Under the pieces are notes generated by a model. It worked only from the letters and a program-made list of their open reading frames with translations, was not told the origin of the DNA and did not search any database. 64,000 nt of DNA from Tupaia tana. Its lineage: Eukaryota > Chordata > Mammalia > Scandentia > Tupaiidae. Positions within the stretch are counted from its first letter, which is position 1. The number at the start of each line of letters is the position of its first letter. Location: NCBI GenBank assembly GCA_026018925.1, contig JAKSZU010000011.1:9382485-9446484 (forward strand), written 5' to 3'. A program made the position numbers and the translations under genes. This document shows, in pieces, positions 1 to 64,000 of this stretch.

Positions 1-714
1 GTCTGTTTTTGCACAGTGAGCAGTTTCATTTTCAAAGTGAAGACCAGGGTCCTTGGATTCTAAACCATAATACTACGGTGACCCCAGAAGCATGTGATTT
101 CCCAACACACCCAGTCTTCACTGATCTGGCGGTAGAATTTGGGCAGAAGGCACCACAAAACCGCTGGCTTGCAGTTGTTTGACTTTTGTTTTATTTACAA
201 GTCATAAGCACATTAGAGCCATTGAGCCCATCTCTTACTAAGGCTCTTGCCAGCCCAGAGCAGATGGAGACATAAATCAGGCTCGTCTCCTTTCCTTGAT
301 ACATGGTCACAGAGGGTTTGTGTCTTGGATCCCTTAGCATCCTGCAGAGAGTTGCATTGTTTCTTTGTGCACTCTCAGCCTCCAAGAGCCAACTGCTCTC
401 AACTGTTCTCCAACTTGAGGCTAGGAGTCATGCAACTCATGTCTGTGGAGGAAGTTATGTCAGATGTGATTCTTCTTCCCTTCAGCTCCTTGATTATTCC
501 TAGGCTGTCAGGCCATTCAAATGTAAGGCAGTTTATTCTATGGTCATTATCAACATGCCCCTCAGAATTTGTTCTTGTTTTTCTTGAAGGTATAAATGGT
601 TATTTTCTTCTCTCAGTAGATATTCCAGGACTTTGATTTGCTTTAACTACATCATCCAAAATAGAAAATCTTATACGGTGACTTTTTTTTTCTTGTTTAT
701 TTTTTTCTTTCGCA
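1..714. other. Unassigned non-coding DNA
   Basis: No gene or confidently recognisable repeat was seen. Open frames here are short, overlap on both strands and show no domain. It could hold a decayed repeat that eye inspection cannot classify. Confidence 0.4.
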
Positions 715-778
715 GTCAACTTTATTAAGGCGTCATAGCATGCAATAAGATGCACACATTTATAGTGTACAATTCTAG

Positions 779-1035
779 GACAGTCCCATGGTCTGGTGGT
801 TGAGAGAGCCAGATCCCTCATGGCCAACTCTGAGGGTTGAGTCCTGGCCCCAGCAGCTTGAAAAACACACCAGGCATGTGTATGTATATATGTGTGCCCA
901 AGCTCCTGATGTGATGATGAAATGGAGATGGCAGGGATCGTGTCTGACAATATCCTATTAGAAGATGCTTTTGCCCTCCTCTTCTCTGTCTCTCTCTCTA
1001 GCAAGCATCCTCTAACAATAAAAATAAGTAAATAC
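779..1035 (+). mobile_element. SINE-B copy
   Basis: tRNA-like head with a decayed B box (GGGTTGAGTCC), then the SINE-B body CAGCTTGAAAAACACACC, a CT-rich stretch and an A-rich tail. It is inserted in the old antisense L1. Confidence 0.7.
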
Positions 1036-1078
1036 AGTATAAAATTTGATGGATTTTGACAAATTTATACACCAGTAA

Positions 1079-1376
1079 TTTTTTTTTTTAATTTTTAGAG
1101 AGATTTGTTGTTTTTATTTTTGTTTTGTTTGTTTGTTTGTTTTTGCTATAGGGCATGTGGACTCACCTGAGAGGCAGAGAAACACAGAAAACAAGAACTC
1201 ACGCCTCATGGGGCATGCCCACACCGTGGTCCTGTCTTCTCCATTCTCCTCGTGGGATTTTGGGCACACATGCACATACGCTCAGGGTGAGTTTTAAGTC
1301 ACTGTGTCCAGGATTTGAACCACGGTTGGCCATATGAGAGCCTGGTGACATAACCATTATGCCCTCTGTTGGTCCC
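1079..1376 (-). mobile_element. SINE-A copy with TSD
   Basis: Antisense SINE-A beginning with a T/A-rich tail, then TTTTGCTATAGGGC and ending CTGTTGGTCCC. The 12-bp target-site duplication ATACACCAGTAA lies at 1067-1078 and 1377-1388, inside old L1 sequence. Confidence 0.85.
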
Positions 1377-1921
1377 ATACACCAGTAAAATTACTACCAT
1401 AATTGAGATAAAGAACATGTTCATTATCCCTGGGAAGTGCCTGCATCCCCTTGCAGAAATCCACTAGTCTCTTGACTGTCACTCCTGAGCAGATTCATCT
1501 TTTCTAAGGTGTCATAAGTGGATTTATACTGTACATGTTCTTTGTGCCTAGCTTCTTTCACTGAACATAGTGTTTTTGAGTCTTATACATGTTTCTGCAT
1601 TTACCAGATGTTTCTTTGAATTGCTAAGTAGTATTTTATTGTATAATTATAGCATAGTTTATTTATTCTTTCACCTGTGAATGGCTATTTGGATTGTTTC
1701 CAGTTTGGGGTTATTATAAATAAAGTTACTAAGGACATGCGTGTACAAGTTGTTTTAATGAACTTTTCATTTCCTCCTGGGTAAAGGCCTAGGAGTGGGG
1801 TCATTGGGTCATGTAGTGACTGTATATTTAACTTTTTAAGAAACCTCAAACAGATTTACAGAGTGGTATGACATTTTGGACTTCTTTTAGCCACATGTGT
1901 CTTTCAATTGCTCCATTGTGC

Positions 1922-2735
1922 ACCAACACCTGTTTTTTTTTTTTTTTTTTTTTTTTTTGTTTTTTTTTTTTTTTTTTTTTTTTAGCAGATAACTTCTTTT
2001 TATTGTCTTTTAAATGTGTTGTTTGTTTTTTCCCTAATCCCCTCCCTCCTCCTATTATTCACACCTTATTACCCACCCCTTTCTATACTGTCTCTAGTAT
2101 TTATAATACAATATACAATGTAGAATTGTCCTCCCTGCTATCTTTCAGTTTATGCTGTAGAGTGCAGACATTTGGTATCTATTGAGCGGGGACATACAAT
2201 GCCTGTCTTTCATAGTCTGACTTGCTTCACTTAGCATTTTAAATCTTCCTATTTGTCCACTTCGTGTCAAATGTTAGGGTCTCTCTTTTTTTCATTTTTG
2301 TTTTTTGTTTGTTTTTGTTTGTTTGTTTGTTTTAATGGCTCAGTAGAATTCTTAGAGTTCATGGGCCACATTTTTTCAATTCACTTGTCTGCTCTTCGAC
2401 ATTTGGGTTGATTCCATGTCCTAGCAGTTGTGAATAATGCTGCAGTAAACATGATGTGCAAGTGTTTTTCTGACAGTTTTCCTATCCTCTGGGAAGATAA
2501 CTAAGAGTGGAATTATTACGTCATATGGTAGTCCTATTTGTAGATTTCTGAGCAACCTTCATAACATTTTCCACAGTGGTTGTATTAATTTACATTCCCA
2601 CCAACAGTGTAGGAGGGTTCCCTTTTTGCCATAGTCAGCACTTATTATTCCTTTTTTTTTTTTTTTTTTAAATCTTAGCCATTCTGATTGGGGTTAAGTG
2701 GTATGATTTGCATTTCCCTTTTAATAAGAGATGTT

Positions 2736-2769
<34 letters not shown>

Positions 2770-3253
2770 CTATACCTTTTGGCCGTTCATATGTTTTCCT
2801 TGGAGAATTGTCTGTTCAGTGAAGAAAAGAAAATGATAACTGGAAAAACTGGATATCTACCCTCAGAAGAATGAAAGTGGATCCATATCTCTCACCATTA
2901 ACAAAAATAAATTCTATATGGATCAATGATCTAAACATCAAACATCAAATTATAAAACTACTGATGGAAAACTCTTGGAGACATTGGAATAGGCAAAGAC
3001 CCCTAAAGTACAGACAATAATACTCAAAATAGACAAGTAGAACTACATTAGGCTAAACCGCTTCTGCACAACAGAAGAAACAATAAGTAGAGTGAGGAGA
3101 AAACCCTTAAAGTGGGAGAATGTATTTGCAAATTATTCCCCAGATAAGGAATAGATAACCAGACTACACAGGGAACTGAAACAGCTAACCTGCAAAAAAA
3201 AAGAATCAATCCAATTAAAAGATGGACAAATGAGCTGAACCAACACCTGTTTT
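1922..3253 (-). mobile_element. 5'-inverted (twin-primed) L1 insertion
   Basis: The TSD ACCAACACCTGTTTT occurs at 1922-1936 and 3239-3253. Between them, 1933-2820 is the antisense 3' end of an L1 (poly-T tail, 3' UTR, ORF2 C-terminal part). Bases 2821-3240 are ORF2 sequence in the opposite, sense orientation. Compared with the full-length L1 at 14921-20764, the sense piece aligns to about 19270-19695 (ending GAGCTGAAC), and the antisense piece takes up immediately after it. The two segments are therefore contiguous in L1 and inverted relative to each other, the known signature of twin priming during target-primed reverse transcription. The TSD overlaps the last few L1 bases, which suggests microhomology. 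No intact ORF remains. Confidence 0.85.
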
Positions 3254-3384
3254 ATAAGTTTGAAAAAAGATGTTTTAAACAATGAGAGCACATGTGTGTG
3301 CACATGTCTATCTGCTTCATTCTTTTCAAAGTCAAATAGATTTTATATTAAGGCTGTCCTTTTGTGTTTGTGTGTGTATAGATA

Positions 3385-3850
3385 GATGTATTCTTTTGTC
3401 AACTATTTCATCCTTTTGCTCCTTCCACCTACCCTCTACCTCACTCCCCTTCCTTACAGTCTCTAGTATCTACATTTATACTCTCTACTATCATCTTTGG
3501 ATCTTTCAATTTCTGCCATAGCGTACAAACATTTGGTACATATCAAGTGGGGATATACAATGTGTCTCTTTCAAAGTCTGGGTCACTTCCCATAAGTCCT
3601 CTGTATTACCCACTTTGAATTAAACCATAGGGTCTGAAGGCTGCACTCTTACTTGATTAGTCTATTGATATACCTCTTGTACACAGACTTCTGTTAATAC
3701 ATAATAGAGTTGCAATAAACATCCTTGGACATGCAGCTTTGCTATTGTGGACAAAATATTATCTTTTGTCAATATTACAGAAGAATTGCTGAGTTAATAG
3801 CAATTTTCACTTTTCTCTCTAGTACTTTATTTTTTCAACTGCTAGAAGAT
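3385..3850 (-). mobile_element. Truncated L1 3' end (antisense)
   Basis: It resembles the 3' UTR of the twin-primed copy at 1933-2820 (shared CAGTCTCTAGTAT and CATTTGGTA landmarks). It continues into antisense ORF2 C-terminal sequence near 3700. It is diverged and heavily 5'-truncated. Confidence 0.6.
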
Positions 3851-3870
3851 GTTTATGGCCAGCAGAGTGA

Positions 3871-3976
<106 letters not shown>

Positions 3977-4182
3977 GCAGAGGGAGAAAACATCCCTCAC
4001 CCCATGGGACATAGTCATCTCAAAATTCCCTTTCCTCCATTTCTCCATCCTGTCAGGATCTTGGGCTCACATGCACACATGCCTTTCATGTTCCTCAAGC
4101 TACTGGGGCCAGGATTCAAACCATGGTCAGCCATGTGGTATCTGGCTCCACCAACTACTAGGCTACAAGACCAAGCTCTCTT
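3977..4182 (-). mobile_element. Diverged SINE (SINE-B-like)
   Basis: Antisense SINE body: a CTCCATTTCTCCATCCTGTC region, GATCTTGGGC, then a degraded tRNA-like head with CAGGATTCAAACCATGG (antisense B box). It is older than the SINE-A copies. Confidence 0.6.
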
Positions 4183-4515
4183 CTTGTACTTTCAAAGTTT
4201 CATTTTTAAATAAAAAATTCTAATCTATTTGGAATTAACTCGAGAATGATGTAGTAATAAAGTCATTTCCTCATATATTATTTATCAATAATTTTCACCC
4301 CATTTACTGAATAAAGTATCACTCCAAAATATATGAAATAATGTCTTTATCAAGAACTAATTTACCAAATACATTTTCATCTATTTGTAGACTCTTTAAT
4401 TTATATTATATTTATTGGGGTTACATTAATTTCACTAAAAGATAATTGATATTTTCTAATACTGAGCTAATTTTTTCTAAGAATAGAATGTTTTTTGCCT
4501 ATAAAGATGTCTTTC

Positions 4516-4793
4516 TGGGGACCAACAGTTGGCATAATGGCTATGTCACTGGACTCCCATGTAGTTGACTGCAGTTTGAGTCCTAGACCTGGTGGCTTAA
4601 ACTCACGCCATAAACTCACGTGTGTGTGTGAGTGACCAAGATCCTGAGAGGAGAATGGAAGAGAGGGGATTGCAGCATGGCCATCCTCCCTGAGGGGTGA
4701 TTTCTTGCTTTCTGTTTCTCTGTCTCTCTCTGTCTTTCTGATGAACGCATGCACCCTATAGCAAAAAGAACCTCTCCAAAAAAAAAAAGTCTT
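4516..4793 (+). mobile_element. SINE-A copy
   Basis: Sense SINE-A from GGGGACCAACAGTTGGC through CCTATAGCAAAAAGAACC to an A11 tail. A short internal duplication (ACTCACG..) sits near 4604-4620. Confidence 0.85.
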
Positions 4794-4971
4794 TTTTTTT
4801 ATCTTTCAGTAGAGTTTTATTCTTCATGTTGACCATATATATCAAATTTATTCCTACTCTTTTTCTAGATAGATCTTCTCTCCCATATATTTTCCATATG
4901 GTGTTTTAATATTTATTTTAAAACTGGTCAATTTTCTGAATTTAATTTCCAATAAATCTTTTGAATTTTTT

Positions 4972-5139
4972 AAAGAATTATTTTATTTAACTTTATTTAT
5001 TTATTTAGATTTGACCAGAGAGGGACAGAGTGAGAAAGAGAGAGAGAGAGAAAGTAAGCTGCCAGACCCTGAACTTAAACCATAGTCAGCCATGTGGGAG
5101 TCCAGCACCCTTAACCATCAACTCCACATGCTAGCCCTA
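4972..5139 (-). mobile_element. SINE-C copy
   Basis: Antisense short SINE: TTATTTA-rich tail, GATTTGACCAGAGAGG, a GA-rich stretch, then the head ending GCTAGCCC. No long body between the B box and the CT-rich part, as in other SINE-C copies. Confidence 0.75.
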
Positions 5140-5179
5140 TACTTTGGGATTTTTAAAGATAAAATTGTCATGTATAATT

Positions 5180-5445
5180 TTTCTTCTTCCTTCTTATTCT
5201 TTTTATTTATGATAGGGTGTATATGCAATGCATGAGAGAGAGAGAATGGAGCATCTTCCACAAGGGCTGGTCATGCCCCAGTTGTCTTCCTTCAGTTCTA
5301 GCCTATTGGATCTTAGGCATTTGCATGCATTCCTGGTGTATTTTTCAGGCTGACTGAACCAGGGTTGAGAACAGTGGTCACTATATGTAATTTGGCTTCT
5401 CTTGAGTAGCACATTACCGCTGCACCATGAAGCTGGGCTCCTTCT
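5180..5445 (-). mobile_element. Diverged SINE (SINE-B or D)
   Basis: Antisense SINE with a GA-rich start, central CTTAGGCATTTGCATGCAT and a decayed head ending AAGCTGGGCTCC. It is older than the neighbouring copies. Confidence 0.5.
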
Positions 5446-5667
5446 TTTACTATTCTTCTTCTTATTTCTTTCTTTGATTTCCAAGCATTAGCTAATATAG
5501 CCAGAATGATGTTGACAAGTGAGGAGAGTGAAATCCTTGTCTCCTTTCTGATGTCGATGGACCTGCTTTTAATTTATTACCACCAAGCATGACACTTGTA
5601 AAGCTTTCAGAAATTAATTTTAGCATTTAAGAAAATACGCAACAAATCTTGATTTAATGGAAATGAA

Positions 5668-5931
5668 TTTTTTTTGGGGGGAAGAGGTTTTGCTATAGGA
5701 CGCGTGCACTTGCCAGAAAGACAGAGAGAGACAGAGAGACAGAAAGCAAGAAATCACCCCCCCAGAGGGGAAGGCCACGCTGCAATCCCTTCTCCTCTAT
5801 TCTCCTCTCTGGATCTTGGGCAGGCAAACAGATGCACCCAGTGTGAGTTTAAGCCACCAAGTTTGGGATTTGAACCACGGTCAACTACATGGAAATCCAG
5901 TGACATAGCCATTATGCCAACTGCTGGTCCC
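5668..5931 (-). mobile_element. SINE-A copy with TSD
   Basis: Antisense SINE-A ending CTGCTGGTCCC. The 12-bp TSD AATGGAAATGAA lies at 5656-5667 and 5932-5943. Confidence 0.9.
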
Positions 5932-6645
5932 AATGGAAATGAAATTTTACCAAATATATTCTTGGTACCCATCTTGGTAATCATTTTCATCTTTGCCCTA
6001 AAATATTAATTATTATAATAAAATTTATTGGCCATTCATTCATTGCTTTATAGACAGACAATTGATTTTTAAGTAATGACCATGTATTCTGCAAACCTAT
6101 TAAATTTATTTAATTGTCTTTATGTTTTTGATAGATTCCTTTGGATTTAACATGTTCGTGTGTGTGTGTGTGTATGTACAAAATATATACACACATGCAT
6201 ATATGTACATATATATATGTTATCTGAAAACACATTTTACATCTCCTTTTTCAATATTTGTCTTTCATTTCTTATCTCATGTTATTGCGCTAAGCTCTCC
6301 AACATAATATTTGATAGATGAAACTAGACATACTCACTACACTACCAGTCATAGGGGAAAAGTATTCAGTACATTACCATTAAGTAGTTTTAGCTGCAGG
6401 TTTTTCCTGGATGCTGTTTACCAAGTGGAAGGAGTGCCCTTCTATTCTTAGTTTGCTGAAAGTTCTTATTGTAAATGGATGTTGAGTTTGTATAATGCTA
6501 TTTTGACATTCATTATAATGAACATTTGATTTTCTTTATTTTGTTAATGTAGTGAATTACATTAATTAATTTTTAATTTAATTTAATTTATTTAAATTTA
6601 ATTGTTTAATCTTGCATTCTTTGGACAAAACCTACTTGCCCTGAT

Positions 6646-6982
6646 ATAAATTTGACTCTTGAATAAGATAGACTGGAATTACATGGGTCCACTTATATGA
6701 AGATTTTCAAAAAATACTTAACTGCAAATGTGCTTTGTTTTCTTTGTGGTTTTCTAAATAATAATTTCTTTCTCTAGTTTGCTTTCTTATAAGAATATAG
6801 CAAATAATATATATTATATTCAAAATGTGCTAAACTACTGTTTGTGTTATCAATAAAGCTCCTGATCAGTAAATACTAAGCTATTGGTAGTTAGGTTTTG
6901 TGGGTAGAAAGTTGTACATGAATTTTCAGCTATGGAGGGAGCTAGTGTCCCTCACCTACACATCATTCAAGGATCAGTTGCA
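6646..6982 (+). mobile_element. Tigger/MER44-type DNA transposon fossil
   Basis: About 337 bp with terminal inverted ends (TTTGACTCTTGAAT at the left; ATTCAAGGATCAGTTG at the right) next to TA. The interior (GGGTCCACTTATATGAAG, then a TTTCTTATAAGAATATAG-like stretch) resembles the non-autonomous Tigger/MER44 elements of mammals. It interrupts the old antisense L1. No transposase frame is present. The family name rests on memory of the consensus and should be confirmed. Confidence 0.65.
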
Positions 6983-7009
6983 TTCTTTTTTTTTAATATA
7001 TTGCTAGGT

Positions 7010-7010
7010 T

Positions 7011-7053
<43 letters not shown>
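7010..7053. repeat. (TTTA)n tail microsatellite
   Basis: About ten ATTT units. In antisense this is a TAAA-repeat tail, marking the 3' end of the HAL1-like element. Confidence 0.95.
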
Positions 7054-8193
7054 GTGTTAGTTTGTTCTTAAGTATACTTTCTTTTACTTTTTATATTTTT
7101 AATTTTTAAAACATTTTTTTAGTTTATTTTTATACTTTTCCACAAACATTTACTTTACATATCAAAAAATTTTAACTCATACTCCATAGTTCCTGAAAGT
7201 TAATAAACAACTTTCAAAATTTCAAAATACTGAATTTTAAAGATAATGGTCAAAATATTTTTTATAATTTTGTGACTATATAACAACAGAAACAGTATGC
7301 TTTTAAATATTTTTGAGAAAATATTTACATGTCAACTACTCAAATTGTTGAAAAGCAAATGCCCAGTACACTAGTCACACATAAACTTTCTCAGTTCGGC
7401 CCTGCCCAAGTGCATTCTATGATACACCATCTGCTAGTAAAGATCAATCTCTTTTTCTTCCTTCAAAGTCTTTCTCAAAATAATTCTCTGGTGGGGTTGC
7501 TCTTTTGCAGTCTCTACTGATTACAATGCTGAGCTGGAAAAGTCCAGGTTATTTTATGTTATAAATTCTTTCATATATCATCTCTAATCCTCTCTGCCAG
7601 GCAGAACTATTTATGGTGCCAGGCCATCTTTCTAAGAGCTTCTGTTAGTTTACTTGAGATCCACCTTAGTTCCATAGTTTTCTGATTAATCTTCAGATAT
7701 GACGTTCCAGTCACAGCCCTGTCCAATAATGAGTATTTCCAATTTCTGAATCAATGCAACAAGCATTATTGAACTTATGCAAATAACCCTTCTCCCACAA
7801 AATAAGAATATTCCCAAATATTTTCCAATTCCAGAGGGATCAGGAAGGAAGAACATTTTGTGTTTTCATTTAAAGAAACAAACAAGAAAAATATTTTAAC
7901 ATATTGCTGAACCTACCAACAACTGAAAAGAAAGTAAATTGTTTAAATTGGGAAAACAAAGCATAGTAAAAAAAAATTAGTAACGTTTTAATCAAAAGTC
8001 ATAAAATTTGATTTCGCCAGTTCAGTCTTATGTTCAAACTCTCTTCTGTTTAATATGCAGTGTTGCTGTGGTCCAATCTTTCCATTTAAATCCTGGAAGT
8101 TAAATTCTATGTTGTTATTGATATTTCTTGTCCCTAGCATCAAAATGTTCATATTCTTGGTTGCCTTTTGTTCTCTTATTTCTGTATGTATAT

Positions 8194-9191
8194 TTAGTTT
8201 CACTGGTCAAGCACTCCTTTCAGAATTTCTTGAAGAGTGGGTCTGCTACTGGCAAATTCTTTCAAGTCTTGTTTATCTGAAAATGTTTTTATTCTTTCTT
8301 TCCATATGAAAGATAATCTTGCTGGGTATAGCATTCTTGGTTGAAACCGTTTTTCACTTAACACTTTGAATATATTTCCCCATTCTTTCCTTGCTCACAT
8401 TGTTTCTGATGAGAGGTCCGAGGTTAGCCTGATAGGATAATCTTTATAAGTAACCTAACGTTTCTCTCTTGCCAATTTTAGTGTCTTGTCTTTGTCTGTA
8501 GATTTGACCAGTCTGGCTATGATGTGCCTTGGGGAAGATCTTCTTGGGTTGATTCTATTAGGGGTCTTTTGTATGTCTTGGATCTGGATATTTGAATGCC
8601 TCTTTAGATTTGGAAATTTTCTTCCAAGATTTCATGGAATAGATTATCAATGCCTTTATTAGTTTCCTCACCTTCTGGGATACCAATCAGAATGTTTGGG
8701 TGCTTAATGCTGTCTAGTATTTCTTGTATAATACTCTCACTTTTGAAGGTTATTTTCTCAGTTTTTTTGGTTGTTTTTTCTAGATCAGAGGTTTTACCTT
8801 CAACATACAAGATTCGATTTTCTGCATGGACTAATCTGCTTTTAATACTTTCGAGGGACGTTTTGATGTCCTGAAGGACAGCCTTCATCTCTAATAGCTC
8901 CATTTGATTCTTTTTCATGGTGTATATTTCCTCTTTCAGATCATGAAAGGACTTCAACACCTCCTGGAACTCATTGTCTCTTTTTTCCTGCATCTTCTGG
9001 AATTCATTATCTCTCAGCTCTTGCATCTCATTTTGTTTTGTCAATATGAATATTCTGAAGTCTTTATCAGACATTTCCAAGAATTCTACTGTACTGTTTG
9101 TAGATGATGAGATACTGTTCTTTTCCCTTATGGGAGAGACATTTTCTTGGTTTCTCATGTCTCTTGTACCTCTGCGGTTGTTTCTGGTCAT
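8194..9191 (-). pseudogene. L1/HAL1 ORF1p-like RNA-binding protein, decayed
   Basis: The frame is open from 9227 to 8604. Homology to the sense L1 ORF1 at 15426 suggests the original start at 9191 (MTRNNRRG). A long charged coiled coil follows (FHDLKEEIYTMKKNQMELLE, then SRLVHAENRI), as in the trimerising N-terminal half of L1 ORF1p. The C-terminal RNA-recognition part continues in another frame after a shift near 8610 (SPRHIIARL is visible) and ends near 8194. Several stops disrupt it. ORF1p normally coats L1 RNA and acts as a nucleic-acid chaperone. This copy cannot make the full protein. About two thirds of residues match the other ORF1 copy by eye. Confidence 0.8.
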
Positions 9192-10169
9192 TCTGTGACA
9201 AAATCTCTCCTCCACAATGTTTATCAATGTGGTATAAATAGTAAGATTAAGATTTCAGATTTATAGAAAGGAATTTCTTTGTTAAAGCAGGAGATTCAAT
9301 AAGCATTGAGGATTTCAATGAATCTGAAAGGCTTCAAATGCTTGGCTACTGTGCACCTAGGCCTATGTAGACATTAAGTGTCTAGAGAGTGAAGTTTAGG
9401 GTAAGAAAGTAAGATTAAAAAATATAAGCAAAAAGAAAAAAAATAGAAAAATACTACCAAAAAAGTAAAAAGTGAAAGCCACGCGAACACACCAAGACAC
9501 ACCTCAGCTTTAAAATGGCTTCTGAAATTAACAAATGAAAGAAAAGGCCCAAGCTGAGAAGAGGTGCTTGAACAATTTAAAAAAAAAAAAAGTTAAAAAA
9601 TTTTAAAGGTAGAAAGAGCGTGAAACATACAGAAAGGGGAGAGAACATGAGACAAACATGAGACAGACAGCCAGAGACAGAGAAAAGACGGAGGTCATCC
9701 TACCTTGTCTGAATATTTTGGGAGTCTAGGAGATGAGTTTAAAGCATGGCTTCCCTGAACACACCAGGACACACCTCAGCTTTAAAATGACTTCTTGTCT
9801 GAATATTTTGGGAGTCTACACTAGGTATTATTTGTCTGGCTTTTATATTTATGTCTATTTTCATAAAGAATATTAGCCTTTTTTTTTTTTTTTCCACTTG
9901 TTTGTTTGGTAATGCCCCTGCTGGTTTTATTTTTATGTTCAGGATTATACTTTCCTCATAAAGTAAATTGGAAAACAAATGGTGTATTTATGTAAAATTT
10001 ATGTAGTTTTTAAAAAATGCTTAATGGAATTCATCACTAAGATTATCTGGAGTTTTGATTTTCTTTTTAGAAAATGTATTCAGCTACCCAATTTCCTTGA
10101 AAGATAAATCAATATTTTATTTTCTTTTAATTCTTGTGTCAGTTATGGTAAGTTTGGTTATTGTTATTT

Positions 10170-10275
10170 GTTTTGCCAAAGAACATGAGAGAAAGAGAGA
10201 AAGCATCTCCCAGTGAAATGTGCCACACTTCAATACTTTTTCCTTCATTTTTCATCCTGTCAGGATTTGGGACAT
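10170..10275 (-). mobile_element. SINE fragment
   Basis: Short antisense SINE piece: GA-rich segment, CCTTCATTTTTCATCCTGTC and CAGGATTTGGGAC. The head is missing. Confidence 0.4.
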
Positions 10276-10365
10276 GTATTATTTTTATTTTTAAAATAAG
10301 ATGCTTAGGTCAATAAATATTTAGAATTTCATATCTTTTTCATGAATTGATATAGCATTATTTTA

Positions 10366-10608
10366 GAGTTTTTTGTCTTAGAGTGAGTGTGCTTGCCGGA
10401 GAGAGAGAGAGACAGAGACAGACACAGTGAGAGGAAAAGTGAGAAATCATCCCCCACAGTGGATGGCCACACCGAAATATCTTCTCCATTCTCCTCCCAG
10501 AATCTTGGGTATGCACACAAACATGCCCAGAGTGATTTTTCAGTCCACTGGGTCCAGGACTCAAACTGTGGTTGGCCAGTGATGTAACTGCTATGCCATG
10601 CTGGCCCT
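10366..10608 (-). mobile_element. SINE-A/B copy
   Basis: Antisense SINE: GA-rich start, ATCCCCCACAGTGGATGG, AATCTTGGGTATGCAC and a head ending CATGCTGGCCC. Part of the anticodon-like region of the head is deleted. Confidence 0.8.
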
Positions 10609-10619
10609 GGTATATCTGT

Positions 10620-10900
10620 TTTAAAAATCAGAAAATTAAAACTCAAAGTAGTTAAACACATTTTCAGAAGCTTAGAATGAATTTAGAACCACCTAGTTCT
10701 CATCAGGAAGAGAAATATCATCAAAGGGATGAAAAGAAGACAATACACCTGATCGCCTCAGACTTTTTTCTCATAACCTATTGTTTCATACAAGAGGAGT
10801 ACATGTAATTGGCTAAAAAAACTAGAAGATAAAAACTAGGGTATTATATTATGTAAATGTACAAAATCTAACTTGTCTGACCATCTATTCTTCACTTTTA
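10620..10900. other. Unassigned non-coding DNA
   Basis: AT-rich sequence with no supported gene or clear repeat family. Confidence 0.35.
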
Positions 10901-10902
10901 GG

Positions 10903-11072
10903 AAAAAAATTATTCTACTTATTTAATTTTATTTGTTATTATTTTAATTTGATCAGAGAGAGAGAGAGAGAGAAAGGGAAATTGAGAAAGCAACCCACTA
11001 GGTTCCAGACTTGAACCATGGTTAGATGTGTGGAAAGTCTAGCACTTTAACCACCACACCACTTGTTGGCCT
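10903..11072 (-). mobile_element. SINE-C copy
   Basis: Antisense short SINE: TATTTAATTTTATTTG tail, AATTTGATCAGAGAGAG, head ending CACTTGTTGGCC. Confidence 0.75.
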
Positions 11073-11217
11073 TTTCTTCACTCTTATGGCACTGGGAAAT
11101 ACCATATTTAAGAAGAATGATAGAATTTATTTTTTCCTTTAGGTCCTATTTTATCTGAAGTCTTAATTCCCAAGCTCTCTTGTTTATCAAAAGGAGTAAA
11201 ATAAAAAGTATTGGGTT

Positions 11218-11423
11218 GGGGCCAGCAGGTAGCATAGTGGTGAAGGTGCTGGACTCTCATGTGGCTGCCCACAGTTTGAGTCCCAGACCTAGCAACTTAA
11301 AATGCACATCGAGTGTGTGTGCATGCATGCCCAAATCCTGAGAAGGGAACATCTCTCTGACTCTCCGGTGAGTGCACGTACCCTACACAAAAAAATATCT
11401 CAAGAAAAAAAAAAAAAAAAAAA
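11218..11423 (+). mobile_element. SINE-A copy, internally deleted
   Basis: Sense SINE from GGGGCCAGCAGGTAGCATAG to an A-rich end. About 60 bp of the central GGAGAA..GGTGATTTCTC part is missing. Confidence 0.75.
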
Positions 11424-11596
11424 CCTATTGATATTTTGCATTTCTGTGTAAAGAAAAATGATAACTAGTAACAGTCCATTCTAAAACTTCAAATGATGGC
11501 AAATAACTAGCTAAGGCATATTTAGTCTTATAAAAACATGCAGGTCATTTATGCTCTGCTCGTGTTTCCAAGGTTAATATTTAAGGTTGTATGTGT

Positions 11597-11875
11597 GGGA
11601 CCAGCAGATGGCATAATGATTATATCACTGGACTCCCATGTTGTCAACCACTGTTTGAGTCCTGGATCTGGTAGCTCAAAACTCACGCCAGGTGTGTATG
11701 TGTACATGCCCAAAATCTCGAGAGGAGAATTGGGAAGATAGAGGTATGGCCATCCTCTCTGGGGGGTGATTTCTCACTTGCTGTCTCTGCCTCTCTGGTG
11801 AGTGCATGGGCTCTATAGCAAAAATCTCTATTTCAAAAACAAACAAAAAACAAATAAATAAATTAATAAATAAAA
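11597..11875 (+). mobile_element. SINE-A copy
   Basis: Sense SINE-A from GGGACCAGCAGATGGCATAA to CTCTATAGCAAAAATCTC, with a long CAAA/AATA-rich tail. Confidence 0.85.
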
Positions 11876-11899
11876 GAATACACTGATAAAAGCCACACC

Positions 11900-12155
11900 C
11901 TGGGCCAGCCTCTGGTTAAGGCAGCTGTATCTCATACAGTCAACAGTTCGAGTCTCAGATCCAGCAGCTTGAAAAACACACCAGGTACATGTGGATGTTG
12001 GCTCAAAATCTTGAAATAAGAGAGAGATGGAAGAGAAGAAATTGTGGCAGGATCACACCTCCTGGGGGTGCTTTCTAGCTTTCCTCTCTTTCTGTTTCTT
12101 TCCAGTGAGCATCCTCTGGGAAAAACAAGTAAACCAACCAAAAAAACATGAATTT
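11900..12155 (+). mobile_element. SINE-B copy
   Basis: Sense SINE-B with B box CAGTTCGAGTC, body CAGCTTGAAAAACACACC and end GAGCATCCTCTGGGAAAAAC. It closely parallels the copy at 779. Confidence 0.75.
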
Positions 12156-12159
12156 GTTT

Positions 12160-12635
12160 ATAGGTATCTTTATTGATATTAGCACAAATACATGAATGCA
12201 CAACAGCAGTTCAATTAAGTATACCCTAAACTATGTTGGAAGTGACATTTAAAATCATCACAACATACCAAGAATTGCTCAAGTGGGAGGTATTGGAAGT
12301 TCTAATATAAAACTTTTTAAGAACCAATAGAAATTTCAACATTGTGGTAACCTGTAATAAGCTATCATTATTAAATGTGGTAAAGACCCTTACCTACATT
12401 GGGAAATAGCTCCATTTGTAAAATGTGCCTGTGTCTCTGCTTTTCTGTCTCCTCCCTTTGAGAACAAACTTTTTGTTAACATTCGTCACATGTGTAGTTC
12501 TGCTCAAAACAAAAGTAACATCAAGAAAGAAACAAAAAGGAGTGACCAAAATATGAAGGTAAATATTGCCCAGTCCAAATGAGAAGTAGAAAAAAAGTAA
12601 TATTTGGACAAATTTGAGGGGAAGATAAATAAAAT

Positions 12636-12671
<36 letters not shown>

Positions 12672-12790
12672 CTGATCTTCTTAGAAAGAGCCAAGGAAAA
12701 ACTTTTTACAGGCCCTGTCAGGAAATAGAACCAAGTTGCAAATGAAGAGAGAGTTACTACTCAAAAAGTACATTAAGAACATCCCACAGC
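12160..12790. other. Unassigned non-coding DNA
   Basis: AT-rich sequence with a CAAAA/CAAA low-complexity tract at 12634-12671. The opposite-strand open frame (12394-12660) is low-complexity and unconvincing. Confidence 0.4.
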
Positions 12791-12792
12791 AG

Positions 12793-12985
12793 GGACTAGG
12801 CAGTGGCACAGTGGTAATACAAACGGGCCCTCACGGGAAAGGCCCAGGGTTCATGTCCCAGAACCTCCCTATATACATTGGTACATTCGTGCCTCAGATC
12901 TGGACTGAGACTGAGATTGGAGTGGATCATGTGAACATCCATTTGGGGGAGCCTCTCTCTTTCTTAATAAGTGAATGAAAACAAT
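12793..12985 (+). mobile_element. SINE-D copy
   Basis: Head GACTAGGCAGTGGCACAGTG, B-box-like CAGGGTTCATGTCCC, then GTGGATCATG and a short CT stretch before an A-rich end. Confidence 0.65.
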
Positions 12986-12989
12986 GAAG

Positions 12990-13885
12990 AAAAAATAATT
13001 GTATAATCTATTCCTCCTACTGTTCCCCAATCACCCGAAAAGGTAGAAATCATGCTACACCAGTAGAGAAAATATGGCGGGAAACCAAGAAGCCCCCCAA
13101 AGATGAATTGTGGATGGACAAGGGAAAGCACAGGGAGGGCAGATGCCAAAAGGGAGAGCACCTGCAGGTGTGCCCTTTCCTCGCTAATAGTGAGAACCAG
13201 GAGCAGAAGGGGATCTGGGGCAACTGGGCTGTGTGGGGTTGGAGTCTGTTTCATGTGGACTGTCGTACACATCTCTCTCTTAAAAGAAAGAGGGGCAGCT
13301 AGTGTGGTGGGTGGGAGCACTCTGAACCCCTATGACACCTAAGGGGAAAGGAGCCCACCCTCTTGGACAGCTTGCTCCTGGCTCACCTTGCAGCCATCAC
13401 TTCAGTTCCTGAGGACACACTACTGCCCACTTGGTGGTGGTCTTACCTCCTGACAAATTATCCAGGTAAGCGGTGGTAACAGAAACGGTGGTCATTCACA
13501 GACTAACAGAAAATTATAAATGTACAGATAAACACTGAAATAGGAATCACCAGTTCCATGAAAGGGGGACTCAAATCCAGCAAGTAGATGAGGAAACGGC
13601 AACGCAAACACAGTAGAACTTTAAAACAGACATTTCTAATACACTGGGGAGAGTGCAGAAGATATTACATTGGTTTAAAAAGCCTGTGAAGTTCCTGGAA
13701 ATGTGAATGTTTGTTACTTAAAGACTCAAAATCCAGTAGAGATGCCGAATGAACACAAGGGAATGTAAACTGAAAGAGCAATTTTCTCACCATGTAGCAC
13801 AAGAGAAAAAGAGATGAATGGGAGTGAAAGAGAAGACATTTGGAGAACAAAGTAATATATATCAGTGGTGTAAAGGGTAGGCTCT
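12990..13885. other. Unassigned, relatively GC-rich segment
   Basis: Bases 13070-13500 are more GC-rich than the surroundings. Short frames lie on both strands (for example 13103-13342 plus, 12964-13320 minus), but none has a recognisable domain. It could be the decayed 5' UTR of an old L1 or unique sequence; I cannot decide. Confidence 0.35.
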
Positions 13886-13887
13886 AG

Positions 13888-14100
13888 GGGCTGGGTGGTG
13901 GCACAGCAGTGAAACAAAATGCTCTGCAAAGCCCACCCACAGGGAGTTTGCTTACTTGCATCTGGAGTCGTCCCATGAGCTGGGCCTACTGAGGCCCTGT
14001 CAATGTCACATTAAAACTATCCATGAGTGCCATCCTTTCCCTCTCTCTTGCTCTCTCTCACTCCTGGGATAAATTTACAAAAGGTAAAAAAAAAAAAAAT
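13888..14100 (+). mobile_element. SINE-D copy
   Basis: Head GGGGCTGGGTGGTGGCACAG, a CTCTCTCTTGCTCTCTCTC stretch, then an A14 tail. Confidence 0.65.
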
Positions 14101-14107
14101 CAATAAA

Positions 14108-14312
14108 ATATGTGTAGACTCTGAAGCTAAAATACCCAGATGTAATCCCAGCTTTATGTGATCTTGAGAAACTTATTGAATCTTCTTATGCCTCAGTTTG
14201 TTCAAATAGAATATGGTGATGATAATGCCTTCCCCAGAGAGTTGCTGTAAAGGTCAAATCAGTTAATATAAGGAAATCACTTAAAACAAGGTCTGTCCCA
14301 TAGTAAGTTGTA
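14108..14312 (+). mobile_element. MIR SINE fossil
   Basis: Order and motifs match MIR: a CCAGCTTTATGTGATCTTGA tRNA-unrelated core, TATGCCTCAGTTTGTTC, then GTTGCTGTAAAGGTCAAAT and AAGGTCTGTCCCATAGTAAG. An ancient, mammal-wide family. Confidence 0.75.
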
Positions 14313-14903
14313 AGTTTTTGTAAGAAAAAATATTGGGTGAGGGAGGGAGATCAAATAATGAAAGCAAAAGTGGGGAAAAAATTCCAAGAACTAAAGGAAA
14401 ACAAGGTTCTGGCTTGGAGCACCTACTGAACATGAAGCAATTAAATAAAAACACATTTAAACCTGGAACATAAAAGTAAATTTTGAAGACAATAAAGATT
14501 TTTTTTTAAATCTTAAAATTTTTGATAAAAGAAAGCTGACTATTTATAAAGGTATGAAAATCAGACGGAGGTTAGACTTTTCCTTAAAATTTATGAATGA
14601 GGTGGAAAATAGTCAACATTCTAAGGAAAAATAATTTTGAAGTTAATGCTTTATACTAGGCTGAACTGTTATTTGAAATAGGAAGAAAATATGAAGACAT
14701 TTTCAGGTGTGTGAAAGCTCTCATAGCTTCTAGGTTCACTCTGAAGTTATTACTGATTGATTTTGGTTAGAGAAAAAACAAATTTGAGGGGGTGCTAATT
14801 CAAAACAAAACAAAGCAAAAAAATAGAAAGTCTTAAACAGTAAAAAAAGAAAAGAAAAGAAATTACAACTTATTGGTATGTTTATGTAAGTATTGACTAT
14901 TTC
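14313..14903. other. Unassigned AT-rich DNA
   Basis: A/T-rich, A-run-rich sequence just upstream of the full-length L1. No gene or clear family was seen. Confidence 0.35.
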
Positions 14904-14920
14904 AAAAATTGATAGCTTCT

Positions 14921-15425
14921 TGGTCCACTTGGGACCTTCGCGCATCCCACCCGTACTCCTCTCTGGACCTCAGGTTGGTTGCATGGGACTTAAGATGAAC
15001 TTACACTCCACCCCACCCCACCTGCAAACTGGATTGAGCTGGCCAGCAGTTCTGGACACCAGGTGACTGCGGCTGCAGACCTGTCCATCTGGGACCCATC
15101 GCTCATCCTCTGGCTCTTCCCCACTTGCCTTTGGACTCTCTGAATTTTAGTGTTTTGAATAGCGTGTGGCGCACATTGTGCACCACACGGTTTTTGTTTT
15201 TGTTTTTCTTTGCTCTTGAGGTGTTGCTTATTAGGTCATTTGGAGGCTCACCACTCCTTAGAAACAGGGAGGTCTTTGGGCCACCCAGGACCCATGGCAA
15301 CAGTTCGTGGTAATGATGAGCAACAGGTAGGCCAACCGTAAGAGAAATCATCAATTTTCTAATCCTGTACAACTTTTAACACTCAGAGATACCTTATATA
15401 AGTTAGGAAGCAACATATAGATCAC
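14921..15425 (+). promoter_or_regulatory. L1 5' UTR / internal promoter region
   Basis: About 505 bp between the TSD and the ORF1 start. It is clearly more GC-rich than the flanks at its 5' end, as expected of the internal pol II promoter of an L1. Promoter activity is inferred only from position and family knowledge. Confidence 0.6.
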
Positions 15426-16388
15426 TTGATAACTAGGAACAATCTCAGAGGCTCAAGAAGTATGAGCAACCAACAAAAGGCCTCTCTCGCAAGAGAAATC
15501 ATCAAGCCTACATCACCGACACTCAATACAATGGACATCGTGGATATGTCTGATAAGGAATTTAGAATATTTGTAGTGACCAAACTGAGATGGAAGAGAA
15601 AAGAGACAAGGAGCTCCAGGAAATGAGGAAGTCCTTTCATGACTTGAAAGAAGAAATAGATACCTTAAATAAGAACCAAATGGAACTTCTAGGGTTGAAG
15701 AATGTGATCCAGGAAATCAAAACCTCCCTTGAAAGTATTAAAAGTAGATTAGATCAGGCAGAAGATCGAATCTTTAATGTAGAAGACAAAACATCTGACC
15801 TAGAAAAAAGTACCAAGAAGATTGAGAAAACAACCATGAAAAAATGAGGATAATATACGAGGAATACTGGATACCATCAAGCACCCCAACATCCGGATAA
15901 TTGGTATCCCAGAAGAGGAAGAAAATAATAAGGGCCTAGATAATTTATTCCATGAAATCCTAGAAGAAATGTAAAAAGGCATTCAAATATCCAGACCCAA
16001 GAAATACATAGGACCCCGAGTAGAATCAACCCAAGAAGATCATCTCATACTCATATCATAGCCAGACTGGCAAAAACAACAGACAAAGACAAGATACTAA
16101 AATTGTCAAGAGGGAAACGTCAAGTTACTTACAAAGGTCACCCACCCCATCAGGCTAACATCGGATCTCTCAGCGGAAACAATGCAGGCAAGGAAAGAGT
16201 GGGGAAATATAGTCAAAGTGTTGAATGAAAAACAATTTCAACCAAGAATACTATACCCAGCAAGATTATCTTTCATATGGGAAAAAAAGATAAAAACATT
16301 CTCGGATTAACAAAATTTGAAGGAATGTACCAACTCTAGACCAGGTCTTCAAGAGGTTCTGAAGGGAGTGCTATACCAGGAAAACTAA
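15426..16388 (+). pseudogene. L1 ORF1 (RNA-binding chaperone), frameshifted
   Basis: It starts MITRNNLRGSRSMSNQ and continues through MSDKEFRIF. A frameshift near 15590-15626 follows, then the coiled coil SFHDLKEEIDTLNKNQMELL in a second frame. The C-terminal part resumes in another frame (HPNIRIIGIPEE, SAETMQARKEW-like) and ends QEVLKGVLYQEN at 16388. At full length it would be near 320 residues, close to typical L1 ORF1p. A stop follows HEILEEM near 15970. L1 ORF1p coats its own RNA and is required for L1 mobility; this copy is dead. It is a homologue of the minus-strand ORF1 at 8194-9191. Confidence 0.85.
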
Positions 16389-16460
16389 AAAGTCAGACAG
16401 ACAGTTACACGAGGACAAAAAGCAACCCAGAAAATGGCTCATTTAGTGAAAGGAACAGGT

Positions 16461-16534
16461 ATGGAAATATCGATAATTACATTTAATGTCAATGGATTAA
16501 ATTCTCCAATTAAGAGACATAGACTGGCCGAATG

Positions 16535-16584
<50 letters not shown>

Positions 16585-19500
16585 AGAAACCCTCTATTTG
16601 TTGCCTACAAGAAACTCACCTTATGGATGAAGACATACATAGACTAAAGTAAAAGGCTGGAAAAAGATATTCCATGCAAATGGAAATCAAAAAAGGGCTG
16701 GAGTAGCAATATTGATCTCAGACAAAATAGATTTCAAGACAAAGACTGTAAGAAAAGACAAAGAAGGGCATTAAATAATAGTAAATGGGGTAATCCAGAA
16801 ATAAGACATAATGCTTATAAATGTCTATGCACCCAACTCATGTGCACCTAAATATGTGAAGGAAAGACTGCTGGAGCTAAAAGGAGAGACAGGGAGAAAT
16901 ACTATAATTGTTGGAGATCTCAACACCCCATTATCTACTTTAGACAGATCTTCTAGACAGAAAATAAATAGAGATACAGGACCTGATACTATAAATTGAA
17001 TGGGTTTGACAGATATCTATAGAACTTTCCACCCTACATCCACAACATATACATTTTTCTCACCCCGGCATGGAACCTTTTCAAAGATTGATCATATGTT
17101 AGGTCACAAATCAAGCCTTTACAGATTCAAAGGCATAGAAACTGTATTCAGCATCTTCTCTGACCATGATGGAATTAAACTCAAGATTAATTTCAAGAAA
17201 CAACCCCGAAATACACGAACACATGGAAACTGAACAACCTACTTCTGAATGACTTCTTCACTACTGAAGAAATTAAGTCTGAAATCAAAAAGTTCATGTA
17301 AACAAATGACAATGAGTACACAAGTGTCCACAACCTATGGGACACGGCAAAAGCAGTCATAAGAGGGAAATTCATAGCAATTAGTGCACTTAAGAAAAGG
17401 ATGGAAAGATGTCAAATAGATAACTTATCATCATGCCTCAGGGACTTGGAAAAACAACAACAAGCAAACACCAAAAATGCCAGGCATAAAGAAATAATAA
17501 AGGTTTGAGCAGAAATAAATGAAATAGGAAATAAATGAACCATACTGAAAATAAATGAAAGCAAAAGCTGGTTCTTTGAAAAGATTAACAAGATCAGCTA
17601 TACTGATCAAGAAGAAGAAAGAAAGAAACCAGATTAATCAAACATATACTGAAACAGGCAATTTTACAACAGACATAGTAGAAATACAAAATATCATTAG
17701 AGGATACTATGAGCGACTATATGCCAACAAACAAGATAACCTGGAGGAGATGGACAAATTCCTGGATGCATATAATCTACCAAGATTGAATCAGGAGGAC
17801 AAAGAGAATCTGAATAGACCCATAACAAGCTAGGAGATCAAATCAGTAATAAATAACCTCCCAACAAAGAAAAGCCTAGGTCCAGATGGCGTCACTTCTG
17901 AATTCTACAAAACTTTTAAGGAAGAGTTAACCCCTAGCCTACTAAAATTATTTCTAAGATTCAAAAGGAAGAAAGCCTTCCAAATTCATTTTATAAAACC
18001 TTCATCATCCTCATTCCCAAAGCAGATAAGGACATGACAAAAAAGGAAAACTACAGACCAATATTGCTGATGAATACAGATGCAAAAATTCTCAACAAGA
18101 TACTCGCAAATCGTATCCAACAACATATAACAAAGATCATTCATCACGACCAGGTAGGCTTTATCCCAGGGATGCAAGGGTGGTTCAACATATGCAAGAC
18201 CATAAATGAAATGTACCATATTAACAGAAAGAAAGATAAAAACCATATGATCATTTCAACTGACGTAGAGAAAGCATTTGATAAAATACAATATCCTTTT
18301 ATGATTAAGACCCTCAGTAAGATTGGTATAGGAGGGTCATTTCTCAACACAATAAAAGCCATCTATGAAAAACCAACAGCTTACAATATACTGAATGGGG
18401 AAAAGCTAAAAGCTTTTCTGCTAAAAATGGGTACTAGACAAGACCGCCCACTTTCTCCACTGCTCTTTAATATAGTACTGGAAGTCTTAGTTAACGCAAT
18501 CAGAAAAGAGAACAATATAAAAGGCATTCAAATAAGCAAAGAAGAGTTGAAAATATCTTTATTTGCAGATGACATGATGGTATACTTAGAAGACCCAGAG
18601 GTCTCCATGAAAAAACTTCTTGAAGTAATAAGTGAATACAGCAAGATGGCAGGATACAAAATCAACATCCACAAATCTATAGCATTTCCATATATGAACA
18701 ACAAGTTGAACGAAGTAGAGCTGAAGAAAGGAATCCCTTTCACCGTAGCCACAAGTTGTATAAGATACCTAGGGATAAACCTAAGAAAGTCAAAGACCTT
18801 TATAAAGAAAACTATGAAAATCTTTAAAAAGATATTGAAAGTGACATAAAAAGTGGAAGGACCTCCTATGTTCCTGGATTGGAAGAATTAACATAATCAA
18901 AATGACAATTCTACCCAAATTAATCTACATGTTTAATGCAATTCCAATCAGAATACCAGAAATATTCTTCACAGATCTAGAAAAGACAATCATAGAATTT
19001 GTCTGGAATCATAGAAGACCTCATATTGCAAAAGCAATCCTGCGCAAGAAGAATGGAGTAGGAGGCATATCACTCCCTGATCCCAAGATATACTATAAAG
19101 CTGTGGTCATCAAAACAGCATGGTATTGGCACAAAAACAGACATGTGGACCAATGGAAGAGAATAGAGTCCCCAGAAATAACCCCCAAAGCTTACAGCCA
19201 ACTGATTTTTGACAAATGATATCAGTCAATTCATTGGGAAAAGGAAAACCTCTTTAGTAAATGGTGCTGGAAAAACTGGATATCCACCTGCAGAAAGATG
19301 AAACTGAACCCCCATCTTTCACCATTAAGAAAAATCAACTCAAAATGGATCAAAGATCTGAACCTAAGACCTCAAACAATAAAACTACAGGTGGAAAATG
19401 ATGGGGAAACTCTGGCAGACATTGGAATAGGCAAAGACTTCTTAAATAAGACTCTCAAAGCACAGGCAATAATCCCTAAAATAGACAAGTGGGACTATAT

Positions 19501-20174
19501 CAGACTAAAAAGTTTCTGCACAGCAAAGGACTCAGTAGCAAGTGTGAACCGACAACCCTCAGAATGGGAAAATATTTTTGTTAAATGTGCCTCAGACAAG
19601 GGACTGATAGCCAGAATACACAGGGAACTCAAGTGCCTTATGTGAAAAAAAAATGATTAACCTAATTAAAAGATGGGGAAATGAGCTGAACAAAAATCTC
19701 TCTAAGGAAGACATATGAACAGCCAAAAAGCATATGAGGAAATGCTCAACATCCCTCATCGTAAGGGAGATGCAGATAAAAACCACAATGAGATACCACC
19801 TAACCCCTGTCAGAATGGCAAAGATTAAGAATATAAAAAGTGATAAGTGTTGGCGGGGATGTGGTGAAAAGGGAACCCTTCTACACTGTTGGTAGGAATG
19901 TAAACTGGTTCAGCCACTGTGGAGAACAATATGGATGTTCCTCAAAGATCTACAAATAGAACTACCATTTGATCCAACAATCCCACTTCTGGGTATCTAC
20001 CCAGAGGACAGGAGAACGCTCAGTCAGAAAAGTGCTTGCACATCAATGTTTATTGCAGCATTATTCATGATTGCCAAGACATGGAACCAACCTAAATGTC
20101 CACAAACTGATGAATGGATTGGAAAGGTGTGGCATATATACTCTATGGAATACTACTCAGCCATAAAAAAATAA
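16461..20174 (+). pseudogene. L1 ORF2 (endonuclease + reverse transcriptase), decayed
   Basis: It starts MEISIITFNVNGLNSPIK. The AP-like endonuclease part shows GVAILISDKIDFKTK, INVYAPN, VGDLNTPLS and SDHDGIKLKI. The RT domain is the best-preserved open stretch (18034-18849). It contains [26 protein letters not shown] and the catalytic FADD motif at 18562-18573, so all three catalytic aspartates are visible. The C-terminal part ends TDEWIGKVWHIYSMEYYSAI. At least four frame changes and many stops (first one right after RLAE at 16532) disable it. A run of 45 A (16539-16583) sits just after that stop. ORF2p nicks DNA and reverse-transcribes L1 and SINE RNA in living copies. Confidence 0.9.
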
Positions 20175-20874
20175 CAAGACCCTGGCATTTGATAGAAAGT
20201 GGTCAGATATGGAGGATCTATTGCTGAGTGAAGTAAGCCAGGCTATGAAAGAAAGATATTGTATGTATCCACTTAATATATACCGACTATCTGCACTCTA
20301 TGGTAGAGAGCAAAATATTGGAGAACATAAAAGCAGTGAAATTACTTAACGAGAATAAGACAGTGTGAAATGGGGGAGGGGGGTGAAGAGAAGAGGATAG
20401 AGAAAGATAGCAAGAGAACAAATAGAGAGGCATGACATTAGTGGGACACAGATATGGCTTATTACCTTATGACGTGTATAGTATTCTCAACTGGTTTGGT
20501 CTGCGAAGTATTTCATGATGGATAAAGTCTTTTGACAAGAAAAATGAGAAATAGTGATTGACTGTTTAAAAAATAATTGGAATAATAATAATAATAATAA
20601 TCAGATAAAAACAATGAAAAGATATTGTATGATGAAGTGGGTAGTTTAATGTCTCTGTATTGACTGATATGCAAGGCAATCCCTTTTGAAAAAGCAATGT
20701 AATACACTGTAAAGTTATATGCAATTCAATGTAATATAAACAAGATTCTGATGATAATAAATAAAAAAATTGATAGCTTCTCGAAATAAAATAATTGTTT
20801 AAAGCATAGGGTTGGGAATAATGAAAAATAAAATAGTTTTTGCCCTGTTTGGGGTAAATTTTTATAGCTAAAAG

Positions 20875-21290
20875 ACACCAGATGCTTACTAAGCACCCAG
20901 TATTGCTTTTGTCTCTCTACATGTATTGACTCATTCACTCCTCATAACAATTTCTAAAAAGGTTTTATTTTTATTTCAATTTTATATATATGAAAACTGT
21001 GGCACAGAGATATTGAGTAACTTGCCCAAAGTCACACAGGTAGAAAATGGCAAAGCCAGAATTTAAATCTAACAGCATATTTAAAAAGTGTACACCGTGA
21101 CCAAGTGAGATTTATCCCAGGAATTCAAGGGTGGTTCAGCCTAAGGAAAAATCTATGTAACACATCAAATTGATAGAAAAAAGGGAAATAGAACTAATGA
21201 AACTTAGTAGAAATAATGGAGCTAAATACAACCAGGGTGTCTGATCCTGGAACTTATGCTCTTAAGCATTGCACAGTACTGATCTCAAAC
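20875..21290 (-). mobile_element. MIR fossil split by an L1 fragment
   Basis: 20875-21065 matches antisense MIR (CATGTATTGACTCATTCA, GAAAACTGTGGCACAGAG, AACTTGCCCAAAGTCACACA). The missing end (CTCTTAAGCATTGCACAGTA) is found at 21250-21272. The block between is L1 ORF2 sequence. Confidence 0.7.
21066..21230 (+). mobile_element. Stray L1 ORF2 fragment inside a MIR
   Basis: About 135 bp starting AATCTAACAGCATATT, closely similar to 23152-23290. It contains the ORF2 segment encoding QVGFIPG-like sequence. It has neither an L1 3' end nor a poly-A tail. Confidence 0.65.
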
Positions 21291-21339
21291 TAGGTACACT
21301 CTAGAGAATGTTAGAATGCAATAATTAAAAAAAAAAAAA

Positions 21340-21510
21340 AAAAAAGATTTATTTATTTATTTATTTAATTCCATCTGTTATTATTATTTTTTTCAATTTG
21401 ATCAGACAGAGAGACAGAAAGGAAAAGTGAAAAAGCAAGCTGCCAGGAATGGGACTTAAACCACAATCTGCCATGTGAGAATTCAGCTACTTTAACCACC
21501 ATGTCACTGG
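21340..21510 (-). mobile_element. SINE-C copy, 5' end lost
   Basis: Antisense SINE-C: A-run then TTTATTTATTTATTTA, TTTGATCAGACAGAG, head up to CCATGTCACTGG. It abuts another SINE head without its own terminal GGCCCC. Confidence 0.65.
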
Positions 21511-21608
21511 CGTGAGTTTTAAGCTGCCAGGTCCAGGACTCAAATCACAATCGACTGCATGGAAGTCCAGCGACAGCGACGTAACCATTTCACCATCTGC
21601 TGAACCTG
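21511..21608 (-). mobile_element. SINE-A head fragment
   Basis: Antisense SINE-A: GTGAGTTTTAAGCTGCCAGG to CATCTGCTGAACC. The 3' body and tail are absent; it is fused directly to the SINE-C at its left. Confidence 0.6.
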
Positions 21609-21684
21609 GCATGAAGGCCTTTTTAGAGGTGCCCGTCTCTGTCTTTCCCTCTCTGTCTCTCTCACTCATAAAGTAGATAAATCA

Positions 21685-21687
<3 letters not shown>

Positions 21688-21724
<37 letters not shown>
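21688..21724. repeat. (TA)n microsatellite
   Basis: About 18 TA units ending in CACACA. It sits after a CT-rich SINE-like remnant at 21630-21680. Confidence 0.95.
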
Positions 21725-21730
<6 letters not shown>

Positions 21731-22057
21731 AAATGACAAGAATGAGGACATGAATAACTATAATCATATATGAAAGTGAGGCTATAACTACAGAACATAC
21801 AAAAATAAAGGACAATGATAAGAGATTACTATAAACAATAGTATGCCAACAAATTAGGCAATTTATATAAAATGCACAAATTTCTAGAACCACAAAAGTT
21901 ACAAAACTGACTCAAGTGGAAATGGAAAATCTAAACAAACCTGTATAAAACAAGCAAAGCAGTTACATTATGTATCCAGTATTTCCCAACAAAGAGTGCT
22001 AATGATTAGATTGCTTCAGTAATGAATTCAACAAACATTTAAAGAAAAGTTTACATT

Positions 22058-22322
22058 GGGACCCATAGATGGCATGGTGGTTAAGGCACTGGTTTCTCAC
22101 ATGGTTGATTCTGATTCAAGTCCTGAACCTGGCAATTTGAAAATCGTGCCGAGCACACGTGCATGCAACCCCAAAACCCCAGAAGGAGGATAGAGGAGAA
22201 GGGATTGCAGTGTGACCACTCCCCATGAGGGGTGATTTCTCAGTTTTCTTTTTTCTACCTCTTCCCTGTGAGTGCATGAGCCCTATGGGAAAAACAAAAA
22301 CAAAATTAAAAAAAAAAGAAGA
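22058..22322 (+). mobile_element. SINE-A copy
   Basis: Sense SINE-A from GGGACCCATAGATGGCATGG to CCCTATGGGAAAAAC, with a CAAAA-rich tail. Moderately diverged. Confidence 0.8.
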
Positions 22323-22388
22323 ATTAATATCAATTCTTCTCAAACTCTTCCCTAAAAACAAAATGTAGAGAATAATGTTTAGCTTCTT

Positions 22389-22642
22389 TTTTTTTTTTTT
22401 TTGAGAGGTTTTTGCTATAGGGCGCGTGTGCTTGCCAGACAGACAGAGACAGACAGAGAGACAGAAAGCGAGAAATCACCCCCCAGGGGGGATGGTCATG
22501 CCGCAATCCCTTCTCCTCCATTCTCCTCTCGGGATCTTGGGCACGTACGCACACGCGCCCAGCGTGAGTTTAAGCCACCGGGTCCGGGACTCGAACTGCG
22601 GTGGGAGTCCAGCGACATAGCCATTATGCTAACTGCTGGTCC
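22389..22642 (-). mobile_element. Young SINE-A copy with TSD
   Basis: Antisense, with a T-run then GAGAGGTTTTTGCTATAGGG and end CTGCTGGTCC. The exact 14-bp TSD ATGTTTAGCTTCTT is at 22375-22388 and 22643-22656. CpGs are largely intact. About 10 bp of the head (the TCGACTACG segment) is deleted. Confidence 0.92.
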
Positions 22643-22677
22643 ATGTTTAGCTTCTTCTATAAAGTTAGTATTATCTT

Positions 22678-23053
22678 GTGTTATGGGACTGAATTGTGCT
22701 CCCCCAAATTCACAGATTAAAATTCCAATTCCCAATACCTCAAAATACAGTATTTGGAAATAAGTTTCTAAAGAAGTGATTACATTAAAGTGAGGTCCTT
22801 GTTGGGGACTTCTTTCAATATACCTGATGTCCTCATAAGAAGAGAGACACCAGGGACACATGTGCATAGAGAAAGGATTGTGTGAAGAACAGTCCTCTGC
22901 AAACCAAGGAGAGAGGCCTCAGGGAAACCAGGTCTGCTGGCACTTTGGTCTTGGACTTCCAGTTTTTGTAACTATGGAAAAATTAATATCTATTGTTCAA
23001 GCAACCAAGTCTAAGGCATTTTTTATGGCAGCCTTAAAAACTGTTACACCTTG
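22678..23053 (+). mobile_element. MLT1-type MaLR solo LTR
   Basis: Starts TGTTATGGGACTGAATTGTG and ends GGCAGCCTTAAAAACTGTTA. It has the internal order usual for MLT1 LTRs: GTCCTCATAAGAAGAGAGA, GGACTTCCAGTTTTTG, ATATCTATTGTTCAAGC. About 376 bp, inserted in the old sense L1. Confidence 0.85.
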
Positions 23054-23368
23054 ACAACAAAGCCAGAAAAATATGCTACAACTAAGAAAAATTAAATACA
23101 ACACAACTTATGAATGTAGATACAAAAATATTTAATGAAATGTTAGCAAACTGAATCTAACAGCATATTTTAAAAAGTGTACACCATGACTCAGTGAGAT
23201 TTATCCCAGGAATTCGAGGGTGATTCAACATAAGGAAAAATCTATGTAACACATCAAATTGATAGAAAAGAGGGAGATAGAACTAATGGAATCACATGAT
23301 GATATCAATTAATACAGATAAAGCATATGATAAACCCCAATAATCTTTTGTGATTAAAAGAGAACGAA

Positions 23369-23638
23369 GGAACCGGCAGTTGGCATAATGACTGTCGCTG
23401 GACTCCCATGTAGTCGACTACGGTTTGAGTCCAGATCTGGTAGCTTAAACTCACACTGGGCACATGTGCTTGCATGCCCAAGATCCCAGGAGAAGAATGG
23501 AGGAGAAGGGATTGAGGTGTGGCCACCCCCCTGGGGGGTGATTTCTCACTTTCTGTCTCTCTGTTTCTCTCTGTCTTTCTCGCAAGCGCACGCACCCTAT
23601 AGCAAAAACCTCTCAAAAAAAAAAAAAAAAAAAAAAAA
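23369..23638 (+). mobile_element. SINE-A copy
   Basis: Sense SINE-A from GGAACCGGCAGTTGGC to CCCTATAGCAAAAACCTCTC plus a 22-A tail that runs into GAAA/CAAA repeats. Confidence 0.9.
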
Positions 23639-24904
23639 GAAAGAAAGAAAAACAAACAAAAACAAACAAACAAAAAAGTGAATGAAATAAAATATAAAAC
23701 ATTCTTAACATGATAACAGCATTTATGAAAAACCTATAGTTATAATTTTCAATGGTGAAAGGGAAAGTTTTTTTCTAAGATCAGAAACAAGATAAGCATG
23801 CCAACTGGCATCACTGCTATTCAGCTTTGTACTGGAAGTTCTAGATAGACTGAGTAGACAAGAAAAATAAATGAAAAGCATTAAAGTTGGAAAGTTGGAA
23901 TAGAGAAATAAAACTATCTGTATTCAAGATATGATATTATATATAAGAATATGACAAGTAATTCACACAAAAAAAACTATATGAGTTACAAACTGCTAAA
24001 TAAATTCAGCAAAATGTCTGGGTACAACATACAAAAATCAGTTGTGTTTTTATATATTAGTAAAACAAACAAACAAAAAGTCTCATTTACTGTAGTACCC
24101 CCCCAAAATAAAACATTTAGGAATAAATTTAACCGAGATGATTAAAAGCTTGTAGACTAATAGCTATAAAACATTGCTAAAAGAAATTTTGAAAGGCCTA
24201 AATAAATGGAAAGAGCTTCCATGTTCATGGATTTTAAGATCTGATATTATTAAGAGGACAATTCTACTCAAAGAGTTACACAGATTCAATGCAATCCTTA
24301 GTAAAATTTAAATAGCCTTTGTGACAGAAATGGAAAAATTGACCCTCAAATTTTTCTGGAATTGCTAGAGGTCTTGAATAGTCAAAATAATGTTGGCAAA
24401 GAAAAACAAAGTAGGAAGACTAACACTTCCAGATTTCAAACTTATTACAAAGCTTCAATAATCAAAACAGTGTGATCCTTGCATGAAGGTAGAATGTAAA
24501 ACCTACCAAATAGAATAGAGAGTAGAAATAAATGTATATATCTATCACCAAATGATATTCCACAATAATGCCAAGATCATTCTGATGAGGAAATAATAGT
24601 CTCTTTCACAAAATGCTAAAAGAAAAATTACTCTAAAATGATTAATGAGATAAATATTACATTAAGACTAAAATGATAAAACCTTTAAAAGAAAACAGAA
24701 AGCTAAGTCTACATGATCTTGGACTTAGCAATGGGTTCTTATATGTGACACAGAAAAAATATGCAACAAAAGAAAAAACAGATAAACTGGACTTTACTAA
24801 ATTTTTTTAAAAATGTTAATTCCAGAACATTATCAAGAAACTGAAAAGACAATCTACAGAATAGAAGAAAATATTTTAAAATCAAGTACCTGATAAAAAT
24901 CTAG

Positions 24905-25145
24905 CATTCAGAGCTCAGTAGCTAAAGAGCAGGATCCTGCCTGGCTGAATCCCACTGTTGTCTGAATTCTAGATCCCACGGGTTGAAAAACACACTAGGT
25001 GCGTCTAAAATCCTGATGGGAAGGAAGAATAGAGGGAAGGATATTGCAATGTGACCGTTTCTCTCTCTCTTTTTCTCTCCCTCCCTCTCTCTCTCCCCCT
25101 GTCTCTGGTAAGTGTTCATGGTCTCTGGCATTAAAAAACAAGTCT
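24905..25145 (+). mobile_element. SINE-B copy
   Basis: Decayed head, GGTTGAAAAACACACTAGG body, a long CT-rich stretch (25056-25107) and an A-rich end. Confidence 0.65.
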
Positions 25146-25528
25146 ACTAATCAAAAATAATAAAAAAAACTCATACCTCAACAGCAAAAAAAGAAACAGT
25201 TCAATGGGTAAAGGACTTCAATAGACATTTCTCTAAAGATATCCAAATGGCCAAAAAAGCATAAGAAAAGATAGTCAACATCTTCAAATCATAGAGTCAT
25301 TATGCAAAATCTCAGTGAGATACCATTTCATATCCTCCAAGATGTTGATAATTAAAAAAAAAAAAGAAGAAAAAGAAAAAACAATCTGCAAGTGTGGAAG
25401 AAGATATGGAGAAATTGAAATCCTTTACATTGACAGTGGGAAAATAAATAGGTACACAGCCATGTTTTAGTTTCTCCAAAGTTAAATATAGAATTGCTGT
25501 AGGACCCAGCAATTCCACTCTACGTATA

Positions 25529-25533
25529 TATAC

Positions 25534-25566
<33 letters not shown>

Positions 25567-25615
25567 AAGAAAGAAAGAAAGAAAACTGCTACTAAAAATA
25601 AATAAATAAATAAAT
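25529..25615. repeat. Poly-A, (GAAA)n and (AATA)n low-complexity tract
   Basis: Adjacent A36, GAAA and AAATA repeats inside the old sense L1. Confidence 0.9.
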
Positions 25616-26079
25616 GAGCATGCACACTCACGTCAGCACTATTCATGGTGCCCCAAATGTATAAACAGCCCAAAAGTCTATCAATTGATGAATGGAAAAA
25701 GACATTTTAGTTATACAATGGACTATTATTTGGCCTTAAAAAGAAATGCAGTACTGATATTTGCTACAGTAGAGAGGAACCTCAGAAGCATGCTAAATGA
25801 AAGAAGAGGGACAAAAGTGTTACATATTGTGTGGTGTCATTTATATGAAATATTTAGACCAGGTTAATGCAGAGAAATAAAAAGCCAATGAATGGCTACC
25901 AGGAGCTGGGGAAAGGGCAGCTGGGAGAAACTGCTTACTTGGCATGGGGCTCTGTTTTGGGATCATGAAAATGTTCAGGAACAAGGTAGAGGTGGTTGCA
26001 CAATACTGTAAATGCACTAAATGTCACTGATTATTCAATAAAGTGGTAAATTTTATGTTGTACAAATTTTAGCTTGTTT

Positions 26080-27615
26080 TTGTTTCTGTTTTTGTTTTGT
26101 TTTTAGAATTGCAAACATTGTAGATGCAGGATATGTGTTTAGTCATAGCTTGTTCCTGCTTTTTCTGTCCAATACAGGAAAGACAAATAAAACAAAACAC
26201 TATGTAGAACATTAACCACTTTTTTAAAAAAACATTTAGTTATTTATCTATTTATTTGTTGTGATTTTCAAGCTGCTGGGTCCTGGACTTGAACCATGGT
26301 GGGATTCTAGCACTGTAACCATCACACCATCTGCTGGCCCCATCTAACTGTTTTTTTTTTTTCTTTCTTTCTTTTTTTTTTTTTTAACTAGAGAAAAGAA
26401 GAAAGGGGGAAGAAGGTAGGAAAGGAAAACAAAGGAGAGAGGGGAGGAGCAGGCACGGAGGGAGGGAGAGAGGTACAGATGGCCCAAATCAGCACACTTT
26501 TGTAAGGTGGTCAGGGTTAAGCACATGTTCCAACTTAAATAGAATTATACCATCGTTAGTGATCACCCAGAAACAGGAAATGTTACACTCATAACTAGGG
26601 TGACTTGGCCAAACAGAGCTTTGTCACTAGTCATACCGTCTAAAACTGAGCTCAAAATTTTCCCATTCTTTCCAAAATTCAGCAAAAGGAAAGTCTAGAA
26701 CCTTCATTGTAGTTCCCAATTCTATGACTTGATCATTTTCAGATGTTTAAACTACAGAAATGAAAACTCACTCTTTATTTGATATCTGTCCAGGCTTACC
26801 CACATACATCATATCTATTTTTAAAAAGACTAGGAGGGTTTGCTGGGGGGCCCTTGATAGTTTGTAATAGAGAGCCAAATATTAAATATTTACCTTGCAA
26901 AAGGTTCCGACTTTAGGTATTGGTTAAACAGTGAGATTCTTGAGCTGGCACACTGGGAAAAGGTCTTATATGATGGAAAAATCCATTCACTTCCACCTGG
27001 TGACATCTGCCAGGCCAGAGGTGGCATTTAAATGAGTAGGTCCAGAGACCAGTTTCCAATACACAGGGGCTCTGTAGAATGGAACAGTATGCAAACAGCC
27101 TTCAGCAAAGAGCTTTGGACAGGAGCCCAGAGCTGGAACCTCCCCACTGTGGGGTCAGAGTATATTTTCAGATAAGCACTTTATATTAGGTCTAAGGGGA
27201 ATACTTATATAAACGTGGCTGCCTGAAATCAAACAGGACATCACCAGCCTTCCATGAAAAAGGTGGTCTCTAAAAGAACCAAGACGACAAGGACAGAGAG
27301 TCCCATTCATTAATTTCTCAAGCGTCCAACTAAAAGGGGAATAAAATCAGGAGTTAACTTTTGTGTGTTAAATTTGTGTGTGAAATAGAGTTAAAGAATT
27401 TATTACAATGTTTTCTCCCTCATCATGGGATTACCAACATCCACGCTAGTTTCAAATTCTGACAGGGATACCTGGATTTACATATAAAGAGAGAAGTTAT
27501 AGACACAGTCTTCTTTCACTGCAGACGTACGTGCCAGTGGTCTGTGAGCACCAACATTTAGAGACTACATCCACAGTGACAAGATTTAAAAGAGTTTCAC
27601 CGAAAAATGAAATTA
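26080..27615. other. Unassigned DNA with one SINE fragment
   Basis: Apart from the SINE piece at 26222-26341 and a GA-rich antisense stretch (26390-26475), I recognise no repeat family and no coding signal. It is one of the larger stretches that may be unique host sequence. Confidence 0.4.
26222..26341 (-). mobile_element. SINE fragment (head region)
   Basis: Antisense SINE with a TTTATCTATTTATTTG tail, TGATTTTCAAGCTGCTGGG and head end CATCTGCTGGCCCC. The GA-rich middle is missing. Confidence 0.65.
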
Positions 27616-27617
27616 CT

Positions 27618-27841
27618 TGGGCCAGCCCGTGGCTTGGTGGTTAAGTCAGCTGAATCCCACCTGGCCTACTACAGGATTTAAGTCCCAGCAGCTTGAGAAC
27701 ATGTGCATGTATGCAGGTACAAAATTTCCCCCCGGGGGGGATCGGGTTTCCCTCTCTCTGTCTCTTTTCCTTCTCTCTGTCTCTCTGTCTCTTTCTGGTG
27801 AACGCTTGCTCTCTCTGGGGAAAAAAAAACAAACAAACAAG
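27618..27841 (+). mobile_element. SINE-B copy
   Basis: From TTGGGCCAGCCCGTGGCTTG through CCCAGCAGCTTGAGAACATG, a CT-rich stretch and GGGGAAAAAAAAAC. Its A-tail lies against the next SINE's TSD. Confidence 0.8.
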
Positions 27842-27855
27842 ATTTTCCAGTACAG

Positions 27856-28120
27856 GGACCAGCAGTTAGCGTAATGGCTATGTCTCTGAACTCCTGTGTG
27901 GCTGACCACAGTTCGAGTCCCGGACCCAGTGGCTTAAACTCACACCGGGCGCGTGTGCGTGCATGCCCAAGATCCCGAGAGGAGAATGGAGGAGAAGGGA
28001 TTGTGGTGTGGCTATCCCCCCTGGGGGTGATTTCTCGCTTTCTATCTCTCTGTCTCTCTCTGTCTTTCTGGCGAGCACACGCTCTCTACAGCAAAACCTC
28101 TAATTAAAAAAAAAATTTTT
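27856..28120 (+). mobile_element. SINE-A copy with near-perfect pol III B box and TSD
   Basis: Starts GGGACCAGCAGTTAGCGTAA. The A-box-like TTAGCGTAATGG and the B box GTTCGAGTCC are spaced as in a tRNA promoter. TSD TTTTCCAGTACA at 27843-27854 and 28123-28134. It ends CAGCAAAACCTCTAATT. Confidence 0.9.
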
Positions 28121-28229
28121 TTTTTTCCAGTACATTTATTTCTCATTGTGCCTCAGGTTACCTCAACAGGAGCAAATTAATTGCCTGACCCATTTGGTAT
28201 CATTGGGGACAGCTTTAAATGTAACATAT

Positions 28230-28480
28230 TAAACAATTTTAGAATTACCTGTTCTTTTCATTTTCTTTGGTGTGGTCTTAATTATTTTTTGTGGTATCAT
28301 TTAAGAGTTTGATTGCTGGGTTGTATACTAAGGGCATGTTTCATTTTTAGAAAAGCCAAACTATTTTCTAGATTGGTTCTACTACTCTACATTCTCACTT
28401 GCACTATGTGAAAGGCTGCACCATAACTGAAAATATCAAATATGGTATGCCTTCTTCCATTATCCCATATCAGTTTGGAA
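28230..28480 (-). mobile_element. Old antisense L1 fragment
   Basis: GATTGCTGGGTTGTATACTA and CTACATTCTCACTTGCAC correspond to the antisense ORF2 C-terminal region of old L1s. Confidence 0.55.
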
Positions 28481-28589
28481 TAGTATAGCTAGATTTAACT
28501 TGCTATTACTCTGTTATCTCCTTTACATTAATCTTGTCTAATAAGCATTTTCTAAAGTTTGACTCAAAAGATTTGGTTAAAAAAACCTT

Positions 28590-28624
28590 TCCTCGTTTTT
28601 CTTTTCTTTTCTTTTTTCTTTTCT

Positions 28625-28666
<42 letters not shown>

Positions 28667-28857
28667 TCTCTTTCTTTCATCTTGCCCTGCAACAGTCCTC
28701 TTCCTCAGTCTCCCATCTGTCATGGTAGGTGTGCATGACTATACCTGGCTCTTTTTTTTAGATAGTTTTGCTATATGTCCAGGCCAGCCTTGAACTCATG
28801 ATCCTCTTTCTCAGTGTCTCTAGTTACTGTAATAGATCCCAGGCACATTCCATCGAG
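28590..28857 (-). mobile_element. 7SL RNA-derived dimeric SINE (Alu/B1-like)
   Basis: In antisense, one unit (about 28858-28765) reads like a 7SL-derived monomer: GATCATGAGTTCAAGGCTGG followed by CCTGGACATATAGCAAAACT. An A-rich linker follows, then a second unit beginning AGCCAGGTATAGTCATGCAC with GGGAGACTGAGGAAGAGGA. The tail is GA-rich (28633-28672 in plus-strand CT form). 7SL-derived SINEs are known only from Euarchontoglires. The copy is strongly diverged. Confidence 0.7.
28633..28672. repeat. (CT)n microsatellite
   Basis: Nearly pure CT repeat forming the tail of the antisense 7SL-derived SINE. Confidence 0.9.
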
Positions 28858-28859
28858 CC

Positions 28860-29320
28860 TAGACTTTAGGTTGGACCAGGAATTTAACCTGGGCCTCCCA
28901 TGTGGTCCCAGCCTGCAGAGCACATTGTTTTGGTTCTTTAATGTCCCAAGTCATCAGACTACAGAACGCATGTAAGATGCTCCCAGAGTAAGAGCCACCT
29001 TCTATGGAAGAAAGCCATTCAACGCCCACTGGAATGATGGCGATGCTATTTCTGTGACCCTGCCCTAGGACACTGTCTTGATTCACCACTTACCTTTAAG
29101 CACCGAATGTATTTTTCCAACACTTAGATCTGTTGTCAGTTTTCACAACTTTCTATTACCAACGTCTGATCTGAACTAAATTTTGGCAAGTAGCTCCGCC
29201 GGTCTCCTAATGTGAACTTTTGTTGCTGATGCTGTTTCTAGGAAGAATTAAATACCTAAATTATGGCTATATTATGATAACTTGGTTGCAAGATCCCGTT
29301 ATTGTCTTGGTGTATGCTTT
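28860..29320. other. Unassigned non-coding DNA
   Basis: No recognised family. A minus-strand frame at 28859-29089 (76 codons) shows no domain. Confidence 0.35.
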
Positions 29321-29547
29321 ACGCTTCATTTAAAAACACATTTTGAAAGCATTATAGATTAACAGGAAGTTGCTATAGTAGTGCACAGAGTTCAGTAGCA
29401 CCTTTGACTGAGCCGTGCATGGCGACATCTTGTATGATGACTAGCACAATACCGAAACTAGGAAATTGTCAATGGTACAGTATCATTAAGAAGACTACAG
29501 ACCTTACCCAGTTTTTGCCAATTTTACATGAGCTAATCTCTCCCTCT

Positions 29548-29549
<2 letters not shown>

Positions 29550-29581
<32 letters not shown>
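29550..29581. repeat. (GT)n microsatellite
   Basis: About 16 GT units preceded by a short CT run, within the antisense L1. Confidence 0.95.
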
Positions 29582-29583
<2 letters not shown>

Positions 29584-30332
29584 TTCTAGGCAATTTGATC
29601 TCACATATAGATTTGGGCAACCACCACTGTAAACAATATAACAATATATAGAACAGTCAACCACTGCAAAGGAACTGCCTCGTGGTATCCCTTCATAGTC
29701 GCTTCCACTCTCACCGCCCCCCAATCTAGTCTCTGCACCCTGGGAATCACAAATCTGTCCATCTTTGTAGTTTTGCCCTGTTGAGAATGTTCTATCAGTG
29801 GAATCAGACAGTATAATCTTAGAGATTGGCTGTTATCACTGAGCACGATGCCCTCGAGAATCATCTATGTTGTTTCACGTATCAATGGTTCCCTTGTTTT
29901 TATTCCTGAATCGTATTACATTGTATGAATGTCTCAAACTTTATTTAACCATTCACTTGGTAAAGGACACAAATGTGTCATTTTCACATTTTGACTATTA
30001 TGAATAAAGCTGCTGTGAACATTTGTGTACAAGTTCTTTTGTGAACATAGTTTTCATTTCTCTGGGATAAATGCCTGAGAGTGTGAGTGCTGGGTTGTGT
30101 AGTGCATGTTTGCTCTGATAAGAAACTGCCAAGCTATTTTCCATAGTGGCTGTGCCATTTTTACGTTCTGCCAGCAGCGCCTGAGTGATACAGTTTCTGT
30201 ATGTCTTCACAAGCATTTAGTATAATCGCTACTTTTAATTTCGGTTGTTGTAGCAGGTGTGCAATGATACGTTATCATGGCTTTAATTTGCAATTCCCTA
30301 ATGGCTAATGATATTGCACATTCTTTTCATTT

Positions 30333-30565
30333 TTCAGTTTATTTTATTTCTTTCAAGAGCGAGAGAGAGAAAGGTAAGCACCCTTGTCAATATCTCAGCC
30401 ATCGTGCAAGAGCCCCTTCCTCTGGCTCTCCAGCTAGTTAGGATATTGGGTATACGTGTACCTAATGTATTTCAGATTGACCCAGGATCCAAACCCATAG
30501 TCAGCCCTGTGGCTTCCCGCATTGCAGATCAGTATGCTGCTCCCTGCTCTACCAGGCTGCGCCAG
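30333..30565 (-). mobile_element. Diverged SINE (B/D-like)
   Basis: Antisense: TTTATTTCTTTCAAGAGCGA, CTCCAGCTAGTTAGGATATT, ACCCAGGATCCAAACCCATA (decayed B box). Inserted in the old antisense L1. Confidence 0.6.
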
Positions 30566-30646
30566 ATGTTAAACATTTTTTCCTGAGCTTCTTTGCCTTC
30601 CATATCTCCTCTTCCATGAAATATCTGTTTATACTTGTAACATGAA

Positions 30647-31008
30647 CTGCCATAGCAAAGTACTGTAGACTGGATGGTTTCAATAACAGAAACAGAGATT
30701 TCCACTGGTCTGGAGGTTGGAAGTCCAAGAACAAGGTGTCAGAAAGCTTGGTTTCTTCCAAGGCCTCTCATTTTTCCTTATGTTTGGCGATCTTGCTGCG
30801 TCCTCACGTGGTCTGTCCTCTGTGTGTCACTAGGGTCTCTCACATAGCCTAATCTCTTCTTATGAGGATGTCGTGACATTAATGATTTCATTTTAACTTA
30901 ATCATCTCTTTAAAAACCCTGTCTCCAATATAGCCACATTCTGAGATGCTGGTGGTTATGACTTCTACATATGAATTTGGGAGGGGGACATAAGTCTATC
31001 CTTAACAA
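30647..31008 (-). mobile_element. MLT1-type MaLR solo LTR
   Basis: Antisense order matches MLT1: GGAAGTCCAAGAACAAGGTG, CTAATCTCTTCTTATGAGGA, AACCCTGTCTCCAATATAGC, GACTTCTACATATGAATTTG. About 360 bp inside the antisense L1. Confidence 0.85.
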
Positions 31009-31021
31009 TATCTTTAATTTT

Positions 31022-31219
31022 ATTTTTTTAAAGAATTATTTTATTTAACTTTATTTATCTATTCATTTGTTTATTTTAATTTGACTAGAGAGGGACAGAG
31101 TGAGAGAGCAAGGAGAGAGAGAGGGAAAGTGAGAAAGCTAGCCACCAAGTCTGGGACTTGAACCATAGTAGGCCATGTGGGAGTCCAGTGCCTTTAACCA
31201 CCATGCATCTTCTGGCCCC
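31022..31219 (-). mobile_element. SINE-C copy
   Basis: Antisense: TTTAAAGAATTATTTTATTT tail, AATTTGACTAGAGAGGGACA, head ending CATCTTCTGGCCCC. The host sequence CAATATCTTTAATTTT occurs at 31006-31021 and again at 31440-31455, bracketing both tandem SINE-C copies. Confidence 0.85.
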
Positions 31220-31230
31220 AATATCATTTT

Positions 31231-31434
31231 AAAAAAATGTTTAAGTATTATTTTATTTAACTTTATTTATTATTTATTTATTTCTTTATTTAAATTTGAC
31301 CAGAGAGGGACAGAAGTGAGAGAGCGAGTGAGAGAGAGAGTGTGAGAAACCAAGTGGCCAGGTCTGGGACTTGAACCACGATTGACCATGTGGGAGTCCA
31401 GCATTCTTAACCACCACACCACTTGCAGGCCCCA
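31231..31434 (-). mobile_element. SINE-C copy (tandem neighbour)
   Basis: Antisense: A-run, AAGTATTATTTTATTTAACT tail, AATTTGACCAGAGAGGGACA, head ending CACTTGCAGGCCCC. It lies directly after the SINE-C at 31022. Confidence 0.85.
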
Positions 31435-31516
31435 TGGCCGCAATATCTTTAATTTTCTAATTATATTGCTATTTGTTTATTTGCTTTCTTGCTAAGTGTT
31501 GAAAGTTCTTTATATA

Positions 31517-31732
31517 GGCCCAACCAGACGGTGCATTGATAATGCAATAAATGCTCCACCATGTTGGACCCCCATGGAAAGGTCCTGTATTTGTGTCTTG
31601 AGGCTTTCCTGTACACGCCAGGCATGCCCATGCCTAGGATCCTAGCTGACTGAGGCTCGGGGTAGATCATGGCATGAAGACCCTGTTAGGGATAACTGTC
31701 TCTCTCTCTCTTCCTGAAGATATTTTTTAAAA
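31517..31732 (+). mobile_element. SINE-D copy
   Basis: Head CCCAACCAGACGGTGCATTG, GCATGCCCATGCCTAGGATC, GATCATGGCATGAAGACCCT, CT stretch and A-rich end. It defines the SINE-D body well. Confidence 0.75.
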
Positions 31733-32095
31733 ATTGTGTATTGGGGACAGAAATAATTTCCTGACTATGTATGAGTTAGCAGATATTTTCTCTCAGTCTC
31801 TACCTTGTCTTTTTATTCTCTTAGTAGGGTATTTCTTGGTTTTAAATTCTGAAGAAATGCAATTTACCCATTTTTTTCCCTTTATAAATTGTGCTATTGG
31901 TGTCATGTTTAAAAACTCTGTGCCTTAGGTTCACTTGTATCATTATGTCCTTTGTCATTTCAAAACTTTCCATAAGGAGCAAGTATACTACGATATACCG
32001 CCGTTTCTAATGACCTGTTATATCAGACAGGATCTCCTGTATGAAATCCCAGGTGAAGAACAACTTGTAGAACAATGTGTCTCAAACTTTAATGT

Positions 32096-32357
32096 GGGGA
32101 CCAGCAATTAGCGTAATGGCTATGTCGCTGGACTCCCACGTAGTCGACCGCGGTTTGAGTCCCGGACCTGGCGGCTTACACTCATGCCGGGCGCATGTGT
32201 GTGTGTGCCCAAGATCCCGAGAGGAGAATGGAGGAGAAGTGATTGCGGCATGGCCATCCCTCCTGGGGGGTGATGTCTCGCTTTCTGTCTCTCTGTCTCT
32301 CTCTGTCTGTCTGGCAAGTGCACACGCCCTATAGCAAAAACCTCTCCAAAAAAAAAA
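32096..32357 (+). mobile_element. Young SINE-A copy with TSD
   Basis: Starts GGGGACCAGCAATTAGCGTA and ends CCCTATAGCAAAAACCTCTC plus poly-A. Exact TSD AAACTTTAATGTG at 32084-32096 and 32355-32367. Most CpGs are retained. Confidence 0.93.
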
Positions 32358-32367
32358 CTTTAATGTG

Positions 32368-32664
32368 TATACAATCACCTGCACTCTTGTTAAAATGCAG
32401 ATTCTGATTCAGTAGGTCTGAGGTCAGCTGGAGCTTCTTCATCCCTAACAAGCTTCCCTATTGATGCTGAGGCTGAGGAGACAAGGACCACACTTTCAGC
32501 AGCAGTGTTTTAGAACTCATCCTCCCTCTGACACCTGATCATGGTGACAAATCGAGTCTTCTTTTTCAATAGGGAAAAGAAGACCTCCATTCAAAGAGTT
32601 GGTATAATACATTGGTTGACTTATGTTTGGTATTCTTGTTTCTTTTATCTCTAGTTATTATTGC
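32368..32664. other. Unassigned DNA between two SINEs
   Basis: About 300 bp, possibly MIR/L2-age sequence (CAGATTCTGATTCAGTAGGT is a common ancient-repeat motif). No gene was seen. Confidence 0.35.
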
Positions 32665-32679
32665 AGTAAATACATTCTT

Positions 32680-32948
32680 TTTTTTTTCTTTTTTTTGGAG
32701 AGGTTTTTTGCTATAGGGTGTGTGTGCTCACCAGAAAGACAGAGAGAGACAGAGAGACAGAAAGTGAGAAATCACACCCCAGGGGGGATGGCCATGCCGC
32801 AATCCCTTCTTCTCCATTCTCCTCTTGGGATCTTGGGCATGCACGCACACGCGACTGGCGTGAGTTTAAGCCACCGGGTCCGGGACTCGAACCATGGTCA
32901 ACTACATGGGAGTCCAGCGACATAGCCATTACACTAACTGCTGGTCCC
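32680..32948 (-). mobile_element. Young SINE-A copy with TSD
   Basis: T-run, GAGAGGTTTTTTGCTATAGG, end CTGCTGGTCCC. Exact 15-bp TSD AGTAAATACATTCTT at 32665-32679 and 32949-32963. With the copy at 32096 it forms an inverted pair. Confidence 0.93.
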
Positions 32949-33157
32949 AGTAAATACATTCTTGTAAATTTTCTCAAGACCTTTCTAAAACAAAAATATA
33001 CACAAAATAAATAAGTAAATGTGGAAAGAGATTTTTGTCATGCATACTCAGAAAGAGATTCAGTCCATTGTGTTTACTCTCAACTTGTTGAAACCAGTGT
33101 TCCTAGGGTACATTGTAAATGAAGAAAACGTTACTTTGTACATACAAGAAAATTTGG

Positions 33158-33382
33158 GGGCTGGACAGTAGCATCCATGTGGAAAGATGGGTTTGTGTCC
33201 AGAGACTCCCCTAAAGTGTTCATTGAACATTACCTGTGCCCGTAACTAGGGATTAGATGATGCTGCGGGTGGATCATGACTTGAGGATCTTATTGGGGAT
33301 ACCTACCTCTCTCTCTTTATCTCTCTCTCTCTCTTTTGCACTAACCTTCTCTTGCTTATGAGAGAAAGAAATAAAACTTACA
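33158..33382 (+). mobile_element. SINE-D copy
   Basis: Head GGGGGCTGGACAGTAGCATC, GTGTCCAGAGACTCCCCTAA, GTGGATCATGACTTGAGGAT, CT stretch, GAAAGAAATAAAACTTAC tail. Confidence 0.7.
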
Positions 33383-33384
33383 CA

Positions 33385-34520
33385 AATTTTCTAGCTATTA
33401 TGTTTTCTTTTCCCTGCACTACATGACTTTCACATTGACAATTACTTTTCTTTTCTTAAAAATCAGGTAGGTACCAGTGTGTTAGACTGTACCCAAGACA
33501 GATTCTTAAACAGAGTATTATTTGATATTTATTAGCTGCATTGCTTTTCGCAATTTTAACATCCTACTTTGAGAAAGACAGTTAAATAGATTTTTAACTA
33601 AACGTGAAGATTTTCAGTTGCACAGAAAGCTGCCTCCTTCAGGGCAATACTTTGCCTCTGCTCCGATTTTGCAGAGTGAGTTTGCGTCTTCTCAGTCTGC
33701 CCACACAATTCACAGTGTGTTTCAACAGCGATTTTACTTCTTTCTTTATTCTTTTGCCAAAAGATTTCCCATATAATGATCTCCTATGTGACTCCCCTCC
33801 ATCTAATTTTAAATTATTTAGAGGCAAGGGCCATTGTTTACGCATATATCAATCCCCAGTATTTGGCATAGTGAGTACTGCTTAGAAGTGGCCAGTTTTC
33901 TTTACACATGAATATGTCTTTTAAAAACCTTAGAATGTAACTCATCCTGCCATTCTAGTTACTCTGATCCTTATTTTTTGAAAGTTATTCTTTCAAGTAA
34001 AACAAGTCTTACGAAGTATTAAAAATTATTTTAGATTGCAAATATATGCCCATGATATAGAATTCTGGGCCTATTGGAATCTATTTTTTTTTCCCCACAC
34101 TGTTTACATTGGCACATTATAAATATGTGAGGCCATCAATGAATTCAGAACATTCAGGTGAAAATGAAATAGAAGTATGAGTTTATTTTGCTGCAAAAAA
34201 TTGAAAACCAGTTTTTCATAATGTGCATTTTCTGTGAACTTTTTGGAGATCTCCTTATGTTGTCCCTAAGGATTCTCATATTATATTCATGTGAAATATG
34301 TGAATGCAACCTTCACACCACTGTCACATAAGAAATTAACTTTGTATTTTTATCTGAGTATTTGTCTTTTTTTCATTTTGCACAGGAGGCTCAGTTCTTG
34401 AGCGATCTTACATACCTTACAGATGGTTGGTGCACAGGCCTTTTGAAATCAGTGTGAACCTCCACAGAGACTCCTATTGTAGTACTAAGAACACCTCATC
34501 TTTTCTAAATGGGTCATTTA
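33385..34520. other. Mostly unassigned DNA; L2-like patch near 33815-33885
   Basis: Bases 33815-33885 (AGAGGCAAGGGCCATTGTTT, CCCCAGTATTTGGCATAGTG) resemble the sense 3' end of L2. The rest shows no recognised repeat. Short frames (33604-33885 plus) overlap the L2-like part and are not credible genes. Confidence 0.45.
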
Positions 34521-34537
34521 CCAGCAATTCACTTCTT

Positions 34538-34772
34538 TCTCTTTTTTTATCTTTCTTTTTCTAGATGGCTTGCATGCTTGCCAGAGAGAGAGGGAGAGAA
34601 GAGAGCTCCTCCCACCATGGGAGATGGTCTTGTTGCAATCTCTTCTCCTCCATTTCTCCCTCCTTTCAGTGTTTCGAACACACACATGCACTTGGCTTGT
34701 TCTCAAGTTGCCAGGTTCAAGATTTAAGCCATGCTATTGACCATATGGGATCTGACTGCCACGGAACTGGTC
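34538..34772 (-). mobile_element. SINE-B copy, first of two at one target
   Basis: Antisense: TGGCTTGCATGCTTGCCAGA, GAGATGGTCTTGTTGCAATC, head ending ACGGAACTGGTC. The target sequence GCAATTCACTTCTT flanks it at 34524-34537 and 34774-34787. Confidence 0.85.
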
Positions 34773-34788
34773 TGCAATTCACTTCTTT

Positions 34789-35060
34789 TTTTTTTTTTTT
34801 TTTTTGAGAGGTTTTTGCTATAGGGCGCGTGCGCTCGCCAGACAGATAGCGAGAGACAGAAAGATAGAAAGCGAGAAATCACCCCCCCCCCCAGGGGGGA
34901 TGGCCACGCAGCAGTCCCTTCTCCTCCATTCTCCTCTCAGGATCTTGGGCATGCAGGCATAGGTACCCGGCGTGAGTTTAAGCCACCGGGTCCGGGACTC
35001 GAATCACGGTCGACTACGTGGGAGTTCAGCGACATAGCCATTACGCTAACTCCTGGTCCC
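34789..35060 (-). mobile_element. Young SINE-A copy, second at the same target
   Basis: T-run, GAGAGGTTTTTGCTATAGGG, CACCGGGTCCGGGACTCGAA, end TCCTGGTCCC. TSD TGCAATTCACTTCTT at 34773-34787 and 35061-35075, shared with the previous SINE. CpG-rich and little diverged; it holds a C11 run. Confidence 0.93.
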
Positions 35061-35079
35061 TGCAATTCACTTCTTTATC

Positions 35080-36120
35080 TTGACAATACTGCCTGTGCTG
35101 AGGAGCTTCTATTTTTCTACCTGGAAGTTTATCATAGCAAGAAATGCCTTTCAGGTTCTTTTAGTTGTGCCATTTATTCATTTGCATCTCATTCTGCACC
35201 TGCAACTGAGGGATTGTTGAGTCTTGGCAGGTAATGTTCTTCCATCACATTTTGTCATGTGAGAAATACAGGTCCCTTCCCAGTCTATGCAGAGGGTTTA
35301 CACACAGCTCTCTCTCAGCTGGGGTCCCTTGCTCACCACAATTCTCTCTAGTAATGCAGTCATTACCCTCCTGTGGGTAATATCCACAGCACATGTGATG
35401 ATATCTTGCCTTCACAGCTTCTGGTACTGAAGACTATGGACAATGCCCTTTGCTTATTATTAGCTTCAAAAATATGGAATTTTTTTAGCAAGGTCTCTTG
35501 GCAGTAAAGGACAAAACTCTCACAGATGACCAAGCATGTTTGATTCTGCTCTAGCACGGGCTTAACGCTGAAGTTCCTTTGGAACCAGACACCTTGGCAA
35601 TCGAGAATGAGGATTGGATTATACACAATTAAAAGAAACCTTGGGCACTTATACGTGGAAAAACCATTTCAGCTTCCCAAATGGGACAAAGAGCCATTGA
35701 ATTAGGCAAACTCAGTTTCCAATGGCACCTCTGGTAAGACAAAAAAGACTGTAGAGCTCAGTCATCAGAAAGTCCTTGTGTTCTCTCTGCATGTGATTTG
35801 GAAACAGAAGTAACTTCTTTGGACTAGCTTCTTGGACAATTCAGGCATAATACTGGCAGCCTCAAGGCAGACTCTCATAAATGCATGTGAGTTCTTGAGT
35901 TTTAAATGAAATTGTGCATGTGGGACAAGTGGATGAGGTTATAATAAAGGTAACAAGTCATATATAAAATCTGTATTAATACAGTTTTTAAACAGTGTTA
36001 TCTAAGTTACGATCATGTCAAATAGTCATTGATATAAAAACCATCAATGGGTAGTTTTCATGGGAGCAGCTCAGTCACACTCTAAAGTCATGGTACCGTG
36101 AGCAACAATCAAAGTCAGGC
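35080..36120. other. Unassigned DNA, no clear repeat
   Basis: About 1 kb in which I recognise no repeat family. A minus-strand frame at 35363-35626 (87 codons from ATG) has reasonably mixed composition (QGVWFQRNFSVKPVLEQNQT), but no domain, splice context or upstream signal I recognise. It could be chance, an exon or a decayed retrocopy. Confidence 0.35.
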
Positions 36121-36124
36121 CATT

Positions 36125-36345
36125 GTGGAACAAGCAGTAGAACACCACTGGTGAGGTTGGGTCTGCAGAGAAGGCCTAGGTTCAGATGGAAGAGGCTGGT
36201 TCAGTGATGTTCACCTGTAATTCTAGCTAACTAGGAGGTTGAGGCAGAGAATTGCAATAGTATGATCATGTCCAAATATCTATTTTTTTCTCTCTCCCTT
36301 CTTTTATGACTTTCTCTCTCTCAAAAAAAAAAATCCAACTCAACT
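36125..36345 (+). mobile_element. Chimeric SINE: tRNA-like head plus 7SL-derived segment
   Basis: 36125-36192 resembles a SINE-D head (AAGCAGTAGAACACC, AAGGCCTAGGTTCAGATG). 36197-36275 resembles 7SL RNA: ACCTGTAATTCTAGCTAACT followed by AGGAGGTTGAGGCAGAGAAT. A CT-rich stretch and an A11 tail end it. It is either a tRNA/7SL composite or a 7SL element inserted in a SINE-D. Confidence 0.55.
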
Positions 36346-36439
36346 CAGAAGGTAATTCTAGATGTATTCCAACTACTCATACTTATCCATAAGAATTGAC
36401 TCTACTAGAAAAGAAATTGCTTACACAGATTAAATTATG

Positions 36440-36712
36440 TTGGGTCAAGCCCATAACCTAGAGACTAAGGGAGTAGGATCCCATATAGGCCAACTATGAT
36501 TTGAATTCTGGCCCTGGTGTGTTGAAAAACACTCTGGGTATGTCTATGTGCATGCCCCAAATCCTGACGGAATAAAGAAATGGAGGAGAAGGAGTTTCAG
36601 CATGACTACTCTCCACTGAGGAGGGTCCTTCATAGCTCTCTCTACCTGTCTGTCTCTTTGTCTCTCATTGGTGAGTGCATATGTCCCCTGTAAATTTATT
36701 AAAAATAAAATT
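36440..36712 (+). mobile_element. SINE-B copy
   Basis: Decayed head, GTTGAAAAACACTCTGGG body, GGAGGAGAAGGAGTTTCAGC, CT stretch and ATTAAAAATAAAATT tail. Flanks share TAAATTATGTT / AAAATTATGTT as an approximate TSD. Confidence 0.75.
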
Positions 36713-36714
36713 AT

Positions 36715-37080
36715 GTTAAGGTAGTATTTCTCAAATAGAGACTGGTGGAACAGAGTAATGGAGTGCACACTAGATAGAACTGCTTATGGGATTTCTTCAA
36801 CGTGATACACATATTGCAGAATGTTCTGACATAACTTGCAGGTAGCTGACTTCTTCAGTTTCAAGTAACTGAAACCCACTTCAGGGAATAAAGTACATAG
36901 AAGTACCTAATAAGAGATATAGATAAGGATGTTAGCATTTTAGATGTAGATAATCTCATGTACCTTGGATGGATTTCGTTATTGCTTATAGAATCAAAGG
37001 AAGGGCTAAGGAAACCAGGACCTGAGATATTACAACCTCAGAATCTAAACAGCCAGAGAAGAGACACTGGTCAAAAATAC
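36715..37080. other. Unassigned non-coding DNA
   Basis: No recognised repeat or gene. Confidence 0.35.
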
Positions 37081-37081
37081 A

Positions 37082-37222
37082 GATTCTGGAGTTGGAACGC
37101 CTGGTTCAGTTTCTGATCCTGTTACTTATGAACTACATGACCTTGGGCAGTTATTTTATCTTTCTGTGCCCTGTTTGTTTGTTTGTTTGTTTGTTTTTCA
37201 CTTTTAAAATGGGGAAATTAAT
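37082..37222 (+). mobile_element. MIR fossil
   Basis: TTCTGATCCTGTTACTTATG, CATGACCTTGGGCAGTTATT and TTTTAAAATGGGGAAATTAA are MIR core landmarks. A (GTTT)n tract (37168-37197) sits inside and a MITE follows directly. Confidence 0.8.
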
Positions 37223-37224
37223 AG

Positions 37225-37308
37225 TATTAGATTGTCAGAAAAGTCATGATATATTTTTCTATGTTTTTCTATGCAAAAAGGTATCATGACTTTTCTGAAA
37301 ACCCAATA
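37225..37308. mobile_element. 80-bp mariner-type palindromic MITE, copy 1
   Basis: Element 37227-37306 (80 bp) between TA dinucleotides. Left end TTAGATTGTCAGAAAAGTCA; reverse complement of the right end TTGGGTTTTCAGAAAAGTCA. Inverted repeats cover about 25 bp each side. Strand is undefined because the element is near-palindromic. Confidence 0.85.
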
Positions 37309-37838
37309 GTTAGCCCAAGGGTTATTAAGAGAACTCAGTTCAGATCTGACATGGAATTATAATATTATGAGGAGTATCGGTGCTTCTTGTCTCTGCTACA
37401 CTTTGCACGTTGACCTCATTTCCTCCTGCAGAGTCTCTCTCTGCATGGCAGCTTCCAAAGTAGCTCCAGTTTAGACTCCCCCCCCCCAAAAAAAAAAAAA
37501 AGAGCTTCTTTCACTGGTACTTCATAGGTAGGTGCAGGAGAAGGATTCACATGGGCTTGGTTTGAACATGTGTTCACCTCTTGAACCAAGTTCAGTTGTT
37601 AGAAAGATGGAATACTGGCTTTGGTTGCATGGCAAAGGCGAGGATAGACTGTAATGGAGACAAAAGACCCAACATATGCAAAAGCTTGCTGGATACTGAA
37701 GCAATAGCTGCCCCGAGTGCTCAACAGTCTCTTGAGGGACGTGTACCCTCCCAGACTCCCACCAGGTCAAAGTCACTGAATAGAGATGCCATGCTACTAA
37801 GAACTGTGTACAAGAGGTCTTCAAAAATGTTATGGAAG

Positions 37839-38110
37839 GGACCAGCAGTTAGTGTAATGGCTATGTTGCTGGACTCCCACGTAGTCAACCATGGTTCGCG
37901 TCCTGGACTAGGTGGTTTAAAATTCACGCCAGGCGCGTTTGCATGCGTGCCCAAGATCCTGAGAGGAGAATGGAGGAGAAGGGATTGCAGCGTGGCCATC
38001 CTCCCGGGGGGTGATTTCTCGCTTTCTGTCTCTCTGTCTCTCTCTGTCTGTCTGGCGAGTGCATACACCCTATAGCAAAAAGAAACCTCTCCAAAAAAAA
38101 AAAAAAAAAA
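37839..38110 (+). mobile_element. SINE-A copy with TSD
   Basis: From GGACCAGCAGTTAGTGTAAT to CCCTATAGCAAAAAGAAACC and poly-A. TSD AAAAATGTTATGGAA at 37823-37837, repeated with one change at 38122-38136. Confidence 0.9.
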
Positions 38111-38327
38111 TATAGAAAGAAAAAAATGTTAAGGAAAATGCATAGTATGAAAAAAAAAGACACATGGCTTTTTAAATTTTTTTCATCAAAATAAGCTTGT
38201 ACTTTAATTCCATTTTTCCATGAGCTTTTTGAAGTCTCCTGTATATACCTAATGTCACTGAGTATTTATCTAATATCATGTGTTTCATTCTTAATTGAGT
38301 CCTACAGTATCGCTAGTAAGGAGATAT

Positions 38328-38411
38328 TATTAGGTTGTCAGGAAAGTCATGATGCATTTTTGCATAGAAAAACATGGAAAAACACCTCATGACTTTCCCG
38401 ACAATACAATA
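38328..38411. mobile_element. 80-bp mariner-type MITE, copy 2
   Basis: Element 38330-38409 (80 bp) between TA dinucleotides. Left end TTAGGTTGTCAGGAAAGTCA; right end reverse complement TTGTATTGTCGGGAAAGTCA. Middle TGCATTTTTGCATAG matches copy 3. Confidence 0.85.
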
Positions 38412-38509
38412 TTCTATTATTATTCACATCTAATTCATGTAGAGACAAAAGCATGGGACGTTTAACATTGTCATGAGTTCTTTTTTTAATTGCCCCCTTC
38501 CCCTATACA

Positions 38510-38635
38510 ATGTAATATCTACAAGAGCAGAGACTTTGTTTTCCGAGCCTGTGTATCCCCCATGGCTAGGACAGATGCTCACTTGGAATCCAAGCTAGTG
38601 GTGCTTTGTGGAGTGAATAGTGACTGAACTAAGTT
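38510..38635 (+). mobile_element. L2 3'-end fossil
   Basis: ACAAGAGCAGAGACTTTGTT, CCTGTGTATCCCCCATGGCT and a closing GTGGAGTGAATAGTGACTGA follow the order of the L2 3' UTR. Diverged. Confidence 0.55.
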
Positions 38636-38639
38636 GCTC

Positions 38640-39600
38640 AGGCTCCTCAGAAAGAGATGGTAGGTCAGGAAACCTCACAGTTCTCTGTCTCTAGGTCATG
38701 ACTTAAACCACTATTCAAGCAGAAGTCAATATTTTCCAGGGAAACTGAGATTTAAAAATGATCTCATTTGCTTTCTGTAGAAAGCCACTGTGAGAACCCA
38801 AAAACATCACCTAAAAGGGTACTTCAGTGTGTCCTTTAACAACCGTTATCATATCAGCTCCTGACACACTTGTCTCAACAACGATAATTGTCATGGAAGA
38901 ATGAGGCATCAGATGGGAATGCTGAGAAAAAGAAACGGGAGTTGTGGAGGCTGGGGAGGGTTCTCGTAAAAGACTGGCAAACTCTTCCATGTAAGTATTC
39001 TGAGAGAAGGTGGGGAGCTTCAGGAGGAAAAGGGGCACTGAAGAGCACATGAGTGAAAGGGGGGGGAGGGCGGCGACAACAGCAGGTAGGTGACTGTGCC
39101 CTCAGGCCGGACTCCTCCCAGGTTCCTGCTCTCAGAATGAGGCCAGTGCTGCCCCAAGACCCTCCCTCCAGCAGTTATTCTCCATACGACCCAGGCCAGC
39201 ACTTCTCTCGAGGCCTGGAGAGTGATGAAAGAACTTGATGATCTTATTTGGCAGCATGTCTTGAGGACGGTTTAGCTGGAAGGAGGCATCTGTTTTATGC
39301 CAAGTAACACATTCTCTTGGCTTAGAGGGAGCCATCGGTACAATGGTGCAGCAAGGGCAGGGGCGGGCTGGGAAGTACAGTCCTCCCAGTAAACTTTCTG
39401 ATTAAGGCACGGGAAGGGAAGGGAGAGGCAGCAGTCAGCTTGTAAGTTATAAAATAAGCAGGCTAACTGCCGATGAGAAACCCATCTCAACCACTCTCTA
39501 TTCCACTTACTTCTGTGAACAAAGGATTCACAACCAACATTGTGATTAAGTTGTGCTGGGATCTCATATATATATATATAGGAATAAGTGTAGGTATCAA
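38640..39600. other. Unassigned, locally GC-rich segment
   Basis: 39050-39440 is GC-richer than most of the window, with a G10 run at 39060 and several CpGs. The long minus-strand frame 39272-40024 reads through a MITE and a SINE-D and has no domain, so I do not call a gene. It might be regulatory or unique sequence. Confidence 0.4.
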
Positions 39601-39623
39601 CATAGATAGATCTAGAATAGATA

Positions 39624-39699
39624 TATTGGGTTCTCAGAAAAGTCGTGACACATTTTTGCATAGGAAAAAATACGTCATGACTTTTCTGAAGACCCAATA
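39624..39699. mobile_element. Mariner-type MITE, copy 3 (72 bp)
   Basis: Element 39626-39697 between TA dinucleotides. Left end TTGGGTTCTCAGAAAAGTCG; right end reverse complement TTGGGTCTTCAGAAAAGTCA. Eight bases shorter in the middle than copies 1 and 2. Confidence 0.85.
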
Positions 39700-39756
39700 G
39701 ATAGATATGGAATAGATACAGACACACATTTATTCTTATTATACAAATATTACATA

Positions 39757-39998
39757 TATGGCCAACCAGGGTGACACAGGGGTGATGCACACTCTGTGAT
39801 GCTGAAGCCACATGCAAAGATCTTGTATTCACACCTCTAGGTCTCCTTGTACATGCCACGTGCATGCATGTGGACCCATGATCCTGGATGGCTGAGCCTG
39901 GGAGTGAATCATGCCATGAAGACTCTGTTGGAGCGCCTCCCTCTCTCTTTCTCTTTCTCTCTCTCTGTCTTATGGAAGAAATAAATGAATGGACTAAA
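39757..39998 (+). mobile_element. SINE-D copy
   Basis: GGCCAACCAGGGTGACACAG, CTAGGTCTCCTTGTACATGC, GAATCATGCCATGAAGACTC, CT stretch, GAAGAAATAAATGAATGG tail. Confidence 0.75.
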
Positions 39999-40113
39999 TT
40001 TTTTAAAAAACAAAACATATACATTGTCTTAGTATGAGTTGAAACACTTGTGCTTCATTTCATTTCTGTATATTTCACAGGTGTTATCCCTACAGATAGA
40101 GTGTTTTTCTTTT

Positions 40114-40434
40114 CTCTCTCTTTCTTTTTATTCTTTTCTTTCTTTCTTATTTTTTTTTTTTTTTAGAGGTTTTGCCTTAAGGTACATGTGCTCACTGGGA
40201 GGAAGAGAGAGAGAGAGAGAGAGAGACAGACAGTGAGAAGGAAAGTGAAAAATCACCCCCACCCTGAAGGCCACGGCACAATCCATTCCCCTCTATTCTC
40301 TTCCCAGGACCTTGCGAAGGTCCCCACATGCACATGTGCCTGGTGTGATTTTGGAGCCACCAGGTGTGGGACTCAAACCATGGTCAGCCATGTGGGAATT
40401 CAGAGACGTAACTGCCACGCCATCTGCTGGTCCC
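40114..40434 (-). mobile_element. SINE-A copy, diverged, with T/C-rich tail
   Basis: TTTC/T-run tail, TAGAGGTTTTGCCTTAAGG, GGCCACGGCACAATCCATTC, end CATCTGCTGGTCCC. The TSD-like AGTGTTTTTCTTT lies on both sides. Confidence 0.8.
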
Positions 40435-40544
40435 TAGTGTTTTTCTTTACAGGAAAAAAAAAGAAAAAGGAAGAGAAAAAGTGGAGAAAACAATAAGGGC
40501 TAACAGAAGAAGGAAGACGGCCAGGCAGAGGTGCCATAGCATGG

Positions 40545-40838
40545 GGTTTTGTTTTGTTTTGTTTTGTTTTGTTTTTGTTTTTGTCTTTTGCCATAGGGTG
40601 TGTGTGCTTGCCAGAGAAACAGAGATGCAGAGCAAGAGAGAAAGTGAGAGAGCAAGAAATCACCCCCTGTGGGGATGACCACGCTACAATCCCTTCTCCT
40701 CCATTCTCCTCTTGGTATTTTGGGCATGCATGTACATGTACCCAGTGTGATTTTTCAAGCTGATAGGTCCAGAGATTGAACCACAGTTGGCCATGTGGGA
40801 GTTGAATGCTTTAACTACCACTTCATCTGTTGCCCCTA
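40545..40838 (-). mobile_element. SINE-A/B copy with (GTTTT)n tail
   Basis: TTTTG repeats (40549-40585), TTTGCCATAGGGTGTGTG, GATGACCACGCTACAATCCC, TTTTTCAAGCTGATAGGTCC, head ending CATCTGTTGCCCC. Confidence 0.8.
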
Positions 40839-40955
40839 GTTTGGGATATTTCAAAACTCGCCTTTGATCTCCACAGAATGATTTTAAGGTAACAATTATA
40901 CCACAATTTCTTTAGAGGAAATCATCTTGAGGGTTATTACATAACCTGAAAATTC

Positions 40956-41175
40956 GGGCTGGAAGGTGACGCAACAGAAAAATGTAGCACCCTATGAAGC
41001 TGACCCACATGGGGAGGGTCCGGGTTCACATCCGGAAAGTCCCTCAGGATGCTGAGCACGCATGTGCCCTTGGTCTGGGGTTGATGCTGGGGGTGGATCA
41101 TGGCATCAAGAGCCTGTTGTCTCTCTGTTTCTCTTTTTCTCTGTCTCTCATTTGTGGGCTTAAAAACATAACTGT
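40956..41175 (+). mobile_element. SINE-D copy
   Basis: GGGCTGGAAGGTGACGCAAC, GGTCCGGGTTCACATCCGGA (good B box), GGGGGTGGATCATGGCATCA, CT stretch. Confidence 0.75.
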
Positions 41176-41344
41176 TCTGACAGCTTAAATATATTTAACT
41201 ATCTAAAAGAAAAAGATGTTAAGCATCTTTGAATAGTTCAAGGACCATGGTTCAATGTAAAATGAGGTTATAAAGCCAATGGAAGTGTGACTCTGCTACC
41301 TGCTCAACTATAAAGTTCAGTTTCCTTAGAGTTCAATTTCCATG

Positions 41345-41600
41345 GGGACCAGTAATTGGCATAATGGCTAAGTCACTGGACTCCCATGTAGCTGACCACA
41401 GTTTGAGTCCCAGACCTGGTAGCTTAAACTCACGTAGGCGCATGTGAGTGTGTGCCCAAGATCCTGAGAGGAAAATGGAGGAGAAGGGATTGCGGGGTGG
41501 CCATCCTCCCTAGGGGGTGATTTCTCGCATTCTGTCTCTCTGTTTCTCTCTGTCTTTCTGGCGAGTGCACATGCCCTATAGCAAAAAACTCTCAAAAAAA
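41345..41600 (+). mobile_element. SINE-A copy
   Basis: GGGGACCAGTAATTGGCATA to GCCCTATAGCAAAAAACTCT plus short poly-A. The flanks share a CAATTTCC/AATCAG-type A/T-rich target without a clear TSD. Confidence 0.88.
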
Positions 41601-41872
41601 ATCAGAGCAGGAGAGGACCATGAAGCTTGGAGTATGCACATCACTCTGTATGCTGAAAGAGAAACAGAATCTACAGTATGATGTCAATCAGAGCACAGGT
41701 GCCCTTCAAACCCCTCTTAGGCTTCCAGTGCAAGGACTCCAGGATACAGGGACGAGGAAGACTATCCCAGTTACTGATGCCCTTCCTGCATCATCAGTGT
41801 CTTTCTCCTGGATTGTGGCATATTTACCATCATACGTAACACCCTATTGTCTCATCTTTCCTTCTCCTCAGG
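41600..41872. other. Unassigned non-coding DNA
   Basis: No recognised repeat. An 85-codon plus-strand frame (41620-41877) has no known domain. Confidence 0.35.
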
Positions 41873-41874
41873 TT

Positions 41875-42440
41875 TAATGAGATAAAATTGACAAATACAA
41901 TTTGTATATATTAAGGGTGCAAGGTGTAATTTTGATATATGTACACATTGTGAAGTGATTACCACCATTGAGCTAATTCAGATATCTGTCACCTTACATA
42001 GTCATTGTTTTGTGTGTGAAACAACACAGCAGATCGAATCTCTTAGCAAACTTCCAGTCTACGATACAGCACTGTTTTTTTGTTTGTTTGTTTGTTTTTT
42101 GAGAGGTTTTCACCGCAGGGTGAGTGCGCTCACCAGACAGACAGAAAGACACATAGAGACAGAAAGCGAGAAATCACCCCCCAGGGGGGTTGGTCACGCT
42201 GCAATCCCTTCTCCTCCATTCTCCTCTTGGGATCTTGGGCATGCATGCACACGTGCCCGGCGTGAATTTTAAGCCACTGGGTCTGGGACGCGAACCAGAG
42301 TCGACTATGTGGGAGTCCAGTGACATAGCCATTACGCTAACTGCTGGTTCCCACTGTTAACTATGGTCCTTGTGCTGTACAATAGATCTCTAGACTGTTC
42401 ATCCTACCTAAATGAATTCCATATCATTTGGCCAAAATCT
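41875..42440 (-). mobile_element. Old antisense L1 3' UTR, interrupted by a SINE-A
   Basis: GATATATGTACACATTGTGA, GAAGTGATTACCACCATTGA and ACTATGGTCCTTGTGCTGTA follow the antisense 3' UTR of old L1s. The SINE at 42075-42351 lies between CAGCACTGTT and ACTGTTAACT. Confidence 0.7.
42075..42351 (-). mobile_element. SINE-A copy
   Basis: T/GTTT tail, GAGAGGTTTTCACCGCAGGG, CACCCCCCAGGGGGGTTGGT, end CTGCTGGTTCCC. Short TSD ACTGTT. CpG-rich, hence young. Confidence 0.9.
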
Positions 42441-42534
42441 TTTGAAGTTTATTTTTTTAAATAAATTTACATACAAAAAAATCCGTCTCCACTTTCTCAC
42501 CTGCAGCTCTCTCCAAAATGCAAATGCCCCGCAA

Positions 42535-42770
42535 AGCAGAAAACCATATGGTCAACCATGGATTCAGACTCCCAGGTCTCCTGGAAATTGAGCACACTGG
42601 GTGTTCACACAGGTGCTCAGTTTCCTGAGGAGCAGAGGACGGGGAAATGTGATTGTGGCATGAGGAGGCTGTGGTAAGGTGCTTCTCTCTCCTTCTCTCC
42701 CTCTTTCTCACTTTATCACACACACATACATGCATGTGCTATCATTTTTAAAAAGAAGAAATAAAACGAT
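42535..42770 (+). mobile_element. Diverged SINE-D-like copy
   Basis: GGTCAACCATGGATTCAGAC, GATTGTGGCATGAGGAGGCT, CT stretch and a AAAAGAAGAAATAAAACG tail. Confidence 0.55.
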
Positions 42771-42954
42771 GGACTTGCAGTCATCCTTCCAACAATGAAT
42801 ATTTGCTTTCCTAAATGTTACATTTATGTGCCACTGGTAAGCCTTTAAACAATAACTTTTGCTCCAAGACCAAATCATAATGTAGTCTTTTCCAAGATGT
42901 TTAAGAGGCAATTAAATTCACCACATGTAACATCAGAAAATACAGAGGTAGCTC

Positions 42955-43210
42955 GGGACCAGCAGTTAGCGCAATGACTATGTCGCTGGACTCCCATGTA
43001 GTCGACCATGGTTCGTGTCCTGGACCTGGTGGCTTAAAACTCACGCCGGGCGCATGTGAGTGCGTGCCCAAGATCCTGAGAGGAGATTGGAGGAGAAGGG
43101 ATTGTGGCGTGGCCATCCCCCCTGGGGGGTGATTTCTTGCTTTCTGTCTCTCTGACTCTGTCTGTCTGGCGAGTGCACACGCCCTATAGCAAAAACCTCT
43201 CCCAAAAAAA
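42955..43210 (+). mobile_element. Young SINE-A copy with 19-bp TSD
   Basis: GGGACCAGCAGTTAGCGCAA to GCCCTATAGCAAAAACCTCT. Exact TSD GAAAATACAGAGGTAGCTC at 42936-42954 and 43211-43229. It forms an inverted pair with the copy at 43418. Confidence 0.95.
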
Positions 43211-43417
43211 GAAAATACAGAGGTAGCTCAATTGAGCTGATGACAGTCAATAGTTTTGATTGTTTTCATACATGTATGCAGTGAGAATTTCAGTGTGACT
43301 GTTGCCTCTGTGCCAGCAGTTGTATCGTGTCTGCTGTAAAATACACCCTACATTTAGAGATGATAAAATGTGAAAATATCTTAGAATGAATAAAATATTA
43401 TATTCACTGAACACTTT

Positions 43418-43669
43418 TTTTTTGGGGGGGGGAGAGGTTTTTGCTATAGGGCGCGTGTGCTTGCCAGAGAGACAGGGAGACAGACAGCGAGAAATCACCC
43501 CCTAGGGTATATGACCACACTGCAATCCCTTCTCCTCCATTCTTCTCTGAGATCTTGGGTATGCACGCAAACGTGCCCAGTGTGAGTTTAAGCCACCGAG
43601 TCCAGGACTCGAACCATGGTCAACTAAATGGGAGTGCAGCGACGTAGCCATTATGCCAACTGCTGGTCC
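43418..43669 (-). mobile_element. Young SINE-A copy
   Basis: T9 G10 tail, AGAGGTTTTTGCTATAGGGC, end CTGCTGGTCCC. Flanks ACTGAACACTTT / ACTGAACATTTA serve as TSD. Confidence 0.9.
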
Positions 43670-43699
43670 CAACTGAACATTTATAATTTTTTGCCTTTT

Positions 43700-43845
43700 T
43701 GCTCCATTAGCAAGTAAAATCTATGAGGCCAGAAGCTTGTTTTATCCATCTAATTCACCTCTGCATCCGAAGCATCTGAAACAGAGAACAGCACAGAATA
43801 GGTGTTCAGTAAAAGTTTGTCAAATGAATCAATGAATAAATGGCT
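43700..43845 (+). mobile_element. L2 3'-end fossil
   Basis: TCTATGAGGCCAGAAGCTTG, CACCTCTGCATCCGAAGCAT and a final CAGTAAAAGTTTGTCAAATG AATCAATGAAT match the L2 3' end order (two motifs, separated here). Confidence 0.7.
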
Positions 43846-43849
43846 TAGT

Positions 43850-45295
43850 GAGTAAGCACTGGAAACAAGGCAAATTTCAACACCTGCCAGAAACTCTGAT
43901 GACTTGCTATTAGAAAGCTGATGAGTCTAGACTGAAATGAAAGCCAATCTGACATATGAACTCCTGCAGCATTTACGAACGACACAGGGAGAGACCTTAG
44001 CAGAAGTACTGACAGCTTCATGACCGAGAACACGGCTGAAAGTAAAGTGGAGCTGATGGACAGCCAGGGGGGAATATCTGGGACGTATCCACAGTTCCTT
44101 GGCACTGGGAAGCTCAGAATCTACTTATTTCTCCTGATGTTTGACCTTGGCTGCCATATCAGGGAAAAAATAAATAAAAAAGAATCCCTGTAATGGCCAT
44201 CTCCCAACGAGAGAGACTCTGCCCAACAAAGAATGAGATTTCTGTTTCAGATACCCACTAACTACAGCAGCAAACAGAACAAAGCAATTCTTTGGAAGAG
44301 AGGTCAAGTTTCTTGAGAAGCTGCCTCCAGCTCTGGCCATCTTCTTCCTCAGGCTTTTAGATCTCTGAATTGGTCAAACCAAAACTATCGTCAACTTAAG
44401 CCTAAACTATCATAAATCTAAACATTTTTTTCCCTTCCACCTGAACCAGAACTACTTAACCAGGATTCACATCAGTTTCTGAAACTTAATCTATTTTAAC
44501 ATTTAAAAAAGGCTATGCATATGTTTCCTCCAGCCCCAATTTCTTATCAAGTTAGTAAGTAAGAAACTGTCAGGTATACGGAAAGGATGCTGCAGTTCAG
44601 AGTAAGGCCACTTTTCTGGGTAATTAGAACAAATGTCTTTCTATGATAGTTACTGCTAAAAACAGGACATAATTTTAGGAAATGCCTTGAGCATGCTCCT
44701 AATAAGACTTAAGAGTACATTGAGGCATCTGGTTTCAAAGAGTATCTATGTAACATCCTCCCACTAGCTGTTTAAGCTTCTCACTAAAATTGCAACCAGA
44801 CTCACAAGAAAAAAATCTTCACAGGAATGTTAACAAACAAAATGAATAGAACCTTTAATGCTAAGAGGTGGGGAGAACTGGGTTAATTATAAGACAGATG
44901 GAATTAAGTTGAGAAAAATGTGCTCAGGCCTCATTTTTATGATGTAGCTTAGCGTTGCTTTATGAAACTGAGCCCACTTCAAAAGGGTGTTGGAAGCTTG
45001 GAAGTCCTGCAAAATATGGCTCCTGACTCAAATGGGAGAACTCAACCAGCTAGATGGGAGATCCAGGTAGTCTGGGGTCTGGAACTTATACAATATTTGA
45101 ACCTTCTTTATGTAAAGAATATAAAAGTAGTTGCAAAGATATTTTGTTTAGTGTGAGAAAAAAATTATGACAAAATACAAAACAAATACAGTAAATACAT
45201 AAACATCTGAAAATTTGCATAGTATTGCAAGATGATTAACTGCCTAACATGATTCTGCAAAATACTTGCCCTACATTTCTTGACTGTATACTCTT
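43850..45295. other. Unassigned 1.4-kb segment
   Basis: I recognise no repeat family. Two minus-strand frames follow one another (44340-44125, starting MARAGGSFSRNLTSLPKN; then 44105-43845). The first ATG has a good context (AAGATGG), but no domain is recognisable and the frames differ. It could be chance or a decayed retrocopy. Confidence 0.35.
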
Positions 45296-45299
45296 TTTT

Positions 45300-45545
45300 T
45301 GTTAAGTTTATTCATTTTTTTTTCCCATAAGAGAGAGAGAGAGAGCTAAAGAAGAGAGCGAGGGAGAGAGAAGCACCTCCAACAGGGTCCTCATGCTGCA
45401 GTCCACCCCCAGCTCAGCCCAGATCACGGTCACAGGCACGTACCCAGCATGCACAGCTCACATGCATGATATGTTTCAGACCAACCAGGGACTCCAAACC
45501 TGTGGTTGGCCATGTGACTTCAAGCACTGAGGTTCAATACACAGT
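45300..45545 (-). mobile_element. Diverged SINE (D-like)
   Basis: Antisense: T-rich tail, GA-rich tract 45331-45375, CAACAGGGTCCTCATGCTGC, decayed B box ACTCCAAACCTGTGGTTGGC and head end CACCATGTTGGATCCC. Confidence 0.6.
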
Positions 45546-45549
45546 GGAC

Positions 45550-46150
45550 TGTCCCACCATGTTGGATCCCTCCTGCTTTTAGCTTAGGCTCTTGCAAGTA
45601 ATGCAGAAAAGCACAGATGGATACAGAGATCAATACCTAAAGTGACTTAGTTAAGACCAGGATGTCTATAGCTATCAAGGAGGCAGCTATCTTAAGGAAG
45701 AATGTCTCATTCACAGAGCTCCAAAGATCTCCAGGAGCACAAATCTGCATGTCCTATTGCAATGATTCTTTCAATATTTTTAGCTCTTCCACTATTCTTG
45801 ATTCTCCTTCTAATTTTAAATGCCAAGCTATCCTGGCATAGGTGTGGTGTCCACGGATTCTTCCTAATCACCTCTGGCAGTCTCCCACTCACTCCTGGCT
45901 ACCTCTCTGTGTTGTAGTAATTCTCTTTGCTTTGCTTCTCCACAGGAGAGTAAATCTACCCTTCTCCTTTTCCCTCAATGCATTACTATGTAACTTATTT
46001 TTCTGAATGTTTGATGGAATTTGAAGATAATTAAAGTGCAGAGCAGGAAACAACCTGACATTGGATACTAGCTGTTGTCCTTTTTTTTAAAAAAAAAGAA
46101 ATGTGACTGGCTAATTTTACTCATAGGTGATTTTATTCCCAATTATTATC
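45550..46150. other. Unassigned non-coding DNA
   Basis: No recognised repeat; small overlapping frames at 45702-45917 on both strands without domains. Confidence 0.35.
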
Positions 46151-46151
46151 T

Positions 46152-46287
46152 TTTAAAAATTACTATAAGGCATGTGTGCTCACCAGAGAGAGACAGAGAG
46201 AAAACAAGCCACCAAGTATGGGACTCAAACCACAATTGACCATATGGGAGTCCAACCTTAACTATCAGACAACCTGCTGGTTTCCAA
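46152..46287 (-). mobile_element. SINE-C-like copy
   Basis: Antisense: TTACTATAAGGCATGTGTGC, CACCAAGTATGGGACTCAAA, ATATGGGAGTCCAACCTTAA. Shorter than average. Confidence 0.65.
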
Positions 46288-46509
46288 ATCTTTTCTAAAA
46301 ATTATTTCTGCCCAATTGAGGTACCGTAGACAAATAAAAGGCATGTTTTTAAGGTGTACAACGCATATATGTTGCTATCAACAAAGTTATCTATTTATAT
46401 GCTGAATGATCTCATTTATATGTAAAATCTAAAAATACTGCTGTTCTTGAGGTGATCAGTGGTCCCCTGACCTAGAGCCTTTACAGAGCAATTCAACTTC
46501 ATGGCTAGA

Positions 46510-46612
46510 AATACTATAGATAGCTAGATGATAGGTAGAGATAGATGATAGATAGAGATAGATAGATAGATGTAGATAGATATAGGTAGAAAGAGATAGA
46601 GATAGATATGGA
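46510..46612. repeat. Imperfect (GATA)n microsatellite
   Basis: GATAGATA-type repeats with variant units TAGGTAGA and GAGATAGA, inside antisense L1 3' UTR. Confidence 0.9.
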
Positions 46613-47038
46613 AGTGATTATCACAAACAAATTATCAAATTAGTTAGCACATCTATTACCTCACCTAACTACCCTTTTCTGTTTGTCTTGCTTGGTTTCA
46701 TAGTGAAGACATTTAATCAAATTTCAAGCAGTCAATTCAGTATTGTTAACTACAATCATTACACTATATACTAGGTCCTTTAAAAATAGAACTACCCTGT
46801 CACCCAGAAATCCCTCTTCTGGGTATACACCAAAGAAAACATAGCCAACCCCTTGTAGATATAGCCGTATTTCTATGTTCCTTGAAGCATTAATCACAAC
46901 AGCTAAGATATAGAAACAATCTGAGTGCCTAATGGTTGAATGCATAAAGAAACTGTAATATATAGATACATAGAATGAAATACTATTCAGCCAATAAAAG
47001 AAAAAAATTCTTCCATTTGTGACAACAAGATGAATCTT

Positions 47039-47303
47039 TTTTTTTTTTTTTTTTGAGAGTTTTTTGCTATAGGGCGTGTGTGTTCACCAGAAAGACAGAG
47101 AGAGACAGAGAGACAGAAAGCGAGAAATCACCTCTGGGGGGGGATGGCCATGCCACAATCCCTTCTCCTCCATTCTCCTCTCAGGATCTTGGGCATGCAC
47201 GCACACGTGCCTGGCATGAGTTTAAGCCACCGGGTCCAGGACTTGAACAGTGGTCGACTACATGGGAGTCCAGCAACATAGCCATTATGCCAACTGCTGG
47301 TCC
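47039..47303 (-). mobile_element. Young SINE-A copy with TSD
   Basis: T18, GAGAGTTTTTTGCTATAGGG, end CTGCTGGTCC. Exact TSD ACAAGATGAATCTT at 47025-47038 and 47304-47317, in old L1. Confidence 0.93.
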
Positions 47304-47664
47304 ACAAGATGAATCTTAAGAACATTATGCTAAGTGAAATAAATCAGATAGAAAGACAGATATTGATTTATAGATAGACTCTAACTGTGTATGAATCATA
47401 CATTTTAATTTTTCTCAACCCTTAAAGGTTTTTGGCATGTGACCTGTTAGAAATACTTTAAAAATTACTCTTATAACAGAGTAATTAAACACATCATGGT
47501 GGAGAGAACTTGAAATTAAAATTAAAATAATAAAAAATAATGTTGCTCTGATGGTTATGTGCTGTCCCCTGGCCGGGCCATTTCTTCCTGGAGCAATTAG
47601 CTTCACAGGTAGGCACACACACATCTGGACTGCCTGTTCTTCTAGAGTGAAATTAGGAAGGATA

Positions 47665-48080
47665 CAGACAATGGTCATTAACTTACCACCCGGGTAAGTG
47701 TTGGGCAGTTACTTTACTTGTCCTTGCCTTCATTGCCTCATCTGTTAAAGGAGGAAGAGAGGAGTGCCCATCACATAATGGCATGGAGGCGAGGCAAAAG
47801 ACAGCTCAGTGGTAATGCAGCACTCTGCAATGTTGGATTTACATAGGAAGGTCCCAGGTTTGAGTCCTAAGGACTCTGTGCACGTGTCAGATGGGTGTGT
47901 GCATGACCACAAGCCAAGTTGACTGAAGCTGGAGAGTCCAGCCTGAGGACCCCAAAAAGGGTGCTTTTCTTTCTCTCTCTCTCCCCATGAAAAAAAAAAG
48001 AAAATGAATGAATAAACTTCTAAAAAGTAACAAAATGGTTTTTGTTGAGGATGAAATGTGTTAATATATATAAAGTGCTA
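47665..48080 (+). mobile_element. MIR fossil split by a SINE-D
   Basis: 47690-47770 has GTTGGGCAGTTACTTTACTT and CATTGCCTCATCTGTTAAAG. After the SINE (47786-48028) the MIR resumes with GAGGATGAAATGTGTTAATA and ATAAAGTGCT. Confidence 0.7.
47786..48028 (+). mobile_element. SINE-D copy
   Basis: AGACAGCTCAGTGGTAATGC, GGTCCCAGGTTTGAGTCCTA (B box), GAGGACCCCAAAAAGGGTGC, CT stretch, A-rich tail. Inserted in a MIR. Confidence 0.75.
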
Positions 48081-48431
48081 ACTCATTGGCTCTTTGGGGA
48101 ATGTTGTTCTCGGAAGACTCTATATCAGATAAATGACTCTCAAGGAAATAATTGACAATGCATGAAGAAAAGTCCAGTACCGGGTCGGTCCTGTAGTGCC
48201 AGGTGCCAGAGCCTTAGCTGTTACCATGGGCTGTTTCTTTTCTCTGCCTTCTACACTCTGCTCCATTATAATATAGTCAATAATACCAAAAAAACAAAAG
48301 TAGACTAAATATTTATTAGTAGGATATTTGTTAAATGCTAGATAAGATACATTTTTAATCTAAAATACAATGAAATTATCAGAAAAGATAATTTTTAGTT
48401 ACATTAAAAATTAATTTTGAATATCAAGAGG

Positions 48432-48697
48432 GAACCAGCAGTTAGCGTAATGGCTATGTCGCTGGACTCCCACGTAGTCTACCGTTGTTCGCGTGTCTCG
48501 GACCCGGTGGCTTAAAACTCATGCCAGGCGCGTGTGCGTGCGTGTCCAAGATCCCAAGAGGAGAATGGAGGAGAAGGGATTGTGACGTGGCCATCCCCCC
48601 TGGGGGGTGATTTCTTGCTTTCTGTCTCTCTGTCTCTCTCTGTCTGTCTGGCGAGCGCATGCACCCTATAGCAAAAACCTCTCCAAAAAAAAAATAT
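48432..48697 (+). mobile_element. Young SINE-A copy
   Basis: GGGAACCAGCAGTTAGCGTA to GCACCCTATAGCAAAAACCT and poly-A. CpG-rich. The B box is altered by a 3-base insertion (GTTCGCGTGTCTC). Confidence 0.92.
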
Positions 48698-48744
48698 AGT
48701 AAATCCCTGAATGATTTATATAGTATCCTATTTTACATAATAAT

Positions 48745-48830
48745 ATATATATATATATATATATGCATGTGTGTGTGTGTATATATATATTATATATATA
48801 TGATTATTTATATATAATGTATATATATAT
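48745..48830. repeat. (TA)n/(TG)n microsatellite, AT-rich
   Basis: Alternating TA runs with a GTGTGTGTGT island. Strong self-complementarity. Confidence 0.9.
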
Positions 48831-49099
48831 TTATACACAAAAATTATGGAAAAACAATCTGCTCAAATAGATACCAAAAAATATAAATATTTTTTCTAGG
48901 ATTATGATATGGGGCCTCAAGTAGTATTTTTATAAAAGTATGTCTGCAAATAAGATGTGTATATATTTAGGTATTTGTATAAGTATGCAGAGATAAAATA
49001 ATATATACTCAAATAACATAAGTAAACTAAAGGCAAAGGCCTATAAAAATTACTTGGAGCATATGGTATAGGTAATGGGTTACTATCTTTAATACATAT

Positions 49100-49420
49100 C
49101 GTTTTTACAAATAAATATGAGCATACACCTTCTCGAAACAAAAGGACATAAACAGGCAATTCACAGAACAAGAGCTACAAATTATTATTCTTATGTAAGA
49201 GAGTTCAGCTTCATCTATCATAAAAAATACAAATTAAAGCAATTAGGTACTCTTTTACATTTCAACCTGGCAATTTTATAAATCAGTAATACCCACTATT
49301 TGTCAATAGTGAGGAGAAACAGAGTCTTATGCTGCCTACTACAAATGGTAAAAAACAATAAACATTATTTTTATGCAAACAGAACTTCCACGGAGGTGTA
49401 TTTTAAGTGTTCATGGTAGA
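49100..49420 (+). mobile_element. Old sense L1 ORF2 fragment
   Basis: AACAGGCAATTCACAGAACA and ATACAAATTAAAGCAATTAG follow the sense ORF2 C-terminal order of ancient L1s (near the GAGATAC region). The flanking 48840-49100 is AT-rich and unassigned. Confidence 0.5.
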
Positions 49421-49608
49421 TTTTAAGTCAAAAGTACCATATTGTGCTAAAGAACAAGAGAGAGAAAGAACTCAGTGGAAGGTAGCATGAGGGTGTAGCA
49501 TTGTTTGCTCAGAATAACTCATTGGCTCTTTTAGGAATGTTGCTCTGGAGGGTTCTCAGAGAAATGACCCTCAAGGAAATAACGGATGAAGCATGAAGAA
49601 AAGTCCAC

Positions 49609-49848
49609 TGCTGGGTCAGCTCCGTAGTGTAGTGGTCAAGCTCTGCCCATTGGGAGCCAGATCCTATGTGGCCAATTGCAGTGTGAATTCTGGCTTGAAA
49701 AGCACACCAAGTGTGTGTGCAAGCATGCCTCCAATCGGATGGGATGGAGAAATGGAGGAAAAAAGATTGCCACATGGCCACCTGTCACTGGGAGAGTGTA
49801 TTCTCTCCCCCCATTCATAGTGCACACACCTACAGGCAATAAAAGTCC
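49609..49848 (+). mobile_element. SINE-B copy
   Basis: GGGTCAGCTCCGTAGTGTAG, TGGCTTGAAAAGCACACCAA, GGCCACCTGTCACTGGGAGA, CCTACAGGCAATAAAAG. Flank AAAAGTCCA on both sides. Its start lies inside a local duplication (see findings). Confidence 0.75.
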
Positions 49849-49859
49849 AGTACTTTATT

Positions 49860-51340
49860 CTTAAAGAGTTCTACTCCTTTCAATTTTGCCATAGATTGTA
49901 TCTCTGTTTGCTTTTTAGACCAAGTTGTTAGTTGACTCTTACTTTTATGTAACTAAACACTGATTTTTAATATAAGAATGATGACTGACTCTAGGTCATG
50001 CCCTGCCCTATCTCTCACATGGTCTTTTAGTTAACCAAGAACATAAGCAGCAAACCTTTAAGATGCCTAGAAGAGCACACCAAAATCACAGTAGAAAATG
50101 TCTAAGTCTTTGGAGTAAGACTTAGATATTTTACCGAGTTGATAAACATCACAAGAGTTTGATACAAGGAATAGTATGACTTGTATCAAATAAGTGACGC
50201 TGAGGAAGCTTTGAGTTTTCAAAGTGCTCCCAAGCGTCAGACTGCCCACGTGGTCTTTTATTGTCCCAAGGCAAAGGACAAGCTTGACACAGAAAGCATT
50301 ACTCTGATTTCGTATTTCTCAAATCCATTCACTGCCTCGTAGCTGCTGATCAAGACCTCGGGCACCACAGTAGACATCGAGGGCAGTGGATATCAGGAGA
50401 CAGCCTTGGAGAAGAAATCCCACTGCCTGCATTCACACCTCACCTTCCTGACTTGGAAAACACCTCCAGTTAATGAGCAAATCTGGCATCTGTCAGCTTT
50501 TTGTAAGCAAGCATTTCACAAGGTTTACAGAAAAGTTAAGTAAACAGAGTTCTGAGTAACAAAAGAGTGGCGTTTATGCATTCTTTGATTCACTTTAAAG
50601 GATGGTATAAACTGACTTTTTAACCAAGCATTAGGCAAGATCTGGGCCCGAGCCATGCTATAATAAACAGTGACATGGCTATATTAAAATATTTACTTAG
50701 TGTGCTAAAGTGACTTATAGGAAGAGTGGCTACTACATAGAAGTCCTAAGTATTAAGGCGTCAGGTGCCACGGGCGGCATAAATATTCCATGTGCACTTG
50801 TTTATAGGAAAACCCCATCTGGATTCGGCTAAAACAGCAGGCACCCTGGTGACCCCAGTTTTGCTATTGGAAAATATAACACAAGTGTTCGCTCCTCTAG
50901 AATAACTACAGCGTTAAGTGCCAAATGACAGATGGGAGGGGATTGGCTTTTCTCAATAAAATCCAGGCACTCCATTGTGAAGGGTTTCATTGTAAGAGCT
51001 CCTCGGCGTTTATAGCCTCTCAGCATAGAGATGAAGCTAGACAAGCAAGGCACTGGGTCAGAATGACCAGAGCCTGCCTAGTTAGGAGGGCTTTGCTTTT
51101 ACGCATCAGGCAAGCTGGACAGGACTTGGAAGACGTAACCTGGAGAGTCCATGAACATCAACATCTTCAATCCCCACCTCACCCCTTCTCTTCCCCATCT
51201 TAGTTATGTTGAATAATGCTCAAGCTCTGGCTTGGGACCAAACCTGGTGGGGTCCAAATCTAGATTTGAAGACTGCTCCTTCACATATTTGAATATAACC
51301 TTTTAGGGTTAGGATAGAGGGTGGAGGGCAGAGAAATAAG
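49860..51340. other. Unassigned 1.5-kb segment
   Basis: I recognise no repeats apart from a possible MIR trace at 51205-51300. Mixed composition, no coding signal. One of the larger candidates for unique host sequence. Confidence 0.4.
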
Positions 51341-51344
51341 AATA

Positions 51345-51515
51345 CACTGGGCAAGGCATGGCTCCAGACACTTTTCTATGTTATTTTATTGATTCCTCAT
51401 GCCAATACTATGACTTAAGTAGTGCTTCCCCATTCTATAGATTTACATAGACAGCTGAGAATGACTCCAAGGAATGAAAGGTCTTCCTAAGCCAGACCTC
51501 AGTCATCCCATCAGG
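51345..51515 (-). mobile_element. MIR fossil
   Basis: Antisense MIR order: ATTTTATTGATTCCTCATGC, TTCCCCATTCTATAGATTTA, AGCCAGACCTCAGTCATCCC. Diverged. Confidence 0.55.
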
Positions 51516-51732
51516 TAAATACATCACCACCTTCTCCTCTGGTTGACCCATGTGTTGTGAGAGCAATAAAAATAATGTCTGGAACTGATCATTTAGTTGG
51601 GTAGAAAATAACTCGGAGTGATAGCATGACCACCCAACTTTGCAAGCATAGAGCTCAAAAAGATAAAGTCGCAACCTGAGGCTGTTCACTGAAAGTTAAA
51701 AACTCTATGTGATTAGATAAAGTGACTTCCTC

Positions 51733-51770
51733 ACACAAACACACACACACATACACACACACACACACTC
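51733..51770. repeat. (CA)n microsatellite
   Basis: About 18 CA units with a few interruptions. Confidence 0.9.
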
Positions 51771-51824
51771 CCAGCTGGAAGTCTTCCTCAGCAGAATTTG
51801 ACATAGATATTTCTTCTCACTCCT

Positions 51825-52010
51825 CCATTCACTTAACAAACATGCCCTGAGCAGCTACTGTGTCCCAAGCTCTTTCTAAAAGATGAGGATAGCAATAAAC
51901 ATAATCCCTGCCCTCATGGAGCTGGCCTGACAGTGAGGGGATGGCTAAATATGTAATTACATAAATAGCATTAATTCCAGGCAGTGGTCACTAAAGAAAA
52001 CTTAACTAGG
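51825..52010 (-). mobile_element. Ancient L2/MIR-class repeat
   Basis: CCATTCACTTAACAAACATG, GAGCAGCTACTGTGTCCCAA and CCCTGCCCTCATGGAGCTGG are well-known landmarks of mammal-wide L2-type repeats in antisense. Exact family uncertain. Confidence 0.6.
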
Positions 52011-52209
52011 ATATAGGAATAAAGGTTGACTAAGAATGCAATTTTAGGTAGGAAAATCAAGGAAATCTAAGTTCTTAGCTTAGAAGTTTTGGGAATCGGA
52101 AAAAATAATATAGTCTGATTTAATTTTTTTTTACCGCAGCTCAAAGTTTAAACAAATCCATTGCCCCAGACATAAAGGAAACAATACTGAACTGAGAGTT
52201 ACTTATCCT

Positions 52210-52345
52210 TTGGTCTAAGCTTTCACATTAACTTATTAAGCAGCTCTAAGAAGTTCTATCATTTCACAGATGAAGAGAACAAGACCCAGAAAGGTAATAA
52301 GACCTGCTTAAGGCCACAAATTTGTGTGAGCCTCTAAGGTTTTTT
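52210..52345 (-). mobile_element. MIR fossil
   Basis: CATTTCACAGATGAAGAGAA, AACAAGACCCAGAAAGGTAA and TTAAGGCCACAAATTTGTG follow antisense MIR. Confidence 0.6.
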
Positions 52346-52349
52346 TTTT

Positions 52350-52840
52350 CCACTCTGGAATTCTGGAATTGTGCTGTCCGATATGGAAGGCACTAGTTTC
52401 ATGAGGGTATTTTCATTTAAATGAATTAAACTTAAAAAAAAAATTCCAGTCCTCAGTTGCACTAGCCATATTTCAAGTGTTGGTAGTTATGAGTGGTTTG
52501 TGGCTGCCCTACAGACAGTGAGGACAATAGAATATCTCTACCATTGCTGAAAGTTCTAGTAGAGAGAAATTATGGATTCAGATAGCTCTTAGAGAGAAAA
52601 AGGGATTGTTGCCTGTACATTTTCTGTTTCTATGAGATGATATGCATCTTAGAAACAAATCATTTTCAATGGTTTTAGCCCAAGCAATTTACGCTAAATC
52701 AAGCTGTCTTGTATGTGTAAGAAGAAAAAAAAAAGAATGTTTAGGAATGTATACCATACATGAGTCCTTCTTGAAATAAAGAAAAAATTAAGACATATGC
52801 TAACTGATTAAGTGAGAAAGCAAACTGAAGAGTCTGAAAG
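52350..52840. other. Unassigned non-coding DNA
   Basis: 52360-52560 (TCTGGAATTGTGCTGTCCGA, ATATGGAAGGCACTAG) looks like an ancient interspersed repeat of uncertain family. The remainder shows nothing recognisable. Confidence 0.35.
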
Positions 52841-52844
52841 TGGC

Positions 52845-53089
52845 TGCTATGGTCTGTTCATTTTGACTTGAAGCTTAATGCCCAACATGATCCATTAAAA
52901 GGTTGTGCTTTGGTCTCAGTGTCACAGTGGCAGCATGGTGCTATGCTGTGTTGGAGGCCAAATGCAAGATCAGGGTTCAGTTCCTGGATGAACTTGTGCA
53001 CTGTGGGTGAACATACGCACATATCTATGCCCCAGGTTGACTTGGAGGGCCTGGAAAGCAGGTTCCAGATGTGAAAGCTTGTTGAGAGT

Positions 53090-53129
<40 letters not shown>

Positions 53130-53462
53130 TATACTTTTAAAAACAAGGGGTATTGGGAAGTAATTAAGTCACGAGGACAGAGCCCTTACAGGTGGGATTA
53201 GTGTCTAATAAAAGGTCGCAAGTTGGTGAGTCCATTCCTCACATCTCTTCTGACCTGAGAATACAACATGTGTCCCTCCTGGAGGATATGGCCGTGGGAT
53301 ATCATCTCAGAAGCCAAGAGCAGCCCTCACTAGACACTGAACCTGCCGCCACCTTGACTGGGACTCCACCCTTCCTGAAGTGTGAGAAAGGCATTTCTGT
53401 TCTTGACAAATTACCCAGGTTCAGGTATTTTGTTAGAGCAGCAAAAACAGAATAAGACAGTG
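52845..53462 (+). mobile_element. MLT1/MST-type MaLR LTR split by a SINE-D
   Basis: Starts GGCTGCTATGGTCTGTTCAT; after the SINE it resumes GGTATTGGGAAGTAATTAAG, AGCCCTTACAGGTGGGATTA, CTAGACACTGAACCTGCCGC and ends TTGTTAGAGCAGCAAAAACA. Order and content match MaLR LTRs. Confidence 0.85.
52903..53147 (+). mobile_element. SINE-D copy inside the LTR
   Basis: TCAGTGTCACAGTGGCAGCA, CAGGGTTCAGTTCCTGGATG, a (CT)16 run at 53093-53124, ATAAATATACTTTT tail. Confidence 0.7.
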
Positions 53463-53955
53463 GTAAAATCTGAACCCACAGATTGGGTGTTGTGCACCAA
53501 AAACAATGATCCATTCAAACAAATGTGGTTGAACATTAAAGATGACCTCCTCTAGAAAACTCAAAATTATTCAAAATGTAAAGATGATTTAAGATACAGT
53601 CTGGAGTTTAAAATAAATAAATAAAGTTGTATGAAAATACTCAAGGTTGACCCTGGCAGTGAGACAGACCCAAAAACATAGCCCAGGCAAGTGTAAATAG
53701 GTACAGCTCTTCAGTATGTATTAAGAACCTTGTAATTGTGAAACTCTTCCTGCTAAGTTATTCCACTTAAAGGAAACTATCTATCTTGAAAACAACAAAG
53801 AGTACCACCAAATAAAGATTTGCCTAATAAGATCTTCATTGCAGCATATGGTACAGAAGCCAAAAAATACTAGAAGCATATTCAACAATCGAAGAATTAA
53901 TTGTTAGTAGATCCATAACGTAGAACTTTACGTAACTTTTAAACATGATAACGTG

Positions 53956-54225
53956 GAGGGATCAGCAGATGGCGTAGTGGTTATGTTGCTGGACTACCAC
54001 GAAGCTGATCACAGTTTGAGTCCCAGACCTGGTGGCTTAAAACTCATGCTGGGCATGTGTGCGTACATGCTCAGAATCCTGAAAGGAGAACGAAGGCGAA
54101 GAGATTGTGGTGTGGCCATCCCTCCTGGGTGGTGATTTCTTGCTTTCTGTTCTCTCTCTCTCTCTCTCTGTCTCTCCAGCAAGTACACGCACTCTATAAC
54201 CAAAATTTCTTTCTTTCTTTCTTTC

Positions 54226-54264
<39 letters not shown>
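53956..54264 (+). mobile_element. SINE-A copy with T-then-A tail
   Basis: GGGATCAGCAGATGGCGTAG to CTCTATAACCAAAATTTC. The tail is (TTTC)n, then about 18 T, then about 16 A (54210-54264), an unusual self-complementary end. Confidence 0.85.
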
Positions 54265-54339
54265 GACAAACATTACGACTGGGGAAAGAAATTTAATGGA
54301 AAAATGTTGGCAGTAGAACATTAAGGGCAAAATTGAAAT

Positions 54340-54545
54340 GATAATAATAGCTAACACTTATTCAGTGTTCAGTAAATAGCCAGTCACTTTTTTTGCATCT
54401 ATTTTATCATTTACCCTTCAAAATACATATGAGCAATCAGCATCCAAAATCACTGAGGAAATAGTCCTGATGATTTTCCATGTGCCCAGAAGTCACTATG
54501 TGACAGCCAGGTCAAGAATGCAGGGCCATCTGCAAAAGCCTGCAT
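54340..54545 (-). mobile_element. MIR fossil
   Basis: GATAATAATAGCTAACACTT, CATCTATTTTATCATTTACC and GTGACAGCCAGGTCAAGAAT follow antisense MIR. Confidence 0.7.
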
Positions 54546-54784
54546 GAGCGCCCTTTTTACCTACAGGAAACTCACAGTAGCATGGTCTTACTCATGCAAA
54601 AAATGTATATGAACATTTAGAAAAAAAAATATCCCAGCTGGAAATACACCAAAACCTTCATAGTGATGATCTCTGAATGGTGGGATTACAGATTACTTTT
54701 ATTTTCTTCTTCAAATTAGTATCTATTTTTAAATCATTCTGGCAAGAAACATAATTCAACCATCAAGAAAAAAAAAATTAATGA

Positions 54785-55705
54785 AAAAGAGAGGCCATCT
54801 CCCTACACAGATTTGTACACCAAGGGGAAAAAACAATAATTCAAAAGGCAAAGCTAAAAATGGAATTCCGAAGTGTTGCCTGGAAATTAGTGGGAGTTCA
54901 AAGGAGTTAAATAAAAGATGGAAAATTGGAGATGAGCCACTGCTAAATCTTTAAGCCCTTCCAAAAGGTTTCTGTTTGCAGTTGTTGGTTTCTCTCTCCC
55001 AGTCCTCAGCCTAACTGATGCGCTTTTACACCATTACTGAGAAGTTAGAAGCCTCTTGCAGGCTCTCAACTTTCGAGTCTGCCTCATTGTTCTTTTTATT
55101 TTAGTTTAATGAATTTGTTTAATGGCCTAACATAGGAATTTACGATCAGCAGAGCCCTTTTCTCCCCTCTCACTTTTAATATTATTATTATTATTATTTT
55201 TTAAATCATGTAACACTTGGTGGAACAAACCTGACCCTGAAGAATGCTTGCTGGCATGTTGTCCAAGAAGTCTAGCAGAAGTTTGTACGATTATCTTGAT
55301 GAGGAAGTACAGTTTAGTCTAGTCTCTTTCTTGTTAAATAACACCATCACACATGGTCCTCCAGCAAACAGGAGAACCATCTTACCTTTGCTTGGGTGTT
55401 CACCAGTGGCTGTGGTCCAAAGCAGTCACAGGAGATGACTTTGCACACTTTAGCAAAACCACCAGAAAGCTGTCACCTTCGTCATCACGCTTGACTTTGC
55501 CAGCGGTTCCTTGCAACGCGCAGCAGGCCTTTCCTGGGAAGAAATTCTAATCTCTGAATTCAGAGTGTCACAACTGCTCTGGAAAATGGCATATGAATGA
55601 TTGAACTTTGAGCTATTCATATCTCTGGGTTTTTCTATGATCTTTTCTCTTTCTGTTTCTTCCCTTTCTGAACCCAAGAAAACAACTCAGTGGGGAGGAA
55701 GAATG
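54785..55705. other. Unassigned non-coding DNA
   Basis: No recognised repeat; contains a short (TTA)n tract near 55180. Short plus-strand frames at 55244-55550 have no recognisable domain. Confidence 0.4.
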
Positions 55706-55709
55706 GATG

Positions 55710-55885
55710 ATGCAAAACCTCAGGGCTTAAAATCAACCAGACTTGGGTTTGAATCCTGCTTTATCATGTGCTAGATGAACGTTTTTACAAAACTGTTCAT
55801 TGTTTTTACTCTGGCTTTCCTAGGAAGCACAGGGCTGACATTAAGAGTCAAGATATTTCATATAAGAGCCAAGTGTGATGCCTAA
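55710..55885 (+). mobile_element. MIR fossil
   Basis: CAACCAGACTTGGGTTTGAA and TCCTGCTTTATCATGTGCTA match the sense MIR head and core. The distal part is weak. Confidence 0.6.
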
Positions 55886-56045
55886 CACATAACACAGATT
55901 GAGAATCCTTAATCCGAAACTCTGAAATTTGAAATGCTGCAAGACATGAAACATGAACACTGAGGTAAGACCTCCATGTGGAAAATTCCACACCTGATTC
56001 TAGGTGATGGGTTGCAATCAAAATGCTTCAACAAAAGAAAAACTG

Positions 56046-56218
56046 TGGAGCCCAGCAGATGGCATTCTGATTAAAGTAGTGGACTCCCATATGGCCGACC
56101 ATGATTCAAGTCCCAGATCTGGCAACTTGCTTTCTTACTTTCCCTCTCTGGTGAACAAATGTTCCCTGTAACAAATTTTAAAATAATAATAATGCTAAAT
56201 AAAATTAAATGAATAACT
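56046..56218 (+). mobile_element. SINE-C copy
   Basis: GAGCCCAGCAGATGGCATTC, CAAGTCCCAGATCTGGCAAC, CTTTCCCTCTCTGGTGAAC, AATAAAATTAAATGAATAAC tail. Confidence 0.8.
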
Positions 56219-56660
56219 CTTTAAATTAAAAAAATGCTTTAAATTACCTTCAAACAGTGTGCATACAATTTACATCAAGCATAAATGAATTTCATACTTA
56301 GACTTGAGTTCCATCACCAAGTTATCTTATTGTGTATGTAAATATTCTAAAATCTGAAACATACATTGTCCTAAACAATTTGGATAAGGGATACTCACCC
56401 CGTCTGTGCTTGATCAATATGCTTCCTCTTCCCTTCCTTGTTAGGCTCAGCGCTACACTTGCTCTTCAATGAGTCCTTAGATTCTGAAGCGTAGTGAAAG
56501 AAAGCTTCAAGCTACGGTTCTTTGTTTTCACTTAATCCGAATTGAGAGTTTCTGTAAGATGAAAAGCAATCTACCTCTAAAGGTGAAAGGAAGCAGAATT
56601 TTCACTGGCCATTGCTCTGCTTATTTCCATGCTATGGCATGCTCTAAAGAATTAGACTGT

Positions 56661-56834
56661 TGGGGCCAGCACATGGCGTGGTGGTTAAAGTGCTGGACAC
56701 TCCCACATGGCCAACCACAGTTTGAGTCCCAGACCTGGTGGCTCACTTTCTCACTTTCCCTCTCTCTCTCTGTGTCTCTGGTCAAATTAAAATAAATGAA
56801 GGAATAAATAGAATTAAATAATTATTTTTTTAAA
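56661..56834 (+). mobile_element. SINE-C copy with TSD (type example)
   Basis: TGGGGCCAGCACATGGCGTG, GTTTGAGTCCCAGACCTGGT, CT stretch, GGTCAAATTAAAATAAATGA tail. Exact TSD AAAGAATTAGACTGT at 56646-56660 and 56835-56849. This defines the full length of SINE-C at about 174 bp. Confidence 0.93.
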
Positions 56835-56849
56835 AAAGAATTAGACTGT

Positions 56850-57335
56850 AAATCACCCATGGAAACTATTATTTCCTGTACATTTAGATAACTCAGCCAG
56901 GTGGTGCCAGCATCCCACTCAGGGCCCCAGATGTGCCCAGTCTTAGTGCTCTTCTTTCTCCTCATGCTGTGGCAGGAGTGGAGAACACTGCACAGTGTGT
57001 TAGCCTTTGTTGACCAACGTGGGCTCAAGCTCACTTTTCATGCCAACTAGATTTCACTCCTTAAACTCCCAACATTCAATGTGCCTTGACCCTTTATAAC
57101 AGACAGCATAGGCTGGTTTATGCTGAGATAACAACCAACCTCAAATTCTCAGGGGCCTAAAGTAATAATAGTTTATTACTTACTTATACTATGTGTCCCC
57201 TGTGGATGGGCCAGGAACTCTGCTGCAAGTTCATCCTCCCTCTCAGACCCTAGCTGATGCAGCATCCATTCTATGGAATGTGCCCTGTATCTGGAACAGG
57301 AAGAAAGGAGTTCATGCTGACTCTCAAAACATACC
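56850..57335. other. Unassigned; 57085-57330 an ancient LTR/DNA-type repeat
   Basis: GAGATAACAACCAACCTCAA followed by a TTTATTACTTACTTATAC-type stretch and CCCTGTGGATGGGCCAGGAA recall a mammal-wide repeat in antisense whose family I cannot name with certainty. The left part is unassigned. Confidence 0.4.
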
Positions 57336-57336
57336 T

Positions 57337-57600
57337 GGGGCCTGCAGGTGATATGCTGGTTACAGCTTGCATCCCACATGACTGACTGCATCCTGGACCC
57401 AGCAGCTTGAAAACCGTGCTGTGTGTGTATGTGTGTGCATGTGTGTGCATGTATGTGCACATGTGCCCAAAAGGGAAGAGAAGGAATTGAGGCTTGGCCC
57501 TACCAGGGGAATGCTTTCTCACTTTCCCTCTCTCTCACTCTGTCTCTCTCTGGTGGGCACATGTGCTCTCTAACAAATTAAGAAACAAACAAACAAACAA
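57337..57600 (+). mobile_element. SINE-B copy
   Basis: GGGGCCTGCAGGTGATATGC, CCCAGCAGCTTGAAAACCGT, a GT-rich expansion (57420-57465), CT stretch, (CAAA)n tail. Confidence 0.8.
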
Positions 57601-57612
57601 AAAGTCAAGAAG

Positions 57613-57838
57613 GAGACCAGCAGATGGCATAATGGCTATGTCACTGGACTCCCATTTAGTTGACCACAGTTCGAGTCCTGGATCCAGTGGCTTAAAACTC
57701 AAGCCAGGCACGTATGCATGTGTGTCCAAGATCCTGAGAAGAGAATGGAGGAGAAGGGGTTGCAGCGCGGCCATCCCCCTGGGGGTAGGGGTGGGGCAAT
57801 TTCAAGCGCCCTATAGCAAAAATTACTTTTTTAAAAAA
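57613..57838 (+). mobile_element. SINE-A copy lacking the CT-rich stretch
   Basis: GAGACCAGCAGATGGCATAA to CGCCCTATAGCAAAAATTAC. The usual GTCTCTCTGTCTC stretch is deleted; a GGGGGTAGGGGTGGGG tract replaces it. Flanks AAGTCAAGAAG / AAATCAAGAAA act as TSD. Confidence 0.85.
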
Positions 57839-58375
57839 AATCAAGAAAACCTTACACTGGATAAATATGAAGTTAACACTTCATACTACATTAGTAGCTA
57901 TAATAAGGCATACGATCATACTAGATCTGAAGGTCAGAACATGTACCACTACCACCAACGCCACATGTCTTAAAAAGTAGAGAAAACATTTTCCTAATAC
58001 ATCTATCACACAACTGTAGGATATGTAAGTCAGATAATACTATCCCCATTTAAAAAGTAAATATGTTTATGAAATAAAAAGTTGGTAAGCTGGATTTCAT
58101 TGAAATTTAAATTTTCTGCTCTATGACAGACAATATCATGAGAATGAAGAAATAAGCCATGAACTGGAAGTAAATATTTACAAAAGGTGCATTTGATAAA
58201 GGACTCCTACAAAATAGACAAAGAACTCTTAAAATTCAAAAATAAGAAAATAACTTGAATGAAAAATGGACAAAAGATCTGGACACCTGACCAAGGATAT
58301 ACAGATGGCAAATAAGCATATGAAAAGATACTTCCCATCAAATGTGATTAGAGATTGCAAATTAAGACAGCAATG

Positions 58376-58569
58376 GGGGCCAGCAGGTAGTGTGGTGGTT
58401 AGGGTACCAGACTCCAATATGGCAGACTACAGTTTGAGTCCCAGACCTGGTAGCTTGCTTTCTCATTTTCCCTCTCCTTTCTCTCTTTCTCTCTCTCTGG
58501 TCAAATTAAAGAATAATAATAATAAATAAAATTAAATAAATAATTCTTGAAAAAAACTAAAATAAAATA
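58376..58569 (+). mobile_element. SINE-C copy with short TSD
   Basis: GGGGGCCAGCAGGTAGTGTG, GTTTGAGTCCCAGACCTGGT, GGTCAAATTAAAGAATAATA tail. ACAGCAATG flanks both sides, in old L1. Confidence 0.88.
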
Positions 58570-58731
58570 AACAGCAATGAGATATCACTCCATGTCTACT
58601 AGAATAGCCAATATCCACAACCCTAACAACACCAATTACTAGAGAGAGGGCAAAGCAGCTGGAATTATCATTCATTATGGTAGGAATGTAAAATGATCCA
58701 GCACTTTGGAAGACAGTTTGGCAGTTTCTTA

Positions 58732-58914
58732 CTTTTTTTTTAGAATTATTCATTTAACTATATTTTTTATTATTATTTTAACTTGCTATAGGGCATGTGC
58801 ACTCACCAGAGAGAGAAAGAGAAAGGAAAAGTGAGAAAACAAGCTACCAGGTCCAGGATTTGAACTGTAGTTGTCCATGTGGGAGTTCAGCACCTTAACC
58901 ACCACATCACCTTG
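58732..58914 (-). mobile_element. SINE-C-length copy with 16-bp TSD
   Basis: Antisense with TTTAACTTGCTATAGGGCAT and head end CACCACATCACCTT. Exact TSD GTTTGGCAGTTTCTTA at 58716-58731 and 58915-58930, in old L1. Confidence 0.93.
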
Positions 58915-59618
58915 GTTTGGCAGTTTCTTATAAAACTAAACATATTCCTACCATACTATCCAAAAATCATGCTCCTTGTTATTTAGCCAAATGAATTGAT
59001 AAAATTTACATCCACACAAAATTCTACACACTGATGTTTATAGCACCTTTATTATAATTCCCAAATTCAGAAGCAATGAAGATGTCCCAGTAGGTGGATA
59101 CATAAATTAGCTGTGACACATCCAGACCATGGAATATTATTCAGTGCTGAAAAGAAATGAGCTATCAGCCAGGGAAACAGAGGGAAGAATCTTAAATGCA
59201 TATTATTAAGTGAAAGAAGTCAATTTGAACAGTGTGTGATGTTTTGGGGAAGAAGGCAAACCACCCAAATCTTAAAAAGGTTGGCGGTTGCCAAGAACTG
59301 GGGATCAGGGCGTAAGAGATGAATGGGCAGAACACAGAGAATTTTTAGGGTAGTGAATCTCTTTTTTATGATACTGTAATGGAGGGTTTGTGTCATACAT
59401 TTATCCAAATCCACACCACCAAGAGTAAACCTTGATGTAATCCATGAGCACCGGGTGGTAATGATGTGTCGATATAGGTTCATCAATCGTAGCAAATGTA
59501 CCACTCTGTTGGTGTTGGTCATAAAGGAAGCTATGAACTTGAGGGAGTATATGGGAAATCTCTGTGCCTCACACTCAATTTTCCTGTGACTTAAAACTAT
59601 TCTAAAAAGTGAAGTCTA

Positions 59619-59883
59619 GGGACCAGTAAGTGGCATAGTGGTTAAGGCAGGCACTGGACTCCCACATGGCCAACCACAGTTCAAGTCCCAGACGCAGCAG
59701 CTTGTAAATCATGCCAGGTACACGTTTGTGTGTGCTCCAAATCCTCAGAGGAAAATAGAGGAGAAGGAATTACTGTATGGCCATCCCCCCCTGTGGGGGG
59801 CTGAGTTCTCACTTTCCCTCTCTCTGGCCCTAGTGAGTGAATGCACCCTATGACAAAAACCTGAAAAATCATAATAATAATAA
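59619..59883 (+). mobile_element. SINE-A copy
   Basis: TAGGGACCAGTAAGTGGCAT to CACCCTATGACAAAAACCTG, with an (ATA)n tail. Flanks GTGAAGTCTAG / ATGAAGTCCAG as TSD. Confidence 0.88.
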
Positions 59884-59893
59884 AATGAAGTCC

Positions 59894-60135
59894 AGGCCCC
59901 GCCTGTGATGCAGTCTGTAGCAGGCTGAACTGCTGTGTTGAAGGCTACCTGGCCAACCATGGTTTGAATCTTCTGAATAGTTTAAAAACATGCTGGTCCA
60001 CGTGAGCATGCTCAAGATCTTGAGGCACTGAAGTGCTAGGGAAAGGGGGTTATAATAGGATGAGACCCTGTCTGGGTGCTTCTCTCTCTTTCTGTTATGC
60101 ACATTGTGCACTCGAGCATTAAAAAAACTAACTTA
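59894..60135 (+). mobile_element. SINE-B/D copy, diverged
   Basis: GGCCCCGCCTGTGATGCAGT, CCATGGTTTGAATCTTCTGA (decayed B box), GATGAGACCCTGTCTGGGTG, CT stretch, A-rich tail. Confidence 0.65.
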
Positions 60136-60139
60136 ATTT

Positions 60140-61330
60140 AAAAAAATAAGTAAAAATACATTTTTAAAAATGATGTAACTAAAGATGTTAAATGGCACTA
60201 AAGTCATACAAAAGAGTGCCTCAAACACTATGAGTAATAAGTGTTGAATGCATAATAATAAAGACATGTGTGAATAAATAAGAGCAAAATGATGAAAGCC
60301 AGGTTGCAAATGCCAGCGATGTAATTCGTGATACAGGGCTCTTTCTATTTGCACCATACCACCTGCCAACTCCCCTCCCACCTCTGCTTCTAATTCCTAG
60401 GCCACCAGTAATTATCATCCATCCTTAGGACCATTTCTGGGTTTTAGATCTCTGTGTTTATAAAATACCAGGATTCCTGAGTTCTAGAATGACAGATAAC
60501 AAGTGATAACTCTGGTATTAAGACACATGCACACCATGTATCCACATGTATGTGCACAGAACCCTCACAATTTATAAGTAGATCAGCAATAACAAGAGAT
60601 AATTAAAGGAAATAATAATTCGCATCATTCGGACTAAAGGTCTGTTACTGAGGAAGAAGGTGCAATAGGAATGCCCTGATCCACAGATTGCTCTTATTTT
60701 GCACCTTGTTCCACTTTGGAAGTGACATCTGGATTCTAGAAGCATTATTGCCCTAAAAACTTACCTGTGGCCCATGGTGTTCAACCTAGAACCCAATAGA
60801 ATGGAGAAATTCAAAAGAGAGAGATAAGAGAAAGAGAGAGAGAGGGGAGAACAGACATTTGACTACAAACACCTTTAGTGCCAGGCAGAAGAGAGAGAAT
60901 GAAAAATTCCTCATCTATGAGAATCAAAAACTGCATATGAGCCAAATACATCTGTTGAATGTTGAAAATGACAAAATGCAGCTCAGAGAGAGAATGCACT
61001 GAATCATTTTAAAAAATTCCTGAGAAACTTAACAAGTACATCTAGACACAGCTCAAGTATGTGCTCTGATGGCTCATGAAAATATCTTGGGGATGTGAGT
61101 CAAACAGCTTGGATAATGTAGCCTCCTTGCTTAGATGATTCACCAGTTGAGACAGTAGGAAGTCAAGGTAACCAAACGTGGGAGTTTCTTGGGATCAGAT
61201 AAAATCCTATAAGTTGTGCTTACCCTGAAGTACTATGACATTTGGGTAATTGCCCATGAGGGAGATGGTTGGAAGAAACAAAAGTGGATTCTCTTTTGAA
61301 AAACTTTTTATTTTTAATGAATAATTATTT
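60140..61330. other. Unassigned 1.2-kb segment
   Basis: No family recognised beyond a GA-rich tract near 60825-60845. No coding signal. Confidence 0.4.
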
Positions 61331-61332
61331 CA

Positions 61333-61750
61333 GTCCATTATTATGTTACTAAACAAAAATACCTGAGACTGGGTGATTTATAAAGAATAGGGATTGATTT
61401 GGCTCATGTTTCCGGTGGCTGGAATGCCCAAAGGTATGAGGGTATCTGGTCAACCAGCGTGGTATGTGGCTGACAGAAGCAGAGAGGGAGGCGGGTATGT
61501 GCAAAGCGAGAGGGTGACCTATGGGCAGCCATCTTCCTCTTATAACGTCCTGCTCTCTTGGGAACTAACCTTTCCTATGACATTTTTTGCTCCAATTTTC
61601 TAGACATTGTCCACAAGTTGATGACTTCTAATGGTCCCACCATCTCCCAACACTGTGACATTGAGTACCAAAACTTCCCTTTGAAGGCAAACCGAACTCT
61701 AGCAATAATCCAGTCATGTTTCAAAATGTTAAAAGTACCAAGCAGCACTC
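61333..61750 (-). mobile_element. MaLR LTR (MST/MLT1-type)
   Basis: Antisense: TCCATTATTATGTTACTAAA, CCTGAGACTGGGTGATTTAT, TGGTCCCACCATCTCCCAAC, CCAAAACTTCCCTTTGAAGG. The order matches an antisense MaLR LTR. Confidence 0.8.
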
Positions 61751-61759
61751 AGTGAAAAG

Positions 61760-62645
61760 TCTCCCCCTAGCTCCTCTCTTGAACACCCAATCTCCTTCCC
61801 AGAATTAATTGCAATTCCTAGAATATTCATTGACACATATTTTTACACAAATGCAAGTAAATACATATTTATTTTTTCTTTCTTCCTTTTAATTTAAATA
61901 CAACCCTATTATTGAAACTATTCTGCCTATTTCTACTTAATATCAAACTCAGCATCAAATCTTAAAATTGAACACACATATCAATCAATGAAATAAGTGT
62001 TTCAAATTGATATCATGCGAGAACAGAAAAAGATAGAAAGAAAAGCATGAATTCAAATAATTATTGAATCTATCTTACACTTTTAGAGAAACATATTTTA
62101 AGGATAGAAAGAACTTTAAAGAAACCTGAATTTTTCTTAATTTGTTGTTTGGTAATGTCCTGGTGGTGGTAAGTCTGATAATATATTGAGTGCTGTAGAT
62201 AGAAAAAAAATGATACAAATTGTGTTCTGTCAGGGATCAAGTTCTTATGTAAGATGAGGGAGGCAAAAAAATGGAGACAGTAAGAAATAACCCCATGTTG
62301 TTACATTAAAATGAGGAATAATAAGGTAAAATAACTCTATGCACTGAGAAGTCTGTTAACTGTGGCCACCCCAGAAGCATTGACTACACCTGTGAATGTC
62401 CAGATCTTAGTTTCTAAATTCTCTTACCCACTCAAAGGATTTAGCTAATCCTGAGAAACTTCATTTCCAGGTCAAAGGCAAAGAAGTACAAGGTGGTCCT
62501 GAAACATTTTATTATTGTTTCAGAAAGTAGAGAAAAGCTCAAAGATGATACAATCATGCCAAGTACACAGACGCCAGCTTGAAGGGGCTTCTGATGATCA
62601 GATATGGAATAATTAGAACATTTCTAAAAATGATGACAAAATACT
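61760..62645. other. Unassigned non-coding DNA
   Basis: AT-rich; no gene or clear repeat seen. Confidence 0.35.
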
Positions 62646-62649
62646 GATT

Positions 62650-62902
62650 TTATTTTTTTAAATTTTCTAAAGGGCATGTGTGCTCACTGGAGAGAAACAG
62701 AAAGAGAGAGAGAGAGAGAGAATGTGAGAAAGCACCCCAAATGGGGGATGGTGACACCACAATCCCTCTCCTCCACTTTCCCTTCTTTCATAACTTTGTG
62801 CATGCACTCATGTGTGCCTGGCACGCTTTTCAAACCACTGAGTCCAGGATTTGAACCATGTGAGATCCAGCCACCTTTATCACCATCATGGCAGCTGACC
62901 CA
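62650..62902 (-). mobile_element. SINE-B copy
   Basis: Antisense: CTAAAGGGCATGTGTGCTCA, GA run 62702-62720, GGGGGATGGTGACACCACAA, CTGAGTCCAGGATTTGAACC, head end CAGCTGACCC. Confidence 0.75.
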
Positions 62903-62904
62903 GA

Positions 62905-63220
62905 TTTTTAAAAATTAATTAATGTATAATATAGTCAAAAAAGAAGAGGGGAAGAGGAGGAGAGTGGGACTTTTCTTTCAGAAAAATATTGAATAATAAA
63001 ATGAGAAACATTAGATAAAGAAAATGACTATTTTGCTACCGCCAATGTATTAACTGATTAATTCAGGCAAGAACCAATACAGTTGGAGCCTGCAAAGCTT
63101 AAAAATTGAGGATCTCATTTGTGTAAGTTTTGACAAATCTCTGTGTAGGGACAATCAGTCACCATTTAGTGAAATATGAGCATATTCACAGACTCTCAAA
63201 GTACCACACTCAGATGCTGG
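62905..63220. other. Unassigned non-coding DNA
   Basis: No recognised feature. Confidence 0.35.
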
Positions 63221-63655
63221 GTTAATTTGCTCAAGGCTATCTTAACAAAATAGCACTGACAGGGTGACTGAAACAACAGAGATTTATTGTCTCAGATTTC
63301 TGCAAAGTGGAAGTCCTAAATTGAGATGCCATTAGAATTGGCTTTGCCCGAGGTCTCTTGGTCTGTCTCCTTGGCCTGCAGGTGACCAGCTCTTGCTGCC
63401 TCTTCCTCCCTCTGGACATAGACCTCTGATGTCTCGCTGTGTCTACTAATATCCTCTTCTTGAGAGAAGACCAGTCAGATTGGTTTAGAGCTCACCCATA
63501 TAACCTCATTTAACTTCAATTACCATTATGAAGACCCAACTACATCCAAATATAATATATAATATAAATCATCAAAATCCAATTCATCATATTCTGAGGT
63601 ACTGACGATTACGGCTTCAGTACATGGATTTTGAGAGGCACAGTTCATCCCCTAA
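63221..63655 (-). mobile_element. MLT1-type MaLR LTR
   Basis: Antisense: GGCTATCTTAACAAAATAGC, CAAAGTGGAAGTCCTAAATT, CTAATATCCTCTTCTTGAGA, TGAGGTACTGACGATTACGG, CAGTTCATCCCCTAATAG. Confidence 0.85.
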
Positions 63656-63692
63656 TAGATTTCTTTTTAGATACAAAGGAAATTACAATGAA

Positions 63693-64000
63693 GAAGTCTG
63701 GCGTACACTGTCTTATTCCAGTTGCTTTTATAACTGAGATTCAGAGACAGGGTAATTTACTGGGTTGTAAGAAAAGTCATGATGTATTTTTTCTGTTTTT
63801 CTGTGCAACAGTACTCATGACTTTTCTGACAACCAGATATAAACAATAGAGGTTTATTTGGTTCATGGTTCTAGAAGCTGGGAAGTTCAAGAATATGGCC
63901 CAGACATTTGGTGAGGGCCTTGTCTCATGGTAGAAAGGCAGAAGGCAAGAGCAAGAGTAAGAGACAGACAGAGCAGGAGAGAGAGAGAGAGCAGGAGAGA
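63693..64000 (-). mobile_element. MaLR-type LTR cut by the window end, carrying a MITE
   Basis: Antisense: CTGTCTTATTCCAGTTGCTT, AGAGGTTTATTTGGTTCATG, AGAAGCTGGGAAGTTCAAGA. The LTR is split by a MITE at 63760-63837 and runs beyond the window. Confidence 0.7.
63758..63839. mobile_element. Mariner-type MITE, copy 4 (78 bp)
   Basis: Element 63760-63837 between TA dinucleotides. Left CTGGGTTGTAAGAAAAGTCA; right end reverse complement TCTGGTTGTCAGAAAAGTCA. It interrupts a MaLR LTR at AATTTA|AACAATAGAGG, so it is younger than the LTR. Confidence 0.85.

Follow-up and report, generated by a model that had tools for sequence, protein, structure and literature searches.

The window, the whole 64-kb stretch of DNA analysed, contains a minus-strand retroelement of 2.77 kb, which runs from 9820 to 7054 and continues as a (TAAA)11 tail to 7010. 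In the 5′ to 3′ direction, it consists of a 5′ UTR, an L1-type ORF1, a spacer, approximately 25 nt of ORF2, an unrelated 1.05-kb 3′ UTR, and an A-rich tail (Table 1). These parts, including their orientation, had been proposed in the initial annotation and were all recovered in the present analysis. A nearly full-length L1 (hereafter, the local L1) is located at approximately 14926–20768, with AAAAATTGATAGCTTCT as a target-site duplication (TSD) on both sides; its limits and TSD were assigned by eye. The local L1 and the element reside in the same genome, are both flanked by TSDs, and are 75% identical in DNA over approximately 1.1 kb of ORF1 and spacer. In contrast to the element, the local L1 has ORF2, an approximately 450-bp 3′ UTR with a G-rich tract (recognized by eye), and a different 5′ UTR.

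Table 1. Coordinates of the element, its duplicated target site, and the host L1 in the window.
Feature	Position	Strand	Remarks
Host, part of an ancient L1 ORF2	6217..7003	-	6217-6566: 62% identical to the local L1 (376 columns)
Target-site duplication, 3′ copy	7004..7016	.	Minus-strand sequence AAATAAAACCTAG; shares 7010-7016 with the tail
(TAAA)11 tail	7010..7053	-	
3′ UTR of HAL1 family F1	7054..8103	-	1.05 kb; 40/40 scored genome places 91-100% identical
ORF1-ORF2 spacer and ~25 nt of the ORF2 start	8104..8196	-	End of the BLAST match to the local L1; also aligned with F2 and L1
ORF1, homologous to L1 ORF1	8197..9191	-	Frame open as far as 8604; frameshift of 1 bp and stops beyond
33-bp in-frame duplication in ORF1	8964..9028	-	11 residues more than the local L1
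484-bp intron	9220..9703	-	Donor as for the 182-bp segment; acceptor CTAAG|CACTGTGG, mutated in the window copy to ATAAA|CATTGTGG; lacking in many genome copies
182-bp GT-AG segment	9522..9703	-	GTAGGA...TTAATTTCAG; absent from the repeat unit, where A adjoins B
Part A, second copy	9704..9728	-	Ends in the splice donor ACAAG|GTAGGA
~90-bp 5′ UTR repeat unit	9729..9820	-	Parts A (25 bp), B (37 bp), and J (28 bp)
Target-site duplication, 5′ copy	9821..9833	.	AAATAATACCTAG on the minus strand; 12/13 bases as in the other copy; joined host flanks gapless here
Host, same ancient L1 ORF2 continued	9834..10066	-	Weak alone; collinear with the left flank when joined

The element was inserted into an ancient L1. 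The left flank matched the local L1 ORF2 with an E value of 3e-22, whereas the right flank by itself gave a weak match (59%, E 0.001). When the flanks were joined with a single TSD copy, they aligned with the local L1 at 58% over 279 columns (E 0.001) and the TSD was gapless; host sequence between 6566 and 7003 was aligned to the local L1 only in this joined alignment. Since the joined flanks run without a gap across the site with one TSD copy, we concluded that the element arrived by an insertion with target-site duplication, and a chance TSD combined with a target deletion was ruled out. The imperfect 13-bp TSDs and the continuity of the host L1 across the site, both claimed previously, were thereby upheld. 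In the left TSD copy, positions 7010–7016 (seven of 13 bases) are indistinguishable from the (TTTA)n tail.

The ORF1 frame opens at 9191 and remains open to 8604, a length of 195 residues. Past 8604, the homology changes frame and contains two internal stops, with a third stop two residues before its end at approximately 8197. The element is complete, as described, but its ORF1 has not remained intact. An age estimate based on the two stop codons was 4.8%, with an interval (0.6–17.4%) that is too wide for dating. ORF1 matched the LINE-1 ORF1p structures 2YKO and 2YKP in PDB (E 1.3e-7), which we take to be those of the human protein, and the 195-residue piece had no domain match in Pfam. The initial annotation had stated that ORF1 closely resembles that of the local L1; the likeness was confirmed, but it is moderate rather than close, and the UTRs of the two elements differ. 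Homology to the local L1 stops approximately 25 nt inside ORF2, near 8104. The 33-bp duplication presumably falls within the coiled coil expected in ORF1. The length of this region varies among L1, F1 (the family of the element, described below), and related ORF1s.

Other repeats were also noted in the window. An abundant SINE of approximately 266 bp (e.g., 32680–32948 and 47037–47303) has a purine-rich stretch and poly(A); it gave 26 matches in the window, 15 copies contributed to a majority sequence, and it looks tRNA-derived. An L1 piece at 2158–3243 comprises two parts that match the ORF2 end of the local L1 in opposite orientations (19793–20300 reversed and 19267–19694 direct), which is likely a twin-priming inversion.

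The 3′ UTR had no other match within the 64-kb window at E <= 1e-3; however, it proved to be repeated in the 2.95-Gb host assembly. Using positions 7300–8090 as the query, the best 40 of 4502 first-look candidates were scored (4502 is not a copy count), and all 40 places, including the window copy, matched at 91–100%. Stretches of approximately 10 kb were then taken around 20 of the 39 places outside the window. Directly upstream of the 3′ UTR, the spacer and ORF1 were present in 19 of these 20 copies and ORF2 in none; the remaining copy (L025) reaches no farther than the start of the 3′ UTR, owing to truncation, and is hence uninformative on ORF2. The 5′ UTR was used in the same manner: the best 40 of 1742 candidates were scored, and 651 bp were read at 20 of them, approximately 1.05–1.7 kb downstream, a distance at which ORF2 or a HAL1 3′ UTR would be expected. 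A HAL1 3′ UTR lay one ORF1-length downstream in all 20 (19 of F1 and one, L032, of the second family F2 described below). ORF2 was detected in none of the 20 downstream reads, with only A-run matches in L038. Five more of the 40 places, including the window copy, are situated upstream of an F1 3′ UTR place at a fitting distance.

Together with the 3′ UTR of F2, these searches provided three anchors, and ORF2 adjoined the HAL1 3′ UTR in none of the 60 fetched copies, which were drawn, 20 per search, from the 40 most query-like places. The genome search proposed in the initial annotation, thus, returned many copies joined to ORF1 and none joined to ORF2, and the arrangement that it had named as contrary evidence, the same 3′ UTR after a full ORF2, was not encountered among these 60. 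Conversely, the end of ORF2 of the local L1 was 95–96% identical at the other 39 scored genome places, and in 20 of the 40 scored places, at which 450 bp were read downstream, ORF2 was followed by the L1's own 3′ UTR in every case (20/20). The 3′ UTR of the local L1 aligned with that of F1 no better than shuffled sequences (97 versus a shuffle maximum of 109). Many genome copies share the layout of 5′ UTR, ORF1, spacer, brief ORF2 remnant, HAL1 3′ UTR, and A-rich tail. F1 copies differed from their site-by-site majority by 2.3–4.6% in the 3′ UTR and by 3.2–6.4% in ORF1. Clear TSDs flanked six of the 20 fetched F1 copies (L014, L016, L019, L020, L021, and L022). Our TSD script reported only 7–10 bp, which is short or doubtful, in another six and none in eight; in five of these eight, it had misplaced the element start at a remote match.

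The element lacks the ORF2 with endonuclease and reverse transcriptase that characterizes an autonomous L1. It has an ORF1 homologous to that of L1, no ORF2, membership in a repeat family of its own, TSDs, and an A-rich tail, as HAL1s do. We are highly confident that it is a copy of a HAL1 (half-L1) family, F1, a non-autonomous, L1-derived non-LTR retrotransposon that encodes ORF1 only. The assignment to a HAL1 family made at the outset is, thus, supported by all three anchors and by the 40 of 40 scored matches of F1.

A second ORF1-only element, F2, was first met in one of the fetched stretches (L013, 3463–5605). Its 3′ UTR matched at 93–100% in all 40 scored places (the best 40 of 8569 candidates), and ORF1 was directly upstream in 20 of 20 fetched copies, with ORF2 in none (0/20). 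The F1 and F2 elements are alike in the ORF2 break region, and their 3′ UTRs align at the start, past the ORF2 remnant, before diverging (score 203 versus a maximum of 156 in 100 shuffles). Since this first part of the 3′ UTR is shared, ORF2 was probably lost before either family arose. The match between the 3′ UTRs of F2 and the local L1 was marginal (116 versus a shuffle maximum of 115). Copy L032 has an F1-like 5′ UTR together with an F2 3′ UTR. In ORF1, F2 copies differed from their majority by 1.6–3.8%, less than F1 copies, and, thus, F2 is probably the younger family. In L069, an F2 copy, an early segment of ORF1 lies in the opposite orientation to the remainder, as twin priming would give.

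Relatives of ORF1 were also sought among proteins. The alignment search matched 4431 proteins, 120 of which were listed. In the first tree (23 protein rows), the placement of the element was not settled. The second tree (16 protein rows) also included an F2 row; here, moderate support (87/85) was obtained for a group that contained F1, F2, and nine ORF1s of metagenome or bacterial entries and excluded the local L1. A protein search with the 195-residue piece gave five matches on contigs of 624–2304 bp, one of which is filed as bacterial. This entry, P0001, is filed under Streptomyces narbonensis (2304-bp contig) and is an F2-like mammalian ORF1. Since it is 87% identical over 269 columns to ORF1 of the F2 copy L013, it is probably host contamination. 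A peptide-pattern search of viral and prokaryote contigs confirmed no relative.

The 5′ UTR of F1 carries a repeat and signs of splicing. The window copy begins with one unit of approximately 90 bp, which is followed by the remaining 5′ UTR; other genome copies have this unit once or twice at the 5′ end. Parts A and B are joined in the unit and occur apart farther downstream, where A ends at 9704 and B begins at 9521. The 182 bp between them begin with GTAGGA and end in TTTCAG. We scored splice sites with simple frequency weights rather than with a published tool; on this scale, the donor of the segment ranked 4 of 114 and its acceptor 3 of 205 in the element. Among 121,396 enumerated deletions, 600 had GT-AG ends, and 12 of these were as strong as the 182-bp segment. 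Since parts A and B join exactly at the GT-AG sites, the repeat unit may derive from a 5′ UTR copy that had been spliced, and splicing may, thus, have built the promoter repeats.

The 484-bp intron was assessed in 21 F1 copies (the window copy and the 20 fetched copies). In nine of these (L010, L014, L017, L020, L021, L022, L024, L026, and L028), part A is joined directly to CACTGTGG or a variant of it, 28 nt before the ORF1 start, and L019 appeared by eye to be spliced with another acceptor. The intron and donor are kept in the window copy and L012; L015 and L023 also keep the intron and are truncated inside it. The junction was not shown in the remaining seven of the 21. Accordingly, 10 of the 14 informative copies have a spliced-RNA origin. 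The upstream repeats of approximately 90 bp are retained in the spliced copies, and TSDs flank five of these copies (L014, L019, L020, L021, and L022, with that of L020 being A-rich). In the whole genome, with up to three mismatches, the spliced junction (44 bases) had 95 matches and the unspliced acceptor (48 bases, one variant) 172, each with no match in controls; a second, overlapping unspliced pattern gave 195. The unspliced counts include copies that are truncated in the intron or spliced otherwise, and, therefore, 95 and 172 do not provide a ratio.

We also considered a spliced subfamily marked by the CACAGTGG variant. This was unsupported: among the matches listed, the variant was also frequent in unspliced copies, which indicates that the copying of spliced RNA was not confined to a single sequence background. 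Splicing at the ORF1–3′ UTR junction as the cause of the ORF2 loss was set aside on inspection by eye only. F2 has two forms at its own acceptor: a pyrimidine-rich stretch ending in CAG was absent from 10 of 20 copies and kept in seven, and three copies were uninformative (L069 was left out of this tally). Judged from the acceptor, these two forms are putative splice forms. At L011:2607–2699, a 5′ repeat unit adjoins the middle of ORF1 (query position 584) with almost nothing in between, unlike in other copies, and this is possibly another rearranged or spliced RNA.

Differences in ORF1 were then compared by codon position (first/second/third). Differences private to single copies were even (131/131/144 in F1 and 96/84/97 in F2), as expected from decay after insertion. 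In contrast, fixed differences between F1 and F2 were 49/29/84 (Fisher's test versus private differences, p = 1.5e-4). When polarized with the local L1, F2-specific changes were 30/11/44 (p = 0.004); the third-position excess fell short of significance for F1-specific changes taken by themselves (14/11/21, p = 0.16) or for HAL1 versus the single, decayed local L1 (25/24/41, p = 0.06). Variants common to at least two copies had no third-position bias (52/40/37 in F1 and 28/25/31 in F2). Since the bias is present between families and absent from private differences, the simplest reading of these codon-position counts is that selection acted on ORF1 in the source lineages, which would have needed a working ORF1. 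If the loss of ORF2 is common to F1 and F2, as their 3′ UTRs suggest, this selection acted in HAL1s.

Other histories may be proposed for these observations. At a single locus, an L1 copy that lost ORF2 through an internal deletion before or after its insertion would look the same, and the homology does stop inside ORF2. However, 19 of the 20 F1 copies have this junction and 3′ UTR as well (the other is truncated), the HAL1 3′ UTR ends all 20 copies reached from the 5′ UTR side, and the host L1 is unbroken across the site. We, thus, regard a one-off deletion as having virtually no probability, and the absence of ORF2 reflects the structure of the element, as initially claimed, rather than a later deletion. 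It is also very improbable that the 3′ UTR is that of an autonomous L1 family, with the ORF1-only copies as its recurrent spliced or truncated by-products. Splicing and retrotransposition of L1 RNAs are documented in the sections of PMC5860796 consulted, and our sample of the best 40 query-like copies per search leaves older L1 families outside. Against this, none of the 60 fetched copies has ORF2 at the HAL1 3′ UTR, and all 20 fetched L1s of the local family have a different 3′ UTR.

The possibility that F1 and F2 descend from related L1s through separate losses of ORF2, such that the selection signal belongs to their L1 ancestors rather than to HAL1s, deserves more weight, although we consider it unlikely. 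Independent origins of HAL1s in mammals have been reported (PMC5753468, citing Bao and Jurka 2010, in the part consulted), and the F1 copy was unplaced in one ORF1 tree and grouped with F2 at just 87/85 in the other. However, the two families coincide in the region where ORF2 breaks off and share the initial portion of the 3′ UTR, and an F1-like 5′ UTR is found on a copy with an F2 3′ UTR (L032). A further scenario, to which we give somewhat less than even odds as a whole, is an ORF2-less L1 lineage that persisted long enough to give rise to at least two large families, in which ORF1 was selected while the lineage parasitized successive L1s, a 5′ UTR intron led to spliced and unspliced RNAs that were both retrotransposed in number, and the unit of approximately 90 bp was perhaps born from splicing.

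The missing ORF2, TSDs, and A-rich tails suggest that these HAL1s used L1 ORF2 in trans. By analogy with L1 biology, a source HAL1 copy would be transcribed from the repeats of approximately 90 bp at its 5′ end, and the RNA would often be spliced within the 5′ UTR. ORF1p, also by analogy with L1, would bind its own HAL1 RNA. L1 ORF2p acting in trans would then nick an A/T-rich target and copy the RNA by target-primed reverse transcription. HAL1s raise the question of why an element that borrows its enzyme should retain ORF1. This genome contains two large families, the copies of which decayed evenly once inserted, following earlier selection on ORF1; this makes an answer testable, namely that ORF1p favors its own RNA.

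HAL1 retrotransposons of mammals were reportedly described by Smit in 1999 and by Bao and Jurka in 2010. The short tandem units at the 5′ end of F1 are reminiscent of mouse L1, the tandem 5′ UTR monomers of which are known as promoter units; however, the mouse units are unrelated, longer, and located on an ORF2-bearing element. HAL1s are characterized, in the excerpts consulted, as L1-dependent derivatives of L1 that have ORF1 only, are A-tailed and flanked by TSDs, and arose several times independently (PMC5753468, PMC5322556, PMC4161310, and PMC4859970). F1 resembles these elements in being L1-derived and multi-copy, with ORF1 only, an A-rich tail, and TSDs. Families are listed for the guinea pig (HAL1-1H_Cpo and others) and marmoset in the portion of PMC3183009 consulted, and, thus, lineage-specific HAL1s are already known; HAL1 activity in the rat is mentioned in an excerpt of PMC8535693. 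Within these excerpts, neither 5′ repeats of approximately 90 bp nor a 5′ UTR intron, both of which F1 has, is mentioned, and selection on ORF1 is not given as a defining trait. A limited literature search found no earlier report of splicing in a HAL1 5′ UTR.

Splicing in the 5′ UTR of human L1 is known (excerpts of PMC5860796 and PMC13174262). The spliced F1 copies resemble human SpIREs (spliced integrated retrotransposed L1 elements) in being made from RNA spliced in the 5′ UTR at GT-AG sites, and have the same deletion bounded by a splice donor and acceptor in a TSD-flanked copy. In the sections of PMC5860796 consulted, SpIREs are generally dead ends with reduced promoter activity. In contrast, spliced F1 copies are common (10 of 14) and keep the upstream repeats, although the unspliced acceptor was matched more often genome-wide (172 versus 95). 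HAL1 families were, thus, already known, and what F1 adds to them is a spliced, repeated 5′ end and signs that ORF1 was kept useful.
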